47,892 nt of DNA, taken from NCBI GenBank assembly GCA_030750465.1, contig JASMHZ010000008.1:1-47892 (forward strand). The letters run 5' to 3'. Shown here piece by piece: positions 1 through 47,892 of the stretch (the first letter of the stretch is position 1; the number at the start of each line of letters is the position of its first letter). A model generated the notes under the pieces. That model saw only the letters and a list, made by a program, of their open reading frames with translations. It had not been told where the DNA came from and searched no databases. Origin of the DNA: Candidatus Peribacteraceae bacterium (GTDB lineage: Bacteria > Patescibacteriota > Gracilibacteria > Peribacterales > Peribacteraceae). The position numbers and the translations under genes were made by a program.

Positions 1-105
1 AATTGTTGACTCGTCCTCCCCAATTTATTTGGGAAGAACTAGCAAAGTAGCCCTCCTCACGGTTGGCTATTTTGCTAAGTGGACGTATTTTGACCTCACC
101 ACCGG

Positions 106-131
106 CCCCTCTCCTGCTTGCAGGAGAGGGG
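106..131. repeat. Perfect 12-bp stem palindrome
   Basis: CCCCTCTCCTGC and GCAGGAGAGGGG pair perfectly around a TT loop. No T-tract follows, so it is not a classical terminator. A second hairpin just upstream (about 39-81) pairs AGCAAAGTAGCC with GGCTATTTTGCT. Their role is not clear; they may be structural RNA or dispersed palindromic repeats. Confidence 0.6.
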
Positions 132-214
132 AGCTTTGCATGGGTAAATTTGATTATATGCAAAAGCCTGCAACGATCGAGGATCGGTGCAGGCTTTCGA
201 CAGCGAGAGGGGGG

Positions 215-487
215 TTGGTACGACTACTGAAAAAAAATACTGAACTTGGTGCAATGTTATTGGAACATTTAAAACCAGGAACCTTGTTGACGAGTCTTAT
301 TAAAAAGAACCTTGAATCAGATGCACGCGTAACAGCTGTGAGTGTGCACAACAAGAGCCTTCTTCATCGTGTCGTCGCACATACGGTAAAGAAGCGCATT
401 GATCGGAGCGTGAGTAAGTCCTTAGAGGAAGAAGCGAATGGAGAGTGGGCATCAATTCTACTTCAGTTGGTTTTGGTACGAACTTGA
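215..487 (+). CDS. Hypothetical protein, 90 aa
   Basis: I do not recognise a family. The frame is open from position 29, but a TTG at 215, directly after a G-rich stretch (GAGAGGGGGG), gives a sensible soluble protein that begins with a basic, leucine-rich helix and ends in LQLVLVRT. Upstream codons pass through strong hairpins and look non-coding. The 3' end overlaps the oppositely oriented gene at 458-697 by 30 bases, so at least one of the two may not be real. Confidence 0.35.
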   Translation: MVRLLKKNTELGAMLLEHLKPGTLLTSLIKKNLESDARVTAVSVHNKSLLHRVVAHTVKKRIDRSVSKSLEEEANGEWASILLQLVLVRT

Positions 488-697
488 GGAGCGACTGTTT
501 GCTGTATCAATAGCAGTGGACCGTATGCTGAGCACTTGCATTGCTTCTACGTATCTATCTCCTTGCAGCTTGTTGATAGCGGCCTGAACCTTTTTGAGCT
601 CAGGAGAAGAGAGAGAGAGAGTTACTGCCAGCTCATTGATAAGTTGATCTGCAGAGAGCGTGTCCCATTCGATCGCATTCTTGCCATTCTTCGTCAT
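458..697 (-). CDS. Hypothetical small protein, 79 aa
   Basis: A small, probably alpha-helical protein without membrane segment or signal peptide. A purine-rich GGGGAT lies just before the ATG and may act as a ribosome binding site. The middle (LSADQLINELAVTLSL) has an amphipathic pattern, and the last fifteen residues are Ser/Gln/Asn-rich and probably disordered. It is divergent from the gene at 785, leaving about 87 bases between the starts. No family recognised. Confidence 0.45.
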   Translation of the reverse strand: MTKNGKNAIEWDTLSADQLINELAVTLSLSSPELKKVQAAINKLQGDRYVEAMQVLSIRSTAIDTANSRSSSSYQNQLK

Positions 698-784
698 ATC
701 CCCATGGTACGTCAGAATTCTTGCCTGTCAACGAACTTCCCAAATTCTCTTGACTGTGGTCTGCTACAAGAGGAGGATGGTGGC

Positions 785-1093
785 ATGGACAATGAGCATG
801 ATCAACCAAGCGTAGAAGTCGTAGAACAGAACAGTCTGGTAGCAGCGCTGCTCGAAGAGTTCCAGGCATTTGTTGCAGCAAGTGCAGTGATGCCAGCAGA
901 ACATCACACGCATCTGGAACAACATGCCTTTGACCCACAGTCACCGCAGCGTTCTATTGCTCTTGAGGCACTCGGTACAGTGAATCCTGCTGCAAAGAAA
1001 ATTGCTGAGTCTGAGCAAAAGCAACGAATCAGTGCTTTGAAAGAAACAGAGAGTGGTCAGATGTATGGTTGTTGTAGTGGGTACGAGTTCTAG
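785..1093 (+). CDS. Hypothetical small acidic protein, 102 aa
   Basis: The start is set by an AGAGGAGG ribosome binding site about eight bases upstream of ATG 785, one of the few clear Shine-Dalgarno sequences in this window. The protein is acidic at its N-terminus with a helical central part (SLVAALLEEFQAFVAAS). The 3' part is richer in Lys, Glu and Gln. It is followed 25 bases later by the alpha-CTD-like gene and may be cotranscribed with it. No family recognised. Confidence 0.5.
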   Translation: MDNEHDQPSVEVVEQNSLVAALLEEFQAFVAASAVMPAEHHTHLEQHAFDPQSPQRSIALEALGTVNPAAKKIAESEQKQRISALKETESGQMYGCCSGYEF

Positions 1094-1118
1094 CCTTTCT
1101 CTCTTCAAAATCTGATAC

Positions 1119-1571
1119 ATGAAAACTGCCAGCGATCTATCATCGGAAGCACGTAAGATGCATCTCAGCCAACTCGATATTTCGATGCGCAGTTGCAACA
1201 CCCTTGGGAGAGAAGGAATCCATTTTGTTGAAGACGTAACCAATCGCACAGAAGAAGAATTGCTCTCCATCTTCAATTTCGGAGTGAAGAGTATTAATGA
1301 GTTGTATCTCGCGCTGGCACAGGTTGGGGTGAGGATGAATGGTGTATTAGTCGAAAGGAAAGGGGGGGGGGACTTCAACGGACATTCTCGAAGAAGATCA
1401 TCCGAGCCATCTGCAGACGACATTCGCGCTCGCTGCCTAGAGATACAGGCTAGCTGGACGGAATCGGAACATCAAAGACGATTAGGAAAGACCAGCGTCC
1501 AAGAAAGTTGGCTGCCGCCTTCGGTACATATAGACGACGAGAAGTTTGTACACGGAAACAGCGATTATTAG
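1119..1571 (+). CDS. Free-standing RNA polymerase alpha-CTD-like protein
   Basis: Residues about 13-73 match the C-terminal domain of the RNA polymerase alpha subunit: LSQLDISMRSCNTLGREGI, then a TEEELL helix, then FGVKSINEL and a final helix (LALAQVGVRM). In RpoA this helix-hairpin-helix-like domain binds UP-element DNA and activators. Here the N-terminal assembly domain is absent, and the domain is followed by about 75 basic/polar residues with a poly-G tract at DNA level (1363-1370) around RKGGG. It could be a DNA-binding protein that borrowed the domain, or intron/mobile-element cargo, since it lies just upstream of group I intron sequence. The family call comes from the motif pattern; the function is inferred. 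Confidence 0.65.
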   Translation: MKTASDLSSEARKMHLSQLDISMRSCNTLGREGIHFVEDVTNRTEEELLSIFNFGVKSINELYLALAQVGVRMNGVLVERKGGGDFNGHSRRRSSEPSADDIRARCLEIQASWTESEHQRRLGKTSVQESWLPPSVHIDDEKFVHGNSDY

Positions 1572-1606
1572 CCACTCCGACTTTTTATTTTCTTCCAACG
1601 AAGACA

Positions 1607-1828
1607 ATGAATAATCCAAATGAATCCACAATGAAACAATATCTCATGCAGGCTGGTCTTGATGAAGAGCCTGCAAATATCATTGCTTCTGCTAAAGCTC
1701 AATACTTTGATGGTGTAGAGCTGACTGCAGAAAAAGTACAGCAGGCCGAAGATATTATTCAGCAATGTAAGCCTCAAGTAGAGGCGGCAAAGCAAGCAAT
1801 GATTGATGATGGATATGAGTTTGGATAG
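1607..1828 (+). CDS. Hypothetical small protein, 73 aa
   Basis: Starts at the ATG reading MNNPNESTMKQYL; no clear ribosome binding site precedes it. The protein is short, helical and soluble, with a Gln/Ala/Glu-rich central part (AEKVQQAEDIIQQCKP) and an acidic end. It stops 14 bases before the R element of the group I intron, so it may be encoded within a peripheral loop of that intron. It carries no LAGLIDADG, HNH or GIY-YIG motif and is not a recognisable homing endonuclease. Confidence 0.45.
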   Translation: MNNPNESTMKQYLMQAGLDEEPANIIASAKAQYFDGVELTAEKVQQAEDIIQQCKPQVEAAKQAMIDDGYEFG

Positions 1829-1839
1829 AGATCAAATGG

Positions 1840-2074
1840 ATCCTCAGAGACTACACGCCATGCTCCGCTTTCAAGCGGATGATGATATAGTCCGATCCCT
1901 ATGGCGACATAGGGTGGCAGAGAATCGTCTGCCAATTAAAAAACGAACGTCGAGAACAACTTCCTAATACAAGAGTGTTGTCGCGAAGACGGGCTTTGCC
2001 TGTCTGGAGCGACTCCTTTGAAAGGAAAGGGGTTCCGTAGGGGAAAACCGTAGGTTTTCCCATGCGAAACTTTG
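1840..2074 (+). ncRNA. Group I intron, 3' catalytic core (P7-P8-P9)
   Basis: The conserved R element (TCAGAGACTACA, 1842-1853) and S element (GATATAGTCC, about 1882-1891) form P7. Between them a compact P8 hairpin pairs CCGCTT with AAGCGG. Downstream are P9-type hairpins: CCCTAT/ATAGGG, GGCAGA/TCTGCC, and a larger arm around 1978-2025. The intron probably ends at G2074, just before 23S rRNA sequence. I cannot find the P and Q elements or the 5' splice site. The upstream half is either spread among the small ORFs or missing. Confidence 0.8.
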
Positions 2075-2202
2075 AAGTTCCGACCCGCACGAATGGTATA
2101 ACGGTCTGAGCACTGTCTCAACGCGGAGCTCGGTGAAATTGCAGTCCCGGTGCAAATGCCGGGTAGACTACGGAAGGACGAAAAGACCCTATGAAGCTTT
2201 AC
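2075..2202 (+). rRNA. 23S rRNA fragment (domains IV/V junction), truncated
   Basis: The sequence follows bacterial 23S rRNA from AAGTTCCGACC (about E. coli 1940) through CACGAATGG, CTGTCTC and GTGAAATTG to the peptidyl-transferase segment ACGAAAAGACCCTATGAAG and CTTTAC (about E. coli 2078). Similarity then fades: CCTTGATAAT near 2216 may be degraded helix 75-79, and no later 23S sequence occurs before the cold-shock gene. The 5' part of the gene is not in the window. This is therefore an exon fragment, a pseudogene, part of a further-split rRNA, or an assembly join. Confidence 0.85.
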
Positions 2203-2293
2203 GAACCATCCTTGATAATCATTTGTATCAGATGCATTTCCTTTGAAGATATTATTCATGATTGAAGAATAGCATAGGTATCATCTTCAAATT

Positions 2294-2332
2294 TCAAAAA
2301 AAGCACACAAACTTTCGCTCGTGTGCTTCTTT
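2294..2332 (-). terminator. Rho-independent terminator of the cold-shock gene
   Basis: On the minus strand AAGCACAC pairs with GTGTGCTT around a 12-base loop and is followed by a run of seven T. It lies 14 bases beyond the stop codon of the cold-shock gene. Confidence 0.8.
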
Positions 2333-2345
2333 GATTTTAAAGGAA

Positions 2346-2540
2346 TTAAACCTTTTTGACTTGCTCGGCTTTGGGACCTTTGTCTCCGCTGCCTTCTTCG
2401 AACTCGACTTCGTCTCCTTCCTGAAGAGCATCAAAGGCGACATCAACCAAATCGGCTGAGTGGAAGAAAATGTCGTCGCTTCCTTCGCGAGCAATAAAAC
2501 CGAAGCCATTTAGAAGCTTCTTTACTGTACCTGTGGCCAT
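2346..2540 (-). CDS. cspA: Cold-shock domain protein (CspA family)
   Basis: A 64-residue single OB-fold protein of the usual length for the family. RNP1 is present as NGFGFI (residues 11-16) and RNP2 as DIFFH (23-27). Such proteins bind single-stranded RNA and DNA and melt RNA structure, acting as RNA chaperones in the cytoplasm. It is monocistronic, with its own terminator downstream and about 150 bases of AT-rich upstream DNA separating it from yidD. The gene symbol is generic for the family, since paralogues cannot be told apart here. Confidence 0.93.
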   Translation of the reverse strand: MATGTVKKLLNGFGFIAREGSDDIFFHSADLVDVAFDALQEGDEVEFEEGSGDKGPKAEQVKKV

Positions 2541-2688
2541 AAAAATATGGTGAAAAAAAGTAGAAATGTAAATCTTACTATGAAGAGAATCATTTCCACC
2601 TCATTCAAAACTAAGCTTACACAGTAAACCATAGCATAATTTTCTTACAATATGGGAAATTCCCACCTTTTTTTGGCGAAATATGTCC

Positions 2689-2964
2689 TTATTTCACCAT
2701 TGTCTCAATTTTTTCATCACTCAGCTTCCTACAAGGATTGCATCCAAGTACTCTTTTTGTAGTCAGAACACCCCCAACAATGACACCTTTTTCCTGAATT
2801 TGTCTTTTTCCGTACTCAGAACAGGTTGGATGGTGTCGACAATATCCATATGAATGAAGATTTTTAAGAGCTCCATGATCGGGTGACAGAGTCTTCTGAT
2901 AAAGCTCGATGATCTTAACGGCCAGAATTCTTGGTATCAAGATAGGATTGCGCAAAGGGGACAT
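2689..2964 (-). CDS. yidD: Membrane protein insertion efficiency factor YidD
   Basis: A 91-residue protein with the YidD (DUF37) signature: YQKTLSPDHG, then CRHHPTCSEYG, then a GG-x-L-x-T-x-R motif and a closing CNPC. YidD proteins sit at the inner face of the membrane and assist YidC-dependent insertion. Normally the gene lies between rnpA and yidC; here neither is nearby. It is divergent from the small membrane-protein gene at 3001, with 36 bases between the starts. Confidence 0.92.
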   Translation of the reverse strand: MSPLRNPILIPRILAVKIIELYQKTLSPDHGALKNLHSYGYCRHHPTCSEYGKRQIQEKGVIVGGVLTTKRVLGCNPCRKLSDEKIETMVK

Positions 2965-3000
2965 GGGAATGTAGAATTAATATACCCTTCCTCCTTACCT

Positions 3001-3270
3001 ATGTCTTTGGAACAATTGCTTGCCGGACTCCAGATCTCCGTTGCGATTTTAATCATAATTCTTCTTTACCATGCTCTTTTCATAGCCGTGGATTTAAGAA
3101 AAATACTCAGACGCGTAGATGGTCTAACAAGCCAGATAGAGGAGGTGATTATGAAACCTATATCAATGGCGGATCACATTTTCCAGTGGGTGACTGATTA
3201 TATAGAGGAGGATAATAAAAAGAAGAAGAAAGGGAGCAAGAGCAAGAAGGGCAATAAAAAGAGCAAATAA
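3001..3270 (+). CDS. Small single-pass membrane protein, Lys-rich tail
   Basis: An 89-residue protein with one hydrophobic segment (about residues 10-30, ISVAILIIILLYHALFIAV), then a short helical region (LRRVDGLTSQIEEVI) and a strongly basic, Lys/Ser-rich C-terminal tail. The tail is likely cytoplasmic and could bind nucleic acid or phospholipid. The layout is like many small CPR membrane proteins and DUF948-like proteins, but no family can be named. It is followed 19 bases later by a second membrane gene in the same orientation, so an operon is likely. Confidence 0.7.
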   Translation: MSLEQLLAGLQISVAILIIILLYHALFIAVDLRKILRRVDGLTSQIEEVIMKPISMADHIFQWVTDYIEEDNKKKKKGSKSKKGNKKSK

Positions 3271-3289
3271 TTTCTATCAAATCTTTCTT

Positions 3290-3586
3290 ATGCCAAAGAA
3301 AAAATCATCTTCATCTGCCATCGAGACGGCATTGGTCGATTCAATAGATCATTTAAATGATTCCGTCCAACGCTTAACAAAAAGATCCCGTGCAATAGTA
3401 GAATCCAGCAAAAGCTATGGAATATATTTCTTGCGTGGGGTTATGTATGGATTGGGATTCTTGTTTGCTTTTGTAATAGTAATTCCACTTATTGTTTGGA
3501 TGCTTCAATACATTGAATGGATCCCAATGCTGGGAGACCTCATTGTAAATATAATCGAAAGGATTGAAGAGGTTTCGAAACTCTAG
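3290..3586 (+). CDS. Small membrane protein, DUF5665-like
   Basis: A 98-residue protein: Lys/Ser-rich N-terminus, a helical segment, then the motif YFLRGVMYGLGFLFAF leading into one long or two tight hydrophobic helices (about residues 46-72), and a PMLGDLIVNIIERI end. This arrangement (RGv.xGlGx..G, transmembrane helix, P-x-x-G-x-x-I) resembles DUF5665 family proteins, which are common in CPR and have no known function. It is the second gene of the 3001-3586 pair and ends at an inverted repeat shared with the convergent gene at 3686. Confidence 0.7.
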   Translation: MPKKKSSSSAIETALVDSIDHLNDSVQRLTKRSRAIVESSKSYGIYFLRGVMYGLGFLFAFVIVIPLIVWMLQYIEWIPMLGDLIVNIIERIEEVSKL

Positions 3587-3589
3587 ATA

Positions 3590-3690
3590 TTTTAGTTTTT
3601 AGCTTGTAGCTTGTAGCTTCATTAGCTTCTGCAAGTGCTGTTCAGAGAAGTCGAAAAACTAAAGCTACAAGCTAGAAGCTATGAGCTAAA
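3590..3690. repeat. Imperfect inverted repeat of AGCTT/AAGCT words
   Basis: The left arm repeats TAGCTTGTAGCTTC-like words and the right arm carries AAGCTACAAGCTAGAAGCT, so a transcript would fold into a long imperfect hairpin. It lies between two convergent genes and could terminate both. A related AGCTT-word repeat is at 11918-12008. Confidence 0.7.
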
Positions 3691-4189
3691 GAATTGGTTG
3701 TTTATCTATGAATACTCTTATGAACAGTCTCTTAACGACGTCATAAGAAGCTTCCACAATGTTGGCAAGCAATGTGTTCAGTCTTCTTATTTTTGAATAA
3801 AGCTCATTGAGTTTGTGGGCATTGCCGGGCCTGGATATTCTGCGAGTTGCATGGCGCACTTGTTTTCTAAGGGCTTTGACTTCTTTTTCTATATGCTTTG
3901 CAAGTTCATTTCTTACAACTTTTTCAACTGGCATATTCTTGATCGCTTGATTGCGGGGAGAAGTTCCGCTTGCTGAGGATTTGCTGACCTTCTTTGATCC
4001 GCCTCCTCCGCCCATATCGCCTGACTTATCTTCTCCCATTCTCTCGGAAATGTTTCCAAGCAGATTAATGGTTTCAATAAGGCCCTCCAGTTTCTGGGGT
4101 TGTTCCACTATTAGTGCTCTGGATGTTTCTTTTGATTCGGTGAGCTGTTTGCCTTTTTCGGGGGAAGCAGAGGCTGTACCCATACCCAT
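3686..4189 (-). CDS. Hypothetical helical protein, 167 aa
   Basis: Not recognised. The N-terminal half is Ser/Gly/Lys-rich and contains a poly-Gly linker (MGGGGGSKK, about residues 59-67). The C-terminal half is basic and strongly helical (VRNELAKHIEKEVKALRKQV, then ISRPGNAHKLNELYSKIRRL), suggesting a coiled coil. It has no signal peptide or clear membrane helix. The stop codon abuts the inverted repeat at 3590-3690. The upstream region is a purine-rich inverted repeat shared with the divergent HIT gene. Confidence 0.6.
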   Translation of the reverse strand: MGMGTASASPEKGKQLTESKETSRALIVEQPQKLEGLIETINLLGNISERMGEDKSGDMGGGGGSKKVSKSSASGTSPRNQAIKNMPVEKVVRNELAKHIEKEVKALRKQVRHATRRISRPGNAHKLNELYSKIRRLNTLLANIVEASYDVVKRLFIRVFIDKQPIL

Positions 4190-4199
4190 ATATTTTCTC

Positions 4200-4345
4200 T
4201 TATTTACGCGAAAAAGTCAATGTATAAGAAGAAGCAGAGGAATCAGAAGAAGGAGAGGAATCAGAAGAAATTATCTTCAGATTCTGGAATGAAGTCGTCC
4301 TCTGAATCTTTTGCATCATCTGCTTCTTCTGCATCTTTCTGGTCA
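4200..4345. repeat. Purine-word inverted repeat (GAAGAAGCAGAGGAATCAG type)
   Basis: The left part repeats GAAGAAGCAGAGGAATCAGA-like words and the right part carries the pyrimidine complement (CTGATTCC/CTTCTTCTGC variants), forming a long imperfect hairpin between two divergent genes. Relatives occur at 6930-7050, 16250-16332 and 36046-36172. Confidence 0.7.
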
Positions 4346-4353
4346 ATGTTACA

Positions 4354-4701
4354 ATGAAAAGTACTATGATCGAAGATACTATCTTCCACAAAATCGTCCG
4401 AAAAGAGATTCCGTCAGATATAGTTTATGAGGATGATGAGGTTTTGATATTCAAGGACATAAATCCAAAGGCTCCAACACATCTTCTACTTATTGCCAAG
4501 AAGGAGGAAGACTTCGTATCATCAATTATTGATCTTACAGAAGAGACTGCTCATGTTCCTCTTATGTTAATCCGCAAAGCTCAGAAGTTTGCAAAAGAGA
4601 AAGGGATCGACGGGTACAAACTTACGTTCCATGTTGGCGAAGGCGGGGGGCAGTTAGTTTTTTACCTGCATTTGCATCTCATGAGTCAGCAGGAATTGTG
4701 A
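4354..4701 (+). CDS. HIT family nucleotide-binding hydrolase
   Basis: A 115-residue histidine-triad protein, probably hydrolysing nucleoside phosphoramidates or related adenylated compounds. It begins with the family hallmark DTIFHKIVRKEIPSDIVYED, has DINPKAPTHLLLI in the middle and ends with the triad region. The triad reads Y-L-H-L-H where H-x-H-x-H is expected. The nucleophilic middle His and the last His are kept; the first is Tyr, with one extra residue before it (QLVFYLHLHLM). An inner ATG at 4366 is an equally good start. The 3' end overlaps the convergent HAD gene by 23 bases. Confidence 0.88.
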   Translation: MKSTMIEDTIFHKIVRKEIPSDIVYEDDEVLIFKDINPKAPTHLLLIAKKEEDFVSSIIDLTEETAHVPLMLIRKAQKFAKEKGIDGYKLTFHVGEGGGQLVFYLHLHLMSQQEL

Positions 4702-5320
4702 TCTTATCAAAACTTTTAATTATTTGATCTGCTCTGGATAGATCTTGAGTAGTAGTGTCTGGGAAATCTACTCCAATGCAGTACATACCTGCGTTCTTGG
4801 CTGATTCAACTCCGTTTGCAGCATCTTCTATTGCGATGCATTTATTAGGCTCTATACCAAGTTTATCTGCAGCAACCAAATAGATTGTTGGCTTGGGCTT
4901 ACCTTCATCTATACCGATGTCATCTGCAGTAACGACTACTTGAAACGAATCGATTATGTTTAAATCTTTAAGGATTTTATGAACCCATTTTCCGGGTGCA
5001 GACGATGCTACGGCAATTTGAATGCCACCTTCCTCAAGTTGTTTTAATAGATCAGTTACTCCATCAATTATCGCGCATTGATCATATACTCTTCTTGATA
5101 GATCCTTATACACTTCAAGAAATTCTTCTAGAGAAATATTTATTTCATAATTTCGTCTAATAAAATTGTAAGTTCCTGGAATTGTCATGCCAACGATTTT
5201 GGCATTATCTTCGTAATTCCAGTTAGGCACTATTGAACTGAATAAAGACTTCTCTTCCCTTCGCCAATAACGTTCACTATCCACGATTACACCGTCGAAA
5301 TCAAAAATTACGGCTTTCAT
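4679..5320 (-). CDS. HAD superfamily phosphatase, beta-phosphoglucomutase-like
   Basis: A 213-residue cytoplasmic HAD hydrolase of subfamily IA. Motif I is DFDGVIVDS (residues 7-15) with both catalytic Asp, motif II is ASSA, motif III is GKPKP, and motif IV is EDAANG. The helical cap sits between motifs I and II (about residues 16-80). This set matches beta-phosphoglucomutase/phosphatase-like enzymes acting on sugar phosphates or similar small phosphoesters; the substrate cannot be read from sequence. The gene starts two bases after the S1 stop codon, so the two are probably cotranscribed. Confidence 0.88.
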   Translation of the reverse strand: MKAVIFDFDGVIVDSERYWRREEKSLFSSIVPNWNYEDNAKIVGMTIPGTYNFIRRNYEINISLEEFLEVYKDLSRRVYDQCAIIDGVTDLLKQLEEGGIQIAVASSAPGKWVHKILKDLNIIDSFQVVVTADDIGIDEGKPKPTIYLVAADKLGIEPNKCIAIEDAANGVESAKNAGMYCIGVDFPDTTTQDLSRADQIIKSFDKITIPADS

Positions 5321-5323
5321 GAC

Positions 5324-6814
5324 TTAAGCGGAATATCCTGCAGCTTCAGCCTCCTTTTCGTCCTTAAAGTACACGCGGTTCTCTTCCTTAATCTTTTTTC
5401 CTTGCGCTGAGTCGGATGCGTAGAACTTTTTGCCCGTTTTGGAGGCGACGAAGGGGGATTCGGTTTTCGGTTTTCGGTTTTTGGTTGTCAGATCCTTATT
5501 ATCCGAACCCGATAACCGATCCCCGACATCCAAATCTTCCTCTTTTTTCTCTTTTGATTCCTTTATCTCCTTCTTGTCGGCCGTAGCCCCTGGCCCTCGT
5601 AGCCTTGGCGAAGTGGGCTTGGCGGAGGCTGATGCACCCTTTTTAGCTGCTTCAGCTTCCTCCTTTGCTTTCGCTTCCTCCTCCTCGCGCTCCTTCTTGA
5701 TTCTTTCAAGCGTCGCTTTATCAATTGGCTTTAGTGCTTTGATCGAAAGGCCGATCCTGCGTTCATCAATATCAATGTTAATTACCTGAGCATCTATCTT
5801 TTCCCCGATTGTAAGGACCTCAGACGGATCAGTAACTTTGTGATGTGCGAGTTCAGTTAAGTGAACAAGACCATTAATGTCATTCTCGAGCTTAATAAAA
5901 GCACCATAGTCAGCAAACCGCACAACTGCACCCTGAACTTTTTTGCCGACAGGATATCTTTCTGCAATTTCTTCCCATGGATCTTTGGTCAACTGTTTGA
6001 CGGAAAGTGAAAGCTTATCTCCATCTAGTCCAATAACTTTGACTTTCAGGCGGTCGCCGGATTCAGTGAATTCCGCAGGGTTCTTTACGTGGCCCCAGGC
6101 AATTTCGGATATGTGAACCAATCCCTCCAATCCTTCGAAGGCTACGAAGAGGCCGAACTTAACTATTCCTGTAACCAAGCCTTCTTTCACATCACCGACT
6201 TTTAGATTTTCAAGGGACTTAGCACGTTCTTCTGACATTGCTTCGCGCTCAGAAACTACTATCTTTCCAGATTCCTCGTCCATAGTAATTATTTTGACCG
6301 TAAATTTGTGCCCTATGTATTTAGACAGCCTGTTAATGATTTCCATAGCATCAGCATTATTTACTCTTGGATAATGAAGAGGTGCAAGCTGGCTAACAGG
6401 CAAGAAGGTTCGAATTCCATCGATATTTGCCAGCAGTCCTCCCTTATTTGCTTCTTGTGGAACAAATTCCATCGTTTTTTCTCCGTCAATCAGATCGTGG
6501 AAACGGTCCCAAGCCTTTTGCTGGCTTGCCATTCTAAGGCTGAGGACTACCATTCCTTCTTCGTTGTCTTCCTCCAGAACCATTGCGAAAACTTCGTCAC
6601 CGATCTTTAGTGCTCGGAAAGTATTGAAAGAATCTCTGAGCTCACGACCACTGACAATTCCGGTAGTTCCACCCTTAATATCGAGTAAAAGCTTGTTTTT
6701 ACCCCGAAATACGACTGAACCTTCCACCAGCTCTCCGGGGTGCATTCGCAAAATTGGAGGAGCGCTTTTTAGAAGATCCTCCATAACCGTGTTCTTTGTA
6801 ACTGTTGCTGCCAT
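5324..6814 (-). CDS. rpsA: 30S ribosomal protein S1
   Basis: A 496-residue protein with four S1/OB repeats (about residues 25-365; later ones show GLFVAFEGLEGLVHISEI and GAFIKLENDINGLVHLTEL). S1 binds mRNA and aids initiation on the 30S subunit. I start at MAATVT; six more codons lie upstream in frame. After the repeats comes a charged, low-complexity linker with Lys/Glu runs, a palindromic insertion (5586-5620) and a heptamer-like repeat (5460-5490). The last 45 residues resemble an Ada-type metal-binding module but with its Cys replaced. Bacterial S1 usually has four to six repeats. Confidence 0.93.
   Translation of the reverse strand: MAATVTKNTVMEDLLKSAPPILRMHPGELVEGSVVFRGKNKLLLDIKGGTTGIVSGRELRDSFNTFRALKIGDEVFAMVLEEDNEEGMVVLSLRMASQQKAWDRFHDLIDGEKTMEFVPQEANKGGLLANIDGIRTFLPVSQLAPLHYPRVNNADAMEIINRLSKYIGHKFTVKIITMDEESGKIVVSEREAMSEERAKSLENLKVGDVKEGLVTGIVKFGLFVAFEGLEGLVHISEIAWGHVKNPAEFTESGDRLKVKVIGLDGDKLSLSVKQLTKDPWEEIAERYPVGKKVQGAVVRFADYGAFIKLENDINGLVHLTELAHHKVTDPSEVLTIGEKIDAQVINIDIDERRIGLSIKALKPIDKATLERIKKEREEEEAKAKEEAEAAKKGASASAKPTSPRLRGPGATADKKEIKESKEKKEEDLDVGDRLSGSDNKDLTTKNRKPKTESPFVASKTGKKFYASDSAQGKKIKEENRVYFKDEKEAEAAGYSA
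5586..5620. repeat. Palindromic element inserted in frame in the S1 gene
   Basis: On the coding strand GCCCACTTCGCC-AA-GGCTACGAGGGC forms a hairpin and encodes the SPRLRGPG part of the linker. Its CTTCG...CTACGAGGG words recur in the palindromes at 34141-34175 and 42315-42356. Confidence 0.55.
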
Positions 6815-6929
6815 AATAAAGATTTGGTGCAAGTGGAAAGGATAAAGTAGATGGAGGTCGCTGCCCTTGCACGAGCAACAGCTACCTCAGCAGGTACAGG
6901 ATCTCATAGCTGAGGATTCGATGTCAATA

Positions 6930-7050
6930 ATAATTGAAAGAAACAGAAGAAGCAGATGAAACAGAAGAAACAGAGGGCTATGTCAAAACAGCATCTGAAG
7001 ATTATCTCTTCTGGTTCCTCTGTTTCTTCTAGTTCCTCTGTTTCCTCTAT
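6930..7050. repeat. Purine-word inverted repeat
   Basis: GAAACAGAAGAAGCAGATGAAACAG-type words on the left pair with TTCCTCTGTTTCTTCTAGTTCC-type words on the right. It lies just downstream of the 7047-7877 gene and upstream of the S1 gene, where it could end the transcript. Confidence 0.7.
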
Positions 7051-7877
7051 ATAACGAGCTTCTCGGTATTTAAATCACCAGGCAATTTCTGTTCTTGGCT
7101 GGATAATGGATTGTACATTTGGTAATAAAGCTCAATCAGCTCTTGAGTCGTCATTCGTTTCGAAACTATACCTACGTTGTGTAGGCTAGATTGAATCAGG
7201 TTCACTCGGTCGCGAAGCAAGATACAGCGTTGGTGAAAACGTTGATTCCTTCCACTGATCTTTGTGGCTGAGTCATCCGTTTTCATCCATCCAGAGAATG
7301 ATGTAAATGTGTTCTTCTTTGGAGGCTGGTCGTCCTGTGGAACAACGACATAGAACTTCTTTTGCATAATATCTGCTACGTCCACAAGTTTTTCTATGAA
7401 TGCTGCATATTCGAGCGATTGCTTCTTTAGCAATTTGTTCGTTTGAGTCTTCGATCTGGCACGCACCTTGTCAATATATGGATCGATGTTTACTTTTTTG
7501 GATGTTACTACTATCTGAATCGGGAATGAGAGTGTGTTTAAGAAGTTTTGATATCGGACGATTATTCCCTGTTGCTCGTCTTCGCTTTTTAGATTGAAGT
7601 TGATGGGTTCAAGTTCAAGCACCGCTCTTAGTCCGTTATTCTTTAGTATTACTGTATCATTTCTTATTTCTGATATCGGAAGGTAGCGTTGCGTAGTAGC
7701 TTTAGTGTTGCGCTTGCGACCGCGCATGGTTTTGGTGAGCATACCAAGTATGCCCTTCTTTTCTTCTCCAGCACCTTTCTTGGCACCTTTCTTTTTCTTA
7801 GTGCCAGTTTTTTTTGAGACTGCCTTTTTGCCAGCCTTTTTTTTGGGAGCCGCAGATTTAATTTCTTCTTCAGGCAT
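7047..7877 (-). CDS. TraC/VirB4 N-terminal-like protein of a type IV secretion-like system
   Basis: A 276-residue protein. The first 60 residues are very rich in Lys, Ala and Gly and probably disordered. Residues about 63-200 (RYLPISEIRNDTVILKNN, then LRAVLELEPINFNLKSEDEQ and FPIQIVVTSKKVNIDPYID) match the N-terminal domain of TraC/VirB4 proteins, without an ATPase domain. The start codon overlaps the end of the upstream PrgI-family gene, and this PrgI-TraC pairing is typical of CPR and Gram-positive conjugation-like systems. The VirB4 ATPase is encoded far away at 41962. Its role is inferred from family and neighbour. Confidence 0.75.
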   Translation of the reverse strand: MPEEEIKSAAPKKKAGKKAVSKKTGTKKKKGAKKGAGEEKKGILGMLTKTMRGRKRNTKATTQRYLPISEIRNDTVILKNNGLRAVLELEPINFNLKSEDEQQGIIVRYQNFLNTLSFPIQIVVTSKKVNIDPYIDKVRARSKTQTNKLLKKQSLEYAAFIEKLVDVADIMQKKFYVVVPQDDQPPKKNTFTSFSGWMKTDDSATKISGRNQRFHQRCILLRDRVNLIQSSLHNVGIVSKRMTTQELIELYYQMYNPLSSQEQKLPGDLNTEKLVI

Positions 7878-8503
7878 TACTGTTTAGAGGGGGATGAAAT
7901 GTCACGAACCACTTCAGAAGATTCAGAAGACTCTCTCGACCCATCCGGAGGTTTTACGCCGTCAACTGTGGGTTTGTTATCTCCTTCCGGTTGATCAACC
8001 GAGACTTTGCTGGGGTCAACAGGTTTTGCAGGTACTCCATCGCTTCCTTCTTTGGCAGAGTCTTGCTTTTCGTCCAATGGATTTCCTTCATCCAACAAAG
8101 AACTAAGTTTTTCGAATTTATCTACTCCAACTCCGGAAGTTGTAGAGACTTTTTCGTGATCTTGTGTATGGAAAAAGGTTTTAACGTTTATTGAGATGCC
8201 TGTGCGAGGCCCGAAGGATCTTTTGAATGGCTTCTGATTTTTTTCTACTAAAAGAAGGATAATTTTAAGCAGGCTTAAGCCACGAACCTTAACGAAAGCA
8301 AATGCGGCAGAAACAATCAGCGGCAAAAGTGCAATAACCAGGAATATGATATTCACATATCCCATCTTCTGAAAAATATTCCATCCCACAAAGCTCGTAC
8401 CTCCGCCAACCAGACATATGATTACCTGCCTGAGGGTTATTGGCCCTATAAGTTTGTCCTCAACTTGGACGTTCTGCGGAATTTTTATGGGTTCGATAGG
8501 CAT
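7877..8503 (-). CDS. PrgI family membrane protein (VirB3-like)
   Basis: A 208-residue protein. It opens with the PrgI signature IKIPQNVQVEDKLIGPITLRQ, then two hydrophobic helices (about residues 26-44 and 51-73) and an amphipathic stretch followed by FKRSFGPRTG. The last 90 residues are Ser/Asp/Pro/Lys-rich and likely disordered. PrgI proteins are small inner-membrane parts of type IV secretion or conjugation machines in Gram-positive bacteria and CPR. It shares its last base with the start codon of the TraC-like gene, indicating translational coupling. Confidence 0.8.
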   Translation of the reverse strand: MPIEPIKIPQNVQVEDKLIGPITLRQVIICLVGGGTSFVGWNIFQKMGYVNIIFLVIALLPLIVSAAFAFVKVRGLSLLKIILLLVEKNQKPFKRSFGPRTGISINVKTFFHTQDHEKVSTTSGVGVDKFEKLSSLLDEGNPLDEKQDSAKEGSDGVPAKPVDPSKVSVDQPEGDNKPTVDGVKPPDGSRESSESSEVVRDISSPSKQ

Positions 8504-8605
8504 GGTTCAAAATGTTCAATGAATCCCACTATTATAGCAGAAAATTGGTGTTTAAGCTTGTATGGAGAACTTGCTTAATAAAGGAAAAATGGTATTGCTA
8601 TATAT

Positions 8606-9190
8606 ATGCCACATTATTATAATATGGCCATGAATCCAAGCATTCCAACAGGATTGAGGGTAAGAATTGAACTGGCAGATATTGAGGGTGATACTGAAGC
8701 ACGTGAAGCTTGCCTCAGGAGAGTATTAGAACAACTAAGAGAAATTGCTAAAGAAGCCAGCGCTAAAGTTGGTGGTGTGATATTTCTTGAAAGCGAGGTT
8801 GAGAATACAGAGGTTGTTGTTGCAGAAGTTGTGGGTGATGATCAACCTATTGCAGATATGGCATTAGTTGATGATAAAGAGGGGGGAGTATGGATTGGAA
8901 GATTAAAACAAAGAGAGCAGGAAGTTGGTACTGGTGTATCCTTAGAAGTTTATGGAAGCGGTCAAGTCATCGAAACCAAGAATTTTCTCTTTCGACTCAA
9001 AGATTCTGAACCAGAAACAGGGAGTCCTTTTGCACAGGGGACAGATATGGCACAAGGAGATAGCCCCTTTGCGAGTGAAGGTTCAAGTCCATTCCGCGAA
9101 GAGAAAAAGAGAGGAGCTTTACTTGGAGGTTTGCGCGGCCTTCTTTCTTACGACCTTCTCCGGCTTTTTGGAGGGGGGAGTCGCGGGTAG
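8606..9190 (+). CDS. Hypothetical protein, 194 aa
   Basis: Not recognised. Residues 10-115 look like a compact alpha/beta domain (TGLRVRIELADIEG, then a helix with LRRVLEQLREIAKEASAKV and beta-like VVVAEVVGD). A Ser/Pro/Gly-rich linker with SPFAQG/SPFASEG/SPFRE repeats leads to a short basic C-terminus. ATGs at 8624 and 8630 are alternative starts. A TATAAT at about 8617-8622 is tempting but would lie inside the longer form. The last 72 bases overlap the convergent clpC gene. Confidence 0.6.
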   Translation: MPHYYNMAMNPSIPTGLRVRIELADIEGDTEAREACLRRVLEQLREIAKEASAKVGGVIFLESEVENTEVVVAEVVGDDQPIADMALVDDKEGGVWIGRLKQREQEVGTGVSLEVYGSGQVIETKNFLFRLKDSEPETGSPFAQGTDMAQGDSPFASEGSSPFREEKKRGALLGGLRGLLSYDLLRLFGGGSRG

Positions 9191-11737
9191 AAGTTCAAGC
9201 TTATCTTCTCCTTTGCTTACAACTTTTATTGTGTCTCCTTCATCAAAGATCCCTTTAAGAATGTGTTCGGCAATTTCGTCTTCCAGCATTTCTTGAATCA
9301 CTCTTCTTACGGGCCTCGCCCCATATTCCGGATCGAATCCTTTCTTTGCCAATACATTAAGGGCTTTGGCATCCACATCAATCTTTAATTTCTGTTCTTT
9401 CAGCCTGTCCTGCAGAAAACCAACGTGAATCTTAACAATTTTGCGAATGTCTTCCTGGCTAAGTGCGTTGAAAATAGAGATTGAATCAATTCTGTTTAAG
9501 AACTCCGGCCTAAGCTTATCTTTAAGTTCTTTCATGACCTCCTCGCACTTCTCTTCGTAGTCCATTTCTTCCTGCTTTATCTCGCTTTCCAACTGGAAAC
9601 CGATTTTTGCGGCTTGCGCAGTTAATTTCTCTGCACCAATGTTACTGGTCATGATTATGATTGTGTTTGTGAAGTCGACCTTCTTGCCTTGGCCGTCAGT
9701 CAAGGTTCCATCCTCCATAATTTGCAGGAGAATGTTAAAGAATTCAGGATGAGCTTTCTCTACTTCATCGAAAAGCACGACTGAATATGGTTTGCGTCTG
9801 ACTGCTTCGGTCAATTGTCCTCCTTCTTCGTATCCAACATAACCAGCTGTAGTTCCGGTAAGCCTGGAAACATTGTGGCGTTCCATAAACTCGGACATAT
9901 CAATCTTTATAAGTGCATCTTCTTTACCATAAATCTCTTCTGCAATTGTTCTTACTAGCTCGGTTTTACCAACTCCCGTAGGTCCTAGGAACAAGAATGA
10001 TCCTGTTGGCCTCTTTCTATCAGAGATACCTACTCTGCTTCTGCGAATAGCTCTAGCTACCTTCTTGATTGCTTCATCCTGTCCTATAACTCTCTTTCTC
10101 ATTAACAATTCCAAGCTTGTAAGCTTCTTCTTCTCGGATCTCATCAGCCTGGTAACGGGGATGCCGGTCATGCGTCCAATAACATCAGCAATATCATCTT
10201 CATCTATATGCATGGGAGTTCTTCTGTCTCCATCCACTTGAGCTTTTATTTCGTCTATTTTTTCCTGCATTTTCTGTTGTTCCTGTTTCAGCTTAAGTGC
10301 GACATGATACTTCTGTTCGCGTACTGCATCCTGCTGTTTGAGGATGTGCTTTTCAAGTTTTTCCTCAAGCTCTTTCAATTCAGAAGGAGGCTCGGTTCCC
10401 TGCAGGCTCTTTTTTGCTGCGGCTTCATCCAATACATCAATTGCTTTGTCTGGCAGGAAACGCTCAGAAAGATACCTCTTGGAAAGATTAACGGCGGCAT
10501 CAATGGCTTCATCTGTAATGGTCAAATTATGAAATTCCTCATAGCTGTCCTTTAAGCCTTGTAGAATTGTAATTGAGTCAACAACGGTAGGCTCATTAAC
10601 CATCACTGATTGCAATCGGCGTTCCAGTGCTCGGTCTTTTTCAACGGTCCTATATTCATCCGTTGTGGTTGCCCCAATTATCTGCAAAGCACCGCGACTA
10701 AGTGCAGGCTTAAGAATGTTTGCTGCGTCCAAGGAACCTTCAGCCGATCCTGCGCCAACGACAGTATGGATTTCATCTATGAAAAGAAGTATTTCATTGT
10801 TGCTCTGGAGTGCTTCCTTAATCAGGTCATCGAATCTTTGTTCAAACTCTCCTCGATATTTGGTTCCTGCAATAAGTGAACCCATGTTCAGTACCAATAA
10901 TCTTTTGGAACGAAGGGATGAAGGCACCTTGCCCTCAAATATTCTTTGAGCGAGTCCCTCTACAATTGCAGTTTTACCAACTCCGGGTTCCCCGATCAGA
11001 ACAGGGTTATTCTTTGTCTTGCGATTAAGTATATGGATCATTCTTTCTATCTCTTCATCGCGTCCAATAACCGGATCGATTTTTCCTTCCTTTGATCTGG
11101 CTACAAGATCGTCCGTGAAGTAATCAAGCACGGGAGTTTTGCTTTTTCCGTCACCTTTTTGCCTTTTCATTCCCTCTGTTTCTAACATTGCGGCACCGGG
11201 TCCCGTTCCCTGCATTCCGACGATAGCTCCCTGAAGCCCCTGAAAGAATGCTTCAAGAGATTGCTCCATATTTTTGTTCTGTTGTTTGAATTGGCTTATC
11301 TGACCAAACATTTCTTCGACATGAGTTTTTAGATCTTCCGGTTCCACTTGCATCTCTTCCAGTATCGCAGTAGCTGCATTTTTACCTGTGGATACAAGTG
11401 AATGGAGCAGATGTTCTGTTCCAACGTTTGCATGACGGAACTTATGAGCGGTTATAACGCTTTGCTCAATTACATTATGAAGATAATTGGAAAGGCCGTG
11501 CTTAATTTGTTTTCCTTCGATGTCCTTTGTTTTTAAAGCCTTCAAAAGAATCCTTACGTTTTCCTGCGTAACACCTGCACCGGTAAAAAGGGAAAACCCC
11601 AAAGACTTTGGAATACTCAGAAGACCCAAAAGCAAATGTTCAGTTCCAATATAACTACTCTTCATATTTTTTGCTTCTTGCTCGGCAATTTGAAGTGAGA
11701 GTTTTGCGTTGGGTGTGAATCTATCGAAAGGGTGCAT
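9119..11737 (-). CDS. clpC: ATP-dependent protease ATPase subunit ClpC
   Basis: An 872-residue Hsp100 unfoldase that threads substrates into a ClpP chamber. Two Clp-N repeats come first ([20 protein letters not shown], then a copy around [17 protein letters not shown]). Then come AAA-1 with GEPGVGKT and DEIHTV, a middle coiled-coil with UVR-like [20 protein letters not shown]-2 with GPTGVGKT and FDEVEKAH, and a ClpB-D2-small domain. Start chosen at MHPFDRF. The upstream region has a CIRCE operator overlapping a sigma70-type promoter. Without clpP in the window, the ClpP link is family knowledge. Confidence 0.95.
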
Positions 11738-11775
11738 GGTACGTAAGAGAGTAAGACGTAGGGAAGGGGATCCAA

Positions 11776-11802
11776 TTAGCAATCTAACATGACGAGTGCT
11801 AA
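11776..11802 (-). promoter_or_regulatory. CIRCE operator for HrcA
   Basis: TTAGCAATC, nine bases, GAGTGCTAA: one mismatch from the consensus inverted repeat TTAGCACTC-N9-GAGTGCTAA. It lies 39 bases upstream of the clpC start and covers the promoter spacer and -10, as expected for repression by HrcA. Confidence 0.9.
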
Positions 11803-11809
11803 TTGTCGA
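11781..11809 (-). promoter_or_regulatory. clpC promoter overlapped by CIRCE
   Basis: On the minus strand, TCGACA (-35), 17 bases, TAGATT (-10). The operator covers the spacer and -10, so HrcA binding would exclude polymerase. Confidence 0.65.
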
Positions 11810-11917
11810 AAGGGATCAATACATTTTATCAAGAAAATGTAATTCATACACTCACGAGAAGACGCTTTTTGTTAGCTAGTAACTAATTGAAAAGGATGAT
11901 TAACATAACACCAGCTT

Positions 11918-12008
11918 ATAACTTTTAGCTTAATTAGCTTCTGGTAGGTGTTACTAATAACCAGCCTCATACAGAAGCCAAAAGCTAATAGCTAGAAGCC
12001 AAAAGCTA
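11918..12008. repeat. AGCTT-word inverted repeat
   Basis: ACTTTTAGCTTAATTAGCTTC on one side pairs imperfectly with GAAGCCAAAAGCTAATAGCT on the other. It follows the permease gene at 12014 (minus strand) and may act as its terminator. Similar words occur at 3590-3690. Confidence 0.65.
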
Positions 12009-12013
12009 TTGTT

Positions 12014-13261
12014 TTATTTATGAATGTTCTGCCAATCCTCAAGGAACAGGACAATTATAGTCGCAGTAGGAATAGAAAGCATTATTCCAACAATAGGATG
12101 GATTGTATTTGGAAAGCTTATTCCAACCATCATGGCAAATAGTATTGCAACAGGGGAGAGACCTACGGCGCGCCTCATAATAAGTGGCACAAGCAAATTG
12201 TTTTCACACCACTGGATAATGTAATAAACACCGGCAACTATCAAAGCCCACAAGAATCCTCCGGTTGAGAGCGCAATTATCACAGCGGGTATTGCGGCAA
12301 TTAAAGGTCCGACAGCTGGAATAAATTCACAGAAGCCGGCTAGTACTGCAAGCGTAAGTGCATAAGGCATTCGCAGAATAATCAAGGCAATAAAAGTCAG
12401 AGTTGCAATAGAAATCATCAAAAGCAATTCACCGCGCGCCCATTGTGCAATTTTTGTGTGAATGGCTTCGGATTTTGAGTGCATATAATTCCTATAGCTT
12501 GGAGGCATGAAGCTAATTATCCATCTGAGTATCCGTTCTTTCTCGATCTGAATAAAGAAACCGAATACCAAAACAACAATCAGGCTTACAAAGAATTTGG
12601 CAACCGAACCGGCGATCTTTGCCACGAACAGAACGGATCCTTGGGCGGCTGTAGAAAGCGTCTCGCCCATCTGGCTTATTGCATCGCTGAATTCAGTGAT
12701 TGAAAGTCCCTGAAGAGTAGTTTGCATTAAAATAGTAAGCCTGTGGTTAAGCTCACTTGGAATAAACGGGATAGAGATTTGTGGATTGGACAAGAAAGCA
12801 TCCACTTCTATGCTCAAAAATGCAGCAATATCCTGCAACTGATCCGCAATTATTGGGATGAAGGAGAAGAACAAGAAGAATATCACGAATAGGGCAACCA
12901 GATAGTGGAGCAGTATTGCGATAGAGCGGGGGATTCCTATTTGTTGCAGCCGCATCACACCGGGATCAACAACTGCGGCAATGAAAACACCCAAAAAAAG
13001 CAGAATAAGTTTGTCGCGTAAGTGGTAAATTGCAAAAACCCCAAGGATTATAAGCAATATTGAAAATGCTGCCCGAACTGCGCTGATAACGGAGATGTGA
13101 ATCAGTATTTCTTCTGGATTAGTTTTCTTTGGTACAGCAAACTTCTTTATCATTTTTGTTCCCTTGGATTTTTTGCGAGCTTTTTTTAGTAAACCTTGAG
13201 CTTTTTCTCCTACGATTCGCAGGGAAGTAAAGGATGGTTGGGATTTAGAAGATTTTGCCAT
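12014..13261 (-). CDS. AI-2E family transporter / PerM-like permease
   Basis: A 415-residue polytopic membrane protein. The first 50 residues are basic, followed by a hydrophobic pair (about 60-105), a long amphipathic loop (IIADQLQDIAAFL to about 190), and a cluster of helices. The conserved AI-2E region is seen in GFCEFIPAVGPLIAAIPAVII and in QWCENNLLVPLIMRRAVGL. The family includes TqsA and many transporters of unknown substrate, so export of a small metabolite is the safest call. It is 12 bases downstream of the VirB2-like gene and on the same strand. Confidence 0.88.
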   Translation of the reverse strand: MAKSSKSQPSFTSLRIVGEKAQGLLKKARKKSKGTKMIKKFAVPKKTNPEEILIHISVISAVRAAFSILLIILGVFAIYHLRDKLILLFLGVFIAAVVDPGVMRLQQIGIPRSIAILLHYLVALFVIFFLFFSFIPIIADQLQDIAAFLSIEVDAFLSNPQISIPFIPSELNHRLTILMQTTLQGLSITEFSDAISQMGETLSTAAQGSVLFVAKIAGSVAKFFVSLIVVLVFGFFIQIEKERILRWIISFMPPSYRNYMHSKSEAIHTKIAQWARGELLLMISIATLTFIALIILRMPYALTLAVLAGFCEFIPAVGPLIAAIPAVIIALSTGGFLWALIVAGVYYIIQWCENNLLVPLIMRRAVGLSPVAILFAMMVGISFPNTIHPIVGIMLSIPTATIIVLFLEDWQNIHK

Positions 13262-13273
13262 TTGTAGATAGGG

Positions 13274-13642
13274 TTAACAGGAGCCGGCAATAGTACACAC
13301 GACCCAGTCGATAATGAAGAACGAGAATGCAGAAATAATAAAACCGAGTATTGAAGTCATCAGCTTTTTGCGCCCAGCTTCTTTGTCGCCGGTTACAGAG
13401 CCAAGAGCGATTTGGTACCCGGATACTACGATCATAAGAAAGAAGATCGCTCCAATGAACATAAATATTACTCCCAACAGATAGGCTATGTAATCAGGTA
13501 TGCACCAGGCGTGTATGCCTCCGGTAATAAAATTACAACTGCCAACTTGGCCACTGGCGGGTATAAGAGATTGGGCCTTTGCGGATAGCGGAGCCATAAG
13601 ACTCACAAATAAAATAATTCTTTGTGAAAATAGATTGAGCAT
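13274..13642 (-). CDS. VirB2/TrbC-like pilin-type membrane protein
   Basis: A 122-residue protein with a signal peptide (about residues 1-23, ending AKA), a short Cys-containing loop (GSCNFITGGIHAWCIP) and two hydrophobic helices (about 50-73 and 90-115) separated by a charged turn (GDKEAGRKK). This layout matches TrbC/VirB2 pilin-like subunits of type IV secretion-like machines in CPR. Relatives are encoded at 34641-36045. It may be cotranscribed with the permease gene downstream. The pilin assignment is by layout, not by diagnostic residues. Confidence 0.65.
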   Translation of the reverse strand: MLNLFSQRIILFVSLMAPLSAKAQSLIPASGQVGSCNFITGGIHAWCIPDYIAYLLGVIFMFIGAIFFLMIVVSGYQIALGSVTGDKEAGRKKLMTSILGFIISAFSFFIIDWVVCTIAGSC

Positions 13643-13715
13643 ACTGCGACGTATTGTGAGCTTTTATAGGTTGATTGTCGAGAGCGAAGCGTGTTGACTG
13701 TCGGTTGTTATCATT

Positions 13716-14678
13716 ATGTTCTCTTGGAACACCACCCAACGGCCTATTGTTGCCTTGGCTCCCATGGCGGGAGTAACAGATGCCGCATATCGTCAGCTTA
13801 CAAAAGAGCTGGCACCGGATGCAGTTGTTTACTCCGAATTTTTGAGTACTGATGCAATTCATTATGGAGCAAAAAAGACTATGGGGATGATGCACTTTGA
13901 TCCGGAGAAGGAAAGACCGTTCATTGTTCAAATATTCGGCAAAGATCCCGAGCATTTTCTTTCAGCTGCCAAGGTTGTGGAGGAGATGGGTGCGGATGGA
14001 ATTGATATTAATATGGGATGTCCGGCTGCACGTGTTACTTCTTCCTGCCATGGTTCAGCTTTGATGAAAAATCCCGAACTTGCTTGCGAACTCGTCCGGT
14101 CAGCAAAGGAGGCAGTCAAAATTCCGGTCAGCGTTAAGACCAGATTAGGCTGGGATTCGTCTGATGAACTGATTCCATTTTGCAAAGGTCTGGTTGAGGC
14201 AGGAGCTGATGCTTTGGCCATTCATGGAAGAACTTACCACCAAAAATATTCAGGTCAGGCTGACTGGGAACCTATTTATAAGTTAAAAGAGGAAGTCAGC
14301 ATTCCTGTTATTGGAAATGGAGATGTAAAAAACGCCCAAGATGCGATAGATAAACTTGGCAACTTGGACGGTGTGATGATAGGGAGGGGGACTTTTGGGA
14401 ATCCTTGGGTGATGAAAGATATTTGTAAAGCTCTAAAGTCAGGCGATACTCATTCAACAATAGATGAAATGCCATTCAAAGAAAAAATTCCTCTCATACT
14501 TCATCACTGCGAACTTGCGGTTGAGTTGAAAGGTGAAAAGAGGGGAATGCTAGAGATGCGAAAGCACCTGGCAAGTTATGTTAAAGGAATAGATGGGGCG
14601 AAAGAACTCAGGGCTAGATTAGTAAGAGTTGAAACGTTTGACGATGTAAAAGAGATTCTTATCAAACTTCAATCTTGA
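13716..14678 (+). CDS. dus: tRNA-dihydrouridine synthase (DusB-like)
   Basis: A 320-residue flavoenzyme that reduces uridine to dihydrouridine in the D-loop of tRNA. The TIM barrel begins with PIVALAPMAGVTDAAYRQL (residues 10-28). It also has the family motif DINMGCPAARV, the substrate lysine region VSVKTRLGWD, HGRTYHQKYSG and the FMN phosphate site GNGDV / IGRGTFGNPW. The C-terminal helical domain (about 245-320) binds tRNA. The stop codon overlaps the convergent rplA gene by 17 bases. Exact Dus subfamily is not certain. Confidence 0.93.
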   Translation: MFSWNTTQRPIVALAPMAGVTDAAYRQLTKELAPDAVVYSEFLSTDAIHYGAKKTMGMMHFDPEKERPFIVQIFGKDPEHFLSAAKVVEEMGADGIDINMGCPAARVTSSCHGSALMKNPELACELVRSAKEAVKIPVSVKTRLGWDSSDELIPFCKGLVEAGADALAIHGRTYHQKYSGQADWEPIYKLKEEVSIPVIGNGDVKNAQDAIDKLGNLDGVMIGRGTFGNPWVMKDICKALKSGDTHSTIDEMPFKEKIPLILHHCELAVELKGEKRGMLEMRKHLASYVKGIDGAKELRARLVRVETFDDVKEILIKLQS

Positions 14679-15366
14679 TCCCCGGCCCCATTGTTGAGGT
14701 AATGGTTGCGGATGCGATGTAAGTTCCTTTTATTCCAGTTGGTTTTGCTTCCTTAATAGCCTTAAGAATGGTTTCCAGATTCTCCTTAAGCTTTGCTTCA
14801 CCGAAGCTTAGCTTTCCAAATATCGTGTGAATGTTTCCCTGAGGATCCATCTTGCATTCAATCATTCCTTTATTCAGATCCACTATAGTTTTTTCGATAT
14901 TCGGCGTGACAGTTCCTGCCTTTGGATTCGGCATCATTCCACGCTGACCCAAGATTTTTGCAACTTTACCAAGGTCTTTCATCAAGTTGGGATGAGCGAC
15001 CGCAATGTCAAAGTCGATTTTTTCGGAAGCAACTTCCTTTATTAGATCTTCGTTGCCTGCTTTTGTAGCGCCAGCTTTCTTTGCAGCGTCGATCATATCA
15101 TCAGGAACAAAGGCGGCTACACGGACTTTTTTTCCGGTTCCATGAGGAAGACTCACGGTAATTCTGACTAACTGGTCAGCCTGAGTGGTGTCGGCATTGA
15201 TTCTTATATGAAGCTCTGCAGTGGAATCAAACTTGGTAGTTGAAAGTTTCGTTAAAAGAGCAGTTGCTTCATCGACTGGATACTTTTTCTTTTCGACTAA
15301 CGCAGATGCTTCTGAGTATTTCTTGCCGTGCTTTTTAGCTACGGCTGATTTGTCGGACATGATCAT
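14662..15366 (-). CDS. rplA: 50S ribosomal protein L1
   Basis: A 234-residue protein of normal length. It shows the L1 signatures LPHGTGKKVRVAAF, the ILGQRGMMPNPKAGTV loop, and a closing TITSTMGPGIKIEV. L1 binds the 23S rRNA L1 stalk, helps E-site tRNA release, and can repress its own operon. A second ATG two codons downstream (MSDKSA) is an equally plausible start. Normally it directly follows rplK; here a membrane-protein gene lies between them, all three on the minus strand. Confidence 0.95.
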   Translation of the reverse strand: MIMSDKSAVAKKHGKKYSEASALVEKKKYPVDEATALLTKLSTTKFDSTAELHIRINADTTQADQLVRITVSLPHGTGKKVRVAAFVPDDMIDAAKKAGATKAGNEDLIKEVASEKIDFDIAVAHPNLMKDLGKVAKILGQRGMMPNPKAGTVTPNIEKTIVDLNKGMIECKMDPQGNIHTIFGKLSFGEAKLKENLETILKAIKEAKPTGIKGTYIASATITSTMGPGIKIEV

Positions 15367-15460
15367 AATCGGGAATGTGGTGCAAACGTCTGCCTAAGCG
15401 ACTCCCACAAATAATAAGAAGAACTGAGTAGATTTTGTAGTATTTAAGTCCTGGACGCAA

Positions 15461-16147
15461 TTATTTCCTCCTCTTTTTACTCTTGTCCTTCCTTTTCTTG
15501 GTCTTTGAAGCCTTTTTAGCCACAGCGGCAACCCTCAGCTTAGGTTTAACTTTTGGCATCTTTGGCTTTGGGAACTTGGGAACTTTGCAAATACCGCAGA
15601 AAAGAGGGGGTACAGGAGCTTTGTCGTTTCGAGTGCTCATGTATAGAACGAAGCCATACAGAAGCAGAGTTACAGGCATTATCCACCATCCTTCCTCAGC
15701 TCCACCAAGAATGATTGTCAACACGATAGATAGTCCAGCCAAGAGTCCTGTCAGGCTTCCGATAACTTTCACGGTATAAATGAAGATAAGAGACGGCACC
15801 AAGCGGGAGCTGGAATCAAGTGAATGAACCCAGTGATCATGCCAAAGGAAGATGCAGCCGCCGGTAGCAAAAACTATCAGCAGTCCTACGTACGTTGCAC
15901 TTGCATAGGATGTACCTGCAAGGACGCTGGTAACTGTGGGTAATGCTGCGACAGTCATCAGCAAAATTCCAATACCCATCATCACGAAGCAGAAGATTGC
16001 CTGTGCTACGCGGGATGGATTGGCGTTGGAGCTTACTAAGCTGGCGATTAAAAAGAATGAGAACAGCATGATGAGTACTATTGGCACCAAAAGGCCGTAG
16101 ACCACACCTACCGAACCAAAGACAGTTGCCAGAGGTTGTTCAACCAT
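15461..16147 (-). CDS. Hypothetical multi-pass membrane protein, 228 aa
   Basis: About five hydrophobic helices (around residues 14-38, 46-68, 78-101, 118-142 and 150-168), then a basic cytoplasmic tail of 60 residues. The tail has PKFPKPKMPKVKPK and a Lys/Arg-rich end (KKRKDKSKKRRK). A single LFCGICKVPK motif follows the last helix. No family recognised. The position between rplK and rplA, on the same strand with gaps of 94 and 185 bases, suggests possible cotranscription with ribosomal genes. The basic tail could contact rRNA or nascent ribosomes, but that is speculation. Confidence 0.7.
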   Translation of the reverse strand: MVEQPLATVFGSVGVVYGLLVPIVLIMLFSFFLIASLVSSNANPSRVAQAIFCFVMMGIGILLMTVAALPTVTSVLAGTSYASATYVGLLIVFATGGCIFLWHDHWVHSLDSSSRLVPSLIFIYTVKVIGSLTGLLAGLSIVLTIILGGAEEGWWIMPVTLLLYGFVLYMSTRNDKAPVPPLFCGICKVPKFPKPKMPKVKPKLRVAAVAKKASKTKKRKDKSKKRRK

Positions 16148-16249
16148 AATCGTTTATTGGGGAGGATTAGAAAATAGCTTACGGAAGGCGAATGCTGACT
16201 GCACGTTAATTAAATTGCTACATTACAACTTTGTTACATTAATATACAT

Positions 16250-16332
16250 TAGGAAACAGAAGATTCAGAAGAAACAGAGGAATCAGAAGAGTAAGTCTTC
16301 AGATTCTGTTTGGAAGTAGTCATCTGCTTCCT
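16250..16332. repeat. Purine-word inverted repeat after rplK
   Basis: AGGAAACAGAAGATTCAGAA-type words on one side pair with CTTCAGATTCTG and CTGCTTCCTC on the other. It begins at the rplK stop codon and could end or attenuate that transcript. Confidence 0.65.
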
Positions 16333-16755
16333 CTATTCAACAGTGACTCCCATATTCCTTGCAGTGCCCTCCAAAATTTTCATGGCTTGCTCAACATCAT
16401 TCGTATTCAAATCCGGCATTTTGATTTCCGCAATCTCTTTAAGTTGTATTTTATTAATCTTGCCAACTTTGGTTTTGTTCGGTTCGCCGCTACCTTTCTG
16501 TATTTTGGCTTTCTCCATAATAAGGTTGGCTGCAGGCGGCTGTTTTAATTTAAAGGAGAACGTACGGTCTTCATAAACCTCAATTACAACCGGAATAACC
16601 TGTCCCATCCTATCTTTGGTTTTTTCATTAAACTGAGTGCAGAACGCATTTATATCAATCCCGGCTTGGCCGAGAACTGGCCCCAGCGGAGGTGCAGGAT
16701 TTGCTTGTCCTCCGCGGGCTTGAGCCTTAATAACTTTGGTAACTTGTTTTGCCAT
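16333..16755 (-). CDS. rplK: 50S ribosomal protein L11
   Basis: A 140-residue protein of normal length. Landmarks are the N-terminal [19 protein letters not shown] loop, [21 protein letters not shown], and the C-terminal RNA-binding domain ending in [15 protein letters not shown]11 binds the GTPase-associated region of 23S rRNA and stimulates elongation-factor GTPase and the stringent factor. It is divergent from the helical-repeat cluster, with its start 137 bases before that of the first repeat gene. Confidence 0.95.
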
Positions 16756-16835
16756 TTGTAACTTAAGTGTAATCGAAGTATTCCGCAGTAGGCTACATAT
16801 GCTGGATATTGGTGTAAAGAAGATTGATAGGGTTT

Positions 16836-16864
16836 TTGCTCTATGTAAGTGTTGTTGCTATACT
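16836..16864 (+). promoter_or_regulatory. Sigma70-like promoter of the first repeat-cluster gene
   Basis: TTGCTC, 17 bases, TATACT, 27 bases before ATG 16892. The leader contains AAAGAGG two bases before the ATG, too close for a standard Shine-Dalgarno. Confidence 0.55.
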
Positions 16865-16891
16865 CCCTCCAATCCCTTTCTTAAAGAGGCT

Positions 16892-18070
16892 ATGAAGAAT
16901 TCAACTCTTGCGAGTTATGTAGTTATTGCCGTTTTGGTATCTGGGATTGGTTTAATTCAATCTTTTAACAAAACGGATACTTTTGTCGCTACCTCCTTAT
17001 CTTTCCCGTTTGGTAATGGTAACGATTGTCAGAATATTAAGTGCGAGAATGGCAGGGAATTCCCTCGATGCGACAATGGAAATCCAATCAACTACTTTGC
17101 AGATCCTTGTAGGAATCCAGCAAGCGATACAGAATGCGGTAATGGAAAATGTGAAGAAGGAGAGGCAGATAAATGTATTTGTCCTGATAATAATCTGCAA
17201 TGCAAAGCTCCTTGTTTAGTTGGATCTTGTCCGCGTGATTGCAAGAATGAGAAACCTATTTGTGGAAATGGAAAATGCGAGGAAGGAGAGGATATGATTT
17301 GCCCGCCTTGCGTACCTGGTGGAAACTGCAAGTGCAGTCCTCCTAGATGTCCTAAGGATTGCGGTGGTGGTGGAGGCAGCGACGACGACGATGATGACTC
17401 GGATATTGATGATCTAAAACGAGCCTACGAGAAATCGAAAAAGGCAAAGGCGGATGCATGGGATACTTATCTTTCAGCAAAGGAAGATGCGAAGAAGAAA
17501 TATCTAGATAATAAGAAAAAGTATTGGGGTTCTTATAAGTCTGCCAAAGCAGAAGCCTTTGGAGAGTACAAAGACAAGAAAGCAGAAGCCATGAAGGAAT
17601 ACTTGGATATAAAAAAGGAAGCAGCAAAGGAATATTTAGATGCAAAGAGTTCTGCAAAGGAAGAATATATGGATGCTAGAGCTGTATACGAGGTGGCTAA
17701 AGCGGCATACCAAGAGTGTAGGAAAAACGATAAAGGAAATTGTGAATCTGAACGTGATGCTTACAAAGATACGCGTGGCGATAAAAAAGATGCAGCTGCC
17801 AAATACATTGCAATCAAGAAAAAAGAAAGGACCAAGTACGAAGATGTTAGAGATGATGCAAAAAAGGAATACCAGGATAGACGCAATGATGATAGAGCCG
17901 AATATACAGAAATAAAGGGAGAGAAACGTTCTGAGTATGATGAGAGAAAAGCTGAAGCAAAGTCTGAGTACAAAGAAACTAGAGTCGATGCTCGTGCTGT
18001 ATATAATGATAAGAAGCAGGACTATCTGGATGCGAAAGCTGCCTACGATAAGGCTAGAGGAAGAAACTAA
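16892..18070 (+). CDS. Exported Cys-rich head / 11-residue-repeat helical protein (member A)
   Basis: A 392-residue protein. A signal peptide (about 1-25) leads to a Cys-rich head (about 46-155) with two copies of a CGNGKCEEGE motif, each followed by a run of Cys-Pro-rich sequence ending CPRDC or CPKDC. A linker of Gly and Asp (GGGGGSDDDDDD) follows. The rest is 11-residue repeats with Tyr at fixed positions (EYKDKKAEAMK, EYLDIKKEAAK, EYLDAKSSAKE), interrupted once by CRKNDKGNC, and it ends AYDKARGRN. I infer an extracellular or wall-facing helical hairpin pinned by a disulfide. It is the first gene of the cluster; member B follows after 19 bases. No known family recognised for the body. Confidence 0.85.
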   Translation: MKNSTLASYVVIAVLVSGIGLIQSFNKTDTFVATSLSFPFGNGNDCQNIKCENGREFPRCDNGNPINYFADPCRNPASDTECGNGKCEEGEADKCICPDNNLQCKAPCLVGSCPRDCKNEKPICGNGKCEEGEDMICPPCVPGGNCKCSPPRCPKDCGGGGGSDDDDDDSDIDDLKRAYEKSKKAKADAWDTYLSAKEDAKKKYLDNKKKYWGSYKSAKAEAFGEYKDKKAEAMKEYLDIKKEAAKEYLDAKSSAKEEYMDARAVYEVAKAAYQECRKNDKGNCESERDAYKDTRGDKKDAAAKYIAIKKKERTKYEDVRDDAKKEYQDRRNDDRAEYTEIKGEKRSEYDERKAEAKSEYKETRVDARAVYNDKKQDYLDAKAAYDKARGRN

Positions 18071-18089
18071 ATACTTTCTATTAATTTTC

Positions 18090-18929
18090 ATGAAAAATAT
18101 TATTATCGCAATCAGTGTATGTCTAGCAGTCCTTGTAGTTGCAAGTGGTGGCAATGCGGTTAGTTATCGTTTGTCGGATTCGAATCTAAACTTCATTACA
18201 ATTGCGCATGCCAAGGCCAGTAAATCAAAAATTAAAAAGCTGATTAAAAAGCGTAACAAAGCAAGGTCAGCTAAAGGCAGGGCATACAAAAGAAAGAGGA
18301 AATATTGGCAAAGATATTTGGATGTCAAAACGAAAGGCAAGCAAGATTATTTGGATAAAAAAAAGGAAAATTGGAAAAAATATAAGGATGACAAAAAACA
18401 AGCCTTCGAAGATTATAAAGAGGAAAAGAAAAATGCTCTTAAGGATTACGAGAAAGCCATTGAAGACGCAAAAGATGTTTTTATAAAAGCTAGAGATGCT
18501 GCGTTGAAGATCTATGAAGCTGCTAAAGATTTTTATGAGGCGAAAAAAGCCACTTATCAGGGGTGCCAAAAAGGAGGAACCGGTTGCCAAGCAGCCAATG
18601 ATGCATATGTTGCCGCGCGTGAAGCAAGAAATGCAGAGGCTATAAAATATTCCAATGCGAAAGCAGGATTAAAAGCTCAATACTTAGCTGCAAAAGATCG
18701 GGCGAAGAAGGAGTATAAAAAGCGAAAGAAAAAAGCTAGGCCTGATTACGAAAAGAAGAAGAAAAAATTGAGAAAGGACTATGATAAAAATAAGGAGAAA
18801 GAAAAGAAGAAATATCTGGATAAGAAGGCCAAAGCTCGTGCTAAATATGATAAAGCCAAAGCATCTTATGCAAAAGCAAAGGCCAAATACAATGCGGCAA
18901 AGGCTGCCCTTAAAAAGGCAAGAGGATAA
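18090..18929 (+). CDS. Exported 11-residue-repeat helical protein (member B)
   Basis: A 279-residue protein. The signal peptide (about 1-22) is followed by a short head with YRLSDSN, a motif shared with member C (YRLSDAN), and no Cys-rich domain. The body is a Lys/Tyr/Ala-rich helix with 11-residue spacing (DYLDKKKENWK, KYKDDKKQAFE, DYKEEKKNALK). It has a CX6C turn (CQKGGTGC), a second helical stretch and a KKARG end. Very basic overall. It starts 19 bases after member A and is probably cotranscribed with it. The role is unknown; an envelope-spanning or surface stalk is inferred. Confidence 0.82.
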   Translation: MKNIIIAISVCLAVLVVASGGNAVSYRLSDSNLNFITIAHAKASKSKIKKLIKKRNKARSAKGRAYKRKRKYWQRYLDVKTKGKQDYLDKKKENWKKYKDDKKQAFEDYKEEKKNALKDYEKAIEDAKDVFIKARDAALKIYEAAKDFYEAKKATYQGCQKGGTGCQAANDAYVAAREARNAEAIKYSNAKAGLKAQYLAAKDRAKKEYKKRKKKARPDYEKKKKKLRKDYDKNKEKEKKKYLDKKAKARAKYDKAKASYAKAKAKYNAAKAALKKARG

Positions 18930-18932
18930 TAT

Positions 18933-18967
18933 TGTCAATCACAATTAATCAAAGCAGTTGCTACAAC
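18933..18967 (+). promoter_or_regulatory. Shared promoter box upstream of member C
   Basis: TGTCAATCACAATTAA, with the TGTCAA start exactly 29 bases before the -10-like TACAAC. It matches the boxes of members D, E and F. The predicted leader has no Shine-Dalgarno and is pyrimidine-rich (CTCCCCTTATC). Confidence 0.6.
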
Positions 18968-18997
18968 GGCCGTTAACTCTATCTCCCCTTATCTGTT

Positions 18998-19657
18998 ATG
19001 AAAAAACTCATTCTCACCGGCAGCCTGTGTATTGCAGTGATTGCGGTTGCAAAGTTCGGATACATTATCGATTATCGTTTGTCGGATGCTAATTCTGTTG
19101 TTGTATTGCGAGTCCAAGCTGGCCCGTCACGCGATACATTACAATCGTTAAGAAAGAAAGTTGAGGCTGCAAAAAGGGAAAAGCGAAGATTGTGGTCCAT
19201 GTATAAGTCTACCAAGATTAAAGAAAAAGAAAGGTATGAAACAGCAAAGAAAGTATCCTTCGATAAGTACAATAAAGCTAAGGCGACAATACTCAGTAAA
19301 TACAAAGATGCTAAGGCGAAAGCTAAGAGCGATTACGATACCAGAAGAAAAAAAGAGTGGAAGATGTACAAAGGTAGAAAAAAAGTTGCATGGGACAAAT
19401 ATCAGAATGCAAAAAAAAACTATACAGAAAAAAAGGAATCATATAAAAAATGCAAAGTCCATAATACAGAATTTGATTGCCGTGCTCTACGTACGGAATA
19501 CAAGGAAGCTAGACGGAAAAGAAAAGATTATAAATACCACTACAATGCTACTAAAGATCCTAATGATCCAAACTCTTATAGGGCCAGATATGACAGAGTA
19601 AAGGCCAAATTCAAGTCTAATTACGAAAAAAAACTCAAAAAAGGAGCAATATTATAG
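18998..19657 (+). CDS. Exported 11-residue-repeat protein (member C), frameshifted 5' part
   Basis: A 219-residue open frame. The signal peptide (about 1-20) is followed by the YRLSDAN motif shared with member B, then Tyr/Lys-rich repeats (RYETAKKVSFD, KYNKAKATILS, KYKDAKAKAKS), a CX8C turn (CKVHNTEFDC) and the start of the second helix. The frame ends at a TAG just after two A-runs (A8 at 19626-19633, A6 at 19637-19642). The repeat pattern continues in another frame from 19659. The Tyr register suggests more than one base has changed (roughly 5 missing), so real decay is more likely here than a single-base error. Confidence 0.75.
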   Translation: MKKLILTGSLCIAVIAVAKFGYIIDYRLSDANSVVVLRVQAGPSRDTLQSLRKKVEAAKREKRRLWSMYKSTKIKEKERYETAKKVSFDKYNKAKATILSKYKDAKAKAKSDYDTRRKKEWKMYKGRKKVAWDKYQNAKKNYTEKKESYKKCKVHNTEFDCRALRTEYKEARRKRKDYKYHYNATKDPNDPNSYRARYDRVKAKFKSNYEKKLKKGAIL

Positions 19658-19940
19658 AGTGAAGCAGAATAAAAGAGATGAATATGATAGGCGAAAGGCT
19701 AAATTGATATCACGGTATGTAAGAGAGAAAAAATATATAAAGCAGGAATATGAATCTAATAAGAAAAAGGCAAAAGAGAGGCATAGCAAGAGAAAGCAAA
19801 AAGCCCGAGAAGATCGTGATAAAGTGATTAATTCAGTTCGTAAAACCTATCAAAAATTCAAGAAAAAATATGAAGAAATTAAAAGGATATACGAAAATGC
19901 AAAAAAAGCGCACGAAAAAAGAAAAGTGCAAGATGAGTAG
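19643..19940 (+). pseudogene. Out-of-frame 3' part of member C
   Basis: In the frame beginning at 19659 the same composition and 11-residue Tyr spacing continue (EYDRRKAKLIS, RYVREKKYIKQ, EYESNKKKAKE), ending KKAHEKRKVQDE without the usual KARG tail. It has no start region or promoter of its own, so it is best read as the displaced C-terminal half of member C. A +1 shift near AAAAAAGG at 19637-19644 would join the two parts. Confidence 0.7.
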
Positions 19941-19959
19941 AATGGACAGAATGCAGAGT

Positions 19960-19994
19960 TGTCAATCACAATTAATTTTATCAGTTGATAAAAT
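19960..19994 (+). promoter_or_regulatory. Shared promoter box upstream of member D
   Basis: TGTCAATCACAATTAA, 29 bases from its start to TAAAAT. TTGT-CAATC-ACAA is an inverted half-site pair and could be an operator or an unusual -35. The leader to ATG 20025 is 30 bases and pyrimidine-rich. Confidence 0.62.
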
Positions 19995-20024
19995 GCCCAT
20001 TGATCCTGTTTTCCCCTCAATTAT

Positions 20025-21752
20025 ATGAAAAGAATAGCTCTTATAACCACAGTGCTTATTTGTGCTATGGCTGCTGGATCAGTATTTTTAGCAGGTCCTC
20101 AAATGGCAAATGCCGCGAATTACTATGACGTATATCCTCCTTATGTTTCTTGCTTAAAGCAGGGCAGTAATTCCGATCTTCCAAACTGTGAAGAATGCCT
20201 TGGTGAAATGTGCAAAGAGTATATGAATAGTGATGATCCTTTTGGTAATGCTATGAACGAGTGTAAGGAGTATTGTTATGACGTATATCCTCCATATGTG
20301 TCTTGCTTAAAGCAGGGCAGTAATTCCGATCTTCCAAACTGTGAAGAATGCCTTGGTGAAATCTGCAAAGAGAACATGAATAGTGATGATCCTTCAGGGA
20401 TTTCTATGAACGAGTGTAAGGAGTATTGTTATGACGTATATCCTCCATGTGATATTTGTGAGAAAAGAAAATGCAAAAATGATGAGAATTGTTTTGCGGC
20501 ACACCAGAGTAGGTGCTTCACGAGCGATGATGGACAACAGGGATGGACAGGGTGCGGTGAAAGTGGGGCTGGCTATATTTGTGATGTTTGCAGAGGTAAA
20601 AGCTGCGATGGAGGGCATTGTTTTGCCAGAACACTGCATGCATGCTCCACAGACCATAATCCGCATGGCAAGTGGAAGAAGTGCAAAAGTGGCGGCGGCG
20701 GAGGTTCTAAATGTACTAATGCAAAGAAGAAAATGTGCATGAAGGACTCAGGAAAAAAATGTGTTGTTGAGAATAAAAAAGCAAAATGTAAAAAGAAGGA
20801 TGATGGTGGAGGCGGAGATGATCTTTGTTCAAAGAAAGACAGAACAGGATATTTTGACAGAGATGAGTGTGTTAGAAGATATAAATCAGTAAAGGATGAT
20901 CCCAATAGTGGTTTTAAACTTTGCAAGCGCGATGGGTGGCCTTATGTTGTGATGTTTGAGAATACCGGATTCAGGGTTGGGTGTTCCAGACATCCAAAGG
21001 GAGATCTTTGTTCTCCGAATGCTATACGCTTAATATGTCCTGTGGAATCAGACGATTATAAAGATGATGGTGGATCTTCTAATATCGATAAACTGAAAAA
21101 GGAATACAAGGATGCCAAAAAAGCAAAAAAAGATGCTTGGGCAAACTATCTTAAAGTAAAAGAAAAAGCTAAATCCGCCTTCAAAACCTCAAAAAAAGAT
21201 GCCTGGGAGTCTTATTTAGACAAAAAAGCTGATGCCCTTAAGACTTACAAAGATAAGAAGGCAGAAGCAAAGAAGAAATATTTAAAAACGAAGAAAAATT
21301 ATAGAGACGATTATTTGGATTCAAAAAAGGCTGCCAGAGTGAAATATGATGATATTAAAGCTTCATATGAAGTTGCAAGAGCTGCATACAAGAAATGCAG
21401 GAAGGATGGAGGAAGCAAAAAAGACTGTAAGGATAAGCGCGACAAATACAAAGATTTGCGTGATGATAGAAATGAAGCCTTGAAGGACTATAAAGAAATA
21501 AAAGCCGACGCCAAATCTGCATACGAGTCGAAGCGGGATGAAGCAAAAGAGGCTTATGTGGAAACTAGAGATGCCGCAAAGAAAACTTATCAGGGTGATA
21601 AAAAGAAAGAGCGTTCTAAGTATGATGAGACTAAGTTAGAGTTAATGGCTACGTATAAAGGCAACGTGGGTAATGCACGCGGAAATTATGATGAATTAAA
21701 AAAGATCTACCTAAAAGCAAAAGAGGCTTACGATAAAGCAAGGGGGAAATAA
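20025..21752 (+). CDS. Exported multi-Cys head / 11-residue-repeat helical protein (member D)
   Basis: At 575 residues the largest member. After the signal peptide (about 1-31) come two near-identical 51-residue units starting YDVYPPYVSCLKQGSNSDL. Then two six-Cys modules of the type CxxC-x4-C (CDICEKRKC, CDVCRGKSC), a Gly-rich linker, a further Cys-containing region (about 225-345) and a DDYKDDGGSS spacer. The body is the family helical hairpin: EYKDAKKAKKDAWANYL, repeats such as TYKDKKAEAKK, a CRKDGGSKKDC turn, and an AYDKARGK tail. The head repeats suggest recent duplication. Its own promoter box lies upstream. Confidence 0.87.
   Translation: MKRIALITTVLICAMAAGSVFLAGPQMANAANYYDVYPPYVSCLKQGSNSDLPNCEECLGEMCKEYMNSDDPFGNAMNECKEYCYDVYPPYVSCLKQGSNSDLPNCEECLGEICKENMNSDDPSGISMNECKEYCYDVYPPCDICEKRKCKNDENCFAAHQSRCFTSDDGQQGWTGCGESGAGYICDVCRGKSCDGGHCFARTLHACSTDHNPHGKWKKCKSGGGGGSKCTNAKKKMCMKDSGKKCVVENKKAKCKKKDDGGGGDDLCSKKDRTGYFDRDECVRRYKSVKDDPNSGFKLCKRDGWPYVVMFENTGFRVGCSRHPKGDLCSPNAIRLICPVESDDYKDDGGSSNIDKLKKEYKDAKKAKKDAWANYLKVKEKAKSAFKTSKKDAWESYLDKKADALKTYKDKKAEAKKKYLKTKKNYRDDYLDSKKAARVKYDDIKASYEVARAAYKKCRKDGGSKKDCKDKRDKYKDLRDDRNEALKDYKEIKADAKSAYESKRDEAKEAYVETRDAAKKTYQGDKKKERSKYDETKLELMATYKGNVGNARGNYDELKKIYLKAKEAYDKARGK
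20124..20429 (+). repeat. Tandem 153-bp duplication in the head of member D
   Basis: Unit starts at 20124 and 20277, with the start of a third copy at 20430 (YDVYPP only). The units are exactly 153 bp, keep the frame, and differ at few positions, so the duplication is recent or kept similar by conversion. Confidence 0.9.
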
Positions 21753-21765
21753 TCGTTAATAATTC

Positions 21766-21800
21766 TGTCAATCGCAATTAAATCTACTTCTAAGTAAAAT
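21766..21800 (+). promoter_or_regulatory. Shared promoter box upstream of member E
   Basis: TGTCAATCGCAATTAA, 29 bases from its start to TAAAAT, leader of 27 bases (CCCCTTCCTC) to ATG 21828. Confidence 0.62.
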
Positions 21801-21827
21801 CCAACGTAAGTTTACCCCTTCCTCGAC

Positions 21828-22658
21828 ATGAAAAAAGTTTCTTTTGTGATCGCAATGCTAATTAGTGCTATAGCTGTTGGATCGGTTTTCTTTGTGAATA
21901 CTGAATCAGCGAGCGCCGCCGATGGAGGTAATCAATTATTGGCTGGGTCCGATGACATTCCGGATGTAGATGATGATGACGACGATGATATTGCAGCCCT
22001 TAAGAAAGCTTATAAGGAAGCTAAAGTAGCAAAATCCAAAGCCTGGAAAACATACAAATCAGTAAAATCCAGTGGAAGGAAAAAGTATGATAAAACAAAG
22101 AAGTCAGCTTGGAAAAAATATCTCTCGGAAAAAGAGTCGGCTTTCGAGAGATACAAAGATAGAAAAAAGGATGCTAAGAAAAAATATTTAGATAAAAAGA
22201 AAAAGGCGAGAGATAAGTATGTGGGAATAAAAAAGAATGCCAGAGGAGAATATGATGCAGAAAGGAAGTCATACGATAAGGCCAAAAAAGCATACAAAAA
22301 ATGCAGAGATGACGGTGGAAGCTCCAAAGATTGCAGGGAAGAGAAGGACACATACTTGGATGCTCGTGAGGATAAAAGCGCAGCTTCGCAGAACTATAAT
22401 GAAATAAAAGGAAAGGCCAAGTCTGATTACGAGTCGAATAGAGACAAAGCAAAATCTGACTACGTAAAAGCCAGGGATGCAGAAAAGAAGAAGTACGCAG
22501 CTAGCAAGAAGGAATCACGATCAGAATATGATAAGAAAAAATCTGATGCTAGATCCGATTATGATGATGCGAAAGAGGGATCAAGAGCTGCTTACGATAA
22601 GGCCAAAAAAGCTTACAAAAAAGCGAAGAAAGCTTACGATAAAGCGAGAGGGAAATAA
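21828..22658 (+). CDS. Exported 11-residue-repeat helical protein (member E, minimal form)
   Basis: A 276-residue protein and the minimal member: a signal peptide (about 1-31, SASAADGG), a short acidic spacer (DDIPDVDDDDDDD), and then only the shared helical hairpin. The first arm runs through KAWKTYKSVKSSGRKKYDK, with 11-residue steps such as KYLDKKKKARD. A CRDDGGSSKDC turn follows, then a second arm (DYESNRDKAKS, DYVKARDAEKK) and the AYDKARGK tail. There is no Cys-rich head, which shows that the body alone is the common unit. It has its own promoter box. Confidence 0.85.
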   Translation: MKKVSFVIAMLISAIAVGSVFFVNTESASAADGGNQLLAGSDDIPDVDDDDDDDIAALKKAYKEAKVAKSKAWKTYKSVKSSGRKKYDKTKKSAWKKYLSEKESAFERYKDRKKDAKKKYLDKKKKARDKYVGIKKNARGEYDAERKSYDKAKKAYKKCRDDGGSSKDCREEKDTYLDAREDKSAASQNYNEIKGKAKSDYESNRDKAKSDYVKARDAEKKKYAASKKESRSEYDKKKSDARSDYDDAKEGSRAAYDKAKKAYKKAKKAYDKARGK

Positions 22659-22685
22659 GAATTAATGATTAACCGTTATTAATGA

Positions 22686-22720
22686 TGTCAAGTACAATTC
22701 GTCTCATCTCTTGGTAAAAT
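22686..22720 (+). promoter_or_regulatory. Shared promoter box upstream of member F
   Basis: TGTCAAGTACAATT, 29 bases from its start to TAAAAT. The core TGT-CAAGT-ACA keeps the inverted symmetry. The leader is 32 bases and pyrimidine-rich (CTTTCTTCTTTC) to ATG 22753. Confidence 0.6.
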
Positions 22721-22752
22721 GCTCCTTAAATTGAGCTAATCTTTCTTCTTTC

Positions 22753-23604
22753 ATGAAAAAAGCGTTTGTTATACCAGTAGTACTATTCGTTTTATTTGCA
22801 TTCTCAGAGACAAAAACTGCGTATGCTTTCGAGATGTGCGAAGGCCCATGTGCTCAATGCAATTACACTAAATGTGGATCCGGAGAAAGTTGTTATGCAA
22901 AAGGATTATTTAATGCAGCGATTTGCAAAAGCCGTGCTGGTTACCAAATGTGCAGGAATTCATCTGGAAAATGCCAGGATAGCGGTGTTGGTGGTTCCTT
23001 ATGCGACGCTTGTAAGGATCACGAATGCGGCTCTGGTAGTTTTTGCGTTACAACCAAAACTGTTCACGGCCAGTACAAGGCGAGATGCGTATATAGATCA
23101 ATGAAAGGTCCGGTGAATATGGACCGTGCTCGCGTTTGCGATCCAGCGGGATGGTGCGCGGCTTGCATCGGCAAAAAATGCTCAAGTGGCCAGACTTGCT
23201 ATGTTAACTACAATGACTTAAGGCCCGCATGCAAAGCTAAAGTCACACAGCATTATACTAAATGCAAAAATAAGACTGGATCTTGCGCAAAATGCCCTGA
23301 TTGCGATGGCAGACAAAAGTGCTATAAAGAGAAGGGCACAAAGCAGGTTTTTTGCATGACTGATTTTCATCTCAGGTACAAGAAATGCAGCAAGAGCGAA
23401 ATGAAGAAAGCGCTCAAGTCAGCTTACAAAAAAGCAAAAAGCGAGAAATCAAAAGCATGGTCCGCTTATAAGTCGAAAAAAAAGGAAGCGAAGGCTAAAT
23501 ATGAAGAAGTAAGAAAATTAGCTTGGGATACTTATAAAGTCATCAAGAAAGATGCTTTTAATAAATACAAGCAAACAAAGGAGGGCGCAAAAAAACTTAT
23601 CTAG
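22753..23604 (+). CDS. Exported Cys-module / helical-repeat protein (member F), frameshifted 5' part
   Basis: A 283-residue open frame. A signal peptide (about 1-25) leads to four Cys modules of the form CxxC...C...C[YFV]: CAQCNYTKCGSGESCY, CDACKDHECGSGSFCV, CAACIGKKCSSGQTCY and a shorter CPDCDGRQKCY. The same module type occurs in member D. The helical body begins at AYKKAKSEKSKAWSAYKS and breaks at A7 (23589-23595), where GCA AAA AAA is followed by CTT ATC TAG. A -1 shift there gives ...AKKTYLDKKKKAKDKY, which keeps the Tyr spacing at exactly 11. Confidence 0.8.
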   Translation: MKKAFVIPVVLFVLFAFSETKTAYAFEMCEGPCAQCNYTKCGSGESCYAKGLFNAAICKSRAGYQMCRNSSGKCQDSGVGGSLCDACKDHECGSGSFCVTTKTVHGQYKARCVYRSMKGPVNMDRARVCDPAGWCAACIGKKCSSGQTCYVNYNDLRPACKAKVTQHYTKCKNKTGSCAKCPDCDGRQKCYKEKGTKQVFCMTDFHLRYKKCSKSEMKKALKSAYKKAKSEKSKAWSAYKSKKKEAKAKYEEVRKLAWDTYKVIKKDAFNKYKQTKEGAKKLI

Positions 23605-24065
23605 ATAAGAAGAAAAAAGCGAAGGATAAATATTTGGGTATAAAAAACCCGGCAAAAAAGAGATATGAAAATGCTAGGAAAGCTTATGAAAAGTCCAAAG
23701 TTGCATATAAAGAATGCAAAGATGCTGGAGGTAGTTCAAGCAAATGCAAGGACAAGAAGAACAAATACAAAGCTGATCGCAACAAAAGAAACGAAGCTCT
23801 TGAAGATTATAAAGAAAAAAGGAGCCGGGCTAAATCAGAATACGAATCCACGCGCAATAGCGCCAAAAAAGATTACGAAAAAGCACGCGATGATGCCAGG
23901 AAGGTATACAGCGACATCAAAAAGAATAAAAAGAAGGACTACGATAAAGTTAAAGCTGATGAAAAGAAAAAGTATGAAGATGCAATCAAAGATGTCAAAA
24001 AGGACTATAATAGTAAGAAGAAAGCTTACGAAAAAATTAAGAAGGATTACGAGAAAATGAAGTAA
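23595..24065 (+). CDS. 3' part of member F in the -1 frame
   Basis: In the -1 frame after the A7 run the body continues without disturbing the repeat: TYLDKKKKAKDKYLGIK, a CKDAGGSSSKC turn, then DYEKARDDARK- and DYNSKKKAYEK-like steps to the stop. There is no promoter or signal peptide, and the first ATG in this frame (23634) lies mid-repeat, so this is the C-terminal half of member F rather than a gene of its own. Joined, F is about 437 residues. The cause may be a one-base deletion, a sequence error, programmed -1 frameshifting at A_AAA_AAA, or slippage. Confidence 0.75.
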   Translation, partial: TYLDKKKKAKDKYLGIKNPAKKRYENARKAYEKSKVAYKECKDAGGSSSKCKDKKNKYKADRNKRNEALEDYKEKRSRAKSEYESTRNSAKKDYEKARDDARKVYSDIKKNKKKDYDKVKADEKKKYEDAIKDVKKDYNSKKKAYEKIKKDYEKMK

Positions 24066-24075
24066 TCTCTAAATC

Positions 24076-24675
24076 TTATTTAGTCAGCTTCTCTATCAAA
24101 TCAAACATCTCATCCTCATAGTTTTTTGCTAGATGGAATTCAAACAACCTGTTTCTGACTCTAACAAATACTAATCTTTCTTCTCCGATCCCGGGGTCGG
24201 AGAAAGACAGCAAATTTCTTTCTGCTCGCCCCTCTCGTTTCTGAGTTTCGTCTATAAGGTCTTTAACTTGGGGAGTGAAAGAAACATGGAGAGCTTCTTT
24301 AAGTGATAAGAAGTAGATTTTAACTTTAGGAGACTCTGACCATGCTACAAATCCGGCGCGATCCGAGTCTTTTATAAGTGCTCGGGACTGAACAGGCGTT
24401 CCATCTTTAATAATCATGGAAAGTAAATTCTGCTCATCTGAGTGCTGGAATTTGTATTGCTCACTCACAAGAATTTCCAGAATATTGGGTGCCTTGGCAG
24501 TTTCAGCTTTCTGATTTTTTTTGGCAAGCCTGGGCTGAGGTCTTTGTTGAGGCTGGTTTTGTGCTTGAGGCTTGGTGGCAACTTCAGGAAGCTTAGCTGA
24601 AGTAAAAAATACATCAGCTGTGCTTATGGCGAGCAGTATCACGATCAGCCCCAAAGTCACTATTGGCTTGTTCAT
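24076..24675 (-). CDS. Hypothetical exported protein, 199 aa
   Basis: I start at MNKPIVTLG, which gives a clean N-terminal hydrophobic segment (residues 5-22). Next is a Gln/Pro/Ala/Lys-rich linker (about 30-60, QAQNQPQQRPQPR), then a folded region of about 130 residues with beta-like segments (RLVFVRVRNRLFEFHLAKN). It is either a membrane-anchored or a secreted protein; no Cys lipobox is seen. It is convergent with the repeat cluster and divergent from ruvB, with 55 bases between the starts. No family recognised. Confidence 0.65.
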   Translation of the reverse strand: MNKPIVTLGLIVILLAISTADVFFTSAKLPEVATKPQAQNQPQQRPQPRLAKKNQKAETAKAPNILEILVSEQYKFQHSDEQNLLSMIIKDGTPVQSRALIKDSDRAGFVAWSESPKVKIYFLSLKEALHVSFTPQVKDLIDETQKREGRAERNLLSFSDPGIGEERLVFVRVRNRLFEFHLAKNYEDEMFDLIEKLTK

Positions 24676-24716
24676 AGCATGAATATTGTAGTACCAAACT
24701 TTAGCAAATCCTATGC

Positions 24717-24722
24717 TATAAT
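24717..24722 (+). promoter_or_regulatory. Extended -10 of ruvB, leaderless arrangement
   Basis: TGCTATAAT, an extended -10, ends eight bases before the ruvB ATG at 24731. The transcript would start at or within two or three bases of the start codon, and no Shine-Dalgarno is present. Confidence 0.65.
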
Positions 24723-24730
24723 CGGATCCC

Positions 24731-25774
24731 ATGGCAATCCAAAGACAGACCAGATCCTCTCATCCTGTGCAACCAGGCAAAACAGCGCGAAATAACGATG
24801 TTTTTGAGCAGACTTTGCGTCCCAAAAGCTTAAGCGAGTACATAGGTCAGAGTGATATTAAAGGTCATCTTTTGGTCCATTTAGAGGCTGCAAACAAGAG
24901 AAATGAGCCGATGGGGCATGCTTTGCTTCATGGCCCCCCAGGGCTTGGAAAAACCACTCTAGCGCACATTATTGCTCGAGAAATGGGCTCTCAGGTCAGA
25001 GTCACCACAGGTCCTGCAATAGAAAAGCCGGGAGATCTGGCTTCATTGCTTACAAACCTGGAATCGGGAGATGTTTTGTTCATTGATGAAATTCACAGGC
25101 TTCGTCCCGCCATTGAGGAAGTCTTGTATAGCGCCATGGAAGACTTTGTGCTGGATCTTGTTATTGGGAAAGGTCCGACTGCGAGATCTATGAGGTTAGA
25201 ACTCAAGCCTTTTACCTTAGTCGGAGCAACTACCAAGGCCGGATCAATTTCAGCTCCACTCAGAGATAGATTCGTCCACAACTTCAAGCTTCAATATTAC
25301 TCGGAAATAGAAATGGAGCAGATTGTAGAAAGGACCGCAGGAATTTTGGAAGTGGAATTGGAAGAAAGCGTATCAAATCGTATTGCACTCAGTGCTCGCG
25401 CGACTCCAAGAATTGCAAACAGGTTAGTAAGGGCAGTCAGAGACTTCGCACAGGTGAATGATGAGCCAAAAATTTCTTATGACAGAGTTATTGAAACCTT
25501 GGAATCTCTTGGGGTAGATGATAGGGGACTCGATAAAACCGATCGAGAGATACTGAAGGCGATTATTGAGAAATTCGCAGGCGGTCCGGTGGGCTTAAGC
25601 ACGCTTGCAGCTGCAACATCAGAGGAAGAACAAACTTTGGAGGATATGTATGAACCATACCTTCTTCAGCAAGGCTATTTACAGCGTACGCCGAAGGGGA
25701 GAACGGTAACTCAATTAGCTTACGAACTTCTGGGACTACCTATTCCGACTGATGTACAACGGGGACTGTTTTAA
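24731..25774 (+). CDS. ruvB: Holliday junction branch-migration ATPase RuvB
   Basis: A 347-residue AAA+ motor that drives branch migration of Holliday junctions with RuvA. Walker A is GPPGLGKT (68-75), Walker B IDEIH (118-122), with the RuvB-specific GATTKAGSISAPLRDRF region and a C-terminal winged helix (about 270-347, QQGYLQRTPKGRTVT). The first 20 residues are an unusually polar extension. It is probably leaderless. The EamA-like gene starts nine bases after its stop codon. ruvA and ruvC are not in the window. Confidence 0.96.
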   Translation: MAIQRQTRSSHPVQPGKTARNNDVFEQTLRPKSLSEYIGQSDIKGHLLVHLEAANKRNEPMGHALLHGPPGLGKTTLAHIIAREMGSQVRVTTGPAIEKPGDLASLLTNLESGDVLFIDEIHRLRPAIEEVLYSAMEDFVLDLVIGKGPTARSMRLELKPFTLVGATTKAGSISAPLRDRFVHNFKLQYYSEIEMEQIVERTAGILEVELEESVSNRIALSARATPRIANRLVRAVRDFAQVNDEPKISYDRVIETLESLGVDDRGLDKTDREILKAIIEKFAGGPVGLSTLAAATSEEEQTLEDMYEPYLLQQGYLQRTPKGRTVTQLAYELLGLPIPTDVQRGLF

Positions 25775-25783
25775 ATTCATACT

Positions 25784-26224
25784 ATGACTCCTCAAACTAT
25801 CGGACTAATCATCGGCGGACTGGTACCGGCATTGTTATATGGCTTCTCCGGAATGTTTGCTAAAGCAAGTAATGAAGCAGGGATAAGCGTTGGAATTTAT
25901 TTGCTGATAATTGGAATATCTATTGCCGCACTTGGAGGAATTAGTGCAATTTTTGATACGAACCACACTCTGAATATGAAATCAGGAATGCATGCGCTTG
26001 GGTTTGGCATAACATGGGGTATTGCATCCGGACTTATCGCCATTGCTCTTACAAAATACCACTCGCCGATCAGCCAACTGGCTCCTTTGTATAACTTGAA
26101 TACATTAGTGACCATAGTTCTTGCCCTTTGGATCTTTTCTGAGTGGAACCAAGTCAAAGTTCCCCAGTTACTCTTCGGATCGTTGCTAATTGTAGTAGGT
26201 GGAATATTCGTTGCCAGGGCTTAA
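25784..26224 (+). CDS. EamA-like membrane protein, half-size transporter
   Basis: A 146-residue protein with about five hydrophobic helices (around 5-23, 35-55, 68-90, 97-117 and 125-144). It carries the EamA-type pattern: GFSGMFAKAS, then ALTKYHSPISQLAPLYNLNTLVTIVL, then GSLLIVVGGIFVARA. Classical drug/metabolite transporters have two such halves; this one is a single unit and would have to dimerise. The substrate is unknown. It follows ruvB closely on the same strand. Confidence 0.8.
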   Translation: MTPQTIGLIIGGLVPALLYGFSGMFAKASNEAGISVGIYLLIIGISIAALGGISAIFDTNHTLNMKSGMHALGFGITWGIASGLIAIALTKYHSPISQLAPLYNLNTLVTIVLALWIFSEWNQVKVPQLLFGSLLIVVGGIFVARA

Positions 26225-26229
26225 AGTGC

Positions 26230-26303
26230 TGTACATACACTGTATGTACAATGTACATACACTTGTCTGAACCGCAGATAGCGCAGATAGCGCAGATTAC
26301 GCG
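26230..26303. repeat. Palindrome TGTACATACA/TGTATGTACA and GCAGATAGC tandem
   Basis: TGTACATACA-CTG-like loop-TGTATGTACA forms a palindrome, then a second TGTACATACAC. A short tandem of GCAGATAGC (three imperfect units) follows. The site lies between convergent genes, and the same palindrome words occur at 47411-47445, also between convergent genes. Confidence 0.75.
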
Positions 26304-26308
26304 GATAA

Positions 26309-27415
26309 TTAGAATAGTTCGTTGATAGTGTTATTCAACTTGTCCTCAAAAACCTTTCTGGAGTATTTGCTGGCAGCACTAAGCATCAAATCTTTATGAA
26401 AAACATCGGGATTGAAGTTAGTAAGTACTTTTGCCAGCGAGTCAGAAGAAAATTCATCAAAAAATGATCCGGTTCTGCCCTCAGAAATTGTTTCAAGAGC
26501 ACCTCCACCTCTAAATGCGATCACGGGTGTGCCTTGCGACATAGATTCGATGGGAACTAGTCCAAAATCTTCTTTGCCGGGGAAGATGATAGCTTTTGCA
26601 TTTGCAACAATGTCTTTAAGTTCATCATTTTCACGATAACCATAAAACTCGATAGTCGGTCCTGCTATTTTTTTAAGTTTATTAATCGCCGGACCTTCTC
26701 CGACAATCTTTAAATACTGTTTAGTTTTGTTACAGGCCTCAATTGCCAAATCAATTCTCTTGTAATCAACCAAAGTTGAAACAATTAAGAAGTAATCTGG
26801 ATTCTCCATTCCGAAATCCGAACCCGAACCCGAACCCGATTCAAGCCAGCTATCATCAACAGGCGGATACAAGACTTCGCTTTCTCTTCTCCAATATAAT
26901 TCAATGCGTCTTTGTACTTCTTTGGAAGCGGCAAGCAGTTTGTCAGGTCTGGCTGAGGACTCGGTGTCCCAAACTCTAAGTTTGTGAAATATTCGTTCCA
27001 GGTATCTTCTTTTTATCGGACCGAGCATTCCTTTTCCCGCGCGATCAAGCACATCATGAGTTCTGTCCCAGAGGTAGCGGGCAGGGGAGTGGACATAGCA
27101 GAGGTGCTTAGGCTTTCCATTGGTTATAATTCCATGGGCAAATGCGGAGGATGAAGAGATAACCAGATCAAATTCACTAAAATCCCAAGATTGCACAGCC
27201 TCAGGAAATTGGTTTAAGTATCTATGATGATTATTGGAGCGGAATTTGCGCTCAGGAGTCCTTACACGGCTCTTTGGGAACCAATCTCCGAGCTTCTTTT
27301 CATCATAAAGAAGCGTGTAAATCGGAGCCTCTGGGTACATCTCAGAAATAATCTTAAATACCCGCTCAGCACCGCCGCGCATGGTTAATAATTCGTGTAT
27401 TAAAGCAACTTTCAT
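26309..27415 (-). CDS. Glycosyltransferase family 4 (GT-B fold)
   Basis: A 368-residue protein that likely transfers a sugar from an NDP-sugar during cell-surface polysaccharide synthesis. The N-terminal domain starts MKVALIHELLTMRGGAERV, with a Gly-rich acceptor loop. The C-terminal domain has LIVSTLVDYKRIDLAIEA, LKIVGEGP, and the donor site FPGKEDFGLVPIESMSQGTP with E-x7-E. The start is at MKVAL because upstream codons are AT-rich and unlike the family. An insertion coding SGSGSGSDFG (26813-26844) comes from a CGAACC hexamer repeat between PPVD and DYFLIVS. No neighbours indicate the polymer. Confidence 0.9.
   Translation of the reverse strand: MKVALIHELLTMRGGAERVFKIISEMYPEAPIYTLLYDEKKLGDWFPKSRVRTPERKFRSNNHHRYLNQFPEAVQSWDFSEFDLVISSSSAFAHGIITNGKPKHLCYVHSPARYLWDRTHDVLDRAGKGMLGPIKRRYLERIFHKLRVWDTESSARPDKLLAASKEVQRRIELYWRRESEVLYPPVDDSWLESGSGSGSDFGMENPDYFLIVSTLVDYKRIDLAIEACNKTKQYLKIVGEGPAINKLKKIAGPTIEFYGYRENDELKDIVANAKAIIFPGKEDFGLVPIESMSQGTPVIAFRGGGALETISEGRTGSFFDEFSSDSLAKVLTNFNPDVFHKDLMLSAASKYSRKVFEDKLNNTINELF
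26813..26844 (-). repeat. Hexamer microsatellite (GGTTCG/CGAACC) in the glycosyltransferase
   Basis: CGAACC repeated about three and a half times encodes SGSGSG in a loop that is short in relatives. The same hexamer is expanded in the acidic tail of the VirB4 gene (about 42105-42125 and 42378-42395). Confidence 0.7.
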
Positions 27416-27549
27416 TGTTGTTATTATAGAGGTAAGTATTGATGATAAGATATTATTATAGACATAACTCTGTACCATGATTTAATGATATTGTTTGTTG
27501 TTATCTGTGGTGGTAGCCTTTCATTCCTTATCTTCTAACTAACTTGGTT

Positions 27550-27870
27550 ATGAAAAAAGGCATTTTTCTACTCTTGGCTATTTCAGTTGGATCATCTGTT
27601 ATGTTCTTTTATCAGGCAAGTGCTGTTCAGGCAATTACCAAAGAAGTAGAGGAAAATACAGATCTTGTTATTGCAGATTATGACCGCATTATAATAGAGA
27701 ACGTCATGCCGCTTAGAAATGATAAAGCAATATCATCTTCTTTGCGCAAGGAAGCAAAATCAATACTTAAAGCTCATGAAAATATGATGTCTGCAAAAAC
27801 AATTAGAGAGAAAACGCATAGAATTAACAAGCTCCAGATTGCTCTTCACGGATTCATTTGGCGTTACTGA
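27550..27870 (+). CDS. Hypothetical small exported protein, 106 aa
   Basis: Start at MKKGIFLLLA. A signal peptide covers about residues 1-30 (ASAVQA), and the mature part is a short helical domain (LRKEAKSILKAHENMMSAK). The upstream DNA is pyrimidine-rich close to the ATG (CCTTATCTTCTAAC), as in the repeat-cluster genes, but the protein lacks Tyr/Lys 11-residue repeats. The 3' end runs into a phosphatase-like fragment in another frame, so this gene may itself be truncated or fused at that point. Confidence 0.6.
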   Translation: MKKGIFLLLAISVGSSVMFFYQASAVQAITKEVEENTDLVIADYDRIIIENVMPLRNDKAISSSLRKEAKSILKAHENMMSAKTIREKTHRINKLQIALHGFIWRY

Positions 27871-28051
27871 TGCTGGGATGATGCATGGTGGTGCTTTAGG
27901 TAAAGAAGGGCTATTTGAATTATTAAGAGGGAATGTTGGAAGTACAGTTGAAGAAACAATTGATGTTGTACTTAGGAATGCGAATGAAAAGGGAGCTTTT
28001 GATGATATGACGATGTTTGGGGTTGGGTTAAATCAAGTTAAAAGCTCATGA
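27839..28051 (+). pseudogene. C-terminal fragment of a PPM/SpoIIE-type phosphatase
   Basis: The translation LFTDSFGVTDAGMMHGGALG, then an LLRGNVGSTVEETIDVVL-like helix, and FDDMTMFGVGL at the end, match the last 65 residues of PP2C-like/SpoIIE phosphatases (YTDGvtEa..., ...DDmTlvvv). The N-terminal three quarters, with the other metal-binding Asp residues, is missing, so it cannot be active. The frame overlaps the end of the gene at 27550. It is a remnant left by deletion or transfer. Confidence 0.6.
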
Positions 28052-28087
28052 ACTAGGGCAATCTTCATGGTATATTATTCATTGTTA

Positions 28088-28132
28088 TTGGCCCTTCGAC
28101 TCAATTTTGCTTCGCATAATTTCAGGGCAAGC
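28088..28132. repeat. Degraded palindromic element
   Basis: GGCCCTTCGACTC ... TTCAGGGCAAGCC is an imperfect palindrome in intergenic DNA. Its TTCAGGGCAAGC end is identical to the palindrome inside tatD (33654-33701). The rest of 28052-28256 shows no other feature, apart from the upstream region of the antitoxin. Confidence 0.5.
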
Positions 28133-28256
28133 CACTTTAACCTCCCTAAGCGCTGTATCGCTTCCATTCCATATGCTTCTAAAATGAGCTTTTGCTGTGT
28201 AACAATCGTTATACAAATGTTTGACATTGCCAAAGGCATTCTGCTATCATATATAC

Positions 28257-28520
28257 ATGATTCTAAAATCACTCAAACATGCTTCTACAAGAGAATTGCT
28301 TCACAATTTCTCTAAATTCAAGGATGGTAATTTTCTAACGGTCGTAATGAACGGTAGCAAACCATGCGGTATATTTCTGCCATTTGATGAAGGAATCCTT
28401 AGTTTCCTCCAAAATTTTGTTAAAAAAACGCCATCTCAAAAAAGAGCAGAAAAAGCCCTGGCGGAATACCATAGAGGTCAGGTAGCATCACTTGAAGAAT
28501 TGGAAAAGAAATATGGCTAA
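28257..28520 (+). CDS. Antitoxin, Phd/YefM-like
   Basis: An 87-residue protein. Its N-terminus (MILKSLKHASTRELLHNFSK) resembles the DNA-binding part of Phd/YefM-type antitoxins, and the C-terminus is a charged helix (ALAEYHRGQVASLEELEKKYG) of the kind that wraps the toxin. Antitoxins of this type neutralise the partner and repress the operon. I start at the ATG at 28257; the longer frame from 28221 adds an unlikely N-terminus. It overlaps the toxin gene by eight bases, which couples their translation. Confidence 0.75.
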   Translation: MILKSLKHASTRELLHNFSKFKDGNFLTVVMNGSKPCGIFLPFDEGILSFLQNFVKKTPSQKRAEKALAEYHRGQVASLEELEKKYG

Positions 28521-28791
28521 ATCATTCTTCATTTTTTCAAGGAGCGCAGAGCGCGATCTCAGTAAGCTCGGCACTGAGGTTCGTCGTCAAATCTTAAAGA
28601 AGCTCCGATGGTATTCTGAACTTGAGGATCCAATGGATTCAGCGGAACCAATCAAAAATGAACCTCCGCTTACGCATCGATTTAGGTTCGGTGGATGGCG
28701 CGTATTTGGTGTATGGTTACAGCGTGAACAACAATTTCTTGTTACTGAAATTAAGCGCCGAGGTCAGGCATATAAGCAGAAGAGGAGATAA
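28513..28791 (+). CDS. RelE/ParE superfamily toxin
   Basis: A 92-residue basic protein with the RelE/ParE pattern: FIFSRSAERDLSKLGTEVRR at the N-terminus, then LTHRFRFGGWRVFGVW and a final strand with VTEIKRRGQAYK. RelE-type members cleave ribosome-bound mRNA and ParE-type members poison gyrase; the sequence does not settle which. The start overlaps the antitoxin stop. The 3' end overlaps the oppositely oriented gene at 28751 by 41 bases. The location next to a recombinase remnant and tRNA-Lys suggests acquired DNA. Confidence 0.82.
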   Translation: MAKSFFIFSRSAERDLSKLGTEVRRQILKKLRWYSELEDPMDSAEPIKNEPPLTHRFRFGGWRVFGVWLQREQQFLVTEIKRRGQAYKQKRR

Positions 28792-29299
28792 CGCCTACCT
28801 TCTCAAAATATCCATCCGACCATCCTTCGATTAGGTCCTTTTCTGATGCAGTGATTTCGATCCCCCTTTTTATTTTCCAGAGGACAAGCATGAACTTTAA
28901 GTATTCATCGTTCAATGCGAGATTATGGTTCCACCTCTTGTCGTTACTAAACTGTGACAGCAATACGTTGCCATCTTCGAATGATTCCTTAACTACAAGA
29001 TCCATACCGAGAGAAGCAACAGTCCCGTCTGCATGTGAGAGCATTTCCATAGCTAAACGATGTTTGTCAGATTTACAAGTCTGGAGATGTTCCAATGCTT
29101 GATCAGGATCATCTTTCCACGCAGACTTTGTATTCTTCACCATCCATTGTATTCGAGCTAGGTGGTAACCGGTCGGTACGAAACATGGTGGTACAATCGT
29201 TGGAAGAACCAAGTATGCAACCAAAAACATAACATATAAACCTAACAATAGTGTGGGTACAGCGAGGAAAGTGCCTGTTATCAACAGTATTTTTTTCAT
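28751..29299 (-). CDS. Hypothetical membrane-anchored protein, 182 aa
   Basis: A single strong hydrophobic segment (about residues 4-35) anchors or exports the protein. The remaining 145 residues form a soluble helical domain (HLARIQWMVKNTKSAW, HRLAMEMLSHADGTVASLG). A Cys pair is present (PPCFVP, LQTCKSD). The start codon overlaps the stop codon of the upstream DUF3892/lysozyme-like gene (ATGA), so the two are translationally coupled. No family recognised. An immunity or partner role for the upstream gene is an inference from coupling only. Confidence 0.6.
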   Translation of the reverse strand: MKKILLITGTFLAVPTLLLGLYVMFLVAYLVLPTIVPPCFVPTGYHLARIQWMVKNTKSAWKDDPDQALEHLQTCKSDKHRLAMEMLSHADGTVASLGMDLVVKESFEDGNVLLSQFSNDKRWNHNLALNDEYLKFMLVLWKIKRGIEITASEKDLIEGWSDGYFEKVGVISSSAYMPDLGA

Positions 29300-30198
29300 T
29301 TTCGAAGAATAGTTTTTGCAATAGGATAAAACTCCTGCTGAATCTGCGATCCCCGATCAGTAGGCCCCGGATTATTTCGAGGTTTTCTAGGGGGTTGGTT
29401 GTAGAGAGTTCCAATAATTTCCGGCCGATCAGACAGATCGATCACAGGCATCCACTGGTCAATGATTTCTCGTATTCTTGCTGCTGCAAAGAACACACTG
29501 TGCTTTGGCTTTACAACGTAGTTGTATAGATATTCTTTTGGTGTCTTGTTAATGTATTTTTGTGAAAGTTTAGAATCGTTTGGATTTGGATTGTAATACC
29601 CAATCCTGATCAAGCCCCTAGCTGTTTCAAGTTTTACCTGGGCAATGCCGACTGATGAGTTCCAATTAATCGTGCAGAGAAGTATTTTTTCTATTATGTC
29701 TTCCAATGGAAGCATTCTAGCGATTTCATCAACAATAATTGCTCCAAGTGTAATTGAATCTATTCCAAAATGATTTGCTGCCTTAAGAATGATCTCGCGG
29801 TGTGGTTTGAGTTTGGTAACCACCCGTTGCTTCGTTGTACGTCGGAAACCATCTATAACTATGATATCATCAATCCTCTTCACTGATTCCTCTAGAAATC
29901 TATTATAGTCCCTGAAGTAGCGCCTCAAACCAAGTATGGAGTTTATTAAACTGGATTGATCCAGAGAAGCAAACAACTTGTATGATGAAAGGGAAAGATA
30001 ATCAAGATTATCCTCTTCCATTGTGTTTGGATTTGTTCGCAAATATGATCCTGCTCCGGCACGAACAACATGAACACTATCAATCTTATTCTGTTTTACT
30101 AGTTTAACCGACTCATCGAGAGAATACGTCTTTAGTGTGTCTGAGCTAAAGACAAGATTCTTGCCCTTAATATCCGTGACAACGAAGGTTATTTTCAT
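29296..30198 (-). CDS. DUF3892 plus lysozyme/transglycosylase-like protein
   Basis: A 300-residue protein without signal peptide. Residues 1-70 match DUF3892: FVVTDIKGKNLVFSSDTLKT, then HVVRAGAGSYLRTNPN and EEDNLDYL. Residues about 125-270 look like a lysozyme-fold, lytic-transglycosylase-like domain: HREIILKAANHFGIDSITLG, a DEIARM segment supplying a candidate catalytic Glu, SVGIAQVKLETARGL, and a late helix leading to IIGTLYN. Murein cleavage is the likely activity; the role of DUF3892 is unknown. It is coupled to a membrane-protein gene downstream. It could be an effector, a phage-like lysin, or a cell-wall enzyme exported by a non-Sec route. Confidence 0.65.
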   Translation of the reverse strand: MKITFVVTDIKGKNLVFSSDTLKTYSLDESVKLVKQNKIDSVHVVRAGAGSYLRTNPNTMEEDNLDYLSLSSYKLFASLDQSSLINSILGLRRYFRDYNRFLEESVKRIDDIIVIDGFRRTTKQRVVTKLKPHREIILKAANHFGIDSITLGAIIVDEIARMLPLEDIIEKILLCTINWNSSVGIAQVKLETARGLIRIGYYNPNPNDSKLSQKYINKTPKEYLYNYVVKPKHSVFFAAARIREIIDQWMPVIDLSDRPEIIGTLYNQPPRKPRNNPGPTDRGSQIQQEFYPIAKTILRK

Positions 30199-30262
30199 AA
30201 GGGAAATTATATCATAGGATCGTCTGTAACCTTATGGAAATTTTGGCAACCTCCTGCGGAGG

Positions 30263-30280
30263 TTGGTGGGTCAGGTGGGG
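30263..30280 (-). repeat. Direct repeat of the tRNA-Lys 3' end (att-like)
   Basis: TTGGTGGGTCAGGTGGGG is identical to the 18 bases at 30677-30694, which cover the CCA end and acceptor/T arm of tRNA-Lys. The interval of 414 bases contains a recombinase remnant, as expected for the two ends of a decayed integrated element. Confidence 0.75.
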
Positions 30281-30348
30281 CCGGCTACGTCTGCAACTAC
30301 GCCGAGCCCTGGGTATAACCATCGCGGCGTAGCTGTAAGCGAAGCCGG
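30281..30348. repeat. GC-rich imperfect palindrome abutting the tRNA-Lys 3' copy
   Basis: Arms of about 26 bases (CCGGCTACGTCTGCAACTAC... and ...GTAGCTGTAAGCGAAGCCGG) pair with about five mismatches around a 16-base loop. The element starts at the base after the tRNA-derived repeat. Confidence 0.75.
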
Positions 30349-30438
30349 ATGGTGGGGGTTGCTGCAAAAAATTCGAACAGATTTTAGCGAATGAGGCGGC
30401 GGCTGCGCGCGCACCGGAAAACCAGCCGCCGCCCACCG

Positions 30439-30564
30439 TTTCGGCACGATTTCGCAATGTTCCTTGATGGCAAATTCTCGCAGCTCAGCAAGCTGAGCTT
30501 CAATGGAGAGAGCTTGTCGCTCTTCTTGTTCTGTGGATTTCCGACAGTAGATGATGTATTTCAT
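30439..30564 (-). pseudogene. N-terminal remnant of a serine recombinase
   Basis: From the ATG, MKYIIYCRKSTEQEERQ followed by LSIEAQLAELREFA is the start of a large-serine-recombinase/resolvase catalytic domain, with the nucleophile Ser in CRKS at residue 10. Similarity ends after about 42 residues at CEIVPK, where GC-rich repeat DNA takes over. Most of the catalytic domain and all DNA-binding parts are gone, so this is a relic. It lies between the two tRNA-Lys-derived repeats and probably belonged to the element that integrated there. Confidence 0.8.
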
Positions 30565-30677
30565 CAAACAAAAGTCTATCAGAAAAAGTTGCGGTGCCGT
30601 ACAGGAAGAAGAACGCGCTGCGCTGGGAGCCGCGTCGCGGCTGGGGGGCGATTGCAAATCGCGCCAGTTTTCGCACT

Positions 30678-30752
30678 TGGTGGGTCAGGTGGGGATCGAA
30701 CCCACGGCCAATAGGTTAAAAGCCTACTGCTCTACCACTGAGCTACTGACCC
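30678..30752 (-). tRNA. tRNA-Lys (UUU)
   Basis: On the minus strand GGGTCAG pairs with CTGACCC, the D arm is GCTC/GAGC, the anticodon loop is CTTTTAA (anticodon UUU), and the T arm contains GGTTCGATCCC. Discriminator A and an encoded CCA follow. Its 3' end is duplicated at 30263 and its 5' end twice at 30830-30941. Confidence 0.95.
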
Positions 30753-30941
30753 AAGTATTAAAACTTAGTAAAGATCAATTTAAAGGACCGAGCAGCTTAT
30801 TTATCACGCCGCAGCAGGCTGCGGCTAGGCACTGAGCTACTGACCCAAGGACTTATACTTACAAAGAACAATTATGAGGACCGAGCAGCTTTTTATATTT
30901 ACGCCGCAGCAGGCTGCGGCTAGGCACTGAGCTACTGACCC
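30753..30941 (-). repeat. Tandem 95-bp units: palindrome plus tRNA-Lys 5' end
   Basis: Two units, each with GACCGAGCAGCTT, AT-rich DNA, the palindrome GCCGCAG-CAGG-CTGCGGC and a copy of the first 17-18 bases of tRNA-Lys (CACTGAGCTACTGACCC at 30830-30846 and 30925-30941). The tRNA copies stop in the D arm, where the palindrome begins. Confidence 0.85.
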
Positions 30942-30994
30942 AAAGAACTTTTCCACTCATATTATACGTGAAATTCTGAATATTTGAAGAATTA

Positions 30995-32572
30995 CTATTT
31001 ATTCTTTTTCTTCTTCCTTGGCTTTGATCTCGCCCCATCCAAATCAATCTGAACCAGATCTCTTTCGGACTGGGTATGATAATCCTTAGGCTGACCATGT
31101 ACACATGACATGCAGAGATCGCTGGTGTCTTTTCTGATTGCCTCAGCAACTCCCGGAACAGGAAGGAATCGTACAGAATCGACTCCAAGTTTTTCAGCGA
31201 TTTGATCCAGCGCCCATTGGGGCAAGCATCCATCCTCATCATACGGCGGAACATTGTATTCAAGAAGCTTTGGAATAAAGAGCTCCTTAACAGTTCGGAT
31301 ATCGATTGCCTTGGCACATATTCCCAGAATTGGAGGACAGCAGAATCTGAGGTGAATCTCTCTGGCCTTCGCTTTCTTAAGATCTTTCACAAGTTTTTCT
31401 ATAGTCTTTCCTCTTACAAAACTGTCTTCAACAATAATAACAATTTTATCTTCAACTTCCTCCTCGTTAACAATGTGTTTTTTGCCCTTCTTGGTTTGTT
31501 CAATAAAAGTCCTGCCTTTGAGTTTTGGATTACGCGTAATTGCATTGCCATTTGGAAACATTTGAAGAGCGTCAGAGTAACCCGAGGCTCCTGCCCTTGC
31601 CGACTTTGGCACAGGGGCAATGACAATGTCAGGCATATGCGGGCCGAACTGTGCCTCATCTTGTTTTGCAAGTATGGCTCCTGCGCGATTGCGCGATTCT
31701 CTAACACCGGTGCCATCAAATTGAGAAGAGACATTCGCAAAATAGATCCATTCAAAGAAACAATGCTTAGGTTCAGGCGCAGAAATTTGAATTGGATTTG
31801 GATACAGTCCCATGGAATGCACCATCCCCCCTGGAGTAACATTATGACGTCTGGCATCAGGTGAAGAACTGGCAACGTTTTCTGAGTAAATCATAAGCCG
31901 CTGTTGATCGTCGATTGTATATCCCAACGGTCTTGTTCCCCATCTGTCCCGGTGCGCAAAAATGGACGGAGGCAGGTCTCTTTTCGGATCTCCTTTATGG
32001 ACAACAACAATGTTATAAGCTCCCTCGGCTTTTACATCGACGTGTGCAAATGCCTCGCCCATTATTTCCTCGAGCGCATTTCTTTCGGATTTTTGCATAC
32101 CTTCGATTACTAATCTGAGGAGAGTTTGCGTGTCCACAACTTCATCTTCTTCTTTGAGATTGGTAAAGTTCGAAAGATTACCATTCCAAAGCATTGCCAA
32201 AGAGCCGTCTGGGCTTTCCATTGGCTGTGCATATCTTTTGTCGATCTTCTTTCTATCCTTTTTCTTCTTTTTCTGCTTTTTCTCGTGTTCTCCACTTGTG
32301 TGATAAAGAGTCTGGCAAAACGCTGCTCTAGTTTTGCCAATATCGTCAAAATCATCAAGTTCATTTTCTATACATCTAATTGGCCCCAAGAAGTGTTCAA
32401 TATTAAAACGATTCATTCTGATATCTTCTTGAACATATCCCAGGCCCCATCCATGCTGGCCTCTATGCTCAAGCGCCAGTCCTCCCAGATATGCGTCTAT
32501 TGCAAGATTTTCGCTATCTCCACGATAGTCATAAATTGCAAACACGCCGCATTTTTCACCTGTTTCACGCAT
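30995..32572 (-). CDS. purF: Amidophosphoribosyltransferase-like protein (PurF)
   Basis: A 525-residue protein. The N-terminal Ntn glutaminase begins RETGEKCGVFAIYDY, so the catalytic Cys would be residue 8, exposed after removal of a short propeptide, followed by LEHRGQHGWG. The phosphoribosyltransferase domain has the PRPP loop IIVEDSFVRGKT. The C-terminal region has CMSCVHGQ, like the LCxxC segment of PurF. PurF makes 5-phosphoribosylamine from PRPP and glutamine, the first step of purine synthesis. A Lys-rich insertion (KKQKKKKKDRKK, about 98-109) is unusual. No other purine genes are nearby, so the physiological role in a reduced genome is open. Confidence 0.9.
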   Translation of the reverse strand: MRETGEKCGVFAIYDYRGDSENLAIDAYLGGLALEHRGQHGWGLGYVQEDIRMNRFNIEHFLGPIRCIENELDDFDDIGKTRAAFCQTLYHTSGEHEKKQKKKKKDRKKIDKRYAQPMESPDGSLAMLWNGNLSNFTNLKEEDEVVDTQTLLRLVIEGMQKSERNALEEIMGEAFAHVDVKAEGAYNIVVVHKGDPKRDLPPSIFAHRDRWGTRPLGYTIDDQQRLMIYSENVASSSPDARRHNVTPGGMVHSMGLYPNPIQISAPEPKHCFFEWIYFANVSSQFDGTGVRESRNRAGAILAKQDEAQFGPHMPDIVIAPVPKSARAGASGYSDALQMFPNGNAITRNPKLKGRTFIEQTKKGKKHIVNEEEVEDKIVIIVEDSFVRGKTIEKLVKDLKKAKAREIHLRFCCPPILGICAKAIDIRTVKELFIPKLLEYNVPPYDEDGCLPQWALDQIAEKLGVDSVRFLPVPGVAEAIRKDTSDLCMSCVHGQPKDYHTQSERDLVQIDLDGARSKPRKKKKNK

Positions 32573-32632
32573 AGAAAGTAAGTAATTCTACACGTGTTTT
32601 GGCGCTAGAAAACCAAATTCTCTGCGGAATTG

Positions 32633-32660
32633 TTGACAATAAGGCTTAAGCGATTAGTCT
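32633..32660 (+). promoter_or_regulatory. Promoter of the 32667 gene, leaderless arrangement
   Basis: TTGACA, 16 bases, TAGTCT; the -10 ends six bases before ATG 32667. Confidence 0.6.
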
Positions 32661-32666
32661 GTCTGC

Positions 32667-33038
32667 ATGCAAAGTCCAGATGCCAAACACGACGAAATAG
32701 TGGAAGCAACGGAAGTTGCTCCAGGGGTTGTGCACACGCATAGCACTAAGCCTCCAACTGGTGAGGTAACAAGTGAGAGGCTTTTAAGAGGTGAGTGCTT
32801 GATACCCGCTGTTACTGCTTTGGCAGGACCTGCACGTGGTGAGCCATGGGTTACATTGTCTGAGGATGCCAGGCATTTGATAAAGGCTCGATTACAAATC
32901 GCAAAACAGCCAGGCAACAATGGACAAGTGAAAATAGCCGGACAGCCATATGGTACTGCATTTCTTTCAAGAGCTCTTGATGCTGCGGAAGGCAGATTAA
33001 ACATGGGGAGGGTCATTGATAGTGAAGCTACTGTTTAA
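32667..33038 (+). CDS. Hypothetical protein, 123 aa
   Basis: Not recognised. A soluble protein with a polar, probably flexible N-terminal half (GVVHTHSTKPPTGEVTSERL) and a helical C-terminal half (LSEDARHLIKARLQIAKQ, GTAFLSRALDAAEGRL). No signal peptide, Cys pair or membrane helix. It has a good -35/-10 pair immediately upstream, which supports expression and the start. The next small gene begins 15 bases downstream. Confidence 0.6.
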   Translation: MQSPDAKHDEIVEATEVAPGVVHTHSTKPPTGEVTSERLLRGECLIPAVTALAGPARGEPWVTLSEDARHLIKARLQIAKQPGNNGQVKIAGQPYGTAFLSRALDAAEGRLNMGRVIDSEATV

Positions 33039-33053
33039 TTACCAATTATTCTT

Positions 33054-33236
33054 ATGTGGAGTGGATTCAATAGACAATTCCCAGAAACAGCAGAACAGAA
33101 TCGACGTGCTTTGGAAAGAAACGCAGGAAGAGCTGAAGAAATACACGGGGATGAAGGAGAAGTTGCAGATTTACCAGCTGAAAGAAGTCAGGTTGCCAAA
33201 CAAGTTGCTGCGACAACGGAGCGAACTGAGGAATAG
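33054..33236 (+). CDS. Hypothetical small charged protein, 60 aa
   Basis: A very polar Glu/Arg/Ala-rich protein (RRALERNAGRAEEIHGDEGE), possibly one amphipathic helix. The overlapping frame from 33016 has a hydrophobic, AT-rich start and is less likely. It stands 15 bases after the previous gene and 27 bases before tatD, so all three may be on one transcript. No family recognised. Confidence 0.4.
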   Translation: MWSGFNRQFPETAEQNRRALERNAGRAEEIHGDEGEVADLPAERSQVAKQVAATTERTEE

Positions 33237-33263
33237 GCATTTGTTAGTGTAATATGAGATTGC

Positions 33264-34067
33264 ATGATAGATTCCCATTGCCATTTAGCCGACCGAAAAT
33301 TTCGTTCAGATTTAGGTCAGGTCATAGACAGAGCCAAGCAAGCCGGTGTTTCTACTCTTATAACAATCTCAGACACTCTAAAGGAAGGACAGGAGTGCAT
33401 TAAGATTTGTGATAAGTTCGACAATGTTTATTGTGTTGTTGGGGTCCATCCGCATGCTTCTAAGAATTGGGTGGAAGGGGATGATGAAAGATTGATGAAG
33501 ATGGTTTCGTCGGAAAAAGTGGTTGCGATAGGGGAGATTGGACTCGACTATTACTACGACAACTCACCGCGCGATGTGCAGAAGAAAGTTTTTGAAGCAG
33601 AGCTTCAAATTGCAAAAGATTTGAATGTTCCGGTTGTAATTCATTGTCGCGATGCCCTAAACCAGTCGTCCGCCGAAGCGGACTCCGGTTCAGGGCAAGC
33701 TATTGATGACCTTAAAAAAATTATTGATAGGGTCAGTTACGAGCGTATTGTCATTCATTGTTGTACGGAAAAGTGGGAAGACGTCAGCGATCTTGTCAGC
33801 AGGGGATTCATGCTCGGTTTCACTGGCATTGCAACGTATGCAAAATCAGAACACATCAGAGAAGTAATCAAAAACTGTCCGCTAGAGCAGATGATGGTCG
33901 AGACGGATTCGCCTTACTTGGCTCCGGAAGCTCATCGAGGAAAAAGGAATGAGCCCGCGTTTGTTGTTGAAGTTGCAAAACTTATTTCTGAGCTTAAGGG
34001 AGTGGAATATGAGGAGGTCGATCGGGTGACGGAGAAGAGTACGATGGATTTCTATAACATTAACTAA
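33264..34067 (+). CDS. tatD: TatD family metal-dependent deoxyribonuclease
   Basis: A 267-residue TIM-barrel hydrolase. The metal ligands are visible: DSHCHL (3-8), GEIGLDYYY with Glu and Asp, VVIHCRDA, IVIHCC and ETDSPYLAPE. TatD enzymes are 3'-5' exonucleases or endonucleases implicated in DNA repair and DNA turnover. After HCRDA there is a 14-16-residue insertion (NQSSAEADSGSGQ) not expected in the family, coded by a nested palindrome (33654-33696). It falls in a surface loop, so activity may survive. It is followed by the tRNA-Gly region. Confidence 0.92.
   Translation: MIDSHCHLADRKFRSDLGQVIDRAKQAGVSTLITISDTLKEGQECIKICDKFDNVYCVVGVHPHASKNWVEGDDERLMKMVSSEKVVAIGEIGLDYYYDNSPRDVQKKVFEAELQIAKDLNVPVVIHCRDALNQSSAEADSGSGQAIDDLKKIIDRVSYERIVIHCCTEKWEDVSDLVSRGFMLGFTGIATYAKSEHIREVIKNCPLEQMMVETDSPYLAPEAHRGKRNEPAFVVEVAKLISELKGVEYEEVDRVTEKSTMDFYNIN
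33654..33696. repeat. Nested palindromic element inserted in frame in tatD
   Basis: GCCCTAAACC ... GGTTCAGGGC encloses GTCCGC-CGAA-GCGGAC. It encodes the extra loop of TatD and shares TTCAGGGCAAGC with the intergenic element at 28088. The layout is like Rickettsia palindromic elements that insert in frame in genes. Confidence 0.8.
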
Positions 34068-34127
34068 TTATTCAAAAGAGATCTTGCAAATTTACCCGTT
34101 CATTCGTAGGATTTACCGGTAGCTCAA

Positions 34128-34175
34128 GCGGATGTAGCTCCCCACTTCGTCCGCCTCAGGCGGACTACGAGGGGC
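34128..34175. repeat. tRNA-Gly 5' fragment fused to a palindrome
   Basis: GCGGATGTAGCTC (34128-34140) is identical to the first 13 bases of the tRNA-Gly at 34221. It then runs straight into CCCACTTC-GTCCGCC-TCA-GGCGGAC-TACGAGGGG, a palindrome with the CTTCG...CTACGAGGG words of the S1 and VirB4 insertions. Confidence 0.75.
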
Positions 34176-34220
34176 AGGTCAGGATCTCCTGGTCTGAGAT
34201 GCTATGATAGTACACACTTT

Positions 34221-34297
34221 GCGGATGTAGCTCAGTTGGCTAGAGCGTCGCCTTGCCATGGCGAAGGTCGCGGGTTCGACCCCCGTCATCCGCTCCA
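34221..34297 (+). tRNA. tRNA-Gly (GCC)
   Basis: GCGGATG pairs with CATCCGC; D arm GCTC/GAGC; anticodon arm TCGCC-TTGCCAT-GGCGA with anticodon GCC; T arm GCGGGTTCGACCCCCGT; discriminator T and encoded CCA. Confidence 0.96.
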
Positions 34298-34395
34298 ACC
34301 TGCGTAGCAGGTTGCCGACCGAAGCTTGCCCTCAGGCGAGCGCAGGTTGGCGATTCTGTGAGGTCCTGCTACTTCGGTTGGCAGGCCATATTTCA
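34298..34395 (+). repeat. Structured spacer after tRNA-Gly(GCC)
   Basis: Begins with the hairpin AACCTGC-GTA-GCAGGTT (sharing bases with CCA), then CCGAAG ... CTTCGGTTGGCAGGCCAT. A paralogous spacer follows the second tRNA-Gly, with paired substitutions in the stem. Confidence 0.7.
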
Positions 34396-34396
34396 T

Positions 34397-34470
34397 GCGG
34401 GATTAGTACAGTGGTAGTACGCGGGCTTCCCAAGCCCGAAAGGCGGGTTCGATTCCCGTATCCCGCTCCA
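34397..34470 (+). tRNA. tRNA-Gly (CCC)
   Basis: GCGGGAT pairs with ATCCCGC; D arm GTAC/GTAC; anticodon arm CGGGC-TTCCCAA-GCCCG with anticodon CCC; T arm GGCGGGTTCGATTCCCGT; discriminator T and encoded CCA. Confidence 0.95.
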
Positions 34471-34562
34471 GCCTACGCAGTAGGCTGTCCGCCGAAGTTT
34501 TAGCGTAGGCGGGCATTCGTTGATATTACGATTTGTGCCTATTGCTTCGGCTGGCAGGCCAT
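34471..34562 (+). repeat. Structured spacer after tRNA-Gly(CCC)
   Basis: Hairpin AGCCTAC-GCA-GTAGGCT, then CCGAAG ... CTTCGGCTGGCAGGCCAT, matching the 34298 spacer with compensatory changes. The rest up to 34640 holds only the promoter of the next operon. Confidence 0.7.
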
Positions 34563-34628
34563 TCCCCTTAAGTTGACTTTATGGGCTTATTGAAGCCAAA
34601 AGTACTCGATCAAAATCGGTTTTTGAGG

Positions 34629-34634
34629 TATAAT
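34629..34634 (+). promoter_or_regulatory. -10 box of the VirB2-like operon, leaderless arrangement
   Basis: A perfect TATAAT ends six bases before ATG 34641. The -35 is weak (TCGATC, 17 bases upstream). No Shine-Dalgarno is possible in such a short leader. Confidence 0.7.
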
Positions 34635-34640
34635 AGTCTG

Positions 34641-35093
34641 ATGATTAAACATAAAGCCTTCATCGTTGCTCTGGTGGGTACATTGTATTGTGCCGTGTTT
34701 GTTTGTTTCCTTGTGCTTCCACAAGGTCAATCTGCATCAGCTTATCAACTTTCAGGTCCTGCTAAGACAAATCCGCACAAAGTAAAGCAAGTAAAGGGCA
34801 AAGTGCCTCTAATCGAACCTCTGGATGTTGGAGGAACTACATCCATTGTCTACGATCCTACAAAACCGCTAGAGCCTTTCTTTCGATATTTCACTAACAG
34901 TTATGAGTGGATTTTGGCGGTTGCAGTTGGAATAGTGACTCTTTGGATCCTGATTTGCGGTGCGGCAATTATGACAACAGGGGATCCAAGCAAAACGTGG
35001 AAAAATCACATTATTGCCGCAATCATTGGAGCAATTGTCCTCACATTCTTTGATGTAATTTTACGCTTAATGAATGCATGGTTCTTCCGGTAA
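34641..35093 (+). CDS. VirB2/TrbC-like exported membrane protein, operon gene 1
   Basis: A 150-residue protein. A signal peptide (about 1-32, QSASA) is followed by a Lys/Pro-rich extracytoplasmic stretch (KTNPHKVKQVKGKVPL) and two hydrophobic helices (about 90-112 and 122-143) around a charged turn (TTGDPSKTWKN). This two-helix layout after a signal peptide resembles VirB2/TrbC pilin-like subunits seen as clusters in CPR. The start is set by the -10 box six bases upstream. Two similar membrane genes follow with 2-base gaps, so all three form one operon. Conjugation-like or secretion role is inferred. Confidence 0.7.
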   Translation: MIKHKAFIVALVGTLYCAVFVCFLVLPQGQSASAYQLSGPAKTNPHKVKQVKGKVPLIEPLDVGGTTSIVYDPTKPLEPFFRYFTNSYEWILAVAVGIVTLWILICGAAIMTTGDPSKTWKNHIIAAIIGAIVLTFFDVILRLMNAWFFR

Positions 35094-35095
35094 AT

Positions 35096-35680
35096 ATGAA
35101 AAAATTAATATCAATATTAATTGGCACAATACTTATCCCGACTGCTGCGGCTGCTTGTAATGTACCTCTTGCAGATCCGTGCAGGTTTATAGGAGGTTGC
35201 GCATGTCGAAACGATGTTTTAAATGCTATACCGCTTATAGTTGATACTTTAGTTGCAGTTGCAGCCGGAGTATCCATAATGTTCATTATTGTAGGTGCGT
35301 ATCAATTACTGATATCTGCGGGAGAAGAAGGGGCAATTGGAAAAGGAAAAATGTCGATCGTATTTGCGCTCGTTGGTTTAGGAATAACCATGGTTTCTCA
35401 AACTATTGTTGCGTTCGCTATTGCACAGTTTGGAGGTTTACAAACAAGTGGAGATCCAATTTTTGCTTTCATGGGATTGGCAGTTAGAGCGATGACCGGA
35501 ACTTTTAATGCGGTCTTCGTAATCATGATGATATTTGGCGGATTCAAGATGGCGTTTGCACGTGGAAATGCAGATGAGTTTAGTAAATCGCGCGGAATTC
35601 TTATTTGGGCTTGCATCGGTGCAATTTGTGTAAATGTTGCCCGCGCTTTGGTTAAAGCTGTAATGAATCTACCTATCTAG
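35096..35680 (+). CDS. VirB2/TrbC-like four-helix membrane protein, operon gene 2
   Basis: A 194-residue protein. The signal peptide (about 1-19) precedes four Cys in a short segment (CNVPLADPCRFIGGCAC). Two helix pairs follow: 48-70 with the turn SAGEEGAIGKGK and 82-103, then a second pair (about 135-160 and 167-188) with the turn ARGNADEFSKS. This looks like a tandem duplication of the pilin-type helix-turn-helix. It begins two bases after the previous stop codon. The function is inferred from the family layout. Confidence 0.7.
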   Translation: MKKLISILIGTILIPTAAAACNVPLADPCRFIGGCACRNDVLNAIPLIVDTLVAVAAGVSIMFIIVGAYQLLISAGEEGAIGKGKMSIVFALVGLGITMVSQTIVAFAIAQFGGLQTSGDPIFAFMGLAVRAMTGTFNAVFVIMMIFGGFKMAFARGNADEFSKSRGILIWACIGAICVNVARALVKAVMNLPI

Positions 35681-35682
35681 AT

Positions 35683-36045
35683 ATGAGTAACCTGTTTGCA
35701 ATATTAGGCTTGGGAATAGAGAAGGCTTATGCCGCTGGTGCTTATAATGCTTTTAGCAAGTACTGTTCAACTCTTCATGGAGGCTGTGGTTCTGGAGCTA
35801 TCGGAGGAAAGAAATTTTTGGCTTGGCTTGCGGATAATGTTGGTGACTTCTTTGGTTTCTTGGTCGCAGGAGGTGCTGTAATTGCGATTATTTATGGAGC
35901 GATTAGCATTGGTGCTTCTGGAGGAGATGACACAAGGAGAGAAAGTGGAAAGAAGGTAATTATATATGCGTTAATCGGATTGATATTGGCGATTGCTGCA
36001 GAGGCGATAATTAGTTTTATTAGTAATTTTGTTGGTAGTATTTAA
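35683..36045 (+). CDS. VirB2/TrbC-like membrane protein, operon gene 3
   Basis: A 120-residue protein with an N-terminal hydrophobic signal or anchor ending AYAAG, a Cys pair (KYCSTLHGGCGSG) and two hydrophobic helices (about 52-75 and 87-115). The helices are separated by a charged turn (ASGGDDTRRESGKK) typical of VirB2-like proteins in this lineage. It begins two bases after the previous gene. The operon ends at a purine-word inverted repeat. Confidence 0.72.
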   Translation: MSNLFAILGLGIEKAYAAGAYNAFSKYCSTLHGGCGSGAIGGKKFLAWLADNVGDFFGFLVAGGAVIAIIYGAISIGASGGDDTRRESGKKVIIYALIGLILAIAAEAIISFISNFVGSI

Positions 36046-36172
36046 AGAGGAAACAGAAGAAATAGATGAAGCAGAAGAATCAGAGGATTCATTGTTGTAG
36101 AATAATCATAACATCAATAGTACGGGCTCTTCTGTTTCCTCTGACTCGCCTGTTTCCTCTGTTTCCTTTATG
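36046..36172. repeat. Purine-word inverted repeat
   Basis: GAGGAAACAGAAGAAATAGATG on the left pairs imperfectly with CTGTTTCCTCTGTTTCC on the right, just after the VirB2-like operon. A similar repeat is found at 6930-7050. Confidence 0.75.
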
Positions 36173-36179
36173 TAATTAG

Positions 36180-36208
36180 ATGACAAACATATTATCTAGC
36201 TCTAATCT
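36180..36208 (+). promoter_or_regulatory. metG promoter, leaderless arrangement
   Basis: ATGACA, 17 bases, TAATCT; the -10 ends six bases before ATG 36215. Confidence 0.6.
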
Positions 36209-36214
36209 ATCCAT

Positions 36215-37723
36215 ATGTCCCGCCAATATATTAATACAGCCATAGATTATCCAAATGCTGCCCCGCATATGGGGCATGCTATGGAGAAGATTCTTGCAGA
36301 TGTATGTGCCAGATGGTTTAGATTACGGGGAGATGAAGTTCGTTTTCAAGTTGGGACTGACGAGCATGGTATCAAGATTCAGAGAACAGCCGAAAAAGAG
36401 GGTGTGACACCTCAGGAACTCGTTGATAGAAATGCGGTACTCTTTAAAGACTTATTTGATAAGTTGAATATCTCCTATGATTTCTTTGTTCGAACATCAA
36501 ATAAAAAAATCCATTATCCGACGGTTTTGGAAATGTGGAAGAAGCTTGCGAAAGATGGATGGCTTGAGAAGAGGTCTTATACGGGTTTATATTGCGTAGG
36601 CTGCGAAGAGTTTAAAACCAAGAGGGATCTGGAAGATGGGATGTGCGTTAATCACAAGAAAGCCCCCGAAGAGGTAAAAGAGGAAAACTGGTTTTTTCGT
36701 CTGAGCGATCGTAGTGATTACTTAAAAGAATTATTATCTAAAAAACCTGAAGACGGCGGTTACAAGGTGGTTCCGGAGTTTAGAAGTAAAGAGGTTTTCA
36801 GTTTTATCGAACAGGGGTTGCCTGATGTTTCTTTCTCTCGACCTAAATCCACTCTTTATTGGGGTGTTCCTGTGCCGGATGACAAAGATCAGGTTATGTA
36901 TGTATGGTGTGATAATCTCACAAACTATATTTCGACTCTCGGTTACCTTACAGATAAGGAAGATAAGAAGTGGTGGGATGATGCAGAGGTTACTCATGTT
37001 ATCGGAAAGGATATAACCAGATTCCATGCACTTAACTGGCCGGCTATGCTTGATTGTGTAGGCATTAAGACTCCAGATCGATTGCTTGTACACGGTTTTC
37101 TTACGAGTGAAGGAGAGAAGATGAGCAAGTCGACAGGAAATGTCGTTGTTCCGGATGAAGTTCTGGAAAAATTCGGAGGTGATCCGGATCCACTAAGGTT
37201 TTATTTAAGCCACGAAGTCCCGGTTGGAAGGGATGGTGATTTTTCTTGGGATCGAATCGAAAAGTTGTATGACTCGAAGCTTAGAAACGATCTGGGAAAT
37301 CTGCTTAACAGAGTTCTGGTGTTGCTTAAGAAGGAGAGGGGCAAGTTAGGAGATTTTGGCAGTGATCCTAAGCTACTTGGTGACAAATGGAAGAAATATC
37401 AGGAGTCTATGAATGCATTTAGGCTCGAAGACGGTGTAAGTTTAGCAGTTGAACTTGCTACTGAATGCAATCAATTCATTGATAAGAACAAACCATGGGA
37501 ACTTAAGGGTGATGAGAAGATTAATCTGCTCACGCAACTTGCAGAAGCATTGCGTCACGTTGCCCTGATGCTTCTTCCGTTCACTCCTGGCACGTCAGAG
37601 CGAATACTAAAGCAGTTAGACCTCAAGGCTCCAGCGACTCTCGAAGGTAAGACTGATTGGGGAGCAGAAAAGAGTTGGAAGAAGGTAGGCGAGGCAGAGA
37701 TTTTGTTTGAGCCGCTGGAATAA
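36215..37723 (+). CDS. metG: Methionyl-tRNA synthetase
   Basis: A 502-residue class I synthetase that charges initiator and elongator tRNA-Met. The HIGH motif is PHMGHA (17-22) and the KMSKS loop is EKMSKST (about 303). A zinc-knuckle region shows CVGCEEF and MCVNH. The catalytic domain is followed by a helical anticodon-binding domain (about 370-500). The C-terminal tRNA-binding (EMAP-like) extension of longer MetG is missing, as in many short bacterial enzymes. Probably leaderless, with no Shine-Dalgarno. Confidence 0.96.
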   Translation: MSRQYINTAIDYPNAAPHMGHAMEKILADVCARWFRLRGDEVRFQVGTDEHGIKIQRTAEKEGVTPQELVDRNAVLFKDLFDKLNISYDFFVRTSNKKIHYPTVLEMWKKLAKDGWLEKRSYTGLYCVGCEEFKTKRDLEDGMCVNHKKAPEEVKEENWFFRLSDRSDYLKELLSKKPEDGGYKVVPEFRSKEVFSFIEQGLPDVSFSRPKSTLYWGVPVPDDKDQVMYVWCDNLTNYISTLGYLTDKEDKKWWDDAEVTHVIGKDITRFHALNWPAMLDCVGIKTPDRLLVHGFLTSEGEKMSKSTGNVVVPDEVLEKFGGDPDPLRFYLSHEVPVGRDGDFSWDRIEKLYDSKLRNDLGNLLNRVLVLLKKERGKLGDFGSDPKLLGDKWKKYQESMNAFRLEDGVSLAVELATECNQFIDKNKPWELKGDEKINLLTQLAEALRHVALMLLPFTPGTSERILKQLDLKAPATLEGKTDWGAEKSWKKVGEAEILFEPLE

Positions 37724-37855
37724 CAGCTTTTTTTTCTTGATCTGGAAAAATCACTTGATAAACTCATACCAGCTTCCAAAGCAAAATCATTCAGCAAGAG
37801 CTGAAAGGTAACTGAGTAGGGGAGCCGAGATTATTATTTCTTACCATATATTATT

Positions 37856-38173
37856 ATGTTTGATCCTATGTCAGATCTTGCGGGAGGTGATGCTCCAGCA
37901 GAAGAGGGCGGTGATGCGAGTGCAGCACCAGCTTCGACAGCGCCAGCAGCAGGTAGCGGCGATGGAAACAGAAAGTTCGCGGATGAACTTCATTCCATCA
38001 CTATTCACGCAGCCCAGCGCACGTTTTACATCGACTTGAAGGAATCCGGGAACGGAAAGTTCTTCAAAGTTTCCGAGAAATCACGCGGAGGACAAAAGAC
38101 AACGATAATGTTCGATTCCGAGGACTTGGATAAGTTCATCGAAGCGTTTACAGAGATGAAAGGACATCTATAA
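37856..38173 (+). CDS. PUR-alpha-like single-stranded nucleic-acid-binding protein
   Basis: A 105-residue protein. The first 45 residues are an Ala/Gly/Ser-rich acidic tail (AEEGGDASAAPAS). The single PUR repeat follows: LHSITIHAAQRTFYIDLKES, then GKFFKVSEKSRGGQKTTIMF and DSEDLDKFIEAFTEM. Bacterial PUR proteins such as Borrelia BpuR bind single-stranded DNA and RNA and act as small regulators, as dimers. It is monocistronic, with a strong terminator downstream. The region 37724-37855 upstream shows no other feature. Confidence 0.88.
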   Translation: MFDPMSDLAGGDAPAEEGGDASAAPASTAPAAGSGDGNRKFADELHSITIHAAQRTFYIDLKESGNGKFFKVSEKSRGGQKTTIMFDSEDLDKFIEAFTEMKGHL

Positions 38174-38177
38174 AATC

Positions 38178-38286
38178 AACAATTGACAGTTGACACGCCC
38201 CCGCATACGCGGGGGCTTTTAACAATTGACTTCTAATAGTCAAATGTTAATTGTCAAAAGGGCGCGAAGCGCCCGTGTTAATTGTC
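38178..38286. repeat. AATTGAC-word inverted repeat with two hairpins
   Basis: ACAATTGACAGTTGAC, TTTTAACAATTGAC and AATGTTAATTGTCAAAA words pair across the site. Two GC hairpins sit inside it, one for each of the two convergent genes. Confidence 0.75.
38197..38220 (+). terminator. Rho-independent terminator after the PUR gene
   Basis: GCCCCCGC-ATAC-GCGGGGGC followed by TTTT. It sits within a wider inverted repeat of AATTGAC/GTCAATT words (38178-38286), which also carries GGGCGC-GAA-GCGCCC toward the convergent gene. Confidence 0.85.
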
Positions 38287-38287
38287 G

Positions 38288-39667
38288 TTAGAAGTCCATC
38301 GGGATAACGTATCCGTTAATCATTGGATTATTGACCATTAGCAGAAGTAGAATTTTCGAAGCTTCTGCTCTTGTCATGGGATTTGCAGGACGAAAAGTTC
38401 CGTCACCATATCCTTCGATTACATCTAATTCAATTGCATCTTTAACATACGGGAAAAACCAATCGTCTGGATTAATATCCGAAAATAGAAGAGGTGAATC
38501 ATATTCTTCTGGTGGTTTAATGTTTGCGGAGAGTAGAAGAATTTTAAGCGCCTCTGCTCGGTTAACATTATCATCAGGTCGGAAAGTATTATCTGGATAT
38601 CCCTGAACAATCTTTTCCCGAACAGCGGTGTAAACCACTCGTCTTCGTTTTGAAATAACATCTTCTTCGTGAGGTCTTGGCGATGACGGAAGGTCAGAGA
38701 AATTAACAGATAATCTAGGCTGATCGCTTGCGAGTTTTATGCAGTTTCCAAGTATTGCGATCTTCAATAATTCAAAACGCGAAATGTGCTGATTGGGAAT
38801 AAACTCCCTTTTCATGCCTTTGCCATAACCGTCCAAAATCCTCATATGTTCCGGCAAAACCTTCGTCATATGAAGGCGAACAACGTAGTCTTCTGACCAA
38901 TGGCCGAGAGTATCTGTAAAGAGTGCTGTTGGTTTTGCAATTAACAGGCAGGCATTCTCTAGTGGATTAGTTTTTTTATCTATCTCCTCACCATCCACGA
39001 TTCTATCATGATCAGAGTCCGGATTATTTGGATCGGTGCCATAAAGAAATTCTCCAAGATTGTTAAGTCCATCTCCGTCAGCATCCATTCCAGCATCAGA
39101 AGGAACTCCCTTATTAAGTCCGTTATCCTCTTCGTATGCATCAGGCATACCGTCCTCGTCTGTATCTTTCTGATACTTTGCGTCATCTGGAAATGCATCC
39201 TCGCCGTCAGGAACTCCATCGCCGTCGGAATCGTCTTCAACAGGATCGGTTCCTTCAACAAATTCTTCCTCATTAGTCAGTCCGTCTTCGTCTTCGTCTT
39301 CATCCCCGTCATCTGGATCTTCCGGATCCAAACCTTTTTCTTCCTCATACTCATCCGGCAAGCCGTCGTTGTCCGTATCTCTTCGGTATCTGGCATCCAG
39401 AGGAAAAGGATCGTCATAATCATTAATACTGTCTCCGTCGGTATCAGGATTGGCGGGATCGGTTCCAATTGCCGCCTCTTCTCCATTTGTGAGTCCGTCG
39501 TTATCCAAGTTATAGGTCATATCATCCTTTCTGTCGAAAGGATCTCTGCCGCCTTCACGTTCAGATCCGTCAGCTTCTCCACCTCCGTCTGTATCTGCGT
39601 TCATCAAGTCGGTCTCGCCTTCATCCCATCGGCCGTTTCTGTTCTTATCTTCAATGCGATCCAACAA
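38288..39667 (-). CDS. Calcium-repeat (thrombospondin type 3) and SLH-like surface protein
   Basis: A 459-residue open frame from a TTG. The N-terminal half has tandem Asp-rich calcium-binding motifs (DTDGDSINDYDDPFPLDA, DTDNDGLPDEYEE, DSDGDGVPDGEDAFPDDA). The C-terminal half has three SLH-like units (FSDI..W-x-x-Y/xxAxELDVIEGYGDGTFRP, NPMTRAEASKILL), which anchor proteins to cell-wall polymer. The frame is open further upstream to 39793 and there codes a signal-peptide-like stretch (FVSLIGLVLILPLSSASAYS), but no ATG, GTG or TTG occurs before it. It is either started by a rare codon or the 5' end was altered by an inserted repeat. Confidence 0.85.
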   Translation of the reverse strand: MLDRIEDKNRNGRWDEGETDLMNADTDGGGEADGSEREGGRDPFDRKDDMTYNLDNDGLTNGEEAAIGTDPANPDTDGDSINDYDDPFPLDARYRRDTDNDGLPDEYEEEKGLDPEDPDDGDEDEDEDGLTNEEEFVEGTDPVEDDSDGDGVPDGEDAFPDDAKYQKDTDEDGMPDAYEEDNGLNKGVPSDAGMDADGDGLNNLGEFLYGTDPNNPDSDHDRIVDGEEIDKKTNPLENACLLIAKPTALFTDTLGHWSEDYVVRLHMTKVLPEHMRILDGYGKGMKREFIPNQHISRFELLKIAILGNCIKLASDQPRLSVNFSDLPSSPRPHEEDVISKRRRVVYTAVREKIVQGYPDNTFRPDDNVNRAEALKILLLSANIKPPEEYDSPLLFSDINPDDWFFPYVKDAIELDVIEGYGDGTFRPANPMTRAEASKILLLLMVNNPMINGYVIPMDF

Positions 39668-39765
39668 ACCATCACCGTCTAGATCACTGGGAAGTGTGCT
39701 GTAAGCAGAGGCTGAACTCAGCGGAAGAATTAGTACTAGGCCAATAAGTGAAACGAATTGAAAAT

Positions 39766-39842
39766 TGATAGTGGAAAATGGAAAATCGGCTATCTAATTA
39801 TTAGAGTAGCCTAATGAGAATAATTTACCATTTTCAATTTTT
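39766..39842. repeat. AT-rich inverted repeat between fmt and the SLH gene
   Basis: GAAAATTGATAGTGGAAAATGG and ACCATTTTCAATTTTTTC pair imperfectly. The repeat overlaps the end of fmt and the region coding the missing start of the SLH protein. Confidence 0.6.
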
Positions 39843-40694
39843 TCTTCCTCTCAACCAATCTTTTCCACTCATTTCCTTCTTTCCAGGAGGCTGGATCTTT
39901 ACTACGTAGAGGATTGTATTTTTCGAGCATTGAATGGGTACCGAATTATCAGTTTCATTCAATGAAGTCTCTATTAGCTTTACTTCATTACCATCAACAA
40001 ATGTCCTTACTCCCGGCCATGGAACAAGAGCCCTCACTTTTCTGTTAATTTCTTCTGCGGTCATTGAGTTTATATCAATTTGGCCATCCTCTCGCGAGAG
40101 TTTTTTGCAGAAGGTTGCCTTAGATTCGTCTTGCGTGGATGGAGATAAAGGTTCCTTTAATGTTTTAATCAGCAATTCGACACCTTTCTTTTCACACTTT
40201 TTGTAAAGAGATTCGCATGTTTCATCGCCTTCTATTCGAATTCTAGCTTCACTCAGAATGTCGCCTGCATCAAGCTTCTCTGCCATTAGTTGCACACAGA
40301 CTCCTGCTTCTTTATCGCCGGCCAAAATAGCATTTTGAACAGGAGCGGCTCCTCTCCATCTGGGCAAAAGTGAATAATGAACGTTTACAGCCGCTATTTC
40401 CATCTGATCCAGTATCGGTTTCTTAATGATTTGGCCATATGCAACTGTCACTAAAAAGTCAGCAGGTGGCAATTGTTCAGTATTAATATCGATGGGTTGT
40501 ATTACATGAATCCCAAGCTCTTCAGATTTGGTCTTTATTGGCGTTGGTACAATTAATTGTTTGCGTCCAATCGGCTTATCGGGTTGAGAAACAACCAATT
40601 CAACTGTAAAAGCAGAGTCAGAGCCTAATGCTTCAAGATAGGGGACTGCTATCAAGGGAGTGCCGAAAAAGATAATGCTAAATGGTTCAGGCAT
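39834..40694 (-). CDS. fmt: Methionyl-tRNA formyltransferase
   Basis: A 286-residue enzyme that formylates Met-tRNA-fMet using 10-formyl-tetrahydrofolate. The N-terminal Rossmann-like domain starts FSIIFFGTPLIAVPYLEAL. The catalytic Asn-x-His and HYSLLPRWRGAAPVQNAIL are present (NVHYSLLPRWRG), and the Asp of LDAGDIL follows. The C-terminal OB-like domain runs from about residue 200 (INRKVRALVPWPG). Length is near the usual 310, with a short N-terminus. The gene is on the same strand as the SLH gene and ends at an inverted repeat. Confidence 0.95.
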   Translation of the reverse strand: MPEPFSIIFFGTPLIAVPYLEALGSDSAFTVELVVSQPDKPIGRKQLIVPTPIKTKSEELGIHVIQPIDINTEQLPPADFLVTVAYGQIIKKPILDQMEIAAVNVHYSLLPRWRGAAPVQNAILAGDKEAGVCVQLMAEKLDAGDILSEARIRIEGDETCESLYKKCEKKGVELLIKTLKEPLSPSTQDESKATFCKKLSREDGQIDINSMTAEEINRKVRALVPWPGVRTFVDGNEVKLIETSLNETDNSVPIQCSKNTILYVVKIQPPGKKEMSGKDWLRGRKN

Positions 40695-40797
40695 TGGCAG
40701 TAGTCTACATTATTTTGCTAATTCAAGATCTGAATGTAATGCAAAATTATCCAATACTTATCATAGAATTAAGCAGTTAATGTGCAACTCTATCAAA

Positions 40798-40826
40798 TTG
40801 AATAGATCGCATTAGATAAATAGAAT
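40798..40826 (+). promoter_or_regulatory. nrnA promoter, leaderless arrangement
   Basis: TTGAAT, 17 bases, TAGAAT; the -10 ends nine bases before ATG 40836, leaving a leader of about three bases at most. Confidence 0.65.
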
Positions 40827-40835
40827 TTATCCCTT

Positions 40836-41834
40836 ATGCCCATCAGGAAACAGGAGGCAGACGATATATTAAAGCTATTAAATACAGCTAAAAGGGTTGT
40901 GTGCATTACACATAGAAATCCAGATGGGGATGCAATTGGATCTCTACTTGGGCTTGGTTCTATATTGGAAAAAATTCTGGAAAAACAAGAAGTAGTTTTC
41001 CATTGTATGGACGCAGCTCCGGACACTTTTAAATTTCTCCCAGGGGTACTCAGGATTCAGAAAAGTGTTCAATATGAAGAAGGAGACACTTTTGTATTTT
41101 TAGATGCTGCTGAGCCTAAACTAACGGGTCTTGATCTGGAGCATCCCCAATTGTTTAATGGAACTCATAAATCAATCGTAATAGATCATCATCCTACGAA
41201 TTCAAAGTTTGGAAACGTAAATATTATCGAAGCAAAAGCTGCTTCCACATGCGAAATAGTAGTAGCTTTGGCGGATCAGCTTGGATGGGAGATCGATTCG
41301 GATACTGCGACTTGTCTCCTAACAGGAGTTTATACAGATACGGGAGGATTATTGCATAGCAATACGACTGCCACTGTTTACAAGACGGTTGCCAGGCTTC
41401 TTCGAAGCGGAGCAAGGCAGCAGGAAATAGTTCAGGCAGTGTTCAGGACTGCTCAATTAAGCACACTTAAGCTATGGGGAAGGGTGCTTGAAAAAATTAC
41501 TCTTACAGAGGAAGGAGGAGCTATTACAGCTGTAACAGAGGGGGATTTCCGCGCATCCGGTGCTCACTATTCTCAGTTAACTGGGGCAATTGACTACGTT
41601 AACGCGGTCCCGGGTATGTGCTTTTCTATGATCCTCTCGGAGAGAGAAGGAAAAGTGAAAGGATCGCTCAGAACTCTTCGCGATGATATAGATGTGTCTG
41701 CCATGGCAGGAAAGTTCAGCGGTGGCGGTCACAAAAAAGCAGCCGGCTTCTCTTTGCCTGGGAAGCTGCAGCCGGAAGTAAGGTGGAAGGTTGTAGATTC
41801 AAATGGCGACAAGCAACTAACAACTGACAACTAA
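40836..41834 (+). CDS. nrnA: DHH family phosphoesterase, NrnA-like
   Basis: A 332-residue protein. DHH domain motifs: VCITHRNPDGDAIGSLLGL (motif I/II), FLDAAEP, the DHH motif as VIDHHPTNSKFGN, and TGVYTDTGGLLHSN. The C-terminal DHHA1 domain ends with FSGGGHKKAAGF. NrnA-type enzymes degrade short RNA (nanoRNA) and dephosphorylate pAp; some relatives cleave c-di-AMP. The last residues (DSNGDKQLTTDN) run into a repeat of CAACTAACAAC words. It is expressed from a -35/-10 pair directly upstream, likely without a leader. Confidence 0.9.
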   Translation: MPIRKQEADDILKLLNTAKRVVCITHRNPDGDAIGSLLGLGSILEKILEKQEVVFHCMDAAPDTFKFLPGVLRIQKSVQYEEGDTFVFLDAAEPKLTGLDLEHPQLFNGTHKSIVIDHHPTNSKFGNVNIIEAKAASTCEIVVALADQLGWEIDSDTATCLLTGVYTDTGGLLHSNTTATVYKTVARLLRSGARQQEIVQAVFRTAQLSTLKLWGRVLEKITLTEEGGAITAVTEGDFRASGAHYSQLTGAIDYVNAVPGMCFSMILSEREGKVKGSLRTLRDDIDVSAMAGKFSGGGHKKAAGFSLPGKLQPEVRWKVVDSNGDKQLTTDN

Positions 41835-41962
41835 CAACCAACAATCAACACGTCACGCTTCGCGTGACTTTCGACAATCAACAATCGACACTATTTAAAA
41901 ATAGTTGAAAGCGCAGCGTGTTGATTGTCGATTGTTGATAGGCGCCGTAGGCGCCGTGTTGT
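41812..41962. repeat. CAATCAACA-word nested inverted repeat with hairpin terminators
   Basis: GACAACTAACAACCAACAATC and its complement (GTTGTTAGTTGTC, GTGTTGATTGTCGATTGTTG) pair across about 140 bases. Inside lie GTCACGC-TTC-GCGTGAC-TTT and GGCGCC-GTA-GGCGCC. It separates two convergent genes and covers both stop codons. Confidence 0.8.
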
Positions 41963-44655
41963 TAGTTGTCTGTTTCCTCAGATTCTTCTTCAGCATCTTC
42001 CTTATCTGACCCTGCCGCAGGAGGTGTTGCCTGTTTAAGAGTTATATTTTTGTCAAAGCCTGTATCTGGTTTCGATTTTTTATCTGGCTTGGACTCGGGC
42101 TTAGATTCGGGTTCGGGTTCGGGCTTTGAAGAGGATTCCAATGATTCCGAGGAGTCCGACGATTCCGAGGATTCTTCACTTATCTCTTCGGTTTCTTCGG
42201 TTACCTCGGTTTCTTTTTTTTCTTCTTTCACTTCTTCCTTAACTTCTTCCTTAACTTCTTCTTTTACTTCCTCCTTCTTAGTTTCTTCTTTTTTGTCTGC
42301 GTTCTCTTCGGGTTCCCCACTACGCCCTTCGGGCTCCGCGGGGCCTTCGGCGGGCTTGGGTTCAGGTTTCGGTTTTGGTTCGGGTTCGGGTTCGGGAGAT
42401 TCATCCTTTTTTGCTTCTTCTGGTTTGGGCTTCTCGGGTTCGGATTCAGATTGGAGCTTCGTGTCTGTGCCCTCGTCAGATTTTGCTTCCTCGAGCACCC
42501 CTACATCACTCGAATCTTTTTCCTCCTTTTCGTCTTTTTCCTCTTTTGTCTCTTTTTTATTATCCACAAATGCCTCATCTGCTTTTTCCTCTTGTTTCAC
42601 ACCTTCGGCTGATTTATCGGCCAGTTCGTCACTTGTGGACCCCGATGATTTTTCGGCTGCATCTACTGCAGCAAGGCGCTTGGATCTTTGCCTTTTTGCT
42701 ATCTCCTCCGGATTGGTGGTGATAACTGCGGATTCCTGAGGGCTGGCAATAATCTGGATAGCCACATGTCTATTACCGGCAAAGAATAATCCTTGTCCCA
42801 CTTCGGATCCTAGGAGCAGATACTTTTCACCGTCGGTGAGATAAAATATTTTTTGTAGATTATCAACAGCACTAGGAGATTGTTTAAGAAGAACCTGGAA
42901 TGATGCATTTGTAATAATCGGTTTTCCATATGGTGAGTTTACGAAGTCTTCTACGTCTTGTGTAATAGTCGTTACTCCCAAGTAATACTTTCTAGCACGC
43001 TTGATAAGCCCATATAAGAACCGTGCTGAGTCTTCGTGTTGAATCAAGCTCCATGCCTCATCAATTACCAGGATTCGTTTCTTAAAGTCTGCACGGATTC
43101 GGTTCCATATCAGATTAATAACAACATACATCGCAATCGGTCGCAGCGACTCTTCCAGATCCCTGATCTGAAAAACTACCATTTGATTATTCATTTCCAC
43201 ATTTGTTGGATGATCAAATAGTCCTGTGTAGCTTCCTTCTGTGTACTTGGAAAGTGTCCTTGCCATGTTTTCTCCTCCATCCGTAGTCATCAGCACATCA
43301 ACCAAGTCCCCCATAACAGGCACTTCTTTGGATCCAGGATCTTCGGTTTCCAGTGTAATATTTTTTAGTGCATAAGTGTCCAGAATTGCCTTATCCAAAA
43401 TTCCATCTTCAGCGGGAGTAAGTGTTCCAAGCATCAGCTTGAAAAGACCATGCAGGTTTATTACAGCAGCACGAAGAATTTCTCCTGTAGTTGCTTCGTC
43501 TCCTCGGACTGCCATTGGAAGATCGAAAGGATTAATTCGGTTTGAGCTCTCAAGTGAAATTGGAATATGTGTTCCGCCTATGGTTTCACATAATTCCCTG
43601 TACTCATTTTCCGGGTCGACAACAAACATCTCTGTTCCATACATCAATGATCTAAGCATCTCGAGTTTTACTGTAAACGATTTACCAGCACCAGATGTAG
43701 CGAACACAGTTGAGTTGGCGTTTGGTAGGTCAAATCTGTCGAATATAACAAGGCTATCATTGTGCCGGTTTATTCCGTAAAGGATTCCATGGTCATCGGT
43801 CAGATCTGAGCTGGAGAATGGGAAACAGGCTGATGCCGGAGAGGTATTCATGTTTCTGTTTACCTCCAACTCGTCAATTCCGAATGGTAATGTGGAAATC
43901 CAGCCGTGTTCCATTTGCATAAAAGCCGGCTTGGTTATGACCAACTTTCCTCCAAGCAGAGATTCCATATCAGTCTGCAACTTCTTCAGTTTTTCCTTAT
44001 CGTCCGAGTATATAGTCACATACAAACCAAGCTGAAAGAGTTTCTCTCGTCCTCGTGTAAGAAGGTCTCTTAGCTCCTCAGCATCCTGCAATGCAGCCTC
44101 TAGTGCCGGGTCTCGAACTATTCCGCGTTGTTCCAACATATGCATAGACGAACGCATTTGTGTCACTTTTTTCCTAAGAAGCTTTAGAACAGTTTTGTTA
44201 TCAGCTGGATATATGAACTGCGAGATGTTCATGTGAGCATCAAAGTTGATTTCCTCTGAAAGCCAGTTTGGATATATGTAGTGTGGCCAGTTGACGGCAT
44301 ACAAAGTCCTGGCATGCAGATCATTTAACAATATTTCATCTTGTTTTACTTCCATACCGGCCGGAGCGATAATATCCAGTGTTTTCTGCAATCCTTCTTC
44401 ATATCTCTTTAGTGCCTCCTGATCTTTTGCAGAAAGTGCCTTAACTTTCATCTTCTTGGTTGCTTTTAGTGTTTTTTCCATTTTCCTTTGCAGACCCAAT
44501 AGGTCATCTATAGCTGCGACCATAGTCGTAATCATTCCAATTTTTACTTTAGGCGGAGTTTCAACGGCAGTTTTCTGCGTTGCAACTTTGGCAGTAGCAT
44601 GTGTCTCTGCTTTAACGCTTTTGGCCGTAGGAGTTTTTGTTTTTTTCTGTGCCAT
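41962..44655 (-). CDS. virB4: VirB4-like ATPase with long acidic tail
   Basis: An 897-residue ATPase that would power a type IV secretion or conjugation-like machine. The N-terminal third matches TraC/VirB4 (YAVNWPHYIYPNWLSEEINF, then LYVTIYSDDKEKL). The ATPase core has Walker A TSGAGKSFT (about 323-331), Walker B ILVIDEAWSLI, and a conserved TTITQDVEDF. The last 230 residues are an acidic, Pro/Ser/Glu/Lys-rich low-complexity tail with hexamer repeats and an in-frame palindrome. The tail is not part of the family and is probably cytoplasmic and disordered. Its PrgI and TraC-like partners are encoded at 7047-8503, and VirB2-like ones at 13274 and 34641-36045. Confidence 0.9.
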   Translation of the reverse strand: MAQKKTKTPTAKSVKAETHATAKVATQKTAVETPPKVKIGMITTMVAAIDDLLGLQRKMEKTLKATKKMKVKALSAKDQEALKRYEEGLQKTLDIIAPAGMEVKQDEILLNDLHARTLYAVNWPHYIYPNWLSEEINFDAHMNISQFIYPADNKTVLKLLRKKVTQMRSSMHMLEQRGIVRDPALEAALQDAEELRDLLTRGREKLFQLGLYVTIYSDDKEKLKKLQTDMESLLGGKLVITKPAFMQMEHGWISTLPFGIDELEVNRNMNTSPASACFPFSSSDLTDDHGILYGINRHNDSLVIFDRFDLPNANSTVFATSGAGKSFTVKLEMLRSLMYGTEMFVVDPENEYRELCETIGGTHIPISLESSNRINPFDLPMAVRGDEATTGEILRAAVINLHGLFKLMLGTLTPAEDGILDKAILDTYALKNITLETEDPGSKEVPVMGDLVDVLMTTDGGENMARTLSKYTEGSYTGLFDHPTNVEMNNQMVVFQIRDLEESLRPIAMYVVINLIWNRIRADFKKRILVIDEAWSLIQHEDSARFLYGLIKRARKYYLGVTTITQDVEDFVNSPYGKPIITNASFQVLLKQSPSAVDNLQKIFYLTDGEKYLLLGSEVGQGLFFAGNRHVAIQIIASPQESAVITTNPEEIAKRQRSKRLAAVDAAEKSSGSTSDELADKSAEGVKQEEKADEAFVDNKKETKEEKDEKEEKDSSDVGVLEEAKSDEGTDTKLQSESEPEKPKPEEAKKDESPEPEPEPKPKPEPKPAEGPAEPEGRSGEPEENADKKEETKKEEVKEEVKEEVKEEVKEEKKETEVTEETEEISEESSESSDSSESLESSSKPEPEPESKPESKPDKKSKPDTGFDKNITLKQATPPAAGSDKEDAEEESEETDN
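42315..42356. repeat. Palindromic element inserted in frame in the virB4 tail
   Basis: CCCCACTACGCCC-TTC-GGGCTCCGCGGGG is a palindrome followed by CCTTCGGCGGGC; it encodes part of the tail (PAEGPAEPEGRSGEP). Its words match the palindromes at 5586-5620 and 34141-34175. Confidence 0.6.
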
Positions 44656-44751
44656 AGTTCAATTAATCCTCTTATTATAGCCGAAATCTTCGATTTTGTC
44701 CTTTGCGAAAGGTTGCCTTGGCTCAAAACTATTGTGTGATGCGATCTTCCT

Positions 44752-45552
44752 TTATTCTTCAATTACAATCCCCAAATCCTCAAGCCCTGGGACCTCTATG
44801 ACCTTAAGTCCCGAAATCAAGATCTCGCGGTTTTTATCTATTGCCTCTTCTCTTTCCAGGCCTACTTTGAGTAATTTCTTGGTTATCTTGATTATTTTCT
44901 TATTTTGGCTCTCTTTGGTTTCAATTTCGGCAAGTTCGGATTCAAGCTTTGCAAGCTCCTCTTGCTTTGGCCCTGCGGCGGCATATTTCTTTTCTTTAAG
45001 GGCATGTCTGACGAATTTTTCAACCTCTCTTACCTCCTTTTTCTTTGCTCTTCTTTCCTCTTTGATTGAATCCGCTCTCTCATCAAGTTCGGTGATTTTA
45101 ACTTCAATTCGCTTGTTCATGCCTTTCAAGGATTCCAAATATCTGTTTATAGCCTTATCCCTGTCCAGAGATCTGTTAAGCATATCTATGATATCCACCT
45201 GAAGAATTGTTCCATATTCCTGCAGTAAATCGAAGGTTTCGTCAGTTTCAATCGAATTTGCCTGCGCAAATTTGACCTGTACGTCTATTCCTTCAAGAGC
45301 GCTAATCACTTTCATCATATGGTTCTGAGAGAGATATAGGCTAACAAAGGCACCAAGGGATGAGCTTGGACGTGAAAGTCTTGTTGGCAAGGTGCTTTTG
45401 CCGGCATATATAACCGAAATTAATGAGCTTTTTGGCCCACTGACCTTAAGTTTAGATTCAGGATCCTCAGGAGTTTGCCCAGCATCCTTTCCGCAGCTAA
45501 CAAGTATCAAAGCGGAGGCGATTGCCAGTGAGAGGGTATGGAAGCCCTTCAT
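44752..45552 (-). CDS. Hypothetical lipoprotein with coiled coil, 266 aa
   Basis: A lipobox (LVSC, Cys at residue 20) ends the signal peptide, so the mature protein is probably lipid-anchored outside the membrane. A short polar region with SGPKSSLISVIYAGKS follows, then a mixed domain to about residue 150. After that is a long charged helix (RRAKKKEVREVEKFVRHALK, KQEELAKLESELAEIETKES) expected to form a coiled coil, ending in a short beta-like tail (GLKVIEVPGLEDLGIVIEE). It is just upstream of virB4 on the same strand (96 bases apart), so a link to the secretion system is possible. No family recognised. Confidence 0.75.
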   Translation of the reverse strand: MKGFHTLSLAIASALILVSCGKDAGQTPEDPESKLKVSGPKSSLISVIYAGKSTLPTRLSRPSSSLGAFVSLYLSQNHMMKVISALEGIDVQVKFAQANSIETDETFDLLQEYGTILQVDIIDMLNRSLDRDKAINRYLESLKGMNKRIEVKITELDERADSIKEERRAKKKEVREVEKFVRHALKEKKYAAAGPKQEELAKLESELAEIETKESQNKKIIKITKKLLKVGLEREEAIDKNREILISGLKVIEVPGLEDLGIVIEE

Positions 45553-45629
45553 AATGCTATTATAACATATATTATTGAATATATACAGCTATTGTATTGC
45601 CGATTTTTAATGCTTTCGAGCGATTCTAA

Positions 45630-45745
45630 GTGCAATTCCCTTCTTTCTTTTGTCTTAATACAAAAGAAAGAAGCAAAGAAAAAATCAACGCCCGCCAATC
45701 CACACCCTCTAGCCCCTTCACCCCCCGTGGCGGGCGACCCCTCAA
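45630..45745. repeat. Two hairpins in the 45553-45975 intergenic region
   Basis: CTTCTTTCTTTTGT-CTTAAT-ACAAAAGAAAGAAG (about 45651-45684) is a perfect 14-bp stem. Next, CGCCCGCC (45690-45697) pairs with GGCGGGCG (45729-45736) across a C-rich loop. The rest of the interval is AT-rich, and I see no gene or RNA in it. Confidence 0.75.
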
Positions 45746-45975
45746 TTTTTAGATTAGATTGAACAACAAATATCTACAAGAATTTGAATATGATCACAAA
45801 ATTTAGACGTCAAAGAAAATTTCTGTTTACGCATACAAATTGTGTTCATGAAACGATAATAAAATTTGAGCAAGATAAAATATTGTATTCAGGTGGAAAG
45901 GTCGTTATTTCGTGGTACATTTCCCATAATCAGTGAGTAGCTTTTTTGTTCAGACGCGAGTTGCCACTTTGCTTT

Positions 45976-47391
45976 ATGGCCACATATCGTCGCCGCCGGC
46001 AGTCACTTTCTTCACCTCGTCCGCTTGTTGCGTTCTTGTTGATAGCATCTTTTGGAATTTTATTTGCCGGATGTACGCCAAAAGAAGAAGAGCTAAAGCC
46101 TGAGGAATTCACCTTCACGGCCGAAGATGTAGCTAGGTTTAAAGAGCTTTCCAACAAAGCAGAGGCCGGTTTGGATTCTCTTAACGATGAAGGCGGGCCA
46201 AGGCTGCATTTGGAAGAGGATAAGGATGTTCCTGTTCTAGATATGAGCATGGTAAAGAAGTACTCATCTATCAGATCTGGACCAGCAGCAACTGGTGAAA
46301 ACCTGTACAGAATTACAAACGAGTTTCTAAACGTAAGAACTTCTCCTAAGGTCACTGCTGATTCAGTAGATCGTCTTGATCAGGGTGATATTGTAGAGCT
46401 ACTGGAGTTTATTGATGCCGCATGGGCGCATATTAAGCTGCCAAATGACAGGGATGGCTATGTAGCTCAGAGATATATAGCAAAATTGACCTCTGAATCT
46501 GCCCTCGCCGAAGAGAAAGAGAAATTCAAAGATCGGTATTTTGTTGATTTTGGTTTTTTGAACGTTAGAAAGGCAGCCGATACTCATAGTGAGAAGTTGG
46601 GTGAACTTCGGGGGCAATCGTTTGTAAACGTTCTTAGTAAAGATGATGTCTGGGCTCGAATTCCATTTGAAGGGAAGGAGGGGTATGTGGCAGTAGAGTA
46701 TCTGTCGCCGTTCTTACCAAATTTTCTGGTGAGGCAGGAGAAATTCACATTTCCGGTGCTTATCTACAAGGCGTCCCAGAAAGGTGTAGTTGATTCTCTG
46801 CCAAAACATATAGACGCTCTTAAACAGTCTGGCTTGCGCCTGATTACAATGCGTCAGTTTAAGGATCTTTTGACACAACAAGAGGAGCGAGATATTCGGA
46901 TGGAACCTGGCACTGTTGCTTTGGCAATTACTGGAATTAAACCGGAGAATATAGAGGAGATTTCTGATGTACTCAGGGCAAGTGCAGTTAAGGGCACGCT
47001 GTTTTTGGAAACCCAACACTTAGGGATTAATGGTATTACGCAGAAACAAGTGTTAACACTTCTTGCAAATGGGCATGATCTGCAATCTGCAGGTCATACA
47101 GGAGACGACTTAAGATCTCTTACAAATGCGCAGGTAGAATTGGAACTAAAACAGAGTAGAAAGATCTTGGAAGAGTACACGGGGCGTGGAGTCTTTGCAG
47201 TTTCTTATCCAATGGGGGGAGTTAACGCGCGTGTTATGAAACTTGCAGAAGAATCAGGATACTTAGTGGGAGTTGGATCGGGACAAGAACGCAGTTTTAA
47301 CCGAGAACAACTACTCAGAATTCCTGCATTTGCAATTTCACCTTCTGCCTCTGCCGAAGAAGTGTTGGAACTTGTTAAAAATGAAGAATAG
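45976..47391 (+). CDS. Lipoprotein with two SH3b domains and a degenerate NodB-like domain
   Basis: A 471-residue protein. Start at MATYRRRRQ; a lipobox FAGC (Cys about 32) follows the signal helix. Two bacterial SH3 domains (about 115-175 and 185-245, each with FLNVR..., RSPKVTADS, GYVAQRYI or GYVAVEYL) probably bind wall or surface polymer. The C-terminal 200 residues follow the polysaccharide-deacetylase (NodB) fold: GTLFLETQHLG, the H-x6-H metal site in GHDLQSAGHTGDDL, and SYPMGGVN. The TFDDG motif that supplies the catalytic Asp is AITGI here, so it may be inactive or bind without catalysis. Confidence 0.82.
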   Translation: MATYRRRRQSLSSPRPLVAFLLIASFGILFAGCTPKEEELKPEEFTFTAEDVARFKELSNKAEAGLDSLNDEGGPRLHLEEDKDVPVLDMSMVKKYSSIRSGPAATGENLYRITNEFLNVRTSPKVTADSVDRLDQGDIVELLEFIDAAWAHIKLPNDRDGYVAQRYIAKLTSESALAEEKEKFKDRYFVDFGFLNVRKAADTHSEKLGELRGQSFVNVLSKDDVWARIPFEGKEGYVAVEYLSPFLPNFLVRQEKFTFPVLIYKASQKGVVDSLPKHIDALKQSGLRLITMRQFKDLLTQQEERDIRMEPGTVALAITGIKPENIEEISDVLRASAVKGTLFLETQHLGINGITQKQVLTLLANGHDLQSAGHTGDDLRSLTNAQVELELKQSRKILEEYTGRGVFAVSYPMGGVNARVMKLAEESGYLVGVGSGQERSFNREQLLRIPAFAISPSASAEEVLELVKNEE

Positions 47392-47410
47392 AGGAATCAA
47401 GGATTAAAGA

Positions 47411-47445
47411 ACTGTACATACAATGTATATACACTGTATGTACAA
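47411..47445. repeat. TGTACATACA/TGTATGTACA palindrome
   Basis: TGTACATACAATGTATATAC ACTGTATGTACA-type palindrome between the convergent genes ending 47391 and 47454. It shares words with 26230-26266. Confidence 0.75.
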
Positions 47446-47453
47446 AGGTGTTT

Positions 47454-47741
47454 TTACCTAACTAGAAAGTTCTCAAACTGTTTCATCACTGCACCGCCTT
47501 GCTGTTCCGTAACTATTGTAGCCTGCTTGGCGGCTTGTTGTGCAATTTTTTCCAGAAGTTGATCACCATATTTGAATGCCCACCAAATGCTTCCAAGTAA
47601 TACAATGATAGGGATCAAGGAGATCAGACCTTTAAAAAAACCACCAATGGTTCGCAGTCGATCGCGCTTATCAATATTGCGAAGATGTTCGAGTATTTCA
47701 TCTAGTTTATCGTTCGTTGATTTGGGCATAGGTTTTGGCAT
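47454..47741 (-). CDS. Small single-pass membrane protein, 95 aa
   Basis: Start at MPKPMPKSTNDK, since upstream codons come from an inverted repeat. A short charged helix (LDEILEHLRNIDKRDRL) is followed by one hydrophobic segment (about residues 35-55, LISLIPIIVLLGSIWWAF) and a Gln/Ala-rich amphipathic tail (IAQQAAKQATIVTEQQGG). This layout is found in many CPR proteins of unknown function. The stop codon is seven bases from the palindrome at 47411. Confidence 0.65.
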   Translation of the reverse strand: MPKPMPKSTNDKLDEILEHLRNIDKRDRLRTIGGFFKGLISLIPIIVLLGSIWWAFKYGDQLLEKIAQQAAKQATIVTEQQGGAVMKQFENFLVR

Positions 47742-47744
47742 GAG

Positions 47745-47825
47745 ATTAATTGAGAATTGACAATGAACAATTGACAATTAATTATTGATTTTCGATTCTC
47801 AATTGTCAATTGTCAATTATCAATT
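47745..47825. repeat. CAATTGACAATT-word inverted repeat
   Basis: GAATTGACAATGAACAATTGAC and CTCAATTGTCAATTGTCAATT pair across about 80 bases, upstream of the 47454 gene. It is made of the same words as 38178-38286. The last 70 bases of the window show no further feature. Confidence 0.75.
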
Positions 47826-47892
47826 CTATCAAGAGAATTAACGTGCTGACATGTGGCTTATTTGAAATCAGAAGCCACGTTTCCACTTTCTG

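Follow-up and report, generated by a model that had tools for sequence, protein, structure and literature searches.

A tandem cluster of exported proteins with a predicted Cys-tipped helical hairpin built on Tyr-centered hendecads in a Peribacteraceae genome

The stretch of DNA that we analyzed, 47,892 nucleotides of a contig from a Candidatus Peribacteraceae bacterium (the window), carries at positions 16892-24065 of the forward strand six tandem, same-direction genes, A to F, which encode exported proteins of approximately 280-575 residues with a common body of about 220 residues (Table 1). Four of the genes (A, B, D, E) are uninterrupted ORFs; C and F each contain one frame change in A-rich sequence, and the six adjacent genes described in an earlier note on this DNA therefore stand as a tandem set with a common body, though not as six intact ORFs. 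Export, as proposed in that note, is supported by the signal-peptide-like N-termini that we recognized by eye in all six proteins, with clear Ala-x-Ala sites in D (ANA), E (ASA) and F (AYA).

Table 1. Coordinates of the A-F genes, their flanks and the associated upstream elements.
Feature	Position	Strand	Description
L1 gene	14662-15366	minus	flank on the L11 side; name is a reading of the translation
L11 gene	16333-16755	minus	flank of the cluster; name is a reading of the translation
Gene A	16892-18070	+	signal-peptide-like start, Cys-rich head ~16967-17404, hairpin body 17405-18067
Gene B	18090-18929	+	exported, without Cys-rich head, hairpin body 18222-18926
Upstream element TGTCAATCACAATT before C	18933-18946	+	without downstream TAAAAT
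Gene C	18998-19657, then other frame to 19940	+	exported, headless, eroded second ladder
Promoter-like element TGTCAATCACAATT-N15-TAAAAT before D	19960-19994	+	
Gene D	20025-21752	+	exported, long Cys-rich head ~20118-21083, hairpin body 21084-21749
Promoter-like element TGTCAATCGCAATT-N15-TAAAAT before E	21766-21800	+	
Gene E	21828-22658	+	exported, acidic linker, hairpin body 21984-22655
Gene E turn Cys codons	22302-22304 and 22332-22334	+	
Promoter-like element TGTCAAGTACAATT-N15-TAAAAT before F	22686-22720	+	
Gene F	22753-23604, then other frame to 24065	+	exported, Cys-rich head ~22828-23397
Small gene	24076-24732	minus	other flank of the cluster
ruvB	24731-25774	+	other flank, with the small gene; name is a reading of the translation

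Of the variable heads that had been attributed to the whole family, only those of A (20 Cys), D (34 Cys) and F are Cys-rich; in B, C and E there is just a short linker at this place, and their only Cys residues outside the signal region are those of the turn described below. That three of the six members are without such a head was counted against head display when functions were weighed. The head of A contains two CGNGKCEEGE modules and that of F four modules, D and F have in common a small module in which five Cys are invariant, and the head of D includes a 153-bp in-frame duplication (20124-20448, 94%). Compared with the window, the head of A is 51 bp (17 residues) shorter, in frame, in another genome of the same genus (G003), where it lies at a contig end, and different Cys-rich heads are borne by the 18 paralogues of G016 and G230, which belong to a sister genus. 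The heads change faster than the bodies.

Scanning the window for the element TGTCAAKYRCAATT returned four sites against 0.25 expected, one ahead of each of C, D, E and F. In the last three cases TAAAAT follows after 15 bases, giving the full promoter-like pattern TGTCAATCRCAATT-N15-TAAAAT at a distance of 62-67 bp from the start codon downstream. This arrangement suggests that a promoter was copied along with every unit; B lies close behind A and is probably on the A transcript.

The recurrence of Tyr at every eleventh residue of the body, as first noticed, is well beyond chance: A, B, D and E each contain 13-14 aromatic pairs at a lag of 11, compared with 2.2-2.5 expected from shuffled sequences, and in these proteins none of 5000 shuffles reached the observed count. 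The fragments of C and F agree with this periodicity. Over 48 hendecads, position a is Tyr or Phe in all 48, position e is Lys or Arg in 46, position h is Ala in 32, and position i is Lys or Arg in 73%, and the net charge is +9 to +51 per body. The AYDKARG-like tail pointed out earlier reads AYDKARG in A, D and E. The earlier note had described the turn as C-x(6-9)-C, usually with GG or GGS inside. The Cys pair is present in all six proteins (A CRKNDKGNC, B CQKGGTGC, C CKVHNTEFDC, D CRKDGGSKKDC, E CRDDGGSSKDC, F CKDAGGSSSKC); the turns of A and C lack GG, which the other four contain.

Read outward from this turn, each arm follows the plan 7-7-11x6-7-7. Counted from the turn Cys, the aromatic residues of arm 1 in A and E fall at 3, 10, 17, 28, 39, 50, 61, 72, 83 and 97, with extra aromatics mostly three residues further on, and those of arm 2 in A, B, D and E fall at 7, 21, 32, 43, 54, 65, 76, 87, 94 and 101. 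The arm 1 positions plus 4 give the arm 2 positions, except that each side is one rung short and has Lys or Arg there. At this antiparallel offset of +4 there are 8-9 aromatic coincidences, compared with at most 7 at the other offsets tested. The pattern reads alike in both directions, however, and a parallel register accommodates the aromatic spacing equally well (9-10 coincidences); since antiparallel pairing is not proven by the spacing, it is the turn and the structural model that decide the matter.

For the model we gave AlphaFold2 the sequence of E with seven further rows. It predicts a helix at residues 50-161, a loop, and a second helix at residues 170-275, with a body pLDDT of about 98; residues 1-48 are disordered, and Cys159 and Cys169 bracket the loop, which is the two-helix hairpin with a Cys pair at its tip that had been anticipated for this member. 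BAR-domain hairpins (1i4d, 1x04) superpose on residues 103-225/226, the stretch that holds both arms around the tip, at 2.3-2.5 Å, from which the arms are predicted to lie side by side. The N- and C-termini come together at the base of the model, and the head would therefore sit opposite the disulfide tip. When a 156-residue tail from G016 was modeled in its turn, helices at 9-75 and 81-155 again formed a hairpin (mean pLDDT 94). It is very probable, on these models, that the body folds as a hairpin, and its description as an intramolecular antiparallel coiled coil of two helices of about 105 residues, with facing Tyr layers and a Cys pair at the turn, is strongly supported by the prediction. 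If the Cys pair is oxidized after export, the product would be a rigid rod of about 16 nm (105 residues x 1.5 Å). The structural neighbors of the model include 3g67, SMC arms, F-BAR domains and colicin E3; we set these aside as evidence of function, their Z scores of 9.5-11.9 being in a range that is common for long hairpins.

Within the window's genome the body is restricted to the A-F cluster. Searching 353 genomes of the class with our A2 profile gave clear matches in this genome and in its congener G004, and same-genus relatives are found in two genomes in all. In G004 we recovered the C-terminal arm of one copy at a contig end (spacing 11-11-11-11-7-7). The other, G003, is 97-98% identical to the window in L1 and part of RuvB; the start of A is in the same place there, at a contig end, and another contig starts within ruvB. 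Because both lie at contig ends, the cluster is probably present in G003 but unassembled. The distance from ruvB to L1 is approximately 9.4 kb in the window versus approximately 2.3-2.5 kb in G001, G002, G004 and G016, and the cluster is therefore absent from that locus in these four.

The earlier expectation that clusters with varying heads would occur in related genomes was realized in the sister genus (g13), where 11 paralogues in G016 and 7 in G230 form several groups. The encoded proteins start like signal peptides, differ in their Cys-rich heads and have shorter hairpins based on heptads. The two kinds of rod may be of common descent: the A2 profile matched the G016 array at E 4.5e-6, but hhalign aligned the bodies of the two genera over 29 columns with a probability of 47, and a reverse search from the G016 and G230 hairpins did not return the window. 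One subtype in the sister genus has six Cys. Of its seven rows, two show the spacing 57-11-12-11-57 and three the spacing 56-11-12-11-57; the last Cys is missing from the other two, in one of them owing to a stretch cut before it. These three near-mirror Cys pairs about the turn, a sequence feature independent of the model, support disulfide-stapled hairpins in which the bonds themselves are presumed.

Across the phylum there was one clear distant match (E 4.9e-14), in G639: a single, headless, exported protein with Cys near both ends of its helical region, which is possibly convergent. We treated the weak matches in G022, G045, G308, G455 and G666 (E 8e-5 to 8e-4) as coil similarity, not as relatives. 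Family-profile searching found SLH domains in an unrelated protein of G045. For the family proteins, Pfam, NCBIfam and PADLOC gave only weak matches far below cut-offs, the PDB gave one chance-level match by sequence and none by profile, pattern-led scans of genome and viral contigs found no relative, and we did not find a description of the A-F family in the open-licence literature. The view that no described family matches is accordingly supported: searches of these four databases found no characterized sequence relative.

The paralogous bodies differ by a dN of 0.43-0.68, and dS is 3.0 for D-E, while the remaining five pairs are saturated and give no computable value. Copies whose synonymous sites have reached or passed saturation are old, and the protein they encode is under constraint. 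The frame change in C lies near 19626-19645 in an A-rich stretch, and that in F lies at an A7 run (23589) inside the hairpin body. Because the ladder is intact on both sides of the A7 run, the F break may be of recent origin, a switch, or an error of assembly. C, judged by the erosion of its second ladder, may be decaying.

LEA, apolipoprotein and synuclein repeats have an 11-residue period and form amphipathic helices, and the body had been likened to these types. Their helices are surface helices induced by lipid or drying, whereas A-F have a Tyr core, a predicted stable hairpin and a Cys loop, and no such family appeared in Pfam up to E 1; the likeness is not supported. The maxi type I antifreeze protein, which has an 11-residue repeat, is also a long helix folded back on itself (4ke2; Z 9.9 over 196 residues); however, it is an Ala/Thr-rich fish protein with 13% identity in the alignment, and is unrelated by sequence searches. 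A better analogue than these is a TRIM-like antiparallel coil that combines heptads and hendecads. TRIM coiled coils consist of long antiparallel helices with central hendecads and heptads on both sides (PMC4239116; PMC12549529), and the arms of A-F have the same heptad-hendecad-heptad plan as TRIM25, TRIM5-alpha, TRIM69 and TRIM72. TRIM coils are intermolecular antiparallel homodimers of cytosolic proteins with RING and B-box domains, whereas A-F are exported, have a Tyr core, are predicted to fold as intramolecular hairpins with a Cys loop, and show no such Pfam match. No sequence relationship to TRIM proteins was detectable by Pfam or PDB profile, and by this analogy the likeness is one of plan, not membership.

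Closer in phylogeny are the clustered, exported, very Cys-rich proteins of Ca. Peribacter riflensis. Several of these are reported to resemble Myxococcus Cys-rich repeats weakly, large proteins that are partly extracellular are reported to vary by indels, and a role in attachment is suggested (PMC4736985). Among the present proteins A, D and F are alike in being clustered, Cys-rich and, by their signal-peptide-like starts, exported, whereas B, C and E have just the turn Cys; indel variation between close strains is seen in the 51-bp difference in A. The P. riflensis proteins are large, with an average of 1,655 residues, and no rod is mentioned in that text (PMC4736985); A-F are much shorter and have a defined hairpin body. 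By comparison, A-F appear to fit the Peribacteria setting of exported Cys-rich proteins, the defined rod being what they add to it. The G016 and G230 arrays resemble A-F in their tandem genes, signal peptides, varying heads and predicted helical hairpin, but have a heptad-based tail of about 130-156 residues whose turn either lacks Cys or carries several pairs of them.

What might such proteins do? The surface stalk or envelope-binding brush proposed in the earlier note is a putative role. We tentatively favor, at slightly less than an even chance, secreted head-and-rod proteins that are held at the envelope and display their heads for attachment to cells or surfaces. Following export and oxidation of the turn, the head or acidic linker would lie at the base end of the rod; with heads outward, the disulfide tip would be the envelope-proximal end, and the Lys/Arg-rich faces would hold the protein on anionic envelope polymers. 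Headed and headless paralogues would probably bundle laterally, each rod binding its neighbors, and attachment to other cells or surfaces would fall to the different heads on display. The set may have diversified as entire units (promoter-like element, signal peptide, head and rod) were duplicated and heads acquired indels. Alternatively, and with a smaller but real share of the probability, the rods themselves may be the functional part, self-assembling as a Lys/Tyr-rich layer or bundle, a coat or spacer on anionic wall polymers or membrane, with the heads secondary. The strongly basic bodies, the rod as the conserved part, and the single headless exported rod of G639 would all suit a coat, as would B, C and E, and, with three of the six members lacking a Cys-rich head, this account stands close behind head display; the elaborate and varying heads of A, D, F and the sister-genus proteins would be needless for a plain spacer.

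Two other accounts seem to us improbable. Free secretion of effectors or scavengers that act on neighboring cells, in which the head is active or binding and the hairpin serves for long reach or translocation, is unlikely: we saw no membrane or sortase anchor in the A-F sequences and the colicin E3 receptor-binding hairpin, similar in shape, is among the structural neighbors (1ujw, Z 9.6), but a Z of such size is commonplace for long hairpins, we recognized no catalytic domain or immunity-like gene, and the six paralogues all run the same way, three of them without a Cys-rich head. Less likely still is a decaying or drifting low-complexity region with little function left, its repeats kept by composition and slippage. 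Consistent with decay, A/T runs of at least 7 occur at 1.67 per kb in the cluster and 0.52 in the rest of the window (approximately 3-fold), C and F are frame-broken, and the distribution is narrow; yet the bodies contain only 2-3 copies of a 21-bp DNA repeat and no long tandem array, the Tyr sites are fixed while synonymous sites are saturated, and the hairpin model is confident. For A, B, D and E decay is largely excluded.

An extension of head display, to which we assign only a slim chance, is a modular, diversifying surface-display system of a CPR lineage in which Tyr/Lys faces co-assemble the rods into mixed bundles, heads vary by duplication and indels, and poly-A slippage switches heads on and off to vary the binding partners.

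How Patescibacteria recognize and hold other cells is largely unknown, according to one report, with type IV pili as the worked example (PMC12206443). Compact exported rods whose heads differ between copies and strains would be a concrete and expressible candidate for such recognition and holding. Whatever the function, the code of Tyr at a, Lys at e and Ala at h, with matching arms and paired Cys, is regular enough for these bodies to be of use as a naturally occurring hendecad coil within a single chain.

Within the tandem A-F cluster, which encodes exported proteins with a predicted two-helix hairpin rod, the common upstream element TGTCAAKYRCAATT is followed 15 bases later by TAAAAT at three of its window sites, and these paired elements lie 62-67 bp upstream of start codons. 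The head of gene D contains an in-frame tandem duplication of 153 bp (2.1 copies, 94% matches). Reading frame changes occur within A-rich stretches of two genes, by +1 in C and by -1 in F. Because poly-A runs are dense across the cluster, phase switching, decay and assembly error are all possible explanations for these changes.

Features of the cluster, its flanks and candidate relatives
Feature	Location	Strand
Upstream element TGTCAAKYRCAATT	window 18933-18946, 19960-19994, 21766-21800, 22686-22720	
Frame change, gene C	window 19626-19645	
Frame change, gene F	window 23589-23604	
Duplication, gene D head	window 20124-20448	
Flanking gene	window 15461-16147	-
Flanking gene	window 24076-24732	-
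G003 contig ends	L042 3898-4116; L036 1-793	
G639 single headless exported protein	L092 7958-8602	-
G045 exported protein matching Pfam SLH in three stretches (E 9.4e-26)	L025 3714-4802	-

In the close relative G003, contig ends fall exactly on either side of the cluster, one in the A head and one inside ruvB, as a repeated or strain-variable region would be expected to produce. A Pfam search of the two tabulated flanking genes returned no family above cut-off; both encode hydrophobic segments.

The sister-genus genomes G016 and G230 carry 11 and 7 paralogues, respectively, in several groups (loci L023, L094, L095, L096 and L097). These are heptad hairpins with Cys-rich heads, and one subtype has six Cys in near-mirror placement. 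The SLH protein of G045 has a helical tail rich in Lys/Glu and matched the profile weakly; it is probably unrelated. The G639 protein, from a different family within the phylum, has Tyr-bearing 11-residue repeats and one Cys near either end of its helical region, and may be a distant or convergent relative with the disulfide at its base.
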